Shown here piece after piece: positions 1-64,000 of a stretch of DNA of 64,000 nt. A program made the position numbers and the translations under genes. The DNA is from Zygaena filipendulae (Eukaryota; Arthropoda; Insecta; Lepidoptera; Zygaenidae): positions 62,001 through 126,000 of the forward strand of contig CAJRBF020000001.1 in NCBI GenBank assembly GCA_907165275.2, written 5' to 3'. The notes under the pieces were generated by a model. It was not told the DNA's origin, did no database searches, and worked only from the letters and a program-made list of their open reading frames with translations. Each line of letters starts with the position of its first letter. Positions within the stretch are counted from its first letter, which is position 1.

Positions 1-1700
1 CTTGCCTGTGTGGTTACTTTATTATATCTAGGACCCTATTGACATGTAATACTAATAATATATACCTGAGTTCTTGCTCGGTAGTAGATACATTATGGAT
101 TACTAATTTAAAACTATGCTAACAGTACTGGGATGACCGTCTCCGCCTGTTATGCTTAAGGCTATGCATCATATTATGCATTTTATCTGGGTGCACGGCA
201 GTGCCCCCGCCAAGTCGAGCAACAAAAGCGGCACGGCCGTACTATCCTTTTCTCGAAGCAATTCAGGCCATTTTCGACCCTATATTAACCTATAACTTCG
301 TTGTGGATAAAACTAGAAGCCTGAATTTTTAGTAAACAAGCAGGTATTGTATAAAGACGGTATAATTTAAATTTCATTCGATTTGAACTAGTAGTTTAAG
401 AATTATAACTAGTCAAAGTTTCTTAATTTTGTAGGTCACTCACTCACTCACTCACTCACTCACTCACTCACTCACTGACCGATCATCAAAATTCTAAGGC
501 ACTTCTAGCAGACATAGAAGTTTGAAATTTAGAATACAATTAGTGTTTATTGTATAAATCAAGGAAAAATTAAAATATTTTGCAATTTCGGTCCAGTTTT
601 CTAGATACACCAACTGCATAAATAACTTTGTAATTCCATATAAATGGAATATATAATTAAATTAGATTGTTTAGAACCATAATTATGTATTACATGTGAG
701 ATACATTGTGTTTTCACGTGATCGTCAAGCCAATCAATCTATTTAAAACATAAAACATGATAACTTTAGACAGAAGGACCCTTAAGTAGGCACTGAATAA
801 ATTAACCGACTTGGTATTACATTGATCTCACAACTTTTTACTGTAGAAGAACTGAGTTGCGAGACTTGGGACTTTTTTACAAGTTTGTTTTTGATGGGAT
901 TCTAGTTACATACATTGGTTACATTCCTATAATGTAATGTAATACTAAAAATGAAATTGTTCGGCCGGTTGACTGTGATAGCTTTATTACTTATCGTTTA
1001 TGCTAAAGGGATATTGGCCTCGGGATTATAAAACAATTATTATTTTTCTAAACTTACATATAGGTATGGTTTACGGTCCTGGATTGCGAAAATATACGTA
1101 CAAGTATTTACTATCTAAGATTTTGTGCATTATTGCGTTGAACTATACTAGTTTAAAAAAAAAATTAAAATAATTAAATTAAGTTCGGTTGTTGGTACGT
1201 TTTCGCACTGACAGGCTGGGAACTTCTTAAGCTACTTACATTTTATTTATATTATATAATAATTGCTATTTAAACTATATTGTTTTCCATAATTTGTTTT
1301 ATAACTAGGTATACTTTTTTTACGGATGCCGGGAGAATAAACAAGTTTTCTTGTTTCTGGGTTTTGTATTATTTTTTTTCGTGTGCCATAATACGTCTTA
1401 TTTTGTTCTCTGGGTCTCGCAGTTCGGGAATAACCGGTGGTATTTCCTGTCACATTTTGTACAGTTCTGTGAAATATCCGTGAGATTTTTGGTGTAAAAC
1501 CTTTGTTTGCGTCTGGTAGCAGGGCGTCTCCTTTTCTTCTCCAATCCGGTTGTTGTCGCCTCCAGTGTCTCCTCTTTTCATTGGGGTATTTTTCGGTTCA
1601 TTCTGTCGTTCATGGACCTCTGGTATTTTTGTTTTTCTCTGGATTTCTGGGGTTGGACATAGTATATTTCTGTTACCTGGTACCTTCGGGTCTTTGCCAC
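1..1700. other. Non-coding repeat-rich stretch
   Basis: I see no gene here. Only short ORFs occur, none with a recognisable domain. The part from about 180 to 530, ending in a CACT microsatellite, has the patchy GC-rich then AT-rich look of a dispersed repeat, but no termini or target duplication could be fixed. Calling it repeat-derived is inference. Confidence 0.4.
436..476. repeat. (TCAC)n microsatellite
   Basis: About ten uninterrupted copies of the tetranucleotide TCAC are read directly. It lies in a gene-free stretch. Confidence 0.95.
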
Positions 1701-1757
1701 ATAAATAAATAAATAATAAATAAATAAATAAATAAATAAATTAATTAAATAAATAAA
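1701..1757. repeat. (AAAT)n microsatellite
   Basis: A run of AAAT tetranucleotides with a few interruptions. Such runs are common at the 3' ends of insect LINE and SINE copies, but no matching body was identified on either side. Confidence 0.85.
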
Positions 1758-1961
1758 CAGGGATGCGCGGGAGTACTTTTTTATGCACAGCGGGTTTCTT
1801 GACGGTTCGTCGAGTTCGGTATTCTGGTTTTGTTTACATTGTTTTGCGGTACTGGTCGAGGTTTCGGTTTTATTCGATGTTTCGGGTCTTAACGGGTAAT
1901 TCTCCTTCGTCCGGTTATCGTTTTTGTCTGTCGTATTTTCGGTAAAGTTTTTCCATTGCAG

Positions 1962-2180
1962 TTATAGGCCTAGTTTTCTCAGTATATCCATCCCTAATAT
2001 TATGTGTGATGCAGTTGGTAACACGTTGACCTCGTGGTTGAGCGATGTGCTGCCAAATTTAATTTCTATTTGTACGTGTTCGGTCCACTGCGTGAAACCG
2101 AACACTGCTTTCGACAGCGATTTACGCGATCGAGCCGCTTTCCTACGGCCCGGTCGCGGCAGTCGATTCATGTCGGTCAC
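1962..2180 (-). pseudogene. Ty3/gypsy-like retropepsin remnant
   Basis: A 72-codon minus-strand reading frame ends in HIILGMDILRKLGL. This resembles the second conserved motif of Ty3/gypsy aspartic proteases (ILG-D-L-k-g), preceded by a plausible beta-strand region. The N-terminal DSG/DTG active-site motif is not visible, and neither are RT or integrase downstream. It is therefore at best a small decayed piece. The assignment rests on one short motif and could be chance. Confidence 0.35.
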
Positions 2181-2345
2181 GGGCGTCGGTAGACTATCAA
2201 TTAATCCATAACAAACGAATCGGCTCGCCAGCCGCGTCCCGTGCCGACCACAACATCAATCATACAATCATACTAATATCCAATAAATAAATAAATCAAG
2301 ATATCTAGGCGTATCAGTCACAGGTCACTGTGCCCCACACATTTT

Positions 2346-2358
2346 TGGTCCTTCGAGC
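2346..2358 (+). promoter_or_regulatory. Candidate primer binding site of BEL/Pao element F (tRNA-Tyr type)
   Basis: TGGTCCTTCGAGC is complementary to the 3' end of insect tRNA-Tyr (GCTCGAAGGA plus CCA). It lies a few bases after CACACA, a plausible LTR end, and about 590 bp before the gag ATG. The upstream LTR start could not be placed because no second LTR is in the window. Confidence 0.55.
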
Positions 2359-2464
2359 TATTAATTGGGTACCAGTGACGGACTCTCGAGCTCGTGGAGT
2401 GTAGTGACAAACTGTGACATTATCAGTGAATTTTTGTGTGAACATAGGGAATAGTGGAACATCG

Positions 2465-2831
2465 TATATCGGGGATTATCAAGCGTTGCAGTGAGCAGCA
2501 TATCAAGGGGTATATCGGGGATTATCAAGCGTTGCAGTGAGCAGCATATCAAGGGGTATATCGGGGATTATCAAGCGTTGCAGTGAGCAGCATATCAAGG
2601 GTATATCGGGGAGTATCAAGCGTTGCAGTGAGCAGCATATCAAGGGGTATATCGGGGATTATCAAGCGTTGCAGTGAGCAGCATATCAAGGGGTATATCG
2701 GGGATTATCAAGCGTTGCAGTGAGCAGCATATCAAGGGGTATATCGGGGATTATCAAGCGTTGCAGTGAGCAGCATATCAAGGGGTATATCGGGGAGTAT
2801 CAAGCGTTGCAGTGAGCAGCATATCAAGGGG
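2465..2831. repeat. 46-bp minisatellite, eight copies, in the leader of element F
   Basis: Eight head-to-tail copies of a 46-bp unit beginning TATATCGGGG and containing GCGTTGCAGTGAGC. Copy starts are at 2465, 2511, 2557, 2602, 2648, 2694, 2740 and 2786. Copy 3 lacks one G. Copies 4 and 8 share an ATTATC to AGTATC change, suggesting block duplication. A degenerate tail of TATCA-rich sequence continues to the gag start at 2932. Confidence 0.95.
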
Positions 2832-2931
2832 GATGTAGGGGATCAAGAGCATATCATTGTAGCAGGAGTATATCAGGGTATCGGGGTATATCAGCCTATC
2901 AAGAGTTCATATCTGTGTTAGGAGTATAATC

Positions 2932-4085
2932 ATGAGTCTCAACATAGAGTATCTGTACGAGTCTCAAGCTGAGCTCTATGCAGCCATAGAAAAGCTGCAG
3001 AGCAACATGCAAAAGGATGGAAAGGAACGTAAGTCCACCCCTAACTATTTTTCACGCAAACTAGAGACTTTAGAATCGTATTGGGGAGAATATCAGGGTA
3101 ATCATAATGAAATTTTAAAGGCTGAAGACAAAGAACAGCCGTATTTTCAAGGAAAATACTATGAAAAAACGGAGAAGCTGAATCGCAAAATTAAAACATA
3201 CATCATATAACTCTGCAACAGAGACGAGTGCGTATTCAAAAGGAGCAATCGCAAGTACGAGTAAACAATATCATAAAGGTAAATTATCAGTGGAAGAATC
3301 AGGCCACGCCTATCAGGAAGAGGGGAACGTATCAAGCGAAGAGATAGGTGCGAAGAATAATTATGAAAAACAAGGATCGGTAAAGGAAAAATCACAAGGG
3401 TCATTCAGCAAGTTGGATGACATGTTACATGTTCAAACTATCAATTTTACAGCCTTTATGCGAACCGTTAATGGTATCAAAATCGAAAATATCTCCGAGA
3501 AATGGGAATTTGAAGATGTACTTTCGCAATTGCAAACTAGATGGGAAACTATAGATTCACAGCATTGGAAAATTTATGCCGAACTAGAGGGCGACAACGA
3601 AGAGTATGAAAGGGCATTCACAGATCATGAAAATGTGTATATTCATTTGAAAAAAGCTATCAACACTAAACTATGGTCCGTAGCGCATCGAGAAAAATCC
3701 ACACCCAAAGTGGACGTCCCTATCTTCACCGGTAACTATCATCAATGGACCTCATTCAAAGACTTATTCAAGGAAGCAATACATTTAAATCCTTGCCTAT
3801 CAAAGGCTCAAAAAATGCAGTTTTTAAAAAACAAAATAAGAGGTGAAGCGGAAAGACTCATACAACATCTCCCGATCAGCACAGAAAATTATGATACATG
3901 TTGGGATATATTAAACCATCGGCATTACAACAAAAAACTTATTTTTACGTCACACCTCAACATTCTTTTAAGCCTTCCAACGTCACAACAACAGTCGTTA
4001 GGGCACATTTGAAAAATGCATGACGTCACCCTAGAAACATTAAACGCTATAAAAAACCTTGGAGTGGATATAGGTACGTGGGATC
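2932..4085 (+). pseudogene. gag: BEL/Pao gag of element F, frameshifted and truncated
   Basis: The ATG at 2932 opens a frame to 3210; a second frame, displaced by an indel near 3195, continues to about 4012 and, with further breaks, to 4085. Both halves start with a charged coiled-coil region of the kind that precedes DUF1759 in BEL/Pao gag. The DUF1759 core is clear near 3710-3960 (VPIFTGNYHQWTSF, then FLKNKIRGEAERL). At 4086 the sequence passes into the 3' end of an inverted LINE, so zinc knuckles, protease and pol are missing. The two N-terminal coils look like a duplicated module. Family assignment is firm; the cause of the frameshift is not known. Confidence 0.8.
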
Positions 4086-4456
4086 AAAATTCAAAATTCA
4101 AAATTCAAAAGCTATTTATTACTTAGGATTGGTTACAATCACTTGTAATCGTCAGCAGATTATTAGAACTATAAATTAAATTACATTACCGTCAGTTCGG
4201 AATAAGTCCTCTGCTGAGAAGAACTGACAAGAAACTCAGCAGCGCTGTCTTTTAATTACCATACTTATAAACTAGGAAAATAAAAAATAGGAATTGGATA
4301 GAGCAATTCATTCCCAAACGTCTGTATCATTTAAATAGTCTACTACACTATAATATGCTTTATCGCATAATCTGTGTTTAATAAGTTTCTTGAATTTATT
4401 AATTGACAAATTAATTACATCGTTTGGGAGTTTGTTGTAAAAGTGTATACATTGTC
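4086..4456 (-). mobile_element. LINE (CR1/Jockey-type) 3' end, first part of a split copy
   Basis: The 3' UTR of a LINE on the minus strand. Read in element orientation it ends in repeats of GAATTTT, the same tail as the LINE at 31517-34669, and the preceding 370 bp match that copy's last codons and 3' UTR. The copy is cut at 4456 by BEL/Pao element A and resumes at 10366. Confidence 0.9.
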
Positions 4457-4915
4457 TGTTAGGAATTTAAAAGAGGATGAAGACAGTGGACTGTATAACT
4501 GTAGGTCGGTCACGTCCGTCTGTACGCTATTTCCGCTGCTGAAAAATTATATCAATACTAGGTCACAATGTAGTTTATGTTAAGAGATTTGACTCACGTG
4601 CAGTTGATGAATTTGATGATGATGATGATCTTCTGCCGGCGCCGGCTAGGTACTTGATGGTTATTAAAATGCGACGCAAGAAGAAGCGTCTGCTGATTAA
4701 GTTGCTTGATTGAGGCTTGATGCGACAGTTCCAACGAACGTTCTCGAAGTGTGTCACAGATTAGTGGAAGATTATGCTTCATTCATTTTTATTTTTTTTT
4801 TTATTTTGTTACACGTGAGACAAAGGGGATGCAAGACTATGTGACCAGTAATAATTTTGACTAGATACAAAGATCGAACAAGAAATATGGATTCTATTGC
4901 AACCGTTTCTTAACA
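4457..4915 (-). repeat. 3' LTR of element A
   Basis: 459 bp, TG...CA ends, matching 9902-10360. It is the 3' LTR because the coding strand is minus. Confidence 0.93.
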
Positions 4916-4928
4916 TTCTCCCCCCCGG
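4916..4928 (-). promoter_or_regulatory. Polypurine tract of element A
   Basis: On the minus strand a G-run followed by AGAA directly abuts the 3' LTR, the expected position and composition of a plus-strand primer. Confidence 0.75.
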
Positions 4929-5101
4929 TGCGAAATATGAAGACATATTTCCAAAAATCTAGAGATAGGATAGATACATTGAGTACAAAGGTTATTATGA
5001 TACAATACATATGGAAGATAAATAAATGGTGATATGGATAACAGAAGTATAGATAAATAGATAGATAGATGAGGATAATATATATGATAAGAATATAGAA
5101 G

Positions 5102-8100
5102 TTATGTTGAAGCAGTGGGTACAGGACACAATTTAACTAGGGGTCGTTTATATGTTCCAGTGGAAGTTCGCACTGTGACTACTCTAACAATCCCATCAGG
5201 ACCAGGATGTAACTCCTCGATTCGACCATAACGCCATTTTAATGGGCTAGTAAGCTCGTCTTTGATGATAACGACAATGCCAACTTTCACGGCATCAGCA
5301 GATTTCGTCCATTTCGAACGTTGGGTGAGGGTGTTTAAATATTCATGGTGCCACTTTGCCCAGAAATCCTGATGTAGGCGTTGTAATAATTGCCATCTAT
5401 CGAGGCGGTTTATATTTGTGTTCTGATAATTGGGTTCTGGAAGAGCCGTTAAAGGTGCAAGTGTCAAGAAGTGACCAGGGGTAAGTACATCGATATCATC
5501 CTCAGGATCGGAACTAACTTGACACAATGGTCTTGAATTCAGCAATGCTTCTATCTGAGTAAGCAAAGTATAAAGTTCTTCAAATGTTAATACTTGAGCG
5601 CCTATAACGCGATACAAATGGGTTTTTACGGATTTGATACCTGCTTCAAATATTCCTCCAAAATGAGGAGAGCTAGGAGGGTTAAATTTAAAATCTATGT
5701 GTTCCTCAGTACAAGCGTTACTCATGAGTTGCGATAAATGGTTACTAGCTCCCTGAAAATTGGTACCACAATCAGTGTGAATAACGTTACATCGGCCACG
5801 TCTGGCAATGAAACGGCGTAAAGCAGCCAAAAAGGCATCAGTTGAGAGATCAGAAACAAGTTCTATATGAAGTGCCCGTGTGGCAAAGCATACAAACAGA
5901 CATACATAGGCTTTGAATGATTTGCTGCCTCTAAAACGACGGGTAGTCACATTAAAGGGACCACCAAAATCGCAGCCAACGACTTGAAAGGCCTTCACTT
6001 GTGTAACTCTTAGCTTCGGTAAGTCAGCCATGTATGGTTGAATAGGGGATGGATTATGGCGAAAGCAACGATAACACTTACAAATAACCGACTTGATTGT
6101 TCTACGAGCACAAAAAATCCAATATCTTTGTAACAAGAGATAGTGCAAGGTTTGTAATCCAGGGTGGCAGCACTCCTGATGGACACTCTGAACAATCAGT
6201 TCCGTTACTCTATGTTTAGATGGTAATAATAAAGGATGTTTAGTCTCATAACCTAATGAAGAGTATCTAAGTCTACCTCCCACACGTAACATTCCATTCT
6301 GATCAAGGAATGGGTTTAATCTTCTAAATGATTTAGGCAACAATTTGTGCTGAGATATACGAGACAATTCCTTGTGGAATACAGAGTATTGAACCCTTTT
6401 AATTATGCAATGCAGAGCCTCCTCTAACTCGCTCTGGGTTATAATGGAAGAGAATTGAATTTTCTTTAAAGTGATTTTATGAAAACGTTTACAATATGCA
6501 ATAATGCGCAATATTTTCTTAAGTGAAGAAAATTTATGCAGGATTTGCTCGATGGAGTCACACTCAGGCTCAACCAACAACAGGTGTCTTTCCTCATCCG
6601 AAGCCCCTAATATGTTTTCCTTGTCCGGGAGGGTGGCTGATACACCGAAGGTGACATTCTTGAGTCGATACTCAGTTATAGGATTATTAGGATTAAACCG
6701 AAACAATATTCGCTGGTAATCGGTGTGATGCTTAGCAACCCAAACCTGACGATACATTTTACATATGTCTGAAATAAACACCACAGCATGGATTCGAAAT
6801 CTCAACAAAAGATCAGCAATATCTGACTGAAGTTTAGGACCGGTATGCAGAGTACTGTTAAGACTAAGTCCTTGCTGATCCTTGGCTGAGGCGTCATAAA
6901 CGACCCTAGTTTTCGTCGTGGTGCTCTCAGGCTTAAAAACAGCATGATGAGGTATATAATAGGCCCCAGAAGATTGAAGCTCATCAGGAGGGATCACTTC
7001 CATATGATCACTATCGAGGTAATCAATTAAACATGCTTTATACTGTTCATATAAATCAGGATTTAAAAGTAGACGTTTTTCTAATGCAAGGAATCGTCGC
7101 TTGGCAATGTTAAAGGAACCAACGAACTTAGGTTCATCCCTTTTGAATGGTAACGTTACCACATACCGACCCTCCTCGGTGCGAGTATGTGTAGTTTCAA
7201 AGATATGTTCACACTGTTGCTCGGCAATCGATAAAGTGTGTTTAGATTGAGGAAATTCCTCCAATTCCCACAATCTCTGAAGATCAAGGTCAAGATCCAC
7301 TTGAAGACAAAAGGAATCCGAATAAAGAGACTGATTATTACTAGGGATTTTCCCCATAATGATCCAACCAAACACGGTATTCAGTGCGGTAGGTCCATTG
7401 ACGTCATCACCAATTCGACCTGGTAATAATATATAAGGAAACAGTTCAGCACCTATGATGATGTCAACAGGTGATGAAGTAAACCAATTGGGATCGGCCC
7501 AGTGTAAATTTGTTAAATGTTTGTAATGGTTTATATCTATGTTTTGTCTAGGTTGTTCACCACATAAATTAGGCATAGAAATCGCCTCTAATTTATAAGT
7601 TATATTAGGATTCAAAAATGAGTGAATTTCCAATTTGACCGAACTAGTGGATTTTGTCGTCACCTGACCAATGCCACGAATGTTAATATCAGCTTTACCC
7701 CTCCTGAGACCAAGTCTGTTAACACATTTGTCAGTTATTAAGTTAGCTTGACTACCTGAATCAAGTAATGCTTTAAGTTTGTGAATGGTACCCCATTGAT
7801 CTTTAAATGCAACCTCAGCTGTGGACAACAATATCATCATTGGTTGCTGAATGGAGTTAGTTAATGAATGTACAGGTAAGTTGTTGACAAGATGACTTGT
7901 GTTATCAGAACCGGTACACAATTGGGCAGCACCGGGCTCAGCAGACGACATCAAAGTTGCACTGTTAGGATTAGGTGTTTGATCGAAATGCAATAAAGAA
8001 TTGTGTCGCTTATTACACAATTTACAATTGTAAAAAGATTTACAATCAGAAAGAAAATGATTAGATCGCAGGCAATTAGTGCACAAACGTTTCTGTTTTA

Positions 8101-9352
8101 CCAAATTATAACGATCGGCAGGTGATAATGAAGTTAATTGTTCACAGACAATGGTTTGATGATTAGAATTGCAAATGGCACACTTATAGTTGTTTGATGA
8201 TGTAGAATTAATAGCTGATAATTGATGTACACCATTTGTTGATGTAGAATTATAAGTTGATAATTGATGTACACCCTTTGTTGATGTGGAATTACTAGAT
8301 GATAATTGATGTACACCATTTGTTGATTTAGAATTATAAGTTGATAATTGATGTACACCCTTTGTTGATGTGGAATTACTAGATGATAATTGGTGTACAC
8401 CTTTAGAATGTTGGGCATTTTGTTTTTTAGAATTAAAATGGGACCTTGGCTGAAAAGCAGATGACTGAAATTGATTTTGATCAGTAATTAATTGAGAGCG
8501 TTCCAAAGCATCAGAGCGTTCTAAAAGAAAAGATTTTAATTGTTGAAATGATGGAATGTCATTGCCCTTAATAGACAATTCAAATTGTTGCCTGGAATCC
8601 TTATCTAATTTGGTGAGCAGTGTATGAAACAAAATAAAATCCCAATCATCGGTAGGAAGGCCTAGATTCTGAAGAACAGACAAGTTTTCGGTAATAATGT
8701 TCAATAAGTTACGCAAATCACTAGGTTTCTTACAAGTTTCAGCTTTAGAAATCTCCTCCCAATATAAGCTTGCTAAGTAACGTTTATTACTGTATCTATC
8801 TTTGAGTGTTTGATATGCTACTGAATAATTTTTCTCTGCTAATGGGAAAGGTTTAATTAAGTGCTGTGCTTCCCCAGAAAGAGACAACATAAGATATTGA
8901 AACTTTTCAATTGCAGAAATATTTGTATTAGTATGTACCAAACTGTCATACAAATCAATAAATGTTTGCCATTCCTTTAAGTCCCCTGAGAAGATAGGCA
9001 GTTGTATACGTGGTAACTTAACATTGTGTGAGGGTTTGACATTTTGGTGGGATGTTAATGTTGGTATATCATCTTTAATATCACACTGCTGTTTCAATTC
9101 CAAAATGACAAAATACAACTCATCACCTGCCTGCTGAATACGGTGTTCTCTGTCAAATTCCTCGCCGTCTAACTCACTCACGATTTCCAAATGAGCTGCG
9201 TTGAATTCGTTATATATTGCTTCCAAACGTTCACACCACACTCTAAACCTTGGTATGTACTGAGGGTCATTTGCAGCTCGCTGAGCGCAGTTTAATGCAT
9301 CCTCTAAACGCTTGTGAGCGATCCTACGCCTACCTCTAGCTCTACTAGGCAT
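5102..9352 (-). CDS. gag-pol: Gag-Pol polyprotein of BEL/Pao element A, lacking RT active site and RNase H
   Basis: A 1416-codon frame. N-terminal coil, then DUF1759 from about residue 115 (LPIFSGDLKEW); two or three Cys/His knuckles at about 395-465; a retropepsin with LLDSGSQANLI near 527; the RT begins with VVYDASAK and QSDIADLLLRFR. Near residue 904 the frame jumps from TFGVSA, a few residues before where the YxDD region should start, straight into the LRxxAYCKRF linker ahead of integrase. The integrase is complete: HHCC-type zinc motif, then D in VGCDFGGPF (about 1128), D in HTDCGTNFQG (about 1187) and E in GIFEAGIKS (about 1232), then a DUF5641-type C-terminus. The frame survived the deletion, so a protein could still be made, but it would need RT in trans. 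Confidence 0.9.
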   Translation of the reverse strand: MPSRARGRRRIAHKRLEDALNCAQRAANDPQYIPRFRVWCERLEAIYNEFNAAHLEIVSELDGEEFDREHRIQQAGDELYFVILELKQQCDIKDDIPTLTSHQNVKPSHNVKLPRIQLPIFSGDLKEWQTFIDLYDSLVHTNTNISAIEKFQYLMLSLSGEAQHLIKPFPLAEKNYSVAYQTLKDRYSNKRYLASLYWEEISKAETCKKPSDLRNLLNIITENLSVLQNLGLPTDDWDFILFHTLLTKLDKDSRQQFELSIKGNDIPSFQQLKSFLLERSDALERSQLITDQNQFQSSAFQPRSHFNSKKQNAQHSKGVHQLSSSNSTSTKGVHQLSTYNSKSTNGVHQLSSSNSTSTKGVHQLSTYNSTSTNGVHQLSAINSTSSNNYKCAICNSNHQTIVCEQLTSLSPADRYNLVKQKRLCTNCLRSNHFLSDCKSFYNCKLCNKRHNSLLHFDQTPNPNSATLMSSAEPGAAQLCTGSDNTSHLVNNLPVHSLTNSIQQPMMILLSTAEVAFKDQWGTIHKLKALLDSGSQANLITDKCVNRLGLRRGKADINIRGIGQVTTKSTSSVKLEIHSFLNPNITYKLEAISMPNLCGEQPRQNIDINHYKHLTNLHWADPNWFTSSPVDIIIGAELFPYILLPGRIGDDVNGPTALNTVFGWIIMGKIPSNNQSLYSDSFCLQVDLDLDLQRLWELEEFPQSKHTLSIAEQQCEHIFETTHTRTEEGRYVVTLPFKRDEPKFVGSFNIAKRRFLALEKRLLLNPDLYEQYKACLIDYLDSDHMEVIPPDELQSSGAYYIPHHAVFKPESTTTKTRVVYDASAKDQQGLSLNSTLHTGPKLQSDIADLLLRFRIHAVVFISDICKMYRQVWVAKHHTDYQRILFRFNPNNPITEYRLKNVTFGVSATLPDKENILGASDEERHLLLVEPECDSIEQILHKFSSLKKILRIIAYCKRFHKITLKKIQFSSIITQSELEEALHCIIKRVQYSVFHKELSRISQHKLLPKSFRRLNPFLDQNGMLRVGGRLRYSSLGYETKHPLLLPSKHRVTELIVQSVHQECCHPGLQTLHYLLLQRYWIFCARRTIKSVICKCYRCFRHNPSPIQPYMADLPKLRVTQVKAFQVVGCDFGGPFNVTTRRFRGSKSFKAYVCLFVCFATRALHIELVSDLSTDAFLAALRRFIARRGRCNVIHTDCGTNFQGASNHLSQLMSNACTEEHIDFKFNPPSSPHFGGIFEAGIKSVKTHLYRVIGAQVLTFEELYTLLTQIEALLNSRPLCQVSSDPEDDIDVLTPGHFLTLAPLTALPEPNYQNTNINRLDRWQLLQRLHQDFWAKWHHEYLNTLTQRSKWTKSADAVKVGIVVIIKDELTSPLKWRYGRIEELHPGPDGIVRVVTVRTSTGTYKRPLVKLCPVPTAST
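8189..8398 (-). repeat. Five 42-bp coding repeats in gag of element A
   Basis: Five 14-residue units beginning GVHQLS and rich in Ser, Thr and Asn lie between DUF1759 and the zinc knuckles. Units alternate as SSSNSTSTK and TYNS-ST-N types, so the true period is 84 bp, evidence of block duplication. The result is a low-complexity linker. Confidence 0.9.
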
Positions 9353-9901
9353 GTTTATGGATTAAAAAACAAAATATCACGAGTAACACCAGCACTGACA
9401 AGAACACCGGTACTAAACGCGGTACCTATTAACTACTCTGAGCTCTATGGCTATGGAACACACTTTGCGCACTTTACAACAAAAAAACAATGGCCAACAA
9501 ATAATTAAAACCTCAATGAAACTCAATGAAAGTTCAATTCAATTCAACGATTTTCACCGGTAATAAAGTTTCTTTCGAACTTTTGACGAACTGTCACTTG
9601 TCACGAAAAGATGGTGGTTAATGGATAGGTATATAAACCGGAAAGCGTCCCTTTTCCTAATAAATGATATCGACGAAATTATCTAATTGTCGATTGGGGT
9701 ATTTATGTTCGTATTTGTTTAAATGATTTATGATAAATACACAAATTTGTATGATATATTTATGATATGATATGATAAATTTTATGACCTTTTAATTTAT
9801 ACAAAGGAGGGAAGAATGCGATAAAAAATGGCGGAAAACAACGCCAAACGAAAACGATCTTGTTCGAATTTTAGAAATCCAGTGAGAAGGATCAAAAAAT
9901 A
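9353..9901 (-). other. 5' leader of element A
   Basis: Untranslated leader between the 5' LTR and the gag ATG. No tRNA-complementary primer site could be placed with confidence. Small plus-strand ORFs here have no recognisable content. Confidence 0.7.
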
Positions 9902-10360
9902 TGTTAGGAATTTAAAAGAGGATGAAGACAGTGGACTGTATAACTGTAGGTCGGTCACGTCCGTCTGTACGCTATTTCCGCTGCTGAAAAATTATACCAA
10001 TACTAGGTCACAATATAATTTATGTTAAGAGATTTGACTCACGTGCAGTTGATGAATTTGATGATGATGATGATCTTCTGCCGGCGCCGGCTAGGTACTT
10101 GATGGTTATTAAAATGCGACGCAAGAAGAAGCGTCTGCTTATTTGGTTGCTTGATTGAGGCTTGATGCGACAGTTCCAACGAACGTTCTCGAAGTGTGTC
10201 ACAGATTAGTGGAAGATTATGCTTCATTCATTTTTTTTTTTTTTTTTATTTTGTTACACGTGAGGCAAAGGGGATGCAAGACTATGTGACCAGTAATAAT
10301 TTTGACTAGATACAAAGATCGAACAAGAAATATGGATTCTATTGCAACCGTTTCTTAACA
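9902..10360 (-). repeat. 5' LTR of element A
   Basis: 459 bp, matching 4457-4915; TG...CA ends on both strands. Confidence 0.93.
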
Positions 10361-10365
10361 TTGTC

Positions 10366-11938
10366 CTTTAAATTAATTAGAAATTTTATGGAGCCTAGTC
10401 TTAGGCACAGCGAGTTTATCTTTATTTCTTAAGTTTAGATTATGTAAATCACTGTTTTTCTTAAAGTTGCCTAAATTTTTGTGAACATATAATAAATTCT
10501 CGTATATGTACTGAGAATGTACAGTCATTATTTTAAACTCGCTGAATTTAGTTCTTAGTGAATCTCGAGGGCCTAACTTATAGATTGCGCGAATAGCTCG
10601 CTTCTGCAACACAAATATAGACTCGATATCCGCGGCACTACCCCACAGCAGTATGCCGTATGACATAATGCTGTGGAAATAACTAAAATAAACTAAACGC
10701 GCGGTATTAATATCAGTAAGTTGTCGGATTTTCTTAACAGCATAAGCCGCCGAGCTTAATCTACCTGATAACTTTTTTATATGTGGGCCCCATTGTAATT
10801 TTGCATCTAATGTTATACCTAGAAAGACAGTTTCATCGACCATTTCCAAATCCTCATTATTGATCAGTACTCTGGTTTTCACTTGTTTAACATTTTTTGT
10901 CACAAATCTTACACATTTGGTTTTATTACGGTTTAGTAATAAGTTATTAGCATTAAACCAATGTACTATTTTGGAGAGATCATTGTTCACATCGTCTACA
11001 GCCGATTGCTGTCTATTAACCTTAAACACTAAAGATGTATCATCTGCAAACAATACTATCTCATGGTTGTCCCTCACTAGATAAGGTAAGTCATTTATAT
11101 AAACAAGGAACAGGAATGGTCCTAATATAGATCTTTGGGGTACTCCCATTACAACGGCAGAACCATGTGATCGTTTTCCGTTGACATCAACCCTTTGGAT
11201 CCTGTCACTCAAGTACGAAGTAAGAAGATCCAAAGCTACACCTCGTATTCCGTAATAGTGTAGTTTCCTGACCAAAGTTGTATGCTCAACACAATCAAAG
11301 GCCTTGGATAAATCACAAAACACTCCATAAGCATCACGTGACTCCTCCCAGGCTTCAAAAATATTTTCGATTAATTTAATTCCTGCATTAGTTGTAGAGC
11401 GACCACGAGTAAAACCGAACTGTTTATGATGCAGCAAGACGTTTTTATTAAAGTATGTGAGTAGTTGGCTAAGTATAAGCTTTTCAAATATTTTACTAAA
11501 TGTGGGTAGTACTGAAATTGGTCTAAAGTTAGTAGGGTCTGTTGTACTACCTGCTTTAAACAATGGTGTTATTTTACTATATTTCATTTGGTCAGGAAAC
11601 ACACCACAGTCTATACATTTATTAAATATATCAACTAAATCTAGTGCAATAATATCAATTAAGGAACTTATAATAGTAACAGAGATCCCCCACAGATCAG
11701 CTGTTTTTTTAAGATTTATTGTCTTAAACACCTTGAAGATATCATATACACTTACATGGCTAAAACTGAATTCACTAGAACATTCTGGAACATTTTCCTT
11801 AAGAAGTAACTCTGCAACGGGGGTAGAAGAGCCTAAAGTGCTGGTTAAAGAAACGGGTATTTTAGCGAAGAAGCTTTCAAACTCATTGGCGACTTCCAAA
11901 TCTGACTGAATGATTTTACCATTAACACATAGCTTAAA
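10366..11938 (-). pseudogene. LINE reverse transcriptase, 5'-truncated, second part of the split copy
   Basis: Minus-strand RT that resumes exactly where the 4086-4456 segment stops. It carries FRPISVLP, CDLSKAFDCVEH, GVPQRSILGP (the usual G after Q is R here) and FADDTSLVF, the RT signature of the CR1/Jockey group. It is nearly the same protein as the C-terminal 560 residues of the LINE at 31517-34669. Similarity ends at 11938 inside the linker before RT, so the endonuclease is missing, as expected from incomplete reverse transcription. GATC occurs at both outer flanks (4082-4085 and 11940-11943) and may be a short target duplication. Confidence 0.88.
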
Positions 11939-12336
11939 TGATCTGATCTGATGATGGAGCCAGAACCAGGATGTAGATACCCAAACATACCTAATGATGA
12001 AAAGTGCTGGGTTGAGTTTTTGACTCATTTGTTTCATTGTTTTGAGTACTATCTGATAGTACAAGCCCAGTTCAGCAAAAAAGCTTGAAATAAGTTTTTA
12101 TGAAAAATGACTCTATTTACTCTGTTATCTAGAAGTATGTCTTTTAGTCGAACTTAAGTTTTTGTTAGAACACTGGGCATGGAGGGACAGATAGAAGTTT
12201 TTTTTCCTTTTGTGGTGGCCTTCAAAATGAAACTGAATAAGTCTATTTTAACTAGTTTTTTTACATGTAATTGTATAGGTAAGTAACTATGAAATTCCAA
12301 AGTAATCTCAAAAAGAATATGTTATGTTCTGTGCAG
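11939..12336. other. Unassigned sequence, probably host intron or older repeat
   Basis: Nothing recognisable. It does not continue the gag of element F that lies on the other side of the LINE, so a deletion or rearrangement accompanied one of the insertions. Confidence 0.5.
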
Positions 12337-15300
12337 ATACCCGTCAAGCTCAGCCAAACATCACCCAAGAAACCCCTTCAGTACCAGAAAGTAAGTAAAT
12401 TGTAATGGTTTTTCAGGCTGGCTGACATACCTAATTAACTGCTTAGATTTGAATAGTAAGTTTTGTGAAACCCCGGGTAAGCAACAATTTTTTTTTAACT
12501 TTGCACTGGGCAAGACTGCTTATGCGTGCATTGTGTTAATAATTCTCATAGAACTGTTGTGGGTGTGAAAATGTAATACAAATAAAATTAATGTTTTTTG
12601 TCAACAGAGTCCCTGTCTTTACTGAATGTGGTAGACGGGCTTCCTGTCTTGACAAACAGTGTGCTGAAAGGTGAGATACACACATTTTGATTTTCACCGT
12701 TATGTTTGTGTGTGGAGTTCATTACTACGTTCCCTGCTACACTGTTAACAGCTCGGATGATTATCAGAAATGACATATTGATTGGATTCATCAGTATTTA
12801 TTTATATGTAAAGTACCTACTGGAAAAGTTCTGCATTGTTTATAGTATTGTTTTATGTTGTCAGATTTAGCAGAAGACTGCGAGGGGCGGCTAACACCGA
12901 TTGCACGCCTAGGTAGTCCTCGGTGCCGATATGAACAAACGCCGAATCTCGGCAGCGACGTGCCAGAAACGCCATCGCGTGTTCAAGGATTAACAGGTAG
13001 GTATTATACTACGATATATTACTTTTTATTCACTATTGGGAATTTTAGTACTCTCCCCATATTTTTGTTATAATGTAGTAATCACTAATGGCGGCTGTAC
13101 GTATCCGCCAGGACAGTACGAGACACAGGTTTATCCCTTTCTAACTTATCAAAAACTAGCAGTTGACCGCGAATTCGTCTGCCTAGATTTAGTTATCTCT
13201 GTCCCACGGTAACTAAGTATGAAACATTTTGAGGTAAAAGTAGTCTATGCCCTTCTCCAGGGTCATATCTACTTCTAGGTATACCAAAATTTATCAAATT
13301 AATTTAGCAGTTTGGATGTGAAATGGAAACAGATAGAGAGTTCCTTTCGCATTTATAATATTAGTATGGATGTATGGATGACTGAAATGGCGTGCCCATC
13401 TCGCTTTGTCTCGGCCAGTGTGTACAGTCGGCATAACATATATGCAAATATATCGTAACGACTAAAGTCATCAAATATACTAGCTCTCAAATCCTTGACA
13501 GTAAATAAATATCAGACAACCCCGCACAAATCGATCTAGTCCCAAAGGAGGCTTGTGTTATGGGTACAGTCAAGGACATTTGCCCTTGACTGTACTAGAC
13601 GACGATATACACTCTTATACACGATGGTTTTTAATCGGTGAACAGTAAGTAGTTTTTCTTAACATTTGAATGCCCAGCAATTAATTAGTAACCTTTTTTT
13701 TTTTCAAAAATAAACCACGTTTTTTACTTTCACCAACGCTAAAATGTAATAAGTCCAAAACTACTGTCATGTTAAAACCTTAGAAGTCTTCGCTTAAGGT
13801 TCATTTTTACTTGTCCCCTGTATTTAGGTAAATGGGTTTAATGCCTTTTCTGCGGAGTTATTTAACATCAGAGTATTTTTTTAGCGGTCTTCTTATGAAA
13901 CTGCAACTGATAAAGCACTTGCTGTTCACGAATTTAAAATCATCGTGTATAGATAAATGTATACTTATAGTAAGTAGTAAGACATCATTCATCATTACAC
14001 AAATGTTCGACCGGACGACCGGATAGCCTAGTGGTTAGCGACCCTGACTATGAAGCTAGAGGTCCCGGGTTTGGAATCCAAACTTTGGATGCTGGTAGGG
14101 GCATGTATTTGTATGATGAATATGAATGTTTGTTCTCGAGTCTTGGATGTTTGATATCTATTTAGGTATGTATTTATCTATATCGTCGTCTAGTACCCAT
14201 AACAAGCCTTCTTGAGCTTAATTTGGGACTAGATTGATTTGTGTGAGGTATTGATTTTGTGGTAGGTAGATTGGGTTGACTGATTTATTTAATTTGACCA
14301 CTTTGCACTTTCGTCACTACACTATTATTATCTGACTCTGACCCTACTTATAGGTACTGTTTATTATTTTTTAGGTTACCAAGCAAAAGTGCTGTCATTA
14401 TTGTCATGTATAAAAACACAAAATGATCAAATAATAAGCCTTTTAAAGCATACAGGCACATTGAAAGGGACTCTTAAACCGGAACTAAAATTCCCAATTC
14501 GAGATGCAGAGGAATTAAATACAATTGAACTATTATTGGAGAAAAAAGAAAATTATGATAATTTGGTAAGTTACAATACAATGACTCCTTATTGAACACC
14601 ACATAATAAGCATTACATAAAAAGATATGTAAGCGGCCTTGTAGCTTTTAGAGTGATCTCTTCCAGACAATTTACATAAGAAAGGACGGCTTGGAGCAGG
14701 TGGTGTAATTTATAGTTATTTAGTAGTAATAAAAAATACATAAACATGCATACAATACCTACACACTTACAAGATTATATGAAACGTTATTTCTAATCTT
14801 CACTCGTTTGGTCAGATCTGCAATTACTTTGCCATTTTACAAATATACATTATTTTGTTTGGAGTAGCCCGGATAAGAGAAGTCCGGGCAATGAGGGGTG
14901 AGGATGAGAAATAAGGATAAATACCTTTGAGAGCAGGTGCTGGTTCTCCTTCGGTTCTTCTTCGCGACGTTTCTATCACACTTAATTTTAATTACACCAT
15001 CAGTCAGTACACTTATTACACTAGGCCTAGTTTTGCGATGCGGTGCGGTGCGGTGCGGTTTTTTTGTTTATGCGCGGGCGCGGAGCGGTGTAGCTCGCCG
15101 TGGCGGCGGATGTACTCTCGGGTCGAGGGAACAGTTGGAACTGGGTGCGTGATGGGGATGGAATCAGTTATAAGGGATACAGATTCCATAGATTAGGTAT
15201 AGAGGTAGGTCGAGTGTAGGCGTGTGTGCGTATGCGGCGCAACCATACTCCCCGGCCTTGGAGTTCTTACTCCAACATGAATTAAAACTTACGCGGTAAG

Positions 15301-18300
15301 TACAATGACAACCCTTTGACTATTGAGTCTTAAAGGTGAAGCGAGTAAGTTATCATAAGAGAAGAGGTGAGGTGAGATATTTCACTCTCTGTGAGAAGTG
15401 AAGTGAGGTCCATTACGATAATAGATTAGCGGTGAATTATATTATAAAACTAAAGGTGCGGTTTTATAAGAGGGGTGCGGTTATAAGAGAGATGCGGTTA
15501 TAAAACAAAGGTACGTATATTATTTAAAAACTAAAACAAAAATAAAATATATAATGTAATATTAATAATGATATAAATAAGCTATATACTATTGAGTGGG
15601 AAGAGGACATACGCGGGTAACAGGCCGCACATAACTACCTGTCCCAGTCCTTAACTTCACAACGCGGACTATGCCGTCATTACCCGGATAGAGTTCTTCT
15701 ATCACGGCAAGAGGCCAAGCGAGCGGTGGGACATTGTCTTCGCGGATAACAACAACCTGGTTCAACTTTATTGGATTAGAGGGTGTGTTCCACTTGTCGT
15801 GACTTTGAAGGCTCGTGAGGTATTCTACATGCCATCGTTGGGGAGAGGAGCGTATCCACGCTAGTATGATTGTCGAGTCCGAGAGAGCCATTATTTTATT
15901 AATGGGGAGTCTTGTTTCAATGACAGACTGAACTGATTGAATCAGTAAAGCCAACAGGTGAGCGGCGCAAAGTTCGAGGCGGGCGAGAGTTAATTTTTTA
16001 AGCGGGGCGACGCGCGATTTCGCGCACAGCAGCGAGACATTCGAGGCGTGAGCATCTAGCGGGCCTATGCGTAAGTATATCACTGCGCCATAGCAACGTT
16101 CGCTGGCGTCAGCGAAACCGAGTAAGGTAACGTATGAATTTTCGACTATCCCTACGTGACGCGGTATTTTAATATTAGCGAGGTTTTCTAATTCCGTTTC
16201 TATCTGATTCCAGGTGTTCGCGATATCTGGAGGAGCGTCGTCATCCCAGGCGAGTTCGCGATCCCAACACTCCTGAATAAGAAGCTTCATCCCGGCGGTT
16301 AAAGGAGATAATAGACCGAGAGGGTCATAAAGCGATGCGGTTTTTGCGAGTATACTTCGTATAGTACATTTTTTTGTGTTTGAAATTGTTTCTACGCGGA
16401 ATGTAAAATAGTCGTGGGCGGGGTTCCATCTCAAACCTACTAGCTTCGTTTCCGAATCTGAATTAAATTTAATATCTTTAATAACGCGGCGTTGCTCTGG
16501 AATTTGTTGTAAAAATGTAGGCGAGTTTGAAATCCATTTGGTTAAATTAAAACAACCTTTTGAAAATAAATTTACGAGTTGATGATAAAGTTCGAGCGCT
16601 TTTTCGTCTGACTGTACAGAGTACATAAAATCGTCTGTATAAGAGAACTTTGAGGCAACACTAGCGGCCTCAGGATATTTATCACCTTCGTCGGTGATCA
16701 GCTGGCGGACGACTCGCATGGCAAGGTACGGTGAGCATGCTAAGCCGAATGAGACGCGTTGAAACTCATAAGTTTCAATGGGATCTGAGACGTGAAATCT
16801 AAATAATATTCTTTGGAAACAGCGGTGTTCAGTTTTTACTTTTAACTGAAAAAACATTTTTTCTAAATCAGCTGATATGACAACGGCGAAAATTCTTAAA
16901 TTTATAAGTAAGTCAAAAATGTTGGATTGTAGATTGGGTCCACAATGCAAGATATCATTAAGACTTTTCCCTGACGAGGTTTTACTACTAGCATCTAGTA
17001 CGATGCGTACTTTCCAGGTGTCTTTATCGGGGCGGTATACTGCGCGGTGCGGAATATAATAAGCGAGAGGCGAGGTTGCGGGTTCTGAGACTTTATTTAA
17101 AAAATCCTTATCGAGGTAATCGTTAATAGTAGCATTGTAGCTAGCGCGTAAATTATAATCCGAGTCTAACTTCCGTTCGAGGGACAACAGCCTCCGTTTG
17201 GCTGTCTGGTATGAGTTACCGAGTATGCTAGGATCTTCGCGGAATGGGAGTGAAACGGCATATCGGCCGTCGGGGTCGCGTGAAACATGTTTATTAAACA
17301 TTTGTTCGCATTCGAGGTCTTGTGGACTGTATAGTTTGCGGCTTTGAACAGATTCTAATTCCCAAAATTTTTGCAATGAATTATTTAAATTAAAATCACT
17401 AGTGTTGTTAGCAATAAAGGCGTGCAGCGCACGTTTTGTATTTTGCGATGAGTAGGTATCACATTCAACAGCTGATCCCATAACTAAATATCCGAGAGTG
17501 GATTGAATTGCGACTGCAGAGGAGCGGGGGTGAAGAACCTTTTGTGATAACAACAAATGTGGGAAAAGACCTGAACCTATGAGGCAATCAACTTCCGAGG
17601 GTAAATAAAATTCGTTGTCAGCTAGAGCAACGTCTCTAAAGAATTCTAAAGTTTGCATACTCAGTCTCGAGGTAGGTATATTACTTGTTATTCGTTCAAC
17701 AACCGAGGCTTTAATTGTGTATCTATAACGCGTATCGAATTTCGATTGAAAAGAGAGGGTAGTGTGACCTAGAATTGGTTGAGCTGTCACACCGATTCCT
17801 TGAACCAACGAAGGTTCGTAAGTAATCATCAGATTGAGACGATCACAACAAGGTTTTGTGATAAAATTGGCGGTTGAACCAGTATCCAACAATAAGCGTA
17901 TTGTTCTTTGAACGTTCGCGGTATTTAATACGATAACGCGGGCGGTGGGTAATATATCACACAGTTTATTATTACTTCTACTTGACATCTCCGAAGTGAA
18001 CAAACAGTTATTTCTTTCACACTGATTATTGTTCTCAATGTTTACAGGTTCACTATTCCGAGAAGGTGTTGACTGATGAGGGGTGCCACTTGGACCTTTT
18101 CGATAATTAAGCGGGTGTGTTGAGTGAGTTGTGGGCGATGCTGTTGCTAGCTCGTTCACACTCGTTTCGATTAGCGGTTGCGCGGGCGCAATCACATGCG
18201 CGCGAGGATGCATTTCGTCGCTGGGGCGACGTTCAAGTGGCGACTGCCGATTAGTTTGAAGATTAACGATATGCGGTCGTCGTATTTCAAAATCATTTAA

Positions 18301-20869
18301 GTGCAAAAGGGAATGGTGCTTTTTATTGCACTTAACACAAGTTCGTGTCGAACGACATATTTTAGTGTCGTGGAAACCTAAACAGTTTTTACAAAATGAG
18401 AATTTATTAACAATTTCATGTCGCGATGGCGGGTCTAAGTCAATAAATTTTTGACAAAAGTAAAGTGGATGCCTAATTTTGTTACAAACACTGCAATTGC
18501 TTTTTGTTTCGTTGATTACGAGCGATTGGAAGGATTTGTTCTTAATAGAGGGTCGTACTTGCAACGAGCGAGAGGGGAAGATATCACTAGCGTGAGTTTG
18601 AGGTTTAGTTTGCAAGTAAGAGCGAGAGAGTATTTTAGATTGTTCTCGAATGAACTTTTGAAAGAATTCGAAAGTAGGTATATCAGAACCTAGCGAGTTG
18701 CGTGTATATTGTTCGAACAAATTAATAGTTTCCTTGTCTAGTTTACTGAGACCTATGTGAAGTACAATGAAATCGGCTAGGTTGTCGATTTTTAGAAGTT
18801 TTAAAGCGGATACTGAGGCGCAATAATGTTCAACGATTGAATCTAAATTTTGATGAGATGCGTGAGTAATAGGTTTGTATTTAAATATTTTTTGTAAGTA
18901 TTGCGTAGCGAGCGTTCGTACGTCTTGGTACCTCTCAACGAGTAGGCTCCAAATTATGTTGTAATTGGAAGCGATGGGTACTACTCCCGCGGTAACGGAT
19001 AATGCAGATCCCGACAATTTCGATACTAAGTATTGAATGCGTTCTGCGTCAGTGAGATGTTCATTATCATGAATCATTTCTTTAAAGTTTTGATAAAATA
19101 GCGGCCAATTGGTCGGGTCTCCGTTGAATGAAACTAAATCTAAGACAGGCAGTTTGTGCTTGGGCTTAGAGATAGATATAGAATTAGTCTCTTTGTGAGA
19201 TTGAGCGAGGGATTCTTCGACACTTTTTATGTGACAATATAATTCATCAAACGCTTCTATAGCTTTAAATGAGGGATTATAATTAGCGTTGAGGGAAATA
19301 TTAGTAAAATTAATGTCATGAACAACTTGCGTGTATTCTTGTCTAATCTTCGCGAGGGTTTTTGTGCGGACGAGGAACTGCTGCTGTTCATCGGCAGTTG
19401 AGGTCGACTTACTCAAGTCGTATGCATTTTGCAAAATTGAGAATAGACTTTGACGTTTCGCCTCTAAAATAGTTAAAGTCGTCATTGTTTTTATGCGGAT
19501 GCGGCGCGGAAAAATTAATATTTAAATTAAAATATTAAAGCGGGTGCGGAAAAATATTAATATTCAATTTAAATTGTTAAAGCGGGTGCGGAAAAATATT
19601 AATATTTAATTTAATTTAAAATATTATTTAGCGGGTGCGGTATGCGGTATGGTCAGCCTAGGTTGTGTGTACTTGTTATGTGTAAATGGTGTTTAGATAA
19701 TGAAATATGATGAGGATGCGGTGTGTAATAGAATCTTGCGGATAATTAAAAAGGAAATATGATGGATTTTGTCGCGATTGGACCGAAAAAGGGATAGATA
19801 CGGCTCGATTGGACCAAAAGTATGGAGTAGCCCGGATAAGAGAAGTCCGGGCAATGAGGGGTGAGGATGAGAAATAAGGATAAATACCTTTGAGAGCAGG
19901 TGCTGGTTCTCCTTCGGTTCTTCTTCGCGACGTTTCTATCACACTTAATTTTAATAACACCATCAGTCAGTACACTTATTACACTAGGCCTAGTTTTGCG
20001 ATGCGGTGCGGTGCGGTGCGGTTTTTTTGTTTATGCGCGGGCGCGGAGCGGTGTAGCTCGCCGTGGCGGCGGATGTACTCTCGGGTCGAGGGAACAGTTG
20101 GAACTGGGTGCGTGATGGGGATGGAATCAGTTATAAGGGATACAGATTCCATAGATTAGGTATAGAGGTAGGTCGAGTGTAGGCGTGTGTGCGTATGCGG
20201 CGCAACCATTGTTTATTACAGGTTTCATACATGAGAACTCTTGGAGGCAGGGACATTTCCAGCAAAGTGTCTAGGATAATGAAATTTTGTTTCACTGACC
20301 AGCTAGCTGAACAGTATAACTTCTATGGGAAGAGATCCAACAAAAAGCCATTCTGCCAACTGCGACTGCGCGAGTGTATCGTGGGTAAGTTTAACATAAC
20401 ACTTAACTGTTAGGCTCAAAATATTTCGGAGGTTAGTTCAGAGTTTAAAAACCGTGGTAGCTTCGTGGTTTCAACAGCATCCTCTCGAGCAGAAGGTCGT
20501 TTGCTGGAACCCCATGTGTTTTGTAATTTATCGTGAGCTCTTCGTTGAAAGAAAACATCGGGAGGAAACCTGCACAGCTAGTTCAATGTTGTATGTGCAC
20601 TGACCAGGCCCGACTGGGAAATATAGCCCAAGCCCTATCAATTTGAGAGGTGACCCGTGCCCAGCAGTGGGGCATACGCTGGAGATGAAGTTTTAATTTT
20701 GGGCAGTCACATCATTAGTCGTAGTAATCATTAACAATTGTATTATATCTTTGTAGAAGGAGTTGTCACTACAACATCTGGGTCTACAGCTAAGGAAGTA
20801 GAAGATGCAATTAAAATTTGGCTAAAACATGCCCCTGAAAGATTGAAGAAAATAAATAAACAAAAATAA
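12337..20869 (+). CDS. DUF4806-domain protein, six exons seen, intron 5 invaded by element B
   Basis: Exons are 12337-12390, 12608-12670, 12865-12996, 14375-14565, 20222-20384 and 20757-20869. Each is bounded by AG and GT (GTAAGT, GTGAGA, GTAGGT, GTAAGT, GTAAGT), and codon phase is continuous across all five introns without a stop, which is strong evidence for a real gene. The encoded protein has a Ser/Pro-rich N-terminal part and then a module with FPIRDAEELNTIE, LGGRDISSKVSRIMKFCFTD and a C-terminal IKIWLKHAPERLKK, which I recognise as DUF4806. The first exon is not in view. The stop at 20867-20869 is 2 bp before the transposase ATG on the same strand. DUF4806 function is unknown; the neighbourhood suggests an accessory protein of a DNA transposon (inference). 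Confidence 0.75.
13500..13620 (-). repeat. SINE tail fragment, inverted, in intron 3
   Basis: Read on the minus strand it gives GTCTAGTAC...ACCCATAACACAAGCC...TTGGGACTAGAT, the 3' body of the SINE at 14012. It is interrupted by a short palindrome at 13565-13594 with 11-bp arms and an 8-nt loop. Confidence 0.65.
14012..14290 (+). mobile_element. tRNA-derived SINE in intron 3 of the DUF4806 gene
   Basis: Starts with a tRNA-like head: an A-box-like TAGCCTAGTGGTTAGCG and a B-box-like GGTCCCGGGTTTGGAATCC, spaced as in a pol III promoter. A body ending in GTCGTCTAGTACCCATAACAAGCC and TTGGGACTAG follows. That body is of a kind widespread in lepidopteran genomes (from memory, not searched). It lacks a full cloverleaf, so it is not a tRNA gene. 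Confidence 0.75.
14860..15245 (-). repeat. 3' LTR of element B
   Basis: 386 bp, matching 19823-20208 except one base (AATTACACC against AATAACACC). Contains a (TGCGG)n run. Confidence 0.95.
15246..15588 (-). other. 3' untranslated region and polypurine tract of element B
   Basis: On the minus strand a purine-rich GGCCGGGGAGTAT abuts the 3' LTR and is the likely polypurine tract. The rest is non-coding, with short direct repeats of GGTGCGGTTATAA type. Confidence 0.6.
15589..19485 (-). CDS. gag-pol: Gag-Pol polyprotein of BEL/Pao element B, lacking integrase
   Basis: A 1298-codon frame. DUF1759 near residues 115-260; Cys/His knuckles at about 340-410 (CSVCNKIRHPLYFC, CVKCNKKHHSLLH); retropepsin LLLDTGSTANFIT near 538; RT with VRIVLDASSK and the active-site YTDD near 948; a peptidase A17/RNase H region with LGFADASERCYGAV near 1128 and ALSDSTIILAWI. 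Near 1218 the frame passes from SSPQRW directly to the DUF5641-type C-terminus (VVIREDNVPPLAWPL). The whole integrase, including its zinc motif and DDE core, is gone without breaking the frame. The near-identical LTRs show that the deleted form itself was copied and integrated, presumably with integrase supplied in trans. Confidence 0.92.
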   Translation of the reverse strand: MTTLTILEAKRQSLFSILQNAYDLSKSTSTADEQQQFLVRTKTLAKIRQEYTQVVHDINFTNISLNANYNPSFKAIEAFDELYCHIKSVEESLAQSHKETNSISISKPKHKLPVLDLVSFNGDPTNWPLFYQNFKEMIHDNEHLTDAERIQYLVSKLSGSALSVTAGVVPIASNYNIIWSLLVERYQDVRTLATQYLQKIFKYKPITHASHQNLDSIVEHYCASVSALKLLKIDNLADFIVLHIGLSKLDKETINLFEQYTRNSLGSDIPTFEFFQKFIREQSKILSRSYLQTKPQTHASDIFPSRSLQVRPSIKNKSFQSLVINETKSNCSVCNKIRHPLYFCQKFIDLDPPSRHEIVNKFSFCKNCLGFHDTKICRSTRTCVKCNKKHHSLLHLNDFEIRRPHIVNLQTNRQSPLERRPSDEMHPRAHVIAPAQPLIETSVNELATASPTTHSTHPLNYRKGPSGTPHQSTPSRNSEPVNIENNNQCERNNCLFTSEMSSRSNNKLCDILPTARVIVLNTANVQRTIRLLLDTGSTANFITKPCCDRLNLMITYEPSLVQGIGVTAQPILGHTTLSFQSKFDTRYRYTIKASVVERITSNIPTSRLSMQTLEFFRDVALADNEFYLPSEVDCLIGSGLFPHLLLSQKVLHPRSSAVAIQSTLGYLVMGSAVECDTYSSQNTKRALHAFIANNTSDFNLNNSLQKFWELESVQSRKLYSPQDLECEQMFNKHVSRDPDGRYAVSLPFREDPSILGNSYQTAKRRLLSLERKLDSDYNLRASYNATINDYLDKDFLNKVSEPATSPLAYYIPHRAVYRPDKDTWKVRIVLDASSKTSSGKSLNDILHCGPNLQSNIFDLLINLRIFAVVISADLEKMFFQLKVKTEHRCFQRILFRFHVSDPIETYEFQRVSFGLACSPYLAMRVVRQLITDEGDKYPEAASVASKFSYTDDFMYSVQSDEKALELYHQLVNLFSKGCFNLTKWISNSPTFLQQIPEQRRVIKDIKFNSDSETKLVGLRWNPAHDYFTFRVETISNTKKCTIRSILAKTASLYDPLGLLSPLTAGMKLLIQECWDRELAWDDDAPPDIANTWNQIETELENLANIKIPRHVGIVENSYVTLLGFADASERCYGAVIYLRIGPLDAHASNVSLLCAKSRVAPLKKLTLARLELCAAHLLALLIQSVQSVIETRLPINKIMALSDSTIILAWIRSSPQRWHVEYLTSLQSHDKWNTPSNPIKLNQVVVIREDNVPPLAWPLAVIEELYPGNDGIVRVVKLRTGTGSYVRPVTRVCPLPTQ
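19500..19640. repeat. Short tandem repeats in the leader of element B
   Basis: Three to four imperfect copies of a 54-58-bp unit combining GCGGGTGCGGAAAAA with an AT-rich ATTAATATTTAA stretch, just upstream of the gag start. Confidence 0.8.
19802..19817 (-). promoter_or_regulatory. Possible primer binding site of element B
   Basis: On the minus strand TGGTCCAATCGAGCCG lies a few bases inside the 5' LTR. It begins with the TGG complementary to tRNA CCA and resembles the tRNA-Tyr-type site of element F apart from an internal difference. Weak evidence. Confidence 0.35.
19823..20208 (-). repeat. 5' LTR of element B
   Basis: 386 bp, matching 14860-15245. Confidence 0.95.
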
Positions 20870-20871
20870 AC

Positions 20872-21892
20872 ATGGAAGAGAAAATAAAATACTCGAAAAA
20901 GGCTATAGTTGGCAAACGTCAATTATTAAGAAGAGCAAAGGAAGCAGAGTTAAGCGTTATTTCAAATTTACAAAAGAGTACTGCAGCTGTAAGTGCGTCT
21001 TCTTCCGTAGTTAATTTGCCATGTACTTTACATAATAATTCTCAGTCTGAAATTGTATCACCAGGTTCTAGTAATAATTCCAATTTATTGATGCTACATG
21101 ACATTTCTCATGAAAATCATATTACTACTTTTGATGATGAGCATTCACTGTCTGATTTAGATTCTGTTAAGTCTATAAAAGATGATGATTTCAAAACAGA
21201 GTTAAAACATTGGGCCACTCAATATCAAATACCGCATAATGCTTTAAATGGTCTTCTTAAAATTGTGTCTCCTTTATGCCCTGGATTACCAAAAGATAGC
21301 AGAACATTGTTGGCAACCCCTTTACAACTAGAGATTACTAAGTTAGATACTGGAGAATTCGTATATTTAGGTCTTCTTGCACAAATTCAAAAACAAATAA
21401 AACTATTTGATGATACTGATAATAATGTTGGGAGTAGAGAAATTAAAGTTTCTTTTAACATTGATGGACTTCCCATTTTCAAAAGTACGAATACACAGTT
21501 GTGGTCCATATTAGGTTTACTAAAAAATTATCCTAATGCTAGACCATTTGTCGTCGCACTTTTCTGTGGTCGAGCAAAGCCTTCACCATTAGACGTTTTT
21601 CTCAACCAATTTGTCAACGAAATAGAAAATTTACTTAGAGATGGTTTTGATCTTGAAAATATTCATTCCACTGTTAAAATCCATAGCTTTATTTGTGACG
21701 CTCCAGCACGAGCATTTATCAAGTGTACTAAACAACATGGTGGTTATTCCGCTTGCGACAAGTGTATAGAGGCAGGCGAATACCGCGGCCGCGTGATCTA
21801 TGAAAGTGTGTCAGCACCCTTAAGGACCAATGAAACATTTCGTTCGCAGCTTGATGAAGACCATCATGTTGGAGAGTCACCACTATTAAAAC
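20872..21892 (+). pseudogene. CACTA/EnSpm-like transposase, C-terminally truncated
   Basis: About 340 codons from the ATG at 20872. The N-terminus is basic and Ser-rich; the catalytic region starts with VSFNIDGLPIFKS (a candidate first acidic residue) and later HSFICDAPARAFIK (second), then a CDKC zinc pair at about residue 300. These features fit animal CACTA/EnSpm-like DDE transposases as I know them, though not diagnostic of one family. From 21893 the frame runs into a Helitron-like repeat, so the last catalytic residue and the C-terminal half are missing and are not found after 23340. The gene starts 2 bp after the DUF4806 stop, in another frame. Both may come from one transposon; terminal CACTA repeats were not found. 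Confidence 0.7.
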
Positions 21893-22039
21893 AGGAATCG
21901 AAGATGTCGAGGTTTTCCCATAATCACCGAAACGTCCCCTCTACATGTTCCATACATTATATCAACCTAGAGATGCTCCTTCTGGGAGAACAATTATGTC
22001 AATGAGTGAGTGGTAATCCAGCTTTATATATTATAATAA
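21893..22039 (-). mobile_element. Helitron-like element, truncated unit X
   Basis: The first 147 bp of a unit in minus orientation, from its subterminal CAGGAATCGAAG block to its AT-rich start (AATATATAAAGCTGG on the minus strand). It abuts unit Y head to tail. Confidence 0.7.
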
Positions 22040-23338
22040 CTAGATTCGCCCTGTGCGCGAGCTGCGAGCAGCTCGCGTTTCCGAGCCAGGGCCGAAACAA
22101 TTTCCCCATACAAACAACTAATGTTCGGCGGCCATCTTGAAAAATGACGCAATCGAAAAACTGATTCGATATTCGGCATCAGCGACCTCAAAAACCCCCG
22201 GATGCCGAACCTCACCCGGATCGGATCAACTTTTTTTTCGGCCGCCATTTTGAATTCGCCATTTTGGATTTTTACCACACCAGGCGGTTGCCCCCCATTG
22301 ACCTCTATGACATTTGTTCGAGCACCCCCCACCTGACTCTTTTAGTTTCGGAGATAATCGAGTTTGAATTTTGTTCGGCGGCCATGATTTTTTCCGCCAT
22401 TTTGAAAAAAAAGTTTCACTATTGAAATTTGCCCAAGGTGTGGATCAAACTTTGTAAGTAACAGTTTTACTTTTGATGGATAGTTTCGGCGGGCAGTCAA
22501 CTCACTACCTGATGAGGAGCAGGAATCGAAGATGTCAAGGTTTTCCCACAATCACAGAAACCTTCTTTCCACATCTTAAATACATTATATCGACCTAGAG
22601 ATGCTCCTTCTGGGAGAACAATTATGCTTAACTTTTTTCGCCAGCCATTTCGAATCCGTCCGCCATCTTGGAATTATTTATATCCCGATAGAAGAAGATA
22701 GTGCACCACCAACTGTACAAATTTTTTTTCAATACCCACGGCCGATAGTTTCCGAGCCAGGGCCGAAACAATTTCCCCATACAAACAACTAATGTTCGGC
22801 GGCCATCTTTAAAAATGACGCAATCGAAAAACTGATTCGATATTCGGCATCAGCGACCCCAAAAACCCCCGGATGCCGAACCTCACCCGGATCGGATCAA
22901 CTTTTTTTTCGGCCGCCATTTTGAATCCGCCATTTTGGATTTTTACCACGCCAGGTGGTTGCCCCCCATCGACTTCTATGACATTTGTTTGAGCACCCCC
23001 CATCAGACTCCTATAGTTTCGGAGATAATCGAGTTTGAATTTTGTTCGGCGGCCATGTTTTTTTCCGCCATTTTGAAAAAAAAGTTACACTATTGAAATT
23101 TGCCCAAGGTGTGGATGAAATTTAGTTAGAAAAGTTTTCACTTTCGATGGATAGTTTCGGCGGGCAGTCGACTCGCTACCTGATGAGAAGCAGGAATCGA
23201 AGATGTCGAGGTTTTCCCATAATCACCGAAACGTCCCCTCTACATGTTCCATACATTGTATCAACCTAGAGATGCTCCTTCTGGGAGAACAATTATGTCA
23301 ATGAGTGAGTGGCAATCCAGCTTTATATATTATAATAT
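22040..23338 (-). mobile_element. Helitron-like element, unit Y with internal duplication
   Basis: Minus orientation. The 3' end is CTAG at 22040-22043, preceded in element orientation by a hairpin with 10-bp arms CGCGAGCTGC/GCAGCTCGCG and a 2-nt loop, the classic Helitron 3' signature. The 5' end at about 23336 is the same AT-rich motif as in the units at 44336-46561. Inside, a block (GAATCGAAGATGT...TTCTGGGAGAACAATTATG) is present twice, at about 22520-22625 and 23190-23295. No protein similarity is seen; the small ORFs here and in the other units are by-products of GGCGGCC-rich repeats. Confidence 0.7.
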
Positions 23339-23339
23339 T

Positions 23340-23764
23340 TTCAGGAATTTTAATAACTGACTAACTCAAGATTTCGTTTTCACTTGTGCCGCGACATTGT
23401 TATGTTTTTGTAATTTTCATTCAAAGAAACCGCATATTTTCCAATTTAAACAGCTATAAGTAACTTCCTAATATAATACATTTTCTTATTTATACCAATG
23501 TTATTTACGAACGAATAAGGTTAAAATTCCCGTAAAGGCGTTTTTAACTTTGGTCATTGTGAATGAATTACAATTTTCGCTGATTATTTATTATTAATAC
23601 TTTAAATACGCATACTGGTGGTAAAATAAGTTACTTACTAAAAATTTTAGTGAAAAGAAGATACAAGGTCCTATAAATTGAAATGTAAGTAAGTAGTAAT
23701 AATATTTTCTTAATTTTATTTCTGGAAAGAGTATGCTTTTTATTAATTGTTTTTCCATTTTTAG
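23340..23764. other. AT-rich stretch before the first Polinton P1 exon
   Basis: No gene recognised. It should contain the left terminus of Polinton P1 and possibly a first exon of the next gene. No inverted copy of the sequence near 42.3 kb was found by eye. Confidence 0.4.
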
Positions 23765-24535
23765 GTCGGATTCTGAGTACGAATCATATAGTGAAGATGT
23801 GGCGCCAATAGTAGTGCCACCGCCATCGTTGTCTTCGTCGCAGTCGAGCCGTAAGAAAAAAACTTCTTTGCCCGGCGTATCCACGAGCCCTGCAGCCGTC
23901 GCATCAGACCCGAAGACAAGAAAGCGCAAACTCCCCATCGCTTCGGTACCGAACCCTGCCGCCCTCGCTGAAGAAACTTCTTCGTCTCGGTAATTTATTT
24001 ACATTTTATTATGAATGTTTAAATTTTGTACTTCCCTTGTAACAACTACTTTTAAATATAATAGTTAAAAACAACGTTTATTTAGATTGCAGTAAAAAAT
24101 TATTATTAATTTATATTTTAAGTACTAACTAATACACATCTGAAAATTAACATAACATCTGTTTTTATTCACAGATCAAAAAGGACCAAGGATATTTTTT
24201 CAATTATCCACAAGGAAGAGCGGACTTCCAACTCCAAAGCCTCAGGCGACCGCGGCATAGCATCCAGTTTTACATCGCGAGTGTCGTCGGGGCAGTGTCG
24301 CCGCACCGCAACCACAACGGGCGAATTTTTCATAGATTTAAAAATCTACAACACGGAGGACGTAAAAAACACTCCTCTAGAAGAACGCTTTAAGAAGGCG
24401 TTGGCGTCTGTAAAGATTCAGTGCGACGAAAAGAGCGGTGAGTGGGAAGTTTTACAATTGTTTATTGGAAAAGCCTACGCGCATTTTGCAGCGAGCGAGC
24501 CTGTTTATTTTGGTAATAAAATAACTTTTAAGTGA
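23765..24535 (+). CDS. Unrecognised two-exon gene upstream of Polinton P1 PolB
   Basis: Exon 23765-23989 follows a pyrimidine-rich TTTTTAG acceptor and ends before GTAATT; exon 24175-24535 follows TTCACAG and ends at TGA. Phase is continuous (CG plus A). The first exon gives an acidic and Ser/Pro-rich segment with a basic RKKK and KTRKRK cluster, a likely nuclear localisation signal. The second gives a compact C-terminus (LKIYNTEDVKNTPLEERFKKAL, then WEVLQLFIGKAYAHF). I do not recognise the family. A 5' exon with the ATG is missing from view. Position and strand suggest it belongs to P1, but it could be an unrelated gene. Confidence 0.55.
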
Positions 24536-24739
24536 TTTTTAAATTATATTTTTCGAAGGAAAAGTTTTTGAATGCTCGTGTGCTGGAAGTGTCGCTCAGT
24601 GCTTAATATGTTTATTAATAACTTTTAACTATATTTTTATCTGATATAATTTATTGTTTTTATCAGTTTTCGTTACTATTTCTGTCACTTATAGTAAGTA
24701 GTTATAATTTTTAAATTTTCTAATTTTTGGTTCAACAAA

Positions 24740-27700
24740 ATGCCATTTTGCGCAATTTGTAACAAGTCTGTTACTTCAACTTCTTGGATAGGTCACTTAC
24801 GCAGTCGCGCGCATAAGCAAAATAATGTCAGTCAGCCGCAATGCGACGGCGTGGAAATTGTGAGCTCTGCATTTCGTTCGCGTATCACTTCTTACCGAAT
24901 TGTGGCTAGTGAGGCCGACCAAGTCTCATTAGATAGTTTCTTTAACTCTATTCGTAATAAAATAAAATTACTTTTAGATGAAGCTCTAAAAAAACATTAC
25001 TGTTTGAAGGTCAACTTTGAACTATTTGCCATTTTTTTGTTGTATAAAAACAATATGCAAGAAATGAAATCATTTATTACAAAAAATTTGGCAATTTACC
25101 GTAACTATGATTTTGATAATATATTTTCGAAACTAGTGAATACACTAAGAAAGAAAATGGACGAGTTTCAGGAACGTGACAGTGGTTGGGCTTTTCTGAG
25201 TAATTCGCATTTAGAAATTAATATAAATAAGTATCAGCCTCTAGGTGGCTCTACTTATTTAAAATTACCTAAGCAAATTCAAAATAAAAAAGCGTGCATA
25301 AATATCAAAAATAACGATCAATAGGCTATTTGACTAATATTTTTTTTTTACTCCGTCTTATAGATTAATAAAAAATATTGGACACGTATTTTTTCTTTTT
25401 TAACGTAATCAAAAAATAACTGTGATACATCGAGTTGAAATTTCGCGTGACGTCACTAACTAGTGCATTTTGTATGGCGGCTTGTAGTGGTAAGTGACGT
25501 CACGAGCCCCCACCCTAAACTTTAATGCGATTTATCTCTGTGTATTTTCATTTATTTGAAAAATAAAAAAATACGTGTCTAATGATTTTTAATTTTCTAA
25601 AAGACGGACTAATTAAAATTTTGATTTTCAATAGTTGTCAACATCCCTATTCTGTTTCCTTTGGAGCGTAACAGCGGCTCTTTTTCCAGCTCATAAACAT
25701 TCTGAACGGGTTTCATCCTATCCTGACTTTCGAGATGTTTTCAATATCGATGGAATGTCTTTTCCTGTTACATTCACAGATATCAGTATTTTTGAAAAAA
25801 ATAACCCAAAGTTGAGTTTTCTTATTTTTGGTTTAAAAAATAATAAAACTATTATAGGACCTTTGTACAAATCTGAAAACAAAATTAACAAGAAAACTAT
25901 TCATTTGTTATTATTAGATAATGGCGTGACGTCGCATTATTGTTTTATCAAAAACTTATCGCGGCTTGTCAGAAAGCAGGTAACCGCACATCATCAGAAA
26001 CTTTATTTTTGTGACACGTGTCTCGTGTTTTTTTCTACATGTGAAGAACTTGAAAGCCATATGTGTACTGGTATTGTTACCGTATTACCTGAAAAGGGTT
26101 CCGTAATCAAATTCAAAAATTATGATCGTAAACAGAAGGTTCCTTTTGTAATTTATGCAGATTTCGAAACTATATTATTAGAAGCTCATAAAGATAGCTG
26201 CTCGGTTTCCGACACTGTAAGCACAAAAACGTTGCAACATCATATTCCAGCCGCCTTTGCATATAATATTGTTTGTTCTGTGGATCCGAATTTTAATCGT
26301 TACGTTTCATATCGCGGTATTGATTGTGTATCTAAATTTATTGAAGCTATCTACCGCGATGTTCGCGAAATTCATGCGATTTTGTCAAAAAGTACTCCTA
26401 TAATTTTTACTGAACATGATGCCACTGATTTCATGCAAGCTACTCTTTGTCATATTTGTCAACATCTTCTATTTTCTGATAGAGTGAGAGATCATTGTCA
26501 TATAACGGGTAAATATCGTGGTGCGGCACACGCTTTTTGCAATCTAAAATACAAAATACCGAAATTTGTTCCAATTTTTTTCCATAATTTGGCGGGTTAT
26601 GATTGTCATTTGTTTATAAAACAATTAGGTGAACTGCCGGGAACTATTAAGATTATCCCTAAAACTAAAGAAAATTACGTTTCTTTTACAAAATTTGTCC
26701 CTATTTCTGCAAACGAATATATACAATTACGTTTTGTAGATTCGTTTAAATTTTTGGGTACTAGTTTGGATAAATTAGCAAGGACAATAAAAAAAGAAGA
26801 GTTTGTAAATTTGCATAACTACTTTCCTAACCAGGCACAGTTTAATTTACTTACGCGCAAAGGCATTTACCCTTACGAATATATGAATAAGTGGGATCGT
26901 TTTGATGAGCAATCTCTTCCAGATAAAAAAAAATTTTATAGTTCCCTTACTAATGAGCACATTACTGATGAAGATTATAAACACGCTCATTTAGTTTGGG
27001 CTGAATTCGGAATTCAAAACTTGGGTCAATATACGGATTTATATTTAAAGACAGATGTTCTCTTACTAACTGACGTTTTTGAAAAATTCCGAAAAACTTG
27101 CAAACTTCATTATCAGTTAGACCCAGCATTTTATCTTACAGCTCCAAGTCTCTCTTTTGACGCAATGCTCTTTAAAACTGGTATCGAATTAGAACTTATT
27201 GATAATCTTTCTATAGTGCGCATGATTCAGTCTGGTATTAGAGGAGGTGTATGCATGTGCTCGCACAGACATGGTAAAGCAAATAACAAGTATATGCCTG
27301 AACATGACCCATTACAACCTGATCAATACGTAGTTTACATAGATTGCAACAACTTATACGGATTCAGCATGTGTCATTATTTACCACTATCAAATTTTAG
27401 ATTTTTGACTCGAGCAGAAATCGATAAACTTGATGTGGTTAATGTTCCTAACGATGCTAAATGTGGATTTATACTTGAGGTCGATTTGATATATCCAAAA
27501 GAGTTACATCATAGACATAATGATTTACCATTTTGTCCTGAAAAATGCATTCCCCTGGGGCAAAAAATGCAAAGCTAGTACCCAATCTATACGATAAATA
27601 TTTTTACGTAATTCATTACGTTCATTTAAAAACATGTTTAAAACATGGGTTGATATTAAAAAAAATTCATCGAGTAATACAGTTCCAACAAAGTCCCTAT

Positions 27701-28585
27701 TTAAAACAATATATTGATCTTAACACGACTTTAAGGCAGAAGGCTCAGTCTACTTTTGAGCAAGATTTTTTTAAATTACTTAACAATAGCATTTTTGGTA
27801 AAACATTAGAAAATAATGAAAAAAGGGTCAATGTCCATTTAGTTAATCAATGGAGTGATCAAAAAAATGTAACAAAAAAAAGATCCTCCGCCAGTAAATT
27901 AATTTCTAAATTCAACTTTCATAGTACTTCAGTTTTTACTGAAAATTTGGTCGCAATACAAACAAAACCAGAGCGTGTCGTTTTGAATAAGCCAATATAT
28001 ATTGGATTTACAGTATTAGAGTTATCTAAAAGTCACATGTATGATTTTCATTATTCAGTTTTCAAACCATTTTATAAGCATTGCTTACGAATGTGTTACA
28101 CGGATACTGATAGTTTCGTCTATCAAATCGAAACGAAAGACTTTTATGCCGATTTAAAACAATATTTCTTGAATTATTTTGATACTAGTAATTTTTCTGT
28201 TGAAAATGCATATAGCTTACCACTTATAAATAAAAAAGTACCTGGTCTTTTTAAAGACGAGATGAGTGGGAATATAATTCTTGAATTTGTTGGATTACGT
28301 TCTAAATTATATTGTATTAGAAGCATTAACAGCACTATTAAAAAAGCAAAAGGCGTTAAAAAGTCTGTTGTTCGTGATTTCACAGTATCTGACTATGAAA
28401 AGACCTTATATCATGGCGACATAGTGCGTAAAACCATGATTTTATTTAAGTCAATAAAACACGAGGTTTTCACTCGAAGCCTAAACAAGGTTGCGTTATC
28501 CAGTAACGATGATAAGCGGCTGGTTTCGAGTGATAAAGTGACTACGACAGCGTGGGGTCATGCGTCTATTCTTAATACGTGGTAA
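24740..28585 (+). pseudogene. polB: Protein-primed type B DNA polymerase of P1, broken in two places
   Basis: Opens at 24740 with a C2H2 finger (CAICNKSV...HLRSRAHK) and a conserved KMDEFQERDSGW block. A MITE at 25325-25627 supplies a stop, after which the frame resumes with CFLWSVTAALFP. Then exonuclease motif I YADFE (about 26155), an endonuclease VII-like Cys/His cluster CHICQ...RDHCHITGKYRGAAH (26445-26545), Exo II HNLAGYDCHLF, Exo III YTDLYLKTDVLLL, polymerase motif A DCNNLYGFSM (about 27340). A one-base loss in an A-run near 27545 shifts the frame. Motif B LNNSIFGKTLEN (27780) and motif C YTDTDSF (28096) follow to the stop at 28585. All catalytic motifs are present, so decay is recent. 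Confidence 0.9.
25325..25627. mobile_element. MITE in P1 PolB, with TCAATAG target duplication
   Basis: A 303-bp insert flanked by TCAATAG at 25318-25324 and 25628-25634. It has imperfect inverted repeats of about 42 bp (CCGTCTTATAG.../...CTAAAAGACGG, with ACACGTATTTTTT inside) and two inner TGACGTCA palindromes. The outermost bases do not pair well, so the exact ends are uncertain. The polymerase frame is continuous on both sides in the absence of the insert. Confidence 0.65.
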
Positions 28586-28859
28586 TTTTTGTACCGTAAT
28601 TATGTCTTACTTTGTGAATATGAACCAAGAATTAGATAATTTGAATAAATAATTTAAGATATTATGATGTGAGTACCTATTTCAATTGTATAATGTAATT
28701 TTTTTATATATATAAAAATTTGTGTAAGTCGATTTATGTACCTAATTAATAATAATTAAAATATACATTGTACATGTAAAAAATAAACGTTCTAAGAGCA
28801 ATTCTATCTTGTCTTTTATATTCACAGATTAAATAACCTTAACATTAAATAAAAATAAT
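28586..28859. other. AT-rich junction between convergent P1 genes
   Basis: Non-coding. Relative to P2 about 3 kb is missing here: the C-terminal four fifths of MCP, the exonuclease-like gene and gene X. A deletion breakpoint is therefore near 28870. Confidence 0.6.
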
Positions 28860-28869
28860 TTGAAAAAAA

Positions 28870-29129
28870 TAACCTAAAGTTGAGTTGAGAAGTGAATTAT
28901 TTGTAAAATTAACATTGTTTACTCGCTCTTTGGTTTCTCGTTTTCGAACATCGACCATTCCTTCCAAGTATAAAGTGCTGGCTGAAGGCAGTATGTACAA
29001 ATCTTGTTGATTGATCGGAATGCGTATCTCATCATTCCTGTTAAAACTTGTCACATATGGTTTGTATGAATGGAATTCAACACTTTCCACAGAATTATCG
29101 TAAGATGGAATAGATAAAACGTCCAAGAT
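28870..29129 (-). pseudogene. Major capsid protein stub of P1
   Basis: Only the first 80 or so codons remain, matching the start of the P2 capsid protein (LDVLS-PSYDNSVE, YKPYVTSFNRNDEIR, INQQDLYILPSASTLYLEG). The start codon is ATT where P2 has ATG. After NNSLL the similarity stops and a short unrelated tail follows. Confidence 0.85.
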
Positions 29130-29281
29130 ATTAATTTTAATAATCCGATTAATTTTAGGAATGCTTTATTTTCTTTAGTTAATTTAGTTTTTTTTCTACT
29201 GCGAGATGTTTTTTTGAAGGTAGGCAGCGTAGAACTGGTGGTTTTTGATTGTTGTGGCACGTATTTATTATAATCGATCAT
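29051..29281 (-). CDS. Small basic protein between jelly-roll candidate and MCP, P1
   Basis: Starts at 29281 with MIDYNKYVP and is rich in Lys, Arg, Ser and Thr (KKTSRSRKKTKLTKENK), then a short hydrophobic end KLIGLLK. In P2 the ORF stops in the ATGA that starts MCP; here the changed base (ATTA) removes that stop and the frame runs on to 29051. It overlaps the end of the upstream ORF by 14 nt. A DNA-condensing virion core peptide is a reasonable guess from charge and place, but is inference. Confidence 0.6.
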   Translation of the reverse strand: MIDYNKYVPQQSKTTSSTLPTFKKTSRSRKKTKLTKENKAFLKLIGLLKLISWTFYLFHLTIILWKVLNSIHTNHM

Positions 29282-29957
29282 TCCTTTTATTTCTTATATG
29301 CAAAAACAGTTGCACTTCTTCACCACGTAAATTAACTAAGCGATTATTTGTGTCCAAAAATTTGATATGTATGCAGCTGATATTATTTTGGTTGATACGA
29401 AAATATATCGCGTTTTTCGGGGCTTCGATGATTCTATATCCAGGCGGCACGTTGGGTGCAAATTCGTAAACAATATGGCTTGGTTCACCATTTATATATG
29501 ATCCACTCACTATATCACATTCGACTCTCACCACGGTCGTAGGCAAAATGTTCACTGGTAGATGTGGAACATGCCATTTATTTGCTTTCAGAAACTTATT
29601 ACCAAACCCCAGCAAATTTCCTAAAGAATCTGTTTTCGTAAAATCAATATCTTTGGTGCAGTGTAATGATATTTTTAATGTATTATTGTTATTGCAACGA
29701 AGTTGAAGCGTTGCATCCTTTATTTCTGATTTTAAATAATCACTGATATCTTGCAAGTTATATGATCCTTCCGGTAATGTGATTACTTCATTAGTGCCAA
29801 AATAAAATTTATTATTTCTATAATCAATATTTGGAATTGAATTAAATGTTGATAAATATAACAGAGCGCACTCATATTCTCCTTCAAGTTCAAGTGCGGG
29901 AGAATAATAGGTAGTTAAAATTGATGAGTTCCCAGTAATTGATAGTGTCAAAGACAT
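29268..29957 (-). CDS. Minor capsid/penton-like (single jelly-roll candidate), P1
   Basis: 229 codons from MSLTLSITGNSS. Mostly predicted beta strand by eye, with ECALLYLSTFNSIPN near the start and PNVPPGYRIIEAPKNAIYF near the end. The P2 copy is nearly identical but interrupted by an insertion, so this is the complete reference. Position before MCP and length fit the penton (single jelly-roll) protein of Polintons; fold assignment is inference without structure prediction. Confidence 0.6.
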   Translation of the reverse strand: MSLTLSITGNSSILTTYYSPALELEGEYECALLYLSTFNSIPNIDYRNNKFYFGTNEVITLPEGSYNLQDISDYLKSEIKDATLQLRCNNNNTLKISLHCTKDIDFTKTDSLGNLLGFGNKFLKANKWHVPHLPVNILPTTVVRVECDIVSGSYINGEPSHIVYEFAPNVPPGYRIIEAPKNAIYFRINQNNISCIHIKFLDTNNRLVNLRGEEVQLFLHIRNKRNDRL

Positions 29958-29993
29958 TTTGTAAATGGCATAAGTAAAAGAAAAGGTATTATT

Positions 29994-30362
29994 TTATACT
30001 TTTTTATTCCAAAATTTCCATAAATATTTTAAACATAAATGACCACAATTAACGGTATTGAAGTTTTGATATCTGTTATAGTTATAAAAAATATCCATAT
30101 TTTTTAAGTATTTCACTAATTCAAATGGTGGTTTTAGATCACCATAACTATCAAAATATTCACAGTAATTATTACATTTTGTATAAGCTACCCAATGTGT
30201 TCCTTAATTTTTTGAATCATCTAAGTTAACGATACCGCATTCAATATTCCTCGGAGTTCTGGGTAGTTCATCTTTCATGTACACACCATTGAAATACGGT
30301 ATATCTGCTGCATACTTTAAAATGTCTACATTGGTCAAAGCACGATTAGGTAGCTTAATTAG
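29994..30362 (-). pseudogene. Adenovirus-type cysteine protease of P1, nonsense mutation
   Basis: Continues in the -1 frame from the slippery site at the end of PLA2. It keeps GTHWVAY (catalytic His), YFDSYG, and NCGHLCLKYLW (catalytic Cys). The codon just before GTHW is TAA where P2 has GAG, which would stop translation before the active site. As in P2 there is no ATG at the start of the conserved region. Confidence 0.85.
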
Positions 30363-30368
30363 TTTTTT
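30359..30368 (-). promoter_or_regulatory. -1 frameshift heptamer A-AAA-AAC followed by TAA, P1
   Basis: In the PLA2 frame the last codons are TCA AAA AAC TAA. The heptamer A AAA AAC matches X XXY YYZ in phase. Slipping back one base leads straight into the protease frame. Same bases and phase as P2 at 57310-57319. Confidence 0.75.
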
Positions 30369-31087
30369 GAAGCTTTTACAAATAAACCTTTGCCGCTTTT
30401 ATAGGGCTTTATATACACGCCTTTTCCCAATGCTATAGCCTCCATGGTTTTATTATGACATTCTGTTGCCTGCAAATTCTTCTGAGCAGATTTATAATCA
30501 TTAACAGTTTTTGCGATTCCAGACGCACCTCCCGCCAAAGCACCCAAAGCTGACAAGCCCGCAAATATGGGAATTAGCGGTAATATTCCTCCAGTTTTAG
30601 GTATTGGTATTACTCGCGGCAATCTGATTTGCCTACCAAGTGGAAACATTCTTTTAGCAGTTGTATAAGCCAAATTTATGTGGGATTTTTGGTTTTTTGG
30701 TTTTAATTTTTTGACATGTGAACGAATTTTTGAGACAAAATGTTTGAATGATTTAACACCCCAACCTGATTTTACTTTAGCTTTCATTGCTTTACTGACT
30801 AGCCATGAGACTAGTTTTTCGCCTTTCCCGGCATCTTTTGCTTTTAACCTTTGCTTAGCCATGTCAAGCAATCGCAAGTCTGCTTTGTGTCGACTAGGTA
30901 AATCTGTGTTATTCGTGTAGGCAATATCGTGATGCATGCAAGCTTCGTCCAACTTGTTCACCCCTCGGTCACCTCTTTGTAAACGTTTCTGAAGTTTTGT
31001 ATCTGGTCCACAATAATTATATCCCGGAAAATGAATCTCAAAAGGTAAGTTATTTATTAGGTCGTTAACGAGTCCACCACCTTGCAT
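30359..31087 (-). CDS. PLA2-like minor capsid protein, P1
   Basis: 242 codons. Near residue 25 YNYCGPDTKLQ and DEACMHHDIAYTN give the Ca-loop YCGP-T and the catalytic HD of the phospholipase A2 fold found in parvovirus VP1 and in Polinton minor capsid proteins. A Lys-rich middle and a Gly/Ala hydrophobic stretch (LIPIFAGLSALGALAGG) near 170-185 may insert in membranes. The D in YCGPD replaces the G seen in P2 (YCGPGT), which might weaken Ca binding. Intact otherwise. Confidence 0.8.
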   Translation of the reverse strand: MQGGGLVNDLINNLPFEIHFPGYNYCGPDTKLQKRLQRGDRGVNKLDEACMHHDIAYTNNTDLPSRHKADLRLLDMAKQRLKAKDAGKGEKLVSWLVSKAMKAKVKSGWGVKSFKHFVSKIRSHVKKLKPKNQKSHINLAYTTAKRMFPLGRQIRLPRVIPIPKTGGILPLIPIFAGLSALGALAGGASGIAKTVNDYKSAQKNLQATECHNKTMEAIALGKGVYIKPYKSGKGLFVKASKN

Positions 31088-31144
31088 GACTTGAGGTAAA
31101 ATGGGTAATGTTATGAAGCTGTTTATGATTATATAACTTCTTAC

Positions 31145-31516
31145 CTACTTTCTTACTACTGAGGATTTATCAATCCAGCTGTTTTCGTTGTAAGGTAACC
31201 CTAACCATTTAACGAATAATTTGCTTCCTTTCTTTTTTAAAACTCTTTCAATTAAATACACATCCGGATAATTGGTCTTCTGAAGTTCTTCTTCATAAAA
31301 AGTTCCGAAAATAGGCTGCTTACGCATATCTTCAAGACGGTATGTTTGGGGATTTGTATTATTTACTTTTTTAATAGTAAATAATTCTGTAGACCAGTTA
31401 GGAGTATATCCCTTTTCAAAACAAGTTTTGTATTTGCTGATACGAACACAATCTCCCAGTTTATATTTAGGTTTTTTCAGTATAGATGGAAGCGAGTGTG
31501 ATTTAATAATATTAAG
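31145..31516 (-). pseudogene. P1 integrase, C-terminal part with chromodomain
   Basis: Frame matching residues about 205-315 of the P2 integrase: GDCVRISKYK (SH3-like region), NWSTELF, then a chromodomain (YLIERVLKKKGSKLFVKWLGL, NSWID). It is cut from its catalytic core by the LINE that starts at 31517. Confidence 0.85.
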
Positions 31517-34500
31517 ACAACAGAGATGACCTCTGGCACTAATCTAATTAAGTTATCTGACATGACAAATGATTATTATTGTTTGAAAGGGAGTCCAAAG
31601 AAAAAGCATACTTCAAATGTTCATTGTATTAACCTGGTGCATCAAAATATATATTGTTTGACAGCAGGCAAGCAGCTGGAGCTGGAATTATTCATGAATT
31701 CGGAGAGTATTAGTATTATGTGTATTACAGAACACTGGTTAAGGGGGCATCAGCTCATGTTTAATTTCAGTAATCACCGGGTTGGTAGCTCATTCTGCAG
31801 AGTGAATGCAATACATGGGGGGTCGTTAATATTTATAAATAAAAACCTTAAATTTAAAGAAAGGAAGGATATTGTATCTCTCTCTGTAGAATGTGTAATT
31901 GAGCTTGCCTGTGTACAATTAGAGCAATTCATTGTTGTTTGTGTATATAGACCTCCTTCTGGCGATTACACTTATTTTTCAGAAATTATGGATGTTGTTT
32001 TATGCAAGTTAAGTAATACTGGTAAGAAGTTATTTGTATGTGGAGATTTTAATATTAACATTCTAGAAAAAACATCCTTGTCTTGTAATATTCTAAATTT
32101 ATTCAAATCTCACAATCTTTTAAATTTATTTATGGAGCCTACTAGGATATGCACTACTACGTCAACCTGTTTGGATAATATTTATAGTGATGTAGTTCCC
32201 AAACACAAGAATATTATTAACAAATTAGACTCTGACCACTCTGGTCAGTTAATAAACTTTGAAATAAAAAAAAACAATGAAACTAAAAGGAAAATTAATT
32301 ATGTGCCGGTAACTACTGATCGCTTGGAGCGAATGCGGGTAGAACTGATTAATAACTTATCTTTTACACAGTCAAACTCAGATCCTAATTCCTTATATAA
32401 TTCCTTCTTTCAAACGTTTCATCATCATTATAACTCAATATTTAGTTCCAAGGTGATCACAGTTACCAACAGTCCAGCCTTTAGCGAATGGGCAACAGTA
32501 GGAATACACAAAAGTAGGCAAGTGTTATATGGGTTATACTATGAAAGGCAGTTCAATCATAGTGAAGAGTTTAAAGAGTATGTAAAATCATATTCAAAAA
32601 TTTTCAAATCAGTTTGCATGTTATGTAAGTCCCATTTCATTAGTTCAAAGATCAAAAATAGTAATGATAAAATTAAAGCCACATGGAAAGTAATTAATGA
32701 AGAAACTGGTAAAGCTAAATTTGGTGACACTAACTTTAAGCTATGTGTTAATGGTAAAATCATTCAGTCAGATTTGGAAGTCGCGAATGAGTTTGAAAGC
32801 TTCTTCGCTAAAATACCCGTTTCTTTAACCAGCACTTTAGGCTCTTCCACCCCCGTTGCAGAGTCACTTCTTAAGGAAAATGTTCCAGAATGTTCTAATG
32901 AATTCAGTTTTAGCCATGTAAGTGTATATGATATCTTCAAGGTGTTTAAGACAATAAATCTTAAAAAAACAGCTGATCTGTGGGGGATTTCTGTTACTAT
33001 TATAAGTTCATTAATTGATATTATTGCACTAGATTTAGTTGATATATTTAATAAATGTATAGACTGTGGTGTGTTTCCTGACCAAATGAAATATAGTAAA
33101 ATAACACCTTTGTTTAAAACAGGTAGTACAACAGACCCTACTAACTTTAGACCAATTTCAGTACTACCCACATTTAGTAAAATATTTGAAAAGCTTATAC
33201 TTAGCCAACTACTCGCATACTTTAATAAAAACGACTTGCTGCATCATAAACAGTTCGGTTTTACTCGTGGTCGCTCTACAACTGATGCAGGAATTAAATT
33301 AATTGAAAATATTTTTGAGGCCTGGGAGGAGTCACGTGATGCTTATGGAGTGTTTTGTGATTTATCCAAGGCCTTTGATTGTGTTGAGCATATAACTTTG
33401 GTCAGGAAACTACACTATTACGGAATACGAGGTGTAGCTTTGGATCTTCTTACTTCGTACTTGAGTGATAGGATCCAAAGGGTTGATGTCAACGGAAAAC
33501 GATCACATGGTTCTGCTGTGGTAATGGGAGTACCCCAAGGATCTATATTAGGACCATTCCTGTTCCTTGTTTATATAAATGACTTACCTTATCTAGTGAG
33601 GGACAACCATGAGATAGTATTGTTTGCAGATGATACATCTTTAGTGTTTAAGGTTAATAGACAGCAATCGGCTGTAGACGATGTGAACAATGCTCTCTCT
33701 AAAATAGTACACTGGTTTAATGCTAATAACTTATTACTAAACCGTGATAAAACCAAATGTATAAGATTTGTGACCAAAAATGTTAAACAAGTAAAAACCA
33801 GATTACTGATTAATAATGAGGATTTGGAAATGGTCGATGAAACTGTCTTTCTAGGTATAACATTAGATGCAAAATTACAATGGGGCCCACATATAAAAAA
33901 GTTATCAGGTAGATTAAGCTCGGCGGCTTATGCTGTCAAGAAAATCCGTCAACTTACTGATATTAATACCGCGCGTTTAGTTTATTTTAGTTATTTCCAC
34001 AGCATTATGTCATACGGCATACTGCTGTGGGGTAGTGCCGCGGATATCGATTCTGTATTCGTGTTGCAGAAACGAGCCATTCGCGCAATCTATAAGTTGG
34101 GCCCTCGGGATTCACTGAGAACTAAATTCAGTGAGTTTAAAATAATGACTGTACATTCTCAGTATATATACGAGAATTTATTATATGTTCACAAAAATTT
34201 AGGCAACTTTAAGAAAAACAGTGATCTACATAATCTTAACTTAAGAAATAAAGATAAACTCGTTGTGCCTAAGACTAGGCTCCATAAAATTTCTAAGTCA
34301 TTTAAAGGACAATGTATACGCTTTTACAACAAACTCCCAAACGATGTAATTAATTTGTCAATTAATAAATTCAAGACGCTTATTAAACACAGATTATGCG
34401 ATAAAGCATATTATAGTGTAGTAGACTATTTAAATGATACAGACGTTTGGGAATGAATTGCTCTATCCAATTACAATTTTTTGTTCTCCTAGTTTATAAG

Positions 34501-34669
34501 TAAGATCATTTAAAGACAGCCCTGCTGAGTTTCTTGTCAGTTCTTCTCAGCAGAGGACGTATTCCGAACTGACGGTAATTTATAGTTTTAAGAACCTGCT
34601 GACGATTACAAGTGATTGTAACCGATCCTAAGTAATAAAGAGCTTTTGAATTTTGAATTTTGAATTTTG
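31517..34669 (+). mobile_element. Non-LTR retrotransposon (CR1/Jockey group), nearly complete ORF2
   Basis: Inserted in the P1 integrase gene in opposite orientation. It ends in three GAATTTT repeats. The 5' junction is 9 bp before the ATG, so 5' UTR and any ORF1 are missing. No clear target duplication is seen (AATATTAAG on the left, CTTTTACAT on the right), suggesting blunt or microhomology-mediated joining. Confidence 0.9.
31526..34456 (+). CDS. LINE ORF2: AP endonuclease and reverse transcriptase
   Basis: 976 codons without interruption. Endonuclease: CITEHW (catalytic Glu), VYRPPSGD, FVCGDFNIN, TCLDNIYSD and SDHSGQL in the usual order over the first 250 residues. RT: FRPISVLP, CDLSKAFDC, GVPQGSILGPFLFL and FADDTSLVF (near residue 700). 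The C-terminal thumb region ends at 34456, followed by a 200-bp 3' UTR. All key residues are present, so the protein could be active. The copy at 10366-11938 is a close sibling. Confidence 0.93.
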   Translation: MTSGTNLIKLSDMTNDYYCLKGSPKKKHTSNVHCINLVHQNIYCLTAGKQLELELFMNSESISIMCITEHWLRGHQLMFNFSNHRVGSSFCRVNAIHGGSLIFINKNLKFKERKDIVSLSVECVIELACVQLEQFIVVCVYRPPSGDYTYFSEIMDVVLCKLSNTGKKLFVCGDFNINILEKTSLSCNILNLFKSHNLLNLFMEPTRICTTTSTCLDNIYSDVVPKHKNIINKLDSDHSGQLINFEIKKNNETKRKINYVPVTTDRLERMRVELINNLSFTQSNSDPNSLYNSFFQTFHHHYNSIFSSKVITVTNSPAFSEWATVGIHKSRQVLYGLYYERQFNHSEEFKEYVKSYSKIFKSVCMLCKSHFISSKIKNSNDKIKATWKVINEETGKAKFGDTNFKLCVNGKIIQSDLEVANEFESFFAKIPVSLTSTLGSSTPVAESLLKENVPECSNEFSFSHVSVYDIFKVFKTINLKKTADLWGISVTIISSLIDIIALDLVDIFNKCIDCGVFPDQMKYSKITPLFKTGSTTDPTNFRPISVLPTFSKIFEKLILSQLLAYFNKNDLLHHKQFGFTRGRSTTDAGIKLIENIFEAWEESRDAYGVFCDLSKAFDCVEHITLVRKLHYYGIRGVALDLLTSYLSDRIQRVDVNGKRSHGSAVVMGVPQGSILGPFLFLVYINDLPYLVRDNHEIVLFADDTSLVFKVNRQQSAVDDVNNALSKIVHWFNANNLLLNRDKTKCIRFVTKNVKQVKTRLLINNEDLEMVDETVFLGITLDAKLQWGPHIKKLSGRLSSAAYAVKKIRQLTDINTARLVYFSYFHSIMSYGILLWGSAADIDSVFVLQKRAIRAIYKLGPRDSLRTKFSEFKIMTVHSQYIYENLLYVHKNLGNFKKNSDLHNLNLRNKDKLVVPKTRLHKISKSFKGQCIRFYNKLPNDVINLSINKFKTLIKHRLCDKAYYSVVDYLNDTDVWE

Positions 34670-34671
34670 CT

Positions 34672-35237
34672 TTTACATAAGGCTCCATGGATTTTTTTAC
34701 TTCTACCGGCTTAAAACCAATAGTGCGATGTTCTGTGTTGTTATAAGATTGCATAACATTTTTCAAAGTATTATCAGACCATTTGTAATTCCCCTTCAAA
34801 CTAAAACACTTAAAAAGTCTATGCTTTATAGTTCTAATAAGACGTTCAACAATCGAAGCTTTTTTAATTGAGAACGTTGAATAGTGAGATATGTTATATC
34901 TCTTCATAAGCTTTTGAAACAAATCATTGTAGAACTCGGTTCCCATATCGGTTTGCAAATTGTGAGGGCTTCTTTTGCTCTTCAATAGTATGCGTTCAAA
35001 AGCTTGAGTCACATTAGTTTTTGTTTTAGATTTTAATGGTAGAGCCTAAGCATACTTTGAAAAGCAATCTATCACTATAAGAATATATTTTTGATCGTTG
35101 TTATATTTTCTGAGAGTTTGCACATCTATAAGATCAGCTTGCCATAAATCATCGATACCTTTCAGAACAACAGAACGCCTCACAAAGTTTTTTCGAGCAG
35201 CTTTATGGATTTCATTAACTACTTGCTGTTTTGACAT
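34672..35237 (-). pseudogene. P1 integrase, N-terminal and catalytic part, with nonsense codon
   Basis: Starts at 35237 (MSKQQVVNEIHKAARKNF). DLWQADLIDVQ carries the first catalytic Asp, LQTDMGTEFYND the second, and IVERLIRTIK the Glu. A TAG at about 35046 replaces the Trp of the P2 YAWAE motif. The frame then continues to the LINE junction. Retrovirus-type (rve) integrase of Polintons. Confidence 0.88.
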
Positions 35238-35808
35238 TTTCCGTGGCAGTTTTAGTATTGTTATTAACCACTTTCCTATTAGGTTTTTCTTGTAACTGAT
35301 TCACTGGACCTGGAGTAATGGCTTTTAAAGTAGATGAATTGCTGTCAATTTGAGAACCCAATCTACCAATAAGCTTATTGAATTCTGTCAACGTCATGAT
35401 GTTTAATTGGTCAACATATTCCTTGTTAACGGCATCGTGTGCTTCAACTGGTGATTTGATGCCTTTAAGTCTTGCTGTTTGAAGATCATAATCACCAGTA
35501 TCTGATCTTAATAATGCATTGTGCGTTTTCAAAATAGATGCAATAGTATTTGTAATATCAACTATAATTTGAGAACGCATATTTTCAACAAGGTTATTAA
35601 ATTCTTTTATAGTCCTGACCTGCAGTTGATCTACATATTCCTTGTTAACAGCATCGTGGGCATCAACTGGAGGTTTAATCCCTTTTAGTCTAGCCGCTTT
35701 TAAATCATAATCACCGGTTTCCGATCTTAATAAAGCATTGTCGTTAAATATCGGCTCTGAAAAACGCATTATTTTATGAATATGGTGACCAAACTTATCT
35801 ATACTCAT
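35215..35808 (-). CDS. Fibre-like protein with collar repeats, P1
   Basis: 197 codons from MSIDKFGHHIHK. Two copies of GDYDLK/QTARLKGIK-P--AHDAVNKEYVDQL separated by a helical segment. The DAVNKEYVD ending is the motif of phage tail-fibre and collar repeats. P2 holds the same protein. Its last 23 nt overlap the integrase start. A receptor-binding or trimeric spike role is inference. Confidence 0.6.
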   Translation of the reverse strand: MSIDKFGHHIHKIMRFSEPIFNDNALLRSETGDYDLKAARLKGIKPPVDAHDAVNKEYVDQLQVRTIKEFNNLVENMRSQIIVDITNTIASILKTHNALLRSDTGDYDLQTARLKGIKSPVEAHDAVNKEYVDQLNIMTLTEFNKLIGRLGSQIDSNSSTLKAITPGPVNQLQEKPNRKVVNNNTKTATENVKTASS

Positions 35809-35882
35809 TATAATAGTTGTAATTCTTAGGAGTCTGCACATAAAATGAAATAAATCGACAGTTGTGCTCGTATTTATTTTAT

Positions 35883-36334
35883 TTATGTATCTATAAGTTC
35901 ACTTTCACGCAATTCTTCTATGATAGATATGATTTCGTTGTCCAATCCGGTGTTCCCAGCTTCTCGAGATGCAATTAACAATTTCAATCGTTCCACTAAT
36001 TCATTTGGATCATCCCAGTACACTAAATCGACATCTTTTCGAGCTATTTTCATTGACGGCATACCTTCTCCTTTTGTTTGTCTTATGTTAAATAGAGGTC
36101 TAATGATTTGCAAGTATTTTTGTCCTTTGTTACTTTTGATGGGTTTTTTTGCATCGTAATCACGACGGTGGGCGTTCGTGTCTACCAGCATAGTTTTGTA
36201 ATTTTTCATATCGTTGTCAGTAATTAATTTAAAATCAATGTCTTTTTTAAGTAACAATTGTTTTAAGCCAGGGGTGCTATCGTACTTACGTCCGGCCACA
36301 GAGTTAAATCGATCCCCAATCGTTATAGGAGATG
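35883..36334 (-). pseudogene. DUF8207-like protein of P1, C-terminal half
   Basis: Reads on from the copia insertion with GDRFNS, TPGLKQLLLKKD and YKTMLVDTNAHRRDYD, then DVDLVYWDDPNELVERLKLL. It matches residues 150-291 of the P2 protein. Function unknown; common next to ATPase in insect Polintons. Confidence 0.8.
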
Positions 36335-36550
36335 TGTTGGAGGTTTATCGGTTAGAAGGAAATACACTTTTACGGATTTACTTTGATTTTATTTGTACAG
36401 AACGAGGAGCGAACAAATCTTAGCGAGGCAGCCATGCAAGAGAGAGAGGTATATATATTACTTGTCAATGTCGTATAACTGACAGCGACATTGACAGACT
36501 GCGTTCTACGTTACTATATAATGGTTGCGTTTATAAAATACACTTCAACA
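36335..36550 (-). repeat. 3' LTR of copia element C
   Basis: 216 bp, pairs with 40889-41103. Confidence 0.93.
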
Positions 36551-36845
36551 CCGACCCTTAAACGCAAGCCATATAAATACAAGTATATAACTTTTGGTTA
36601 AAGAAAAGAGAGCGTTACATAACAACATTAAAGTAACATAGCTAAATTTAATTACAATACTATGGTTAACACTTAACTGAACCTCTCTTTATACATTTTG
36701 TTAGTGTATTCACTAACATAATTACAATTACAAGTACTTAAATCTAATTACATAATTTTAAGCACTAAAAAATAATGTATGACAATAATTGTTACATATT
36801 AATTTTTCAGTTATATGATAACAAAAATTCCATCATAATGTTTTA

Positions 36846-39662
36846 TTACATTAAAGTTAACAGTTGACTAACGAATTTATCATGCTTTTCTTTACAGAGA
36901 GCTTTTGTCAGTATATCTGCCAACATAAGTACAGTAGACAAATGCTTAATTTGAATTACATTGTTTTTAACAATTTGTTTTATGAAATGATGACGTATGT
37001 CGATATGTTTAGTTCTGGAATGAAACATGAAAGATTTACAAAGCTTTATAGCAGATTGGTTATCATTATAAATAGTTATATTAGGCACAATACCCAGTAT
37101 TTCAGAAATAAACTGTTTAATGAATAAAGCCTCTTTACATGTGTCAGACAACGCCATGTACTCAGCCTCAGTGCTAGATAGCGCAACAGTGCGTTGTTTG
37201 CGACTTTCCCAGCTAACAACAGATTTGCCTACTAGAAAAACGTAGCCTGTATACGACCTACGATCTATATTATTTGAAGCCCAGTCCGCATCAGCATAAG
37301 CAGAAATTTCCATACTACTTTTAGAAAAAATGAGATTTAAATCAATTGTACCTTTTAAATATCGCAAAACTCTTTTTGCTGCTTTCCAATGAATTTCACC
37401 AAAACAACTGTTGAACTGACTAAGGTAGCTTACCACATGACTGATGTCAGGTCTGGTACATACTGCGACATACATCAGGGAGCCGATTAAACCTCTGTAG
37501 TCATAGGTTTGATTCTGAGTTTCCTTAGCAAGTTTTAATCCAGTTTCCATCGGTGTGCCAGCAGGTTTACAGTCTTCCATTCGAAATTTCTTTAACAATT
37601 TATTTATATAGTTAGACTGATTAAGATAAATTTCATCTCCTTTCCTTGTCAGCTTCATGCCAAGGATGTGCTGTGCCGGACCTAGGTCAGTGATGTCAAA
37701 TTCATCCTGTAATCTTTTCTTGATTTGCTCCTTGCCTTGGAAGCCTGATGACGTGAAGAGGATGAGGTCATCAACGTACAAAGCTATTATCATCATAGAT
37801 TTATTATCACATTTTAAGAAAACACATGGTTCCGAAGTTATGTGCCTGAAATTCAGCTTGTCACATAAAACTTTAGTAATTTTATCATACCATGACTTGG
37901 AAGCCTGCTTCAGACCGTACACAGCCTTGTTAAGCTTGTACACCATGTTTTCTTTGCCCTTGATTTTGAAGAATTCTGGTTGCTCCATATACACAGTCTC
38001 CTGGAGATCACCGTTCAGGAATGCGGTTTTGACATCCAGATGTTCAATATTTAATTTATACTCTGCCGCTATTGCAAGTAGCATTCGAATGGTTGAGTAC
38101 CTTACGACGGGTGAGAACGTTTCTTCGTAGTCAACGCCGTACTTCTGGGTATAACCTTTAGCTACTAAGCGGGCTTTATATTTTAATAACTCACCATCTG
38201 CGCCATATTTTCTTTTAAAAATCCATTCACATTTTACTGGCTTATGGTTGAGGTCACGTTCAGTCAGGGTCCAACACTTGTTCTTGACAAATGAGTTGTG
38301 CTCATCGGACATTGCTTGCTTCCAACTTTCTGAGTCTGGTCCATTCAACGCTTCCACTGCAGTTTGAGGATCATCAAGGTTGTCGATCAGCCTCACAAAA
38401 CTTGTTCTCAACGGAGACTCAGATACATCCTGGTATGAGTCATCTGTCCGTTCGGCTTCAGCCAGCGACTCCTCACCTGGAATGTAAGTTTTGTCCGAGC
38501 GATCATCTGTGTCATCATCCATCTCTTCACTGTCAGAATCATACAGTGTAATCGTACTGATCCTTTGATCTGTGCTGCGCTCGTTCTGTGATAATTTTGT
38601 GTCATCAGAGCTCACAGTGGATGATTCCGGTTCATGAATATCGTTTGAATTCAAACTGATATCAAAGAGCATGTGTTGGTCTCTACTCTCATCATGTGAC
38701 ATATTTTTACTATAAAATTTATTTTCAATAAAAGTTATATTGCGTGAATTAGTGCAATATTTCGGGTTATCAGGATCAATGAGTCTATATCCCTTGGACT
38801 CTTCACAGTATCCTACGAATATGTATGGTTTACTTTTCGAATCTAATTTTCTTCTATTCTTTACCATGGCATAAGCAATGCAACCAAAAATTCTTAAGTG
38901 GTGCAGATTTACCTTTTTATTCGTCCATTTTTCTTCCGGAGTTACTCCTGCTACCGCCTTTGTTGGACTTCGGTTTTTGAGGTAGACAGCAGTGTTTACA
39001 GCTTCGGCCCAAAATTTCATTCCAAGTCCGGCATCACGCAACATGCACCGAACCTTCTCCATGACAGACCTGTTGGCTCGTTCTGCCACACCATTTTGCT
39101 GCGGGCAGTCTGGTATAGTTTTCTGGTGCTTGATGCCACTGGTTTTGAGAAACTGCTGAAACTTAAAGCTCATGTATTCTCCACCTCTATCACTTCTAAG
39201 TACTTTTAATTTCTTCCCAGTTTCATTTTCCACAAGGGCTTTAAATTGTTTGAAATACTCAAAAGTTTCATGTTTTGATTTCAAAAAATATACATATTGT
39301 TTCCTTGTGTAATCATCAATGAAACTTAAAAAATACCTAGCACCACTAAAAGATGGAACTTGCATGGGACCACATAAATCTGTATGAATTAATTCTAATA
39401 CATTTTTAGCTCTATTGTAAGATCTTTTTGGGAAAGGAAGTTTACTTTGTTTCCCCTCGATACAAGAGACACACTGTTTAAAATCAGAGACACTGTAAGT
39501 AATACCAGTTGCCATACCTTTCCGAAGAAGTTGCATGCTCCTCGAGTTGAGATGCCCTAACCTCTTGTGCCACACCTCCTGTGATGTTGTAGTCGCTGCC
39601 AGGGTACACTCCTTTGCTAAGACACAAGGTGTTGTCTGACACAGTATCGAGTTGATAGACAC
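36846..39662 (-). CDS. pol: Copia Pol: integrase, RT, RNase H
   Basis: Integrase zinc motif HKRLGHLN...CVSCIEGK, catalytic DLCGPM, LRSDRGGEYMS and GVAERANRS; then the RT with VKTAFLNGDL and YVDDLILF (near residue 629), and RNase H with AYADADWASN, SSTEAEYMAL and TKHIDIRHHF. Each catalytic residue is present. The frame is displaced from gag: in copia elements gag-pol is normally one ORF, so a single indel near 39600-39620 most likely broke it, unless this lineage uses frameshifting. Confidence 0.93.
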   Translation of the reverse strand: MSINSILCQTTPCVLAKECTLAATTTSQEVWHKRLGHLNSRSMQLLRKGMATGITYSVSDFKQCVSCIEGKQSKLPFPKRSYNRAKNVLELIHTDLCGPMQVPSFSGARYFLSFIDDYTRKQYVYFLKSKHETFEYFKQFKALVENETGKKLKVLRSDRGGEYMSFKFQQFLKTSGIKHQKTIPDCPQQNGVAERANRSVMEKVRCMLRDAGLGMKFWAEAVNTAVYLKNRSPTKAVAGVTPEEKWTNKKVNLHHLRIFGCIAYAMVKNRRKLDSKSKPYIFVGYCEESKGYRLIDPDNPKYCTNSRNITFIENKFYSKNMSHDESRDQHMLFDISLNSNDIHEPESSTVSSDDTKLSQNERSTDQRISTITLYDSDSEEMDDDTDDRSDKTYIPGEESLAEAERTDDSYQDVSESPLRTSFVRLIDNLDDPQTAVEALNGPDSESWKQAMSDEHNSFVKNKCWTLTERDLNHKPVKCEWIFKRKYGADGELLKYKARLVAKGYTQKYGVDYEETFSPVVRYSTIRMLLAIAAEYKLNIEHLDVKTAFLNGDLQETVYMEQPEFFKIKGKENMVYKLNKAVYGLKQASKSWYDKITKVLCDKLNFRHITSEPCVFLKCDNKSMMIIALYVDDLILFTSSGFQGKEQIKKRLQDEFDITDLGPAQHILGMKLTRKGDEIYLNQSNYINKLLKKFRMEDCKPAGTPMETGLKLAKETQNQTYDYRGLIGSLMYVAVCTRPDISHVVSYLSQFNSCFGEIHWKAAKRVLRYLKGTIDLNLIFSKSSMEISAYADADWASNNIDRRSYTGYVFLVGKSVVSWESRKQRTVALSSTEAEYMALSDTCKEALFIKQFISEILGIVPNITIYNDNQSAIKLCKSFMFHSRTKHIDIRHHFIKQIVKNNVIQIKHLSTVLMLADILTKALCKEKHDKFVSQLLTLM

Positions 39663-40791
39663 CGTTAACCTGGGTACCTGTGGCTAAAACATCAACACCA
39701 TTGTATATGGTACAGGATTTACTATTGAAGGTAACTACATAACCTTTCTTTGTCATGGCACTGACTGACAGTAAATTGGTACTTAAATTAGGTACATAGT
39801 AGGTATCACTTATTGTCCTTAAACAGTCCTTCAGTCGCACTTTCACTTGCCCTACACCGGCACTTTGCAATCTCTCACCATTTGCAACGCACACATCAAC
39901 ACTATTAGGATTGCAATTTACCATTAACTTCCTATCGTTGCACATATGATTTGTTGCACCGGAGTCGATGCACCAGACATCACTTTTTATGTTTACTGAG
40001 AGTGCTGTAACAAGCGCGTTCTTCGGAGGAGACCTCTTGTGAGAATTCTTCGGTTGAAACTTGGATCTGTCCTGACTGTGGTTACCGCTGTGATGTGCAG
40101 GTTGATTTGATATCCCTTTGTTCGGGCAATCACGGGTTATATGACCAAAATTCCTGCATTTGTAACATTTCACCTGTTTTCGAGTAGCCAAGGCTGACAC
40201 TCCTTCTTGTTTCTCATTTCTCCGCTGATTTTCTGCCACCAGCTTCGCTGTGACAAGGTCAGTGGATAATTTTGTGTTAGAATTCTCTATTGCCATGATC
40301 AGTGGGTCGTAATCCTCTGTGAGACCACTCAGCATGATGACTGCTATGAATTCATCGTCCAATGGAGATTCTATCTCGGCCAACTGGTGTGAGACTTCTT
40401 TAATTGAATTGATGTAGGCCTCCATGGATTCGCTGTCGGATAATTTGGTACCAAACAAGCTCCTGAGAAGGCCGAGCCTCCTACACAATCCACGCCCCTC
40501 ATACGCCTTTTTGAGGTTATTCCACGCCTCGTGCGCATTTTTGGCAGTGCGAATGTACGGTATCACCGCCGGCTGTACTGACAATGCGATCCTCGCGAGC
40601 GCTTTTTCACTCTTTTTCTTATCTTCAAGTGAATGCTGTGACTCTTCCACAAATTCCCACAGTTCTTCATGAATCAGCATCATCTTCATCGAAAACTTCC
40701 ACGTGGAATAGTTTTCTGTCCCACGCAGCTTTTCTACCGCGTTTTGTAGAAAGGATGAAGACGTCATGTCGATGGGTACGTGGCACGCCAC
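39484..40791 (-). CDS. gag: Copia Gag and protease
   Basis: 435 codons. Copia-type gag (NYSTWKFSMKMMLI, AWNNLKKAYEG, VIMLSGLTEDYDPLI), a CCHC knuckle CYKCRNFGHITRDC near 215, and the protease active site WCIDSGATNHMC near 275. The last 50 residues after DTVSDNT are out of frame with pol and probably follow the indel. Confidence 0.9.
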   Translation of the reverse strand: MACHVPIDMTSSSFLQNAVEKLRGTENYSTWKFSMKMMLIHEELWEFVEESQHSLEDKKKSEKALARIALSVQPAVIPYIRTAKNAHEAWNNLKKAYEGRGLCRRLGLLRSLFGTKLSDSESMEAYINSIKEVSHQLAEIESPLDDEFIAVIMLSGLTEDYDPLIMAIENSNTKLSTDLVTAKLVAENQRRNEKQEGVSALATRKQVKCYKCRNFGHITRDCPNKGISNQPAHHSGNHSQDRSKFQPKNSHKRSPPKNALVTALSVNIKSDVWCIDSGATNHMCNDRKLMVNCNPNSVDVCVANGERLQSAGVGQVKVRLKDCLRTISDTYYVPNLSTNLLSVSAMTKKGYVVTFNSKSCTIYNGVDVLATGTQVNGVYQLDTVSDNTLCLSKGVYPGSDYNITGGVAQEVRASQLEEHATSSERYGNWYYLQCL

Positions 40792-40876
40792 ACGTGCCGT
40801 GCATGCGGTAATTGGGAATCACAATACTTATCTTTTGAAATCGCGTATTATTATTATTTTCCAACTAGCAACTACG

Positions 40877-40888
40877 CTCTGCTACCAT
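40877..40888 (-). promoter_or_regulatory. Primer binding site of copia element C (initiator tRNA-Met)
   Basis: TGGTAGCAGAGC on the minus strand starts directly after the 5' LTR and is complementary to the 3' end of insect initiator tRNA-Met (GCTCTGCTA plus CCA). Confidence 0.8.
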
Positions 40889-41103
40889 GTTGGAGGTTTA
40901 TAGGTTAGAAGGAAATACACTTTTACGGATTTACTTTGATTTTATTTGTACAGAACGAGGAGCGAACAAATCTTAGCGAGGCAGCCATGCAAGAGAGAGA
41001 GGTATATATATTACTTGTCAATGTCGTATAACTGACAGCGACATTGACAGACTGCGTTCTACGTTACTATATAATGGTTGCGTTTATAAAATACACTTCA
41101 ACA
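40889..41103 (-). repeat. 5' LTR of copia element C
   Basis: 215 bp, pairs with 36335-36550. Confidence 0.93.
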
Positions 41104-41493
41104 AGATGAACCTAGCATGAGTTTTCCTCTTTCAGCTCTCACACCAAATGCAACACCGTCTAACGCCTCTGGGGATACAGACCATGACGAGGTATTTTTA
41201 TCATCTAAAGTTGCATCAACGGATGAAACTGACTTATCAGTTTCTGAATCAGAATCAGTATAATAGACCTCACTGTTCTCGCTGTCGTTGTTTTTGATGG
41301 TTTTATTATCACGGTCAGTATTATCCTTTGATTTCACATTGGCTTTTGTAAGCTGAGCAAGAGGGTCTGTAACAGGCTTAAACACAGTCTCCAGTGCTCG
41401 TTTACTTTCAATTTCAACATTTTTAATTTTTCGTACCTTTTTCTTTACTGCTTCCGCTGCGTCGACAATTTGTTTTTTTAATGATTTTTCCAT
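41104..41493 (-). pseudogene. DUF8207-like protein of P1, N-terminal half
   Basis: Starts MEKSLKKQIVDAAEAVKKKV at 41493, a basic amphipathic helix, followed by an acidic Asp/Ser-rich stretch. It ends at the copia insertion after GKLMLGSS. Confidence 0.85.
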
Positions 41494-41591
41494 TATAATC
41501 AGATGGGTCGTTGTTAACTTAGCATCTAATAATATTAAGTGATGCTTAGAACATGCTACGCTCCTTATATAGGAACTGTGTGAGCTCTTTG

Positions 41592-42278
41592 CTAGTCAAA
41601 CACTACAAAAGTGTCTAGTTTATTTCTATAGCATCCATTATTTTTGGTACAATCCTTGTTAATTACCAAATAATTGTAAGGTTTACTCCATATTTTTGAA
41701 CACATCTCTCGAAATTGAGCCCATGTCATGTCAGTATTAACATGCTCATCATACACATGTTTCATATTAATTTCATCTTGTTTGAATAGTATGATAAAAT
41801 TTGCGTTTTCTCTTACCAACTGCTTAGGAATTTTACTATATGTTTGGTTAAGATAAAAACAATCAATATATTTATGTCTGCCCATTGCGAAATAATCGCG
41901 CATGTTATTTTGATTTTCACATGCAACGTCGTCAAACACAATCACAGAGAAAGGTTTAGCGTATTGTAGATTCAAAACACCATCTTTATCATGATATTTT
42001 TCGAACAAAATACCCGGAACTCGTTCCAAAACTTTTTCCAAAAACACGTACTTGGGTTGGTGTAATGTTTTTGAATACACATACAAATTTCGGTAATGTC
42101 ATCCGTTTTTATGCAAAAGGAGGCCAATCATCAGATTTGTTTTCCCACAGTTCGATGGGCCACAAATGATGCATCGAACCGAATTAGGTAAAAGGCTTCC
42201 ATGACGTGATATAGTATTTTTGTTCTCAACACAAACTTTATCAACATTTAACGATTGGGGCTGTTTAATGAACTTCAT
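41592..42278 (-). pseudogene. Genome-packaging ATPase of P1, one nonsense codon
   Basis: The ATG at about 42278 opens MKFIKQ; Walker A GPSNCGKT and Walker B VIVFDDVACE are visible, as is NQTYSKIPKQL. A TGA after LLHKNG (about residue 60) replaces the Leu codon of P2, splitting the ORF. FtsK/HerA-type ATPase of Polintons and related viruses. Confidence 0.88.
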
Positions 42279-42380
42279 GATGTGCCAGTCAAGTCTATAA
42301 TGTATTGTTTCATTTATTACATCAATTTTTAAGTTAAAAACCTGGGACAGAAAATTGTTAGTTACGTAATACAGTCATTC

Positions 42381-42480
42381 GTAGTGTATTATTGGGCATT
42401 CTGCAACCCAGAGTGAGCGCAGCGAACGGTCGGTAGCGAAGCGGACGACTGGGGGGCCAGAATGCCCAATAATACACTAC
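42381..42480. repeat. 100-bp foldback element between P1 and BEL element D
   Basis: Perfect 23-bp inverted arms (42381-42403 and 42458-42480), GTAGTGTATTATTGGGCATT onward, around a 54-bp GC-rich centre with GCGAAGCGGAC. It sits in the RNase H frame of element D. A miniature foldback transposon is likely. Confidence 0.85.
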
Positions 42481-42489
42481 TAATGAGCA

Positions 42490-42990
42490 TTTTACCTTTT
42501 CTGTCAACCTTGCGGCAAGCAGCGCACCACACAACTCTAAACGAGGCACGGTTGCTGGTGTTGCTGTTTTTGTCGGAGTCACTCTTTGCGGTTATTAAGT
42601 GTACAGAAATTTTGTTATGATTGCTAATGAATTTAACGTACACACAAGCTGAATACGCTTGCATGGATGCGTCACTAAAGGTGTGAATCTCGATTAATAA
42701 CGGATAATCGGTCAGCACGTACCTTGGGATACGTAGGCTAGGTAAGTAACGTAATGAATTAATAATAATAATAATAATAATAAAAAATTTTATTGCCATC
42801 AAATAGGTGTACAAAAAAAAAAAAAATTAAAATTAAATTAATAAACTTTTTCCAGGTACATAGGATATCAGCAGGAATATTGCTGTCCCACATGATTTTT
42901 AAAGTCCATAATTTTTGAAGAATTATTTTTGCTATAAGGATGCATGGATTAATCAAACCCAACGGATCAAAGACCATAACAGATAAAATG
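42490..42990 (-). pseudogene. RNase H region of BEL/Pao element D, broken
   Basis: Pieces in several frames: FDPLGLINPC, WKKFI then NSLRYLPSLRIPRYV after a LINE tail insertion, HTFSDASMQAYSACV (RNase H start), and VPRLELCGALLAARL in another frame. It ends against the foldback at 42480; integrase is absent. Confidence 0.8.
42757..42840 (-). mobile_element. LINE tail, (AAT)n-ending fragment in element D
   Basis: On minus it reads TGTACACCTATTTGATGGCAATAAA and ends in (ATT)n. The same fragment is at 50650-50735. Flanked by TTATTAAT on both sides within the pol frame. It is a severely 5'-truncated non-LTR copy. Confidence 0.65.
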
Positions 42991-42996
42991 AGACGT

Positions 42997-44335
42997 TTAG
43001 TAACGGTTGTTTTTTTCTTTAATGTCTACTGAATACAACAACATATCTTGTTTGCAAGACCAGAGTAACCCTAGGGTCTTGGAGTACTCGTTATTGCTCA
43101 AGTTAAGTAAGCTATCGGCGTTATCTGTGTCTGAAATGATTTGATTGATTAAGTGTGGATTATTAGAGTACCACTTGCGCAAATGAAACTGAGCCGTTTT
43201 AAGTTGGTTTGACACGCCTGCACAGATGTGCACTAATTGCCTTTCTGACGAAGCACCTGTAATTAAGTCATCAACATAAAAGTCATGTTGAATGACTTCC
43301 GAAACAACCTCATCAGTACATTCTATACCTAACTGCTTCAAACATCTCGTCGCTAAGTAGGGAGCAGAGGCCGTGCCGTACGTTACGGTGTTTAATTTGT
43401 ATTGCTTGATCTGCTCGTGAGGCTCAAAACGCCACAAAATCTGCTGTAACTCACGTTGATCTGTCTTTATGTTTACCATACGGTACATTTTCTCAACATC
43501 CGCAGTGGCAACAAACTTATGTTGTCGAAATCTAATTAAAATACCTATAAGATCGTCCTGAACCGTAGGTCCGATCATTTGTATACTATTGAACGATAAG
43601 CCTGACGACGTCACTGCAGAGGCATCGAAAACAACGCGTAGTTTTGTTGACAAACTCGTCAAACGAAGAACACCATGATGCGGTAATAGGTAAGTATGTA
43701 AATCATTATTTGGATTTTTATTCTTGGTCATGTGACCTAGGGTAATGTATTCTCGAATAAAATCACAATATTGTGTTTTGAATAACGGATCTTTACTAAA
43801 TCTGCGTTCTAACGACAAAAATCGTGCTAATGCTTGCTCATAAGAATCGCCGAGTGAGTCAGGCGAGCGTTTCAAAGGGACTGCGATGTTGAAACGGCCG
43901 TCCGAGTCACGCGTAACGTTATCAATGAAGTGTTGTTCACACACCTGCTCCTCCTTAGATATCTGTTTGTAAGAAGGTACAGATTCGAACTCAAAAAACT
44001 TGTCTAATTGATAATCAATATGGTTATCACGCGATAATATAGCATGATTTCCTTTGCACAGCGGGCAAACATATGATCTATCGAGAGAGGACCGAGGACT
44101 CACGACTAACGAGTTATGACGATTATATGTTACATCACTATGCCTACGCTTAGTGTTTGACTTTTCCATGGTTTCAAAGAGATCTGCGCGATTTTTTAAG
44201 AATTCGTTAAAGTCAGCGAGAGTGGGCAAATCCTTTAATGTACTACGGTGGGTTTCCCACTCGCGATTGGTGACGGAATCTAACTTGCTAGTAGCTATAT
44301 GCACGATAAGCACATCCCAATGCTCAGTAGGTATA
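42997..44335 (-). pseudogene. Gag-Pol middle part of BEL/Pao element D, protease deleted
   Basis: Frame begins inside gag after the Helitron-like insertion (TEHWDVLIVHIATSKLDS), passes one zinc pair (CPLCKGNHA), then jumps to the segment just ahead of RT (LDKFFEFESVP). The rest of the knuckles and the retropepsin are gone without a frame break. RT follows: VVFDASAVTSSG, ADVEKMYRMV and the active site YVDD near 43270. The frame ends near 42997 after an A-run. Confidence 0.85.
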
Positions 44336-45453
44336 TTATATTATTTTATTATAATATATAAAGCTGGATTACCACTCACTCATTGACATAATTGTTCTCC
44401 CAGAAGGAGCATCTCTAGGTTGATATAATGTATGGAACATGTAGAGGGGATGTTTCGGTGATTATGGGAAAACCTCGACATCTTCGATTCCTGCTTCTCA
44501 TCAGGTAGTGAGTCGACTGCCCGCCGAAACTATCCATCGAAAGTGAAAACGTTTCTAACTAAATTTTATCCACACCTTGGGCAAATTTCAATAGTGTAAC
44601 TTTTTTTTCAAAATGGCGGAAAAAAACATGGCCGCCGAACAAAATTCAAACTCGATTATCTCCGAAACTAAAAGAGTCAGGTGGGGGGTGCTCAAACAAA
44701 TGTCATAGAGGTCAATGGGGGGCAACCGCCTGGCGTGGTAAAAATCCAAAATGGCGGATTCAAAATGGCGGCCGAAAAAAAAGTTGATCCGATCAGGGTG
44801 AGGTTCGGCATCCGGGGGTTTTTGGGGTCGCTGATGCCGAATATCGAATCAGTTTTTCGATTGCGTCATTTTTCAAAATGGCCGCCGAACATTAGTTGTT
44901 TGTATGGGGAAATTGTTTCGGCCCTGGCTCGGAAACTATCGGCCGTGGGTATTGAAAAAAAAATTGTACAGTTGGTGGTGCACTATCTTCTTCTATCGGG
45001 ATATAAACAATTCCAAGATGGCGGACGGATTCGAAATGGCTGGCGAAAAAAAGTTAAGCATAATTGTTCTCCCAGAAGGAGCATCTCTAGGTCGATATAA
45101 TGTATTTAAGATGTGGAAAGGAGGTTTCTGTGATTGTGGGAAAACCTTGACATCTTCGATTCCTGCTCCTCATCAGGTAGTGAGTTGACTGCCCGCCGAA
45201 ACTATCGATCAAAAGTAAAACTGTTACTTACAAAGTTTGATCCACACCTTGGGCAAATTTCAATAGTGAAACTTTTTTTTCAAAATGGCGGAAAAAATCA
45301 TGGCCGCCGAACAAAATTCAAACTCGATTATCTCCGAAACTAAAAGAGTCAGGTGGGGGGTGCTCGATCAAATAGAGGTCAATGGGGGGCAACCGGGCAC
45401 AGGGCGACCAAGCCTCGCGAGCTGCTTGCAGCTCGCGCACAGGGCGAATCTAG
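44336..45453 (+). mobile_element. Helitron-like element, first unit of a head-to-tail pair
   Basis: Begins in the AT-rich TTATTATAATATATAAAGCTGG region and ends with CTAG at 45450-45453, preceded by a hairpin (CGCGAGCTGC, 2-nt loop, GCAGCTCGCG). It abuts the next unit without spacer. Same family as 21893-23338. Confidence 0.7.
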
Positions 45454-46561
45454 TTATTATAATATATAAAGCTGGATTACCACTCACTCATTGACATAAT
45501 TGTTCTCTCAAAAGGAGCATCTCTAGGTCGATATAATGTATGGAACATGTAGAGGGGACGTTTCGGTGATTATGGGAAAACCTCGACATCTTCGATTCCT
45601 GCTTCTCATCAGGTAGTGAGTCGACTGCCCGCCGAAACTATCCATCGAAAGTGAAAACGTTTCTAACTAAATTTCATCCACACCTTGGGCAAATTTCAAT
45701 AGTGTAACTTTTTTTTCAAAATGGCGGAAAAAAACATGGCCGCCGAACAAAATTCAAACTCGATTATCTCCGAAACTAAAAGAGTCAGGTGGGGGGTGCT
45801 CAAACAAATGTCATAGAGGTCAATAGGGGGCAACCGCCTGGCGTGGTAAAAATCCAAAATGGCGGATTCAAAATGGCGGCTGAAAAAAAAGTTGATCCGA
45901 TCCGGGTGAGGTTCAGCATCCGGGGGTTTTTGGGGTCGCTGATGCCGAATATCGAATCAGTTTTTCGATTGCGTCATTTTTCAAGATGGCCGCCGAACAT
46001 TAGTTGTTTGTATGGGGAAATTGTTTCGGCCCTGGCTCGGAACTATCGGCCGTGGGTATTGAAAAAAAATTTGTACAGTTGGTGGTGCACTATCTTCTTC
46101 TATCGGGATATAAATAATTCCAAGATGGCGGACAGATTCGAAATGGCTGGCGAAAAAAAGTTAAGCATAATTGTTCTCCCAGAAGGAGCATCTCTAGGTC
46201 GATATAATGTATTTAAGATGTGGAAAGGAGGTTTCTGTGATTGTGGGAAAACCTTGACATCTTCGATTCCTGCTCCTCATCAGGTAGTGAGTTGACTGCC
46301 CGCCGAAACTATCCGTCAAAAGTAAAACTGTTACTTACAAAGTTTGATCCACACCTTGGGCAAATTTCAATAGTGAAACTTTTTTTTTCAAAATGGCGGA
46401 AAAAATCATGGCCGCCGAACAAAATTCAAACTCGATTATCTCCGAAACTAAAAGAGTCAGGTGGGGGGTGCTCGAACAAATTGAGGTCAATGGGGGGCAA
46501 CCGGGCACAGGGCGACCAAGCCTCGCGAGCTGCTCGCAGCTCGCGCACAGGGCGAATCTAG
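45454..46561 (+). mobile_element. Helitron-like element, second unit of the pair
   Basis: Same organisation; hairpin at 46524-46545, CTAG at 46558-46561. On the far side gag of element D resumes in frame. Host junction bases are GTATATTA at the left and TTAAGTG at the right, which is either no duplication or at most TTA. This fits Helitron insertion next to A/T or T/T. Confidence 0.72.
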
Positions 46562-47301
46562 TTAAGTGTTTTTAAAGCTCTAAGATTTTTATTTATTGTG
46601 TCAATCAGATTACGCAAAGCTTTAGAAGATTCTTTAGTCAATGTTTCAGTATTAAAAATTGCATGAACGTGATCATTGACCAAAAGTCTTTTGCAAAAAC
46701 GATCGCAAAGAAGATCCCAAGCGACTTCATAATTATCCGCCGAAAAATCCAGCGAACGTATAATCAGAGCTGCACTATCTTTTAAGGAAGCGCGCAAATA
46801 GTGAAACTTATTAACGTTCGGGATTGATGAATCAGAGTGTATAAGTGAGTTGAATGTGTCGTGAAACTCTAACCACTCATGATACTGACCCGAGAAGGTA
46901 GGTAAATGTATGGTAGGTAGTTTAAGTCTAGTCCCACCTCCAAGAGCACGAGCGGTACCCGCACTAGAACCTGTGCCTGACCCGGAGCAGTCGTGGGCAG
47001 GAGCCTGGTGCCGCGCCAACAGATCTCGGGCAAGCGCGACGTTTTGGAAATACTGGCTCTCGAACATTTCGCGCTCTGACAACAACTCCTCCTCTGTAAG
47101 TTGGGAAATAGTTTCTATTTGAGTTTGAATGTCATCATATTCGGTGTACAGTTCCTCTATTTTTGATAATCTAAGAGAAAGTTCGCTAATCAGGGGTCCA
47201 CTTGGCTTTTGAGAACTCTTTATTTGCTCTAAAAAATGTTTGAATAATGTAAGTTTACCTTTCATAGTAGCACGTTGCCTTTTTAAATCTTTTTCATCCA
47301 T
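46562..47301 (-). pseudogene. gag: Gag N-terminal part of BEL/Pao element D
   Basis: Begins MDEKDLKRQRATMKGKLTLF, coil, then DUF1759 (LPTFSGQYHEWLEFHDTF, FHYLRASLKDSAA, NLRALKTLN). Codons continue across the Helitron pair into 44335 with the frame kept, which fixes the insertion site. Confidence 0.88.
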
Positions 47302-48176
47302 GATGATTAATGAATAATAAAATAGTTACTTCAAGAATAAGCACAGACAGAGATGAAACGTTTAAGCAACAGTGGAACCAAATAAAATCAAAATAAAATC
47401 GGAAAAATACTTAAATTTTATGTGAAGCGAGCAGCGTAGTGAGGTTGCGATAAAGCGTGCGTAGTTAAGTACTAAGCTGAACAGCAAATGATGATCGGAA
47501 TGCGATGAGCTGAGCTTGGCCGTGACGGCCGATATGCGTAGCAATAGCAATAGATTAAGTAGGTATTTACCAAAGATCTGGAATGTAATCAAATTGTCAC
47601 CATTAATAATTTTATAAACACAGTTTATACAAATCGGTGTCTGATTTATGTGATTTAGGACCTCTGAAATATAAATGTATATACTTAATGTAAAATGGAA
47701 ATGTAAATATGTACGATAGTTTTAAGCCTTTATTAATTCTAGGACAGTATATAAGCTATTAAGCATATAATGAGGAATGGTTTTAGGATGAATAATGTAA
47801 ATATGATCTTATTTAATCACCTATATTATGAAATATTATGTAAGATATGGGAATACACTTGTAGGAAGGAAATTAAAACATCAGAGTGAGTTTTAAGCTG
47901 ATAGCTCAGAACAATAATTGTTCTGAGGCTGATAGGTGATGCAGAAAAGACAGTAGGTAATGCCTAATGAAAGTGGCAAATAGGGCAAAAAATAAGAAAA
48001 AGATTGGAACGAACTCACAATAACGCTACCGTCGTCGCAGGTTTTAATGGCGTCCTTTGAAGCACAATAGGTGTGATTTCTCTCCAAATCCTTAATAAGT
48101 AGTTGATATTTAATCCGAGTATCTTGGAAATATTCTTGACTGCTGATTCTTCTCAAAAATCCGTGAGATGGACCAA
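47302..48176 (-). other. Leader of BEL/Pao element D
   Basis: Non-coding 5' leader. A possible primer site TTGGTCCATCTCACGG follows the LTR at 48176. No other feature is seen. Confidence 0.5.
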
Positions 48177-48433
48177 TGTCGAGGAACTATAATCGTGTGT
48201 GGCCTGTCCAGTCGCGGTTGTATAAATTAAAGACAAAAACTAAGTAAATAAGTTACTTTTAATGCAGATTTTAGCAAGTACAGTAAATATAACATGAGCC
48301 GTGTGCTCTGACTCAAGCCGTATGATCAAGTAGTGGGGCGATGAAGTCAGCTGCGGTGTCCCGCCGATCCGTAGCATCGTCGTATGCTTGTGTGCTAGGT
48401 ATATGAATAAAGCACACATGCAAGTCGTCAACA
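48177..48433 (-). repeat. Probable 5' LTR of element D
   Basis: On minus it starts TGTTGACGAC and ends CCTCGACA, followed by the primer-site candidate. The upper end coincides with the point where gene X sequence begins. No partner LTR is in the window, so the limits rest on TG/CA, the primer site and that breakpoint. Confidence 0.55.
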
Positions 48434-48755
48434 GTGTTAAAAAGAGGAGCTTTGGCACCACATTCGTAGCCAGCAGGGAGCCGTTAAGGAAAACAACAAA
48501 GCTAATTAAACTTAGCATTACTGACGTAAGCAATCCAGAAAATTCGTTGGTGTTAGTGAAGGCTCAATATCCTGTTAAGGATGGAAGTGCAACAGATCAT
48601 ATTTTGGATGATGCTGAGGCATTAATTAACAAAATTTCAAAAACAATATGCGGCTATAGTGCATGTTTATACATGTAAAATAAATAAGTAAGATGAAGAA
48701 AATAACGTAGAGGAAGACAAAGTATGTTGGCAATCCAAGTCGATGGCGCTAGTGG
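48434..48755 (+). pseudogene. Fragment of Polinton-linked gene X, 3' part
   Basis: The last 80 or so codons (KRSFGTTFVASREPLRK to the end CGYSACLYM) and about 75 bp of 3' flank are nearly identical to 60690-61030 on the other strand. It is bounded on the left by the LTR of element D and on the right by unrelated sequence at 48756. A remnant of a third Polinton or of an independent repeat. Confidence 0.8.
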
Positions 48756-49510
48756 ACGCGACACGATAAACCGTGTATCGTGCGCTTTATCCATGTGGCG
48801 TTCACCTTATCCGCTGTCACAGACGTCAAGAGCGGTGACACTACGGGCGGTTGAAATATCATCGGAGTCGAGAAGAAACCGTTGCATCTACCTCGCGTCC
48901 GCACCTAACGTGTACCATACGTGTCGCTTATTACTCTTATAATTATTTATCATTATACTTATTATCCACTCGTTGGCAACATTTGGTCTATTCGAGCCGA
49001 ATTACATCATTCTGCGCGCCGCTCCTGAAGTCATCAGTTCAGGGTTACGAGCACTTGTGGGTACTACCAGCATACATAAAAGGAGTGGACGTCTTCGAGG
49101 AAAACGGCATCGCGACAGCAAGCTCATCATCGTCGTCAAATTGGCTGTCTTCGGTCATACTTCGTGGTGCATCAACGCAAAGTCTTCGCGCTAGCGGCTT
49201 TGCAGACATCAACGGAAACCGCAGTCAAACTTCATCGCATCATCGCATAATTCATCATCTTGCAGTCGTCTTGGAGCCGGGCAACATCACATCTACCTAC
49301 ATATCACGTCAACAATAAGAAGGAAAAAGCGATTCCAAGGACACAACCAAGTGAGATCGTTCCATATTTCCATCTTTCATATCATAATCATCATTCATCT
49401 TTCCTTCAGCTTCATTTGTATTGGCATCGCTGGACCGAGCGCATCGCTTTCGCAACCAACGGTTCATGCTTATCGCTTGTGCATAAAAACATAGCTACTT
49501 AGGTGTACAA
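48756..49510. other. Unassigned GC-richer stretch
   Basis: Several overlapping short ORFs, none recognised. It lies between the gene X fragment and the 3' side of BEL element E. Since E reads downwards to here, it may be part of E's 3' LTR (ending near 48756). Unproven. Confidence 0.3.
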
Positions 49511-49770
49511 ACTTAAATTTCTCTTAACAATAGGTATTAAATACAATCACAATATGACTTCAAAAAGTCATTAATAATTTCACCACATGTAGGGGCTGTT
49601 TGCTCCTGCATAGATTCAGTGACTTGTGGCTGTGGTCACTGGTTGATGCCCACGGGAAGGGTGGCCGAAAGTAAACGAGTACTTCTTGTTGTTGTCACCG
49701 TGGAACACGCCTTTTATTTCTGAGTTGTGGCCTTTTATACACATTTTTGTTGGTGGCGGGGGCATGCACG

Positions 49771-49844
49771 AGTAGCGCGATCAGCTAAGTTTAATCTGGG
49801 CCAAATTAGTAGCGCGATCAGCTAAGTTTAATCTGGGCCAAAAA
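49771..49844. repeat. 37-bp direct repeat, two copies
   Basis: Two adjacent copies (49771-49807, 49808-49844) of AGTAGCGCGATCAGCTAAG... differing at the last bases. They lie just 3' of the envelope stop of element E, in its 3' UTR or LTR. Confidence 0.9.
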
Positions 49845-49940
49845 TAGTGTCGAGCTAGCTCGTACATGCTGCCAAATTTAAGAAGAGAACAGGGGTTCGG
49901 GAAGACATTGTGATTGACTTAACTAACGTGAAACTTATGA

Positions 49941-50655
49941 TTATCTTAATCTATCAGGTGACGTTCCTCTGCTCACGGCGTGGTTCGAGGATGTCCCATC
50001 TTCTTGTCTTGCAGGTTGTCTAGGGTTCTCTTCGGATTGCTCTCGCGTGGTGATGAACCCAGTGTTGTTGGTTCCTGTTGTTGTTATTGGGGATGTTTGC
50101 CTGGATTCCGCTTCTAGTTGAACTTCGGGCTGTCTTCGGTTTCTGTATCTTATTCGGTGGCCTCCCCATACTATGACTGCTATCACTGCGATTCCCAGCA
50201 AGCTATACGTTAGATGATGGTGCACGTCGGAATTGTTTGTGCGCAGGTTGAGCGTCTCCTGTTGATCCTTCACCTCCTCTATCCGGTCCCTTAGGTCCCT
50301 TAGTTGGTCTTCATGCGTTTCTGGATGGAAGGTGATGTTGGACGAAATGTTGATGAAGTGATCGATGCCCGCGTCTGGTATATACCACTCATCTTCATTC
50401 ATGGTGATTTCGCTGTGGAAGTTGCTGTGCGATTGGATCACCTGATGGTCTCCTCGGAGAGTGCATCCTTCTGAGAGGTTTATGACCCCTATATTGCGTA
50501 GTGTTTGTGAAATTACGTTGTTTGGACAAAAAATGCGTGTGTGGCATTCCTCGCAGCACGTAAACACCCAAGAGGACTGACCTTGTAACGCGATCCATTC
50601 TTCCTTGCAATTTGCCACCTCTGTTTTGCAACTTGACGCCGTTGCCTTGTTGTTT
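49941..50655 (-). pseudogene. env: Envelope C-terminal part of element E
   Basis: Contains a Cys-rich segment (CEECHTRIFC), a coiled-coil stretch (LRDLRDRIEEVKDQQETLN), one transmembrane segment (LLGIAVIAVIVWGG) and a basic then Pro/Thr-rich cytoplasmic tail. This order suits the C-terminal half of baculovirus F-like insect envelope proteins. It is separated from the middle part by a LINE tail. Confidence 0.7.
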
Positions 50656-50735
50656 ATAATTTAATAATAATAATAATAAAATTGTTTATTGCCATCAAAA
50701 GGGTGTACAAAAAAATAAAAATTAAACTTAGCCAA
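50650..50735 (-). mobile_element. LINE tail, (AAT)n-ending fragment in env
   Basis: Same sequence as 42757-42840 (TGTACACCCTTTTGATGGCAATAAA, then ATT repeats on minus). It interrupts the envelope gene. Confidence 0.7.
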
Positions 50736-51640
50736 TTAAATCAATCCAAATAAAAAAAACAAAAAATTGGCAGTTGGCAATAGGAGTGCATTCAGCGTGT
50801 GCTGGATGAACATCCTTAATCCAGATTTGTGCTTCGCATAGCGTGTGCGATGTTTTGATGTCGTAGATCGGTAGGTTTAGGTTGCATAATACTGCATGTT
50901 TACTTGTCTGAGTGCATGCTTCGATATCTTTTTGTTCTAGTAATATTAGGAGATCTCTTTGAAGGTTGACTGCCCAATATTTAGCGGTTGACACGATGGT
51001 TACCATTTGTTGCCCCTTGATGTTGTGCAGCGGTATTGCATGCGTGAGTTCGTATTGTTCACTCGTAATTAGTGGTATTTTGACCTCGAATATGAAGAAT
51101 TCGTCTGTTAGTCGTACGTTTACTCGTGAAAGCTTGTACATTTTTCGAGTGCATTCACGGCTGTTTTTGCACGGTAATGAGTATCCTTTGGGAATCTGAC
51201 CGGATATTATGTTTAGCTGTCGTTCGAATTCATCTGGTTTGATCAAGTTCGTGTCGACGTGGCCGTTGCGGACGTCAGTGGCAAGATCTAAAAGTGTTTG
51301 CTGTACATGCCGTAAATTTGCTATGAACATGTTTGCGGCGAGTGCAGTAGTAATGAGGTAGATGGCATGTTCGTTTTCCGATCTTATCTCCGTTTCCGTT
51401 TGTTTGAGTTGTTGGCTGAAGATCGCCATCTGTGTGTTCATTATCCTTTCATTTCTTTTGAGCAGATTGTATTCGCCTTCAATGATCGACGTGTGTCGCT
51501 TGTAGAGAGTTAGAACGTGTTCTTCATTGGCTTGAATTCGTTGTATGTCCTTGCTGTATTTTTCGGCGGACCGTTCGTCCAAAACGCCGAATAGCGAGTT
51601 CGCAATGTATCCGATTCCGTTTATTAATCCTCTTTTTTGT
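50728..51640 (-). pseudogene. env: Envelope middle part (F-like fusion subunit) of element E
   Basis: Opens just after the frame break near 51640 with a basic cleavage-type cluster and a Gly-rich hydrophobic segment. A long helical heptad region follows (NEEHVLTLYKRHTSIIEGEY, QTETEIRSENE), then a Cys-containing domain. This is the layout of baculovirus F-like (Baculo_F) proteins. It has been displaced from the pol-env frame by an indel in an A-run and is cut at 50728 by a LINE tail. Not functional as it stands. Confidence 0.65.
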
Positions 51641-52922
51641 CGGTGGTAGTGAGATACGGCGCCTCATCCTTGCTGCTGCTGTCGAGATGGTTAATGTAAT
51701 TTTCTATGTTAGTCATGCTGTTCCAGTAACTTGACATGTTGTAGTAAATTACCATCTTCCATTCGTCTTGTATTATCTGCATGTCAGCGATTTTGTCGAA
51801 GAAAAGAAGCTTCATTGGGTTTAGTTCCGTTACGTTGATGAGATTGCCGGTGGTTGGTGTTATGCAAGTCACGAGTGTGCATAGTAGGGCCCAGCTGACG
51901 CAGTGAAGTGTATGTTTCGGTCTCCGCGGTTGTTTTTGTTGCTTAGGTTCGGGACCTGGAGACGTGTTGTCTGTAGTTGTGCTGCCTTCTCCCCCTTGTT
52001 CTATGGGTAAGCGAGCCAGTTTTGTCACTGGCCGTTTTATGTTGTTGCTTGTTTTTGTTTTTAATGTAACCACTCGTACTAGGCCATCGGCGCCGGGGTG
52101 AGTTGCCGTTACTCTCCCCATAAGCCATTTTGCGGGGGGAACGTGATCCTCCTTTATTAGAACCATGTCTCCAATATTAATGTTTTTTGTGGGTTGGCGC
52201 CATTTGCTGCGCGTTTGTAACGTTTGCAAGTACTCCCTGGACCATCTTTTCCAGAAGTCTCTGATCATTTTTTCAGTCAATCGCCATCTTTTGGTGAGGA
52301 TTATGTTATCGACTTCTACCGATGTCGGTGGTGCTAGGAGTGGCCCGCCGATAAGAAAGTGCCCTGGTGTCAAACATTCCAAGTCGTCGCTGTCGTTTGT
52401 TAGTGGGGTCAGTGGGCGAGAGTTGAGGCAAGCCTCTATTTGCGTGAGTAGTGTGGTAAATTCTTCAAATGTTAATTTTTGGTCTCCCAGGACTCGCTTG
52501 AGGTGGTATTTCATGCTTTTCACTGCAGCTTCCCAGAGCCCGCCAGCAGTCGGCCAGGCTGGCGCGTTGAAGTGCCACTCTATACCCCGATTCAAGATCT
52601 CGTTTATTAACTCGTTGTTGATGTACTGATCGTGTGCTTCCTTGCGTTCCTTTATAAACCGCCTAGCGGCTCCCACGAAGTTGGTGCCGTTATCACTATA
52701 CATGTGTAGTGGCGTCCCTCTGCGACTGCTGAATCGTTTGAAAGCGGCAAGAAAGGCCGTGGTGCTTAAATCTGAAACTAATTCTAGATGTGTGGCTTTC
52801 GTGCATAGGCAGATAAAAATTGCGATATATGCTTTGCAAGTCTTGATTCCTCTGCCTTTGTTAGCTTTGACTTCCACTTGTCCCGTGAAGTCAACGCCTG
52901 TGTGAGTGAATGGACGGGAGTA
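51624..52922 (-). pseudogene. Pol C-terminus (integrase) and envelope N-terminus of element E
   Basis: Starts within integrase (RPFTHTGVDFTGQV, first Asp), then YSDNGTNFVGA (second Asp) and GGLWEAAVKSMK (Glu). A DUF5641-type tail (MVLIKEDHVPPAKW) follows. In the same frame comes a linker rich in Gln, Pro and Lys and a hydrophobic signal-like segment (WALLCTLVTCITPTTG) that begins the envelope surface part. The frame ends at 51624. Pol and env are thus continuous, so env was probably expressed by splicing or processing in the parent element. Confidence 0.8.
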
Positions 52923-53024
52923 GGTATATATTGTATGTTCTGGACCACTTCGTTCTTTCGCAATGAGCGAGCTCGTGCTCGCTCGCGAAATCACTCCGAT
53001 GGTCCAGACCATACAATATATACC
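52923..53024. repeat. 102-bp foldback at the BEL E / Polinton P2 junction
   Basis: Near-perfect arms 52923-52947 and 53000-53024 (GGTATATATTGTATG, CTGGACCA and their complement) around a second palindrome GAGCGAGCTCGTGCTCGCTC. It may be a miniature foldback transposon or part of the P2 terminus. Confidence 0.8.
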
Positions 53025-53298
53025 AATCAAAATGATTCACTTGTCGGATCGATCATGCAAAAACAATTATCGCTCGCAAAATCATTCCAGTGGTCCAGGC
53101 CCTGGACCACACAATCAAAAAGATCTTCATTTGTCAGATCGATCATTTGTCAGATCAATTACAAAAGATTTATCTGTGGAATGATAATACAGCGAAATCC
53201 ATACCATGAAACGATTAGACGTCTGGTAGTTCTCATGTTTTGACTTAAAAATAAATGTAACTAATGAAATAGCACACTACTGACTTGACACGTGCATC
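53025..53298. other. Leader of Polinton P2
   Basis: Contains small direct and inverted repeats (GTCAGATCGATCATTTGTCAGATC; CCAGTGGTCCAGGCCCTGGACCAC). The last 70 bp before the ATPase ATG match the corresponding P1 segment (42279-42350), so a promoter may lie there. No coding content. Confidence 0.55.
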
Positions 53299-53985
53299 AT
53301 GAAGTTTGTTAAACAGTCACAATCGTTAAATATTGATAATGTTTTTGTCGAAGTAAAAAATACCATGACACGTCATGGAAGGCTTCTACCTAGCACTGTA
53401 CGATGCATCATTTGTGGACCGTCGAGCTGTGGGAAAACAAATTTGATGATTGGACTACTTTTGCACGAAAACGGGTTACATTATCGAAATGTGTATGTTT
53501 ATTCTAAAACATTACAACAACCAAAATATGTGTTTTTAGAAAAGGTTTTGGAACGAGTTCCAAATGTTTTATTTGAAAAGTATCGTGATAAAGATGAAGT
53601 TTTAAGTCTACAAGATGCTAAACCCTACTCCGTGATTGTATTTGACGACGTTGCATGTGAAAATCAAAATAACATACGAGATTACTTTGCAATGGGCAGA
53701 CACAAATATATTGATTGTTTTTATCTCAACCAAACATATAGTAAAATCCCTAAACAGTTAGTGAGAGATAACGCGAATTTAATTATACTTTTTAAACAAG
53801 ATGAAACCAATATGAAACATGTTTATGATGAGCACGTTAATACAGACATGACGTGGGGTCAATTTCGCGAAATGTGTTCAAAGATTTGGATCAATCCTTA
53901 CAATTATTTGGTTATAAACAAGGATTGTACTAAAAATAATGGTTGCTATAGAAACAAATTAGACACTTTTGTGGTGTTCGACTAA
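53299..53985 (+). CDS. Genome-packaging ATPase of P2
   Basis: 228 codons, intact. Walker A GPSSCGKT near residue 48, Walker B SVIVFDDVACE near 118, and YLNQTYSKIPKQL as sensor-type motif. It belongs to the FtsK/HerA-type packaging ATPases of Polintons and adenovirus-like elements; predicted to pump DNA into capsids. Confidence 0.88.
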   Translation: MKFVKQSQSLNIDNVFVEVKNTMTRHGRLLPSTVRCIICGPSSCGKTNLMIGLLLHENGLHYRNVYVYSKTLQQPKYVFLEKVLERVPNVLFEKYRDKDEVLSLQDAKPYSVIVFDDVACENQNNIRDYFAMGRHKYIDCFYLNQTYSKIPKQLVRDNANLIILFKQDETNMKHVYDEHVNTDMTWGQFREMCSKIWINPYNYLVINKDCTKNNGCYRNKLDTFVVFD

Positions 53986-54080
53986 CAAAGAACATAAATA
54001 ATACCTTTAAATAGAGGAACGCATGTTTTAAACTTCATTCGTTATCGGATGCTAAATCATTAACGACTCGTCCGGTTATA

Positions 54081-54956
54081 ATGGAAAAATCATTAAAAAG
54101 ACGAATTGTTGATGCTGCAGAAGCAGTTAAGAAAAAGGTGCGAAAAATGAGAAATGTCGAAATTGAAAATAAACGTGCATTGGAAACCGTGTTCAAGCCG
54201 GTCACAGAACCTCTTGCTCAATTTACGAAAGCTAATGAAAAAGCAACAAAACAAAAGCTGATTGAAAAATCTGAAGGCAACACCAACCATAACACCGGTA
54301 CTGTTAAAGACACCAAGGATGAGAGCAGTGATAATTATTATACAGATAATTCAGAATCTGATTTAGACACAGACCCCTCAGTTTCATCCGTTATTGATAC
54401 AACTCTCGATGATAAAAATACCTCGTCATGGTCTGTGTCTTCAGAGGCGTTACATGATGTTGTATTTGGTGTTAGATCAGAAAAAGGAAAACTTATGTTA
54501 GGTTCATCTCCTATAACGATCGGTGATCGATTTATATCTGTAGCTGGACATAAGTACGCTACCACTCCTGGCTTAAAACAATTGTTGCTTAAAAAAGATA
54601 TCGATTTAAAATTAATTACGGATAGCGACATGAAAAATTACAAAACTATGTTAATGAACACAAACGCTCACCGTCGAGATTACGATTCAAAAAAACCCAT
54701 CAAAAGTAATAAAGGACAAAAATACGTACAAATCATTAGACCTCTGTTTAATATAAAACAAACGAAAGGAGAAGGCTTACCGTCAATGAAAAAAATACGA
54801 AAAGATGTCGACTTAGTATACTGGGACGATCCTAATGAATTGGTGGAACGATTAAAACTATTGATAGCATCACGAGAAGCTGGTAACACCGGACTTGACA
54901 ATGAAATCATTTCTATCATAGAAGAATTGCGTGAAAGTGGACTCATTAATGCCTAA
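54081..54956 (+). CDS. DUF8207-like protein of P2
   Basis: 291 codons. A basic N-terminal helix (RRIVDAAEAVKKKVRK), an acidic Ser/Asp-rich middle (residues 85-130), then a conserved block from SVAGHKYATTPGLKQLLL through NTNAHRRDYDSKKPIK, and a C-terminal DLVYWDDPNELVERLKLL helix. I recognise the block as DUF8207 from insect genomes. Function unknown; adjacency to ATPase and integrase suggests a virion or replication role. Confidence 0.7.
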   Translation: MEKSLKRRIVDAAEAVKKKVRKMRNVEIENKRALETVFKPVTEPLAQFTKANEKATKQKLIEKSEGNTNHNTGTVKDTKDESSDNYYTDNSESDLDTDPSVSSVIDTTLDDKNTSSWSVSSEALHDVVFGVRSEKGKLMLGSSPITIGDRFISVAGHKYATTPGLKQLLLKKDIDLKLITDSDMKNYKTMLMNTNAHRRDYDSKKPIKSNKGQKYVQIIRPLFNIKQTKGEGLPSMKKIRKDVDLVYWDDPNELVERLKLLIASREAGNTGLDNEIISIIEELRESGLINA

Positions 54957-55036
54957 ATAAAATAAATATGTGCATTACTAACGATTAGTTTCATTTTATA
55001 TTTAGCCTCCCTAAGTAGCAGGTCCTACCTTAAAAT

Positions 55037-55582
55037 ATGAGTATAGACAAATTTGGTCATCATATTCATAAAAGAATACGTTTGTCAGAGTTTACATTTA
55101 ATGACAAGGTGTTAATGAAATCTGAAAATGGTGATTATGATCTAAAAACAGCTAGACTAAGAGGCATCAAATTTCCTATAGAAGCATACGATGCGGTTAA
55201 TAAAGAGTATGTCGATCAATTACATGATATGATTATAAAAGAATTCAATAACCTTGTTGAAAATATGCGTTCACAAATTATAATTGACATTACAAATACC
55301 GTTACATCTACTTTAAAAGCATACAATGCTTTGTTGAGATCTCATAATGGAGATTATGATTTACAAACAGCTAGACTGAGAGGCATCAAACATCCAGTAG
55401 AAGCAGATGATGCTGTTAACAAGGAGTATGTAGACCAACTAAACACCAAGATGTTTAAAGAATTCAATGGCCTTATTGACAGCTTACGTTCTCAAATTGA
55501 TGAGTCTACTTTAAAAGCAACGTCTTTAGGGTTAGTAAATCAGTTGGAAGAGAAACTTAACAAGAACGGGGTGGACAACTAG
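55037..55582 (+). CDS. Fibre-like protein with collar repeats, P2
   Basis: 181 codons. Two repeats (about 31-62 and 99-134) of NGDYDL-TARLRGIK-P-EA-DAVNKEYVDQL, each followed by an EFN-L---LRSQI helix. The DAVNKEYVD motif is the hallmark of phage tail-fibre collar repeats. The gene lies between DUF8207 and integrase and is intact in both Polintons. Spike or fibre function is inference. Confidence 0.6.
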   Translation: MSIDKFGHHIHKRIRLSEFTFNDKVLMKSENGDYDLKTARLRGIKFPIEAYDAVNKEYVDQLHDMIIKEFNNLVENMRSQIIIDITNTVTSTLKAYNALLRSHNGDYDLQTARLRGIKHPVEADDAVNKEYVDQLNTKMFKEFNGLIDSLRSQIDESTLKATSLGLVNQLEEKLNKNGVDN

Positions 55583-55601
55583 ATTTAAAGTGCATTACAA
55601 A

Positions 55602-56537
55602 ATGACAAAACAGGAAGTAGTCAATGAAATCCACAAAGCCGCTCGAAAAAACTTTACAAGACGTCCTGTTTTTCTTAAGGGAATCGATGATTTGTGGCAA
55701 GCCGATTTGATAGATATGCAATCTCTTCGAAAATATAACAACAACAATAAATATATCCTTATAGTAATAGATTGCTTTACAAAGTATGCCTGGGCTGAAC
55801 CGTTGAAATCAAAGAAAAAACTTGATGTAACTCAAGCTTTTAAACATATTTTAATCCGAAGCCAAAGAAGGCCGTACAATTTGCAAACCGATATGGGGAA
55901 CGAGTTCTACAACGATTCGTTTCAAAAGCTTATGAAGACGAATAAAATTACCCATTATTCGACGTTTTCTATAAAAAAAGCTTCAATTGTTGAACGTCTT
56001 ATCAAAACTATAAAGCAAAGACTGTTCAAACACTTTAGTCTGATTGGGAGTTATAAATGGTCTGACAAAACTTTGAATAATATTATGCAGTCTTATAACA
56101 CTACTAAACATCGCACCACTGGTTTTAAGCCTGCAGAAATTAATAAAAATATAGAACCAGACGTAAAAAGAAATATTAATAAATTGCACTCTTTTCCATC
56201 TGTACCACAAAAATCTAAATTTAAGGCTGGGGATTGCGTTCGTATTAGTAAATACAAAAATTGTTTTGAAAAGGGATATACTCCGAATTGGTCTACAGAA
56301 TTATTTACTGTAAAGAAAGTAAATAATACCATTCCACAAACGTACCACATTGAAGATCAACGTAAGCAGCCTATTTTAGGAAGTTTTTATGAACAAGAAC
56401 TGCAGAAGACTAACTATCCTAATGTGTATTTAATAGAAAAAGTGTTGAAAAAGAAAGGGAGTAAGATATTCGTTAAATGGTTAGGGTTACCTCCTGATGA
56501 AAACAGCTGGATTGATAAATCCACATTGTTAAGTTAA
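55602..56537 (+). CDS. Retrovirus-type integrase with chromodomain, P2
   Basis: 311 codons from the first ATG (MTKQEVVNEIH). DDE triad: DLWQADLIDM, LQTDMGNEFYND, IVERLIKTIK. Then GDCVRISKYKN (SH3-like) and a C-terminal chromodomain (YLIEKVLKKKGSKIFVKWL, ENSWID). Intact. Chromodomains on integrases are thought to steer insertion to methylated-histone chromatin. Confidence 0.9.
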   Translation: MTKQEVVNEIHKAARKNFTRRPVFLKGIDDLWQADLIDMQSLRKYNNNNKYILIVIDCFTKYAWAEPLKSKKKLDVTQAFKHILIRSQRRPYNLQTDMGNEFYNDSFQKLMKTNKITHYSTFSIKKASIVERLIKTIKQRLFKHFSLIGSYKWSDKTLNNIMQSYNTTKHRTTGFKPAEINKNIEPDVKRNINKLHSFPSVPQKSKFKAGDCVRISKYKNCFEKGYTPNWSTELFTVKKVNNTIPQTYHIEDQRKQPILGSFYEQELQKTNYPNVYLIEKVLKKKGSKIFVKWLGLPPDENSWIDKSTLLS

Positions 56538-56590
56538 GAAGATATAAAACTATAAACAGTATCGTTACTTTAGTCATTTTAATACGAGTC

Positions 56591-57319
56591 ATGCATGGTG
56601 GTGGACTCGTTAACAATTTAATAAATAACTTACCTTTTGAGATTCATATACCTGGGTATAATTACTGTGGACCAGGAACAAAACTTCAGAAACGTTTACA
56701 AAGAGGTGATCGCGGGGTTAACAAGTTGGACGAAGCCTGCATGCACCACGATATCGCCTACGCCAATAACACAGATTTACCTAATCGTCACAAAGCGGAT
56801 TTACAATTGTTAGACATGGCTAAAAAGAGGTTAGAAGCAAAGGATGCAGGGAAAGGTGAAAAATTGGTCTCATGGCTGGTTAGTAAAGCGATGAAAGCTA
56901 AAGTAAAATCGGGTTGGGGAGTTAAATCATTCAAACATTTTGTCACGAAAATTCGTTCACATGTTAAAAAGCTAAAACCAAAAAACCGTAAAACGCTGAT
57001 AAACCTGTCTTATGCAGCTGCTAAAAGAATGATTCCTCTAGCTCGTCAAATCAAATTACCTCGAGTGATACCAATACCAAAAACCGGAGGAATATTACCA
57101 CTTATCCCAATATTTGCGGGTTTATCAGCTCTAGGCGCTCTGGCGGGAGGAGCGTCTGGAATTGCAAAAACTGTGAATGATTATAAATCTGCTCAAAAGA
57201 ATTTGCAGGAGACAGAGCGTCATAATAAAACCATGGAGGCTATAGCACTGGGAAAAGGCTTATACATAAAGCCTTACAAAAGTGGGAAAGGTTTATACAT
57301 AAAAGCTTCAAAAAACTAA
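56591..57319 (+). CDS. PLA2-like minor capsid protein, P2
   Basis: 242 codons. YNYCGPGTKLQ (Ca loop) and DEACMHHDIAYAN (catalytic His-Asp) give a parvovirus-VP1-type phospholipase A2 domain near residues 22-60. Lys-rich middle, Gly/Ala hydrophobic stretch LIPIFAGLSALGALAGG, Lys/Gly-rich end. In parvoviruses this domain opens the endosome during entry; here a minor capsid protein is inferred. Its last codons form the frameshift site that links it to the protease. Confidence 0.82.
   Translation: MHGGGLVNNLINNLPFEIHIPGYNYCGPGTKLQKRLQRGDRGVNKLDEACMHHDIAYANNTDLPNRHKADLQLLDMAKKRLEAKDAGKGEKLVSWLVSKAMKAKVKSGWGVKSFKHFVTKIRSHVKKLKPKNRKTLINLSYAAAKRMIPLARQIKLPRVIPIPKTGGILPLIPIFAGLSALGALAGGASGIAKTVNDYKSAQKNLQETERHNKTMEAIALGKGLYIKPYKSGKGLYIKASKN
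57310..57319 (+). promoter_or_regulatory. -1 frameshift heptamer A-AAA-AAC with adjacent TAA, P2
   Basis: In-phase with PLA2: TCA AAA AAC TAA. Slippage of one base at A AAA AAC gives CTA ACT ACG CTA and onward, which is exactly the open protease frame. No ATG precedes the conserved protease start. The stimulatory RNA structure, if any, could not be judged by eye. Confidence 0.8.
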
Positions 57320-57684
57320 CTACGCTACCTAATCGTGCTTTGACAAATGTAGACATTTTGAAGTACGCTGCAAATATTCCGCATTTCCGAGGTGTTTACA
57401 TGAAAGATGAATTACCCAGAAGTCCGAGGAAGATTGAATGTGGTATTGTTAACCTAGATGATTCGAAGAATGAGGGAACACATTGGGTAGCATATGCAAA
57501 ACGAAATAATTATTGTGAATACTTTGATAGTTATGGTGATTTGAAACCGCCATTTGAATTAGTGAAGTATTTAAAAAATATGAACATTTTTTATAATTAT
57601 ACAAGATACCAAAAATTTAACACTGTTAATTGTGGTCATTTATGTTTAAAATATTTATGGAAATTTTGGAATAAAAAAGTATAA
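57316..57684 (+). CDS. Adenovirus-type cysteine protease, P2, no ATG
   Basis: About 120 codons read in the -1 frame of PLA2. LPNRALTNVDILKYA, FRGVYMKDELP, ECGIVNLDDS, GTHWVAYAK (His), YFDSYGD (Asp) and NCGHLCLKYLW (Cys) are the C5/Ulp1-type protease pattern. No ATG exists in frame before the conserved region, in P1 either. Hence expression as a frameshift extension of PLA2 is the simplest reading. In Polintons the enzyme is thought to mature virion proteins. Confidence 0.85.
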   Translation, partial: LTTLPNRALTNVDILKYAANIPHFRGVYMKDELPRSPRKIECGIVNLDDSKNEGTHWVAYAKRNNYCEYFDSYGDLKPPFELVKYLKNMNIFYNYTRYQKFNTVNCGHLCLKYLWKFWNKKV

Positions 57685-57720
57685 AACATTAAATTTTGTT
57701 TTAGTCATGTCATTTGCAAA

Positions 57721-58478
57721 ATGTCTTTAACACTATCAATTACGGGAAACTCATCAATTTTAACTACTTATTACTCTCCCACCCTACAACTTAATGGAGA
57801 ATATGAGTGTGCTCTGTTATATTTATCTACATTTAATTCAATTCCAAATATTGACTATAGAAATAATAAATTTTACTATGGTACTAATGAAGTAATTACT
57901 CTACCGGAAGGAGCCTATGAATTGCAAGATATCAGTGACTATATAAAATCAGAAATAAAAGACGCAACATTTCAACTTCACTGTAATAACAACACATTAA
58001 AAATATCCATACACTGCACCAAAGATATTGATTTTACCAAGACAGATTCTCTAGGAAATTTGCTGGGCTATGGAAATAAGTTTCTGAAAGCAAATAAATG
58101 GCATGTTTCACATCTGCCAGTGAACATTTTGCCTACGACCGTGGTGAGAGTCGAATGTGATATAGTGAGTGGATCATATATAAACGGTGAACCAAGCCAT
58201 ATTGTTTACGAATTTGCACCTAACGTGCCGCCTGGATATAGAATCATCGAAGCCCCTAAAAACGCGATATATTTCCGAATCAATCAAAATTAATTTATAT
58301 TATATTTAATGTTGTGAAACTCCTTTGGTGCAATAAAGTATATTGTATTGTATTGTATTGTAATATCAACTGCATCCATATTAGATTTTTGGACATAAAT
58401 AATAACTTAGTCAATTTACGTGGTGAAGAAGTGCAACTTTTTTTGCATTTGAGAAACATTAGTAAAAATAATGATTGA
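57721..58478 (+). pseudogene. Minor capsid/penton-like (single jelly-roll candidate), P2, interrupted
   Basis: The first 190 codons match P1 closely. A 72-bp insertion at 58291 brings a stop; the remaining codons (FLDINNNLVNLRGEEVQLFLH) continue after it to a TGA at 58476-58478. That end overlaps the small basic ORF by 8 nt. Fold assignment is inference. Confidence 0.65.
58291..58362 (+). mobile_element. Truncated LINE tail, (TATTG)n-ending
   Basis: Insert absent from P1. It contains CTCCTTTGGTGCAATAAAGTA and ends in three to four TATTG units, typical of a short 3' end of a non-LTR retrotransposon. Confidence 0.65.
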
Positions 58479-58694
58479 TTACAATAAATACGTGCCTCGA
58501 AAATCAAAAACTATCAGTTCTGCGCGAGTAACCCTCAACAAAACATCTCCTTATAGGAAAAAAATAAGTTAATTCGAAAATCAAAAATCGTCAGTTCTGC
58601 GCGAGTAACCCTCAACAAAACATCTTGTAGGAAAAAAAATAAGTTAAATAAAGATAATAAAGCATTCCTTAAATTGATCGGATTATTAAAATGA
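58471..58694 (+). pseudogene. Small basic protein, P2, disrupted by duplication
   Basis: Starts MIDYNKYVPRKSKT as in P1, but a 77-bp tandem duplication brings in TAA at 58570-58572. The original last codons survive: GLLK then TGA at 58692-58694, overlapping the MCP ATG (58691) as ATGA. Lys/Arg-rich; possible DNA-binding core peptide. Confidence 0.6.
58497..58647. repeat. 77-bp tandem duplication in P2
   Basis: Units 58497-58573 and 58574-58647 both start TCGAAAATCAAAAA and contain GTTCTGCGCGAGTAACCC. They differ by a few bases and small indels. The second unit is absent from P1. Confidence 0.92.
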
Positions 58695-59905
58695 ATATCT
58701 TAGACGTTTTATCTGTTCCATCTTACGACAATTCCGTTGAAGGGATCGAATTCCATTCATATAAACCATATGTAACAAGTTTCAACAGGAATGATGAAAT
58801 ACGCATTCCGATCAACCAACAAGATTTGTACATATTGCCATCAGCGAGCACTTTATACTTGGAAGGACAAGTTGATGTTAAAAAACGAGATACTAAAGAG
58901 CAAGTAAACACTGTAAATTTTACAAATAATTCTCTTCTTTACCTATTTCAAGATATTCGGTATGAGTTAAACGGAGTTGAAATAGATAAAATAAAAAACG
59001 CAGGAATAAGTACTACAATGAAAGCGTTGGTTTCAATGAATGAGAGTGAATCTAAAATGTCAAGAGCCTGGGGCTGGGATATAGGCGGTATTACAAATAC
59101 TCACCGAGGCAGTTTCGCAGTTTCCATTCCCCTCAAAAATATACTTGGCTTCGCTGAAGATTATCAAAAAGTTGTGATCAATTGTCGGCACGAATTGATA
59201 TTGTTACGAAGCAACATAAATTTAAACGCTGTTAAACTTAACAACGATGAGGTTATTGAAGACGTAATTATAAATAAAATAATTTAGCGGGTACCACACG
59301 TACGAGTTTCAGATAGAGAAAAGATTAATCTTCTCAAGTATTTAGAAAAAGACCGACCACTCCAGATTGTATTTAGAAATTGGGATTTGTATGAATATCC
59401 AGCTTTACCTAAAACCACTAAACATACGTGGTCAATAAAAACTGCATCTCAAATAGAAAAACCACGATATGTAATTATTGGATTGCAAACGAACCGAAAG
59501 AACAATGCAAGTTCTGATATGGCGCAGTTCGATCATTGTAACCTAAGTAACGTCAAGGTGTACCTTAACTCAACTTACTTTCCATATGAAAATTTAAATA
59601 TAAACTTTGCAAATGACAGATTTGCTTTAATATACGAGCAATACGCAAGATTTCAACAGTCGTATTATGGAAGGCGAACAGAAGCTTTGCTAAGCCCTAA
59701 GCAATTCAAAGATTTAACGCCATTGTTCGTTATCGATTGCTCCAGACAAATTGACAATTTGAAGTCAGGGCCTGTTGTCGACGTACGCGTTGAACTCGAA
59801 GCAGATTCTGAGATACCTGATCAAACTTCAGCCTACTGTCTTATACTCAACGATTGCATTATCGAGTATAAACCACTCAGCAGCACGGTGAAAAAACTAT
59901 CATGA
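58691..59905 (+). pseudogene. Major capsid protein of P2 (double jelly-roll candidate), one in-frame stop
   Basis: The frame runs 404 codons with a single TAG at 59285-59287, where the pattern of the surrounding IIxRVPHVRVS suggests Trp. Conserved segments include YKPYVTSFNRNDEIRIPI, RAWGWDIGG, WSIKTASQIEKPRYVIIG, NINFANDRFALIYEQYARFQ. Length, position and partner genes match the Polinton MCP. The stop is a single substitution, so decay is recent; readthrough cannot be excluded because P1 lacks this part. Confidence 0.8.
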
Positions 59906-60402
59906 ATCCTGACATTATAATAGCCGATCTTCAAGGTTTTAAAGATGCGAATAATAAATTCATTGTTAAAGAAGTGGCAATTGCAACAAAATACCAAACA
60001 CAAACATTTTTAGTTAAACCACCATACTCCTATAATTTTTTAACATTCGAAGAAAAAAAACAAGTTCAGTGGTTGCAACGAAACAGAGGTATTTACTGGA
60101 ATGAAGGCTATATAGATTATAGAGAGTTTCAACGAGTCATCGCTCCTTATTTAGAACATAAAAAGGTCCTAGTAAAAGGAATCGAAAAAATCAAGTGGAT
60201 CAAAGAATTATGCACTAATTGCGAAGTTATAGATTTAAGCAAGAAACTTGAAGAAATAAGCTTTTCAAACTTTTCTACATTACATAAAGTGTACTGTACT
60301 GATTTATTCAACCATAACTGTGTTAATCATAAGAAATATTGTGCGTTAAAAAATGTAACTTGTTTAAAATTATGTTATTTAGAAAACTATTTTAGTAATT
60401 GA
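59902..60402 (+). CDS. Exonuclease-like (RNase H-fold candidate) protein, P2
   Basis: 166 codons; ATG overlaps the MCP stop as ATGA. IIIADLQGFKDANNKFIVKEVA looks like the first strand and hairpin of a DEDD exonuclease but with D-x-Q where D-x-E is expected. VKGIEKIKWIKELC and the terminal HNCVNHKKYCALKNV would correspond to later motifs. If correct, it lost its catalytic acids and may be structural. I would not call it an enzyme. Confidence 0.45.
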   Translation: MNPDIIIADLQGFKDANNKFIVKEVAIATKYQTQTFLVKPPYSYNFLTFEEKKQVQWLQRNRGIYWNEGYIDYREFQRVIAPYLEHKKVLVKGIEKIKWIKELCTNCEVIDLSKKLEEISFSNFSTLHKVYCTDLFNHNCVNHKKYCALKNVTCLKLCYLENYFSN

Positions 60403-60756
60403 AATCTATCACTTTTAATTTTTTCATTAAAAATAATTAATAATAACTTGGTTTTTTACTTAACCTTACCCTCGTATAGTATTATGAAAACACCGATTTT
60501 ATTAGCCCATTGTTTTATTACAAAAACATATATGAATATAAATATAGTCATCTTACATAAACAAATAACAAATTTTACACATAGCCGTTATACTGTCGTT
60601 GAAATTTTGTTAATTAATGCTTCAGTACCATCCAAAATATTATTTGTAGCACTTTCATCCTGAACTGGATATTGAGCCGTCACTAGCGTCATCGACTTGG
60701 ATTGCCAACATAGTTTGTCTTCCTCTACGTTATTTTCTTCATCTTACTTATTAATT
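60403..60756. other. Spacer with a decayed second copy of gene X 3' end
   Basis: About 60590-60700 on minus is a diverged repeat of 60790-60900 (ATTTTGTTAATTAATGC, CATCCAAAATAT, CTGGATATTGAGCC), so gene X was partially duplicated in tandem. The remainder is AT-rich and non-coding. Confidence 0.6.
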
Positions 60757-61206
60757 TTACATATATAAACATGCACTATAGCCGCATATTGTTTTTGAAA
60801 TTTTGTTAATTAATGCCTCAGCATCATCCAAAATATGATCTGTTGCACTTCCATCCTTAACAGGATATTGAGCCTTCACTAACACCAACGAATTTTCTGG
60901 ATTGCTTACGTCAGTAATGCTAAGTTTAATTAGCTTTGTTGTTTTCCTTAACGGCTCCCTGCTGGCTACGAATGTGGTGCCAAAGCTCCTCTTTTTAACA
61001 CACTGCTTGCTCAATGAACTGCATGCTCCATCTTCGTTCTTGTTAAACACCTCTTCAAAGGCGGCTTGTGTGGTTTGTGAAAGCAACGTTGGCTGCAGCT
61101 TTCTGGACTTTTTCCTTTTGCTGACTTCAGGAAATTCTTGACTAAACCCTTCTAGAGGATCTTGTGCGCATTGTTCATCACTAGGAGTAAACATGATCTG
61201 AAACAA
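60757..61206 (-). CDS. Gene X, unrecognised, linked to Polinton P2
   Basis: 149-codon frame with a basic cluster (SKRKKSRK) and a compact C-terminus (KLIKLSITDVSNPENSLVLV, DHILDDAEALINKI). At 61196 on minus a TTGATTGTTTCAG looks like a 3' splice site, and a donor-like GTAAGC occurs upstream at about 61272. A further 5' exon in phase is therefore possible, and the first ATG may not be the start. No family recognised. A fragment is at 48434-48755. Confidence 0.5.
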   Translation of the reverse strand: MFQIMFTPSDEQCAQDPLEGFSQEFPEVSKRKKSRKLQPTLLSQTTQAAFEEVFNKNEDGACSSLSKQCVKKRSFGTTFVASREPLRKTTKLIKLSITDVSNPENSLVLVKAQYPVKDGSATDHILDDAEALINKISKTICGYSACLYM

Positions 61207-61787
61207 TCAAAAAATTATAATCGGTCCACTTATCGGAATAATAGTAGGTACTTAACAAATAAAAAATGCATGCTTACAATTCCAAATCGATACGAAGCTG
61301 ATGACAGTACCTCGGTCGAGCGCGTCTCGGTAATGACTGTTCGAGGAGCTAAACAAAACTACAGTGCCTATGTGTTGAAGTTTCCAAGTTGGAACATGTC
61401 TAAACATGTTACTGTTTGTACAAGCACGGAGACTGATGATCATATTTCTATGTTGTAATGTTATATGTTATTATTGTGATTATAATGAAACATGTCGGTA
61501 CATGTTCAAACAGCAACATTGTATTTATATCAAAGTGAAAGTCAAATAAAACTCTTGGTTTTAATGTAATTTAAAATTTATTTATATTTCAGAAAACACT
61601 AAAATTAACTTACACTGTATTCATATTTACTTAATATTAATACATATCTATTACATAATATTGCTTACAATTTCGTATATAATTATAATAATCATTATCC
61701 GACGGATAATTAAAACAATCTTATTTCTACCTAATATTTTATAATACTCTATATTAATAGTTACATTCTATGAAATAGTGAAAAAAA
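61207..61787. other. Spacer between gene X and PolB of P2
   Basis: AT-rich. It may hold a 5' exon of gene X on minus (about 61272-61350); an alternative plus-strand 62-codon frame starting at 61268 has no recognisable content. Otherwise nothing seen. Confidence 0.45.
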
Positions 61788-64000
61788 TTAAGCAGTACAA
61801 CCAAATATTGTCTGATTACCCCAGGCGATGGTTGTCACCTTATCTGATTCTAACAACCGCTTATCATCATTGGCTGAAAGAGCAATTTTATTTACGGATT
61901 GAGTAAATATTTCATGCTTGATTGTTTTAAACAAAACGTTTCTTTTTCGAACGACATCACAATTGTATAAGACATGTTTATAGTCTGATGCATGCAAATT
62001 TTTAATTACATTTCGTTTTGTTCCTTTTGCTTTTTTAATCGTTCTATCTGAAGTTTTAATACAATAAAGCTTTGACCTTAACCCTACAAACTCCTTAACT
62101 ATCTTACCACCCATTTCATCCTTAAACAACCCAGGAATCTTTTTGTTTACAATTGGCAAACCAAACTTATTATTGTAATCGTAACTGCTAGTATCAAAAT
62201 ATTTTAGAAAATTCATTTTAAAATCTCTGTAAACATCTTCTGTCTGTATATTGTAAATAAAACTATCAGTATCAGTATAACATACTTCAATACGATTTTC
62301 GTAAAATGGCTTTATTACTGAGTAATGGAAGTCATACATATGACTTTTAGAAAGTTCGAGTACAGCAAATCTAATGTAGATCGGCTTGTTTAGAACAACC
62401 CTTGAACGTTTCATTTGTATTGCTACTAGGTCGTCAGAAAATATTGACGCGCTGTGAAAATTTGGGTTGGCTATCAACTTCTCGGCACCAATAAATTTTT
62501 TTGTTTGGTTATTCATGTCTGACCACTTATTTATCAATCGTACATCTACCCATTGTTCTGTGTTTTCCAATGTTTTTCCAAATATACTATTATTTAACAA
62601 CTTAAAAAAATCTTGTTCAAAAACAGATTGAGCTCTTTGACGCAGCTCAGTATTAAGGTCTATATATTGTTTTAAAAAATTACTTTGTTTGAAAGTTATA
62701 GCTCGATGGATTTTTCTTAAAACCAAACCGTGTTCTAAGCATTTTTTAAGGTGAACGTAATGAATAACGTAGTGATATTTGTCATATAAGTTGGGTATTA
62801 ATTTTTTTGTTTTTCCTGTGGGAGATTTAATTTTTTCAGGACAAAATGGAAATCATTGTGTTGGGTGTGTAAATTTGGAGGATAAAATAAATCAACCTCA
62901 AGAATAAAGCCATTTTCAGCGTCATCCGTAATGTGTACTATATTTACCTCTAACTTCTTAATTTCACTATCGCTTAAAAATCTGAAGTCTGAATGAGGTA
63001 ATGTTTGACACATACTATATCCATACAAATTATTACAATCTAAATACATAATGTACGAGCTTGGCGTAGAGGGGTCAAAAGTTTCCAGATATCTATGATT
63101 AGCTTTAGCGTGTCGTTTGGAGCACATGCACACGCCACCTCTAATACCTTGTTGTATCAAACGAAAAATTTCTAAATCACTTATAAGTTCCAACCGAACG
63201 CGAGTTTTTAAAAGCATTGCATCAAATGAAAGACTTGGTGCAGTAAGATAAAAGGCGGGATCGAGTTGATAATATTGTTTACATGTTAATCTAAAATTTT
63301 CATAGATATCAGTCAACAAAAGGACGTCTGACTCGAGATACAAATCAGTAAATTGACCCATATTATTAATAGAAAACTCAAGCCACATCGCTCGAGCGTG
63401 TTCGTAATCTTCATCGGTAATTGACTCATTCGTAAGCGAGTTAAAAAAACGGTCTTTAGACGGTAAACAGGTATCAGCATATCGTTCCCAACTAGACATG
63501 TAATCATATGGATACACTCCTTTTCGAGTGAGCAGATTAAAGTGGTTTTCATCAGGATAGTAAGATTTTAAGTATCTAAATTCATCCTTTTTCATGGTTG
63601 CGGCTAACTTTTCTATGCTTGTCCCCAAAAACTTGAATGAATCCACAAATCTTATTTGAAAATAATCTTGTCCAGAAATCGGAATAAACTTTGTGAAAGA
63701 AATATAGTTTTCTTTTGTTTTCGGTATTACCTTAATAGACCCAGGGGCTTTCCCTAATTCTTTGATAAAAAGATGACAATCATAACCAGACAGGTTATGA
63801 AAGACAACAGGCAAGAACTTTGGTACTTGATATTTTAAATTACAGTAACTATGAGCAGCGCCACGGAACTGTCCTGTCAAATGACAATGATCACGAACTT
63901 TATCTACTGTTATTAGACCCTCGCAAATGTGACAAGTCTCTGCGTTCTCATAATTATAAGCATCAGTATCAGTAAAAACCATAGGCACGTTTTTATTTAA
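61788..64000 (-). pseudogene. polB: Protein-primed type B DNA polymerase of P2, one frameshift, incomplete at window edge
   Basis: From the window edge: endonuclease VII-like CHICEGL...RDHCHLTGQFRGAAH, Exo II HNLSGYDCHLF, Exo III YLESDVLLLTDIY, motif A DCNNLYGYSM, then a one-base deletion near 62870. After the shift: motif B LNNSIFGKTLEN (about 62570), motif C YTDTDSF (about 62270), end at 61788. P1 has its own indel only about ten codons further on. All catalytic motifs present remain intact. The exonuclease I motif and the N-terminus lie beyond the window. Confidence 0.9.

What the first reader, a model, noticed from the sequence alone, without database searches (positions are those of the whole stretch)
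57310..57684. Conserved -1 frameshift signal joining the PLA2-like protein to an ATG-less protease in Polintons
The PLA2 ORF ends TCA AAA AAC TAA. The heptamer A AAA AAC is a textbook X XXY YYZ slippery site, in the right phase and directly before the stop. The -1 frame enters the protease ORF, which has no ATG before its conserved residues. P1 (30359-30368, minus) has the identical bases, phase and continuation, although its protease is dead. Two diverged copies sharing both the signal and the missing ATG argue for a programmed event producing a PLA2-protease fusion at a fixed ratio, as Gag-Pol does in retroviruses. I know of no description of this for Polintons.
Basis: partly seen in the sequence, partly recalled or inferred. 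Interest (0 to 1): 0.86.

Follow-up and report, generated by a model that had tools for sequence, protein, structure and literature searches.

The report
Polinton PLA2–protease ribosomal frameshift
At the end of its lipid-cutting (PLA2-like) gene, a virus-like mobile element present in over a hundred copies in this genome carries a conserved slip signal that likely makes some ribosomes change frame and fuse on a capsid-type protease whose conserved beginning has no ATG start codon in front of it, much as retroviruses make Gag-Pro.

Summary
A AAA AAC TAA ends the PLA2 frame at 57310-57319, in phase; the -1 frame enters an adenain-like protease; P1 has the same bases. All 141 distinct copies found in this genome keep heptamer plus TAA; 126 have the full 122-codon -1 frame, 123 of them with no upstream ATG. 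Between the two subfamilies, purifying selection switches from the PLA2 frame to the -1 frame at the heptamer. The 28 codons before the first -1-frame ATG (57400) are conserved and mostly belong to the protease fold. In 120 of 120 listed relatives the PLA2 protein ends in or near ..KN, preceded by a residue codable by NNA; 24 of 24 relatives read across the site show KKL in the -1 frame. One distant metagenomic element has the same layout. Against: 67 of 120 listed relatives have a predicted start before the conserved region, no downstream stimulatory structure is convincing, and polymerase slippage on A6 would leave the same traces. Best reading: programmed -1 ribosomal frameshifting making a PLA2-protease fusion; never measured. 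Closest print: a preprint suggesting Hexon-Adenain slippage fusions.

The parts
56591..57319 (+). PLA2-like protein (242 aa), frame 0, of Polinton copy P2
   Evidence: Phospholip_A2_4 E 1.7e-13 (searched from codon 2); 2039 homologs
57310..57316 (+). Slippery heptamer A AAA AAC, in phase with the PLA2 frame
   Evidence: 141 of 141 genomic copies
57317..57319 (+). PLA2 stop codon TAA directly after the heptamer
   Evidence: 141 of 141 copies; 115 of 120 listed relatives end exactly ..KN
57229..57684 (+). -1 frame, open from stop to stop; protease region read after the slip is 57316-57681, stop 57682-57684
   Evidence: adenain relationship
57316..57399 (+). 28 codons between slip site and first -1-frame ATG: conserved, under purifying selection in the -1 frame, contains helix 1 and most of strand 1 of the protease model
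57400..57402 (+). First -1-frame ATG (protease Met29)
57334..57367 (+). Predicted hairpin, 17-50 nt after the heptamer, shared by P1 and P2; not significantly better than shuffles
   Evidence: 60 nt: z -1.0 in both
30359..31087 (-). PLA2-like protein of Polinton copy P1
30362..30368 (-). Slippery heptamer A AAA AAC of P1, followed by TAA (30361-30359)
29994..30362 (-). Protease (-1 frame) of P1, broken by an in-frame TAA; intact relatives of its subfamily exist elsewhere in the genome
   Evidence: end counted by eye

Best explanation
The A AAA AAC TAA that ends the PLA2 frame is most likely a programmed -1 ribosomal frameshift site: most ribosomes would stop and release the PLA2-like protein, and a minority would slip back one base and continue into the protease, giving a PLA2-protease fusion. 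Shown: heptamer, phase, its conservation, selection on the -1 frame from that point, adenain-type fold (model). Inferred: that translation slips there, the ratio, and the purpose. By analogy with Gag-Pro, the fusion would carry a small fixed dose of maturation protease into the particle on a core protein; the PLA2 tail joined to the protease could also stand in for adenain's pVI-derived cofactor (speculation).
Against: 67 of 120 listed relatives have a predicted start before the conserved LPxR motif: 43 within 5 codons, more than a rough chance estimate of mine, and 24 upstream across the heptamer; some lineages may initiate the protease independently. No significant downstream structure: z -1.06 (P2) and -1.74 (P1) for the 90 nt after the site; the shared hairpin begins 17 nt away instead of the usual 6-9 nt; the best pseudoknot score was reached by 3, 8 and 10 of 30 shuffles for P2, P1 and L001. 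The genomic copies are mostly recent and count as about two lineages, not 141 events. Positions fixed for one residue such as Gly also score near 120 of 120 on the NNA test, so only the comparison with variable positions counts. No RNA or protein data. Relatives other than L001 were seen as proteins only, so ATG, GTG and TTG starts cannot be told apart, nor AAC from AAT.
Confidence: 0.74

Rival explanations
1. RNA polymerase, not the ribosome, slips on the A6 run: a fraction of mRNAs gains one A, which joins the PLA2 frame to the protease frame and gives the same fusion protein.
For: The site is exactly A6 followed by a pyrimidine in the window, and A11 in L001. Potyviruses use this at GAAAAAA; a hexamer favours single insertions and a 3' pyrimidine generally raises them (PMC5027478, abstract and passages).
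Against: Known to me for viral RNA polymerases; A6 is not known to me (recall) as an efficient slip for nuclear Pol II. The heptamer type, its phase and the stop directly after it are the textbook ribosomal signal. Conservation cannot separate the two, since both need A AAA AAY in this phase.
Confidence: 0.12
2. The protease is started independently: by a start codon near the PLA2 stop where there is one, and elsewhere by a non-AUG codon, reinitiation, or at the internal Met29; KN and KKL are merely coding overlap.
For: 67 of 120 listed relatives have a predicted start before LPxR; Met29 is invariant in the 65 aligned rows.
Against: Starting at Met29 would remove helix 1 and most of strand 1 of the modelled fold, which are conserved and under selection. 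53 of 120 listed relatives have no predicted start before LPxR and 123 of 126 intact genomic copies have no ATG there. Near-cognate codons just after the site differ between P1 (ATT, AAG) and P2 (ACT, ACG). The NNA rule before KN is not explained.
Confidence: 0.1
3. A spliced mRNA supplies the start of the protease.
For: Polintons can be nuclear-transcribed (general knowledge).
Against: A splice would not need a conserved heptamer; a 3' splice site would have to lie upstream of LPNRAL, where I see by eye only AG in an A-rich, pyrimidine-poor stretch; no splice-site tool was run.
Confidence: 0.03
4. Chance: an A-rich coding end that happens to spell the heptamer, with a decayed protease start.
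For: AAAAAAC is common in this window (48 against 41.8 expected).
Against: Conserved in 120 of 120 listed relatives by inference and in L001; 123 intact copies without upstream ATG.
Confidence: 0.01

Closest known systems
Retroviral Gag-Pro / Gag-Pol -1 frameshifting; astrovirus A AAA AAC site
   Same: Same heptamer class (all five astroviruses in Recode use A AAA AAC, PMC3835772, passages; MMTV gag-pro uses it by recall); in retroviruses a protease is reached from a structural protein.
   Different: Here a dsDNA Polinton, an adenain-type cysteine protease, a PLA2-like core protein, and no stimulatory pseudoknot shown.
Adintovirus slippage suggestion: Penton isoforms and 'Hexain' (Hexon-Adenain) (PMC11071296, section 16 read)
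   Same: Related virus group and protease; -1 slippage proposed with KnotInFrame.
   Different: Upstream partner is Hexon, not the PLA2 core protein; one sentence, called potential; I saw no conservation or selection test in the passages and section read.
Sf Maverick 1 and 2 (Spodoptera frugiperda) CAP and PRO (PMC5803895, section 11 part 1 and passages)
   Same: Same gene pair; the S. frugiperda CAP protein P0133 is 78% identical to the window's PLA2 and ends in PKN.
   Different: Described there as separate ORFs; I saw no mention of a frameshift between them in what I read.
Adenovirus protease (adenain) with its pVI-derived cofactor (1NLN)
   Same: Fold and catalytic His, Gln, Cys.
   Different: Adenain has its own ATG and its cofactor comes in trans from pVI (recall). 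Here the candidate partner would be joined in cis.
Potyvirus P3N-PIPO transcriptional slippage (PMC5027478, abstract and passages)
   Same: A6 run, fusion into the frame reached by one added A.
   Different: RNA polymerase mechanism, unrelated proteins.

Membership tests
Eukaryotic -1 programmed ribosomal frameshift | In-phase X XXY YYZ heptamer | tested here: met
   141 of 141 copies
Eukaryotic -1 programmed ribosomal frameshift | -1 ORF overlaps and continues with a selected protein | tested here: met
Eukaryotic -1 programmed ribosomal frameshift | Site conserved in relatives | tested here: met
   By inference from proteins in 120 of 120 listed PLA2 relatives (of 2039 hits) and directly in L001:
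Eukaryotic -1 programmed ribosomal frameshift | Downstream stem-loop or pseudoknot about 6-9 nt away | tested here: inconclusive
   no significant structure in P1 or P2; L001 60 nt z -3.0 but 90 nt z -0.6
Eukaryotic -1 programmed ribosomal frameshift | Measured frameshift product | not testable with these tools
   No expression data
Adenain (peptidase C5) | Fold | tested here: met
Adenain (peptidase C5) | Catalytic His, acid, Gln, Cys | tested here: met
   H56, Q99, C106 invariant in 65 rows; acid position is D, N in some relatives; roles assigned by alignment and recall
Adenain (peptidase C5) | Pfam gathering score | tested here: not met
   PF00770 16.8 bits, cut-off 21.3; so called adenain-like
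Polinton/Maverick | A32-type ATPase, rve integrase with chromodomain, double jelly-roll capsid protein | tested here: met
   (Pox_A32 just above its cut-off, 22.9 against 22.8; Chromo below its cut-off, 23.1 against 25.1)
Polinton/Maverick | Protein-primed DNA polymerase B and terminal inverted repeats | not tested
   Long ORFs near both copies look like PolB by eye; not searched
Transcriptional slippage site | RNA with an added A | not testable with these tools
   No RNA data

The most novel reading that the evidence does not exclude
A Gag-Pro-like recoding strategy in double-stranded DNA virus-like elements: Polintons and distant polinton-like viruses share a slip site that welds the maturation protease to the membrane-active core protein, so that one event sets the protease dose, packages it, and may supply its activating peptide in cis; lineages with a separate start are secondary.
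Probability: 0.4. Interest if true: 0.88.

Novelty: new variant of a known kind. Interest (0 to 1): 0.73.

Why it matters
Polintons have been considered ancestral to most eukaryotic DNA viruses (abstract of PMC7805220, in the listing), yet how they control capsid maturation is, to my knowledge, unknown. A conserved slip site would explain why the protease often has no start codon before its conserved part (53 of 120 listed relatives), would change how these genes are annotated, would bring a translation strategy known mainly from RNA viruses and retroviruses into this group, and gives a cheap test of whether the elements are set up to make particles.

Tried and rejected
RNA structure: minimum-energy folds and a simple pseudoknot scan and Rfam (no match) gave nothing convincing. 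Viral contigs: six scans gave one distant contig, fetched as L001 and L002; one scan of prokaryote genomes gave none. L001's upstream protein has one hit, itself. A more distant protease-like match in this genome (L161) looks like another kind of element with its own ATG. A 392-codon open frame at one copy (L031/L072) looked like a natural fusion but comes from loss of the protease stop, not from the junction. Scarcity of the heptamer in the window was rejected as an argument. One of the 37 contig-length pairs (P0218/P0015) does not fit the -1 register and is probably a coincidence of length. Papers: 9 searches answered; some searches were the ones for prior art. Of the 12 papers listed, passages on frameshift or related words were looked for in 10; none of those passages describes a programmed slip in a Polinton; PMC8232201 and PMC8969392 were not opened.

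Full report
What is there. The PLA2-like frame of Polinton copy P2 runs from ATG 56591 to TAA 57317-57319 and ends TCA AAA AAC TAA; the heptamer is 57310-57316. P1, on the minus strand, ends with the same bases at 30368-30359. The upstream frame is a Phospholip_A2_4 protein (E 1.7e-13), and its neighbours are an A32-type ATPase, an rve integrase with a weak chromodomain match and a double jelly-roll capsid protein. The -1 frame, open 57229-57684, encodes a small cysteine protease.

Copies in this genome. The window lies in a 366 Mb genome. A protein search found 148 protease matches, most of them near-identical (the tool calls such counts lower bounds); seven are second pieces of the same copy, leaving 141 distinct copies, and the junction of each was read. 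141 of 141 have AAAAAAC followed by TAA. 126 have the full 122-codon -1 frame; of these 123 have no upstream ATG in that frame and 3 carry one. One further copy with an upstream ATG has a broken frame, and one copy could not be classed. 108 have at least 241 open PLA2 codons as well as the full -1 frame. These are two subfamilies (P2-like, and P1-like at 87-89% identity to the window over the junction region), so they are not 141 independent events. Intact members of the P1-like subfamily exist.

Selection. Comparing P2 with one P1-type copy (Nei-Gojobori), the PLA2 frame is strongly constrained (dN 0.043, dS 0.626). The -1 frame upstream of the heptamer is not (0.126, 0.151). From the heptamer to Met29 the -1 frame is constrained (0.066, 0.441: 4 changes on 63 nonsynonymous and 7 on 21 synonymous sites), while the other two frames look unconstrained (0.144/0.221 and 0.165/0.073). 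From Met29 on the protease shows 0.024/0.731. The selected frame changes at the heptamer. The stretch is short and it is one comparison, so this is suggestive in itself and strong together with the rest.

Relatives. A search of 5.8 billion clustered proteins gave 2039 PLA2 relatives, 120 listed. All 120 carry KN at the end: 115 end exactly there and 5 have one or two more residues. The residue before KN is S, P, T, Q, L, A, E or K, every one codable by a triplet ending in A: 120 of 120, against 93 and 90 of 120 at the two variable positions before it; positions fixed for one residue such as Gly also score near 120. After thinning at 80% identity it is 55 of 55 against 40 and 41 of 55. This looks like a nucleotide rule, A AAA AAY, not a peptide rule. 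From the protease side, 867 relatives were found and 120 listed. Of these, 24 have a predicted Met upstream of the site, and 24 of 24 show KKL exactly three residues before the conserved LP (in the window it is two residues). 43 have a predicted start within five codons before LPxR, and 53 have none before it (14 first start inside the helix, 39 at Met29). For the 7 with a start upstream, 6 fit the -1 register with KK beginning one base before KN, which forces A AAA AA(C/T) and a shared frame relation; the seventh (P0218/P0015) does not fit and is probably a false pair. So the heptamer is constant and the start codon is not. The many starts close to LPxR are real counter-evidence: some lineages may start the protease separately, with the slip site kept as a second route or for another reason.

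A distant case. IMG/VR contig IMGVR_UViG_3300046323_000841 (L001) encodes a 37% identical protease next to an A32-type ATPase (its protease is below the Pfam cut-offs of C48 and C5). The upstream protein, not a recognised PLA2, ends ..TKKKNPEF; the -1 frame opens after a TAA at 2950-2952 that overlaps the start of an A11 run (2951-2961), holds A AAA AAC in phase at 2956-2962, and has no ATG until the residue equal to Met29. An A11 run is also prone to sequencing error and to polymerase slippage, so this single case is support, not proof.

What was not found. The 90 nt after the heptamer fold no better than many shuffles in P2 (z -1.06, 28 of 200 shuffles at least as good) and slightly better in P1 (z -1.74, 8 of 200); a hairpin shared by both begins 17 nt downstream, whereas known stimulators typically lie 6-9 nt away (PMC3835772, passages). 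A simple pseudoknot score was reached by 3, 8 and 10 of 30 shuffles for P2, P1 and L001. The heptamer is common in this A-rich window and occurs once more in phase within PLA2 (56980), where it leads to an immediate stop.

Mechanism. The simplest account is -1 slippage of the ribosome on A AAA AAC. An added A made by RNA polymerase would leave the same traces; potyviruses do this on GA6 (PMC5027478, abstract and passages). I prefer the ribosome because phase, heptamer type and the stop placed directly after it are textbook, but only RNA and reporter data can decide. Why make the fusion: PLA2-like proteins of this kind are thought to act on membranes at entry, like parvovirus VP1 and, in role, adenovirus pVI (recall). 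Fusion would load the protease with a core protein at low dose; pVI also provides adenain's activating peptide (recall), so a PLA2 tail joined to the protease is an attractive but untested cis-cofactor.

Known or new. In the searches made I found no description of a PLA2-protease slip in Polintons. The nearest is one passage of PMC11071296 (section 16 read) that names potential Penton isoforms and Hexon-Adenain fusions by -1 slippage in adintoviruses. The Sf Maverick paper lists CAP and PRO as separate ORFs (PMC5803895, section 11 part 1 and passages). The adintovirus paper of Starrett et al. 2021 is not held, so prior mention there is not excluded; subscription journals are mostly outside the library.

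Noticed in passing
window 59285-59287 (+): The capsid-protein frame of P2 is split by an in-frame TAG (followed by CGG). The exact 25-base context with this stop occurs once in the whole genome, in this copy, so it looks like a private nonsense change, not programmed readthrough.
   Followed up: yes
G000, many contigs (for example C30, C31, C42, C47, C48): The P2-type Polinton is present in well over 100 near-identical copies, dense on some contigs: it looks like a recent burst.
   Followed up: partly
L161 1-1051 (-): Another element of the genome seems to have an ATG-initiated Ulp1/adenain-like protease behind a capsid-like ORF (by eye; family recalled as F54H12.2-like); no slip site was looked for there.
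   Followed up: partly
window 57251-57304 (+): The PLA2 C-terminus is a short repeat (GKGLYIKPYKSGKGLYIK) largely conserved in the listed relatives; could be a scaffold, cofactor or cleavage element for the protease.
   Followed up: no
window 31502-34456 (+): A 984-codon open frame with endonuclease and reverse transcriptase look (LINE type, by eye) sits inside the P1 integrase region: probably a nested insertion.
   Followed up: no
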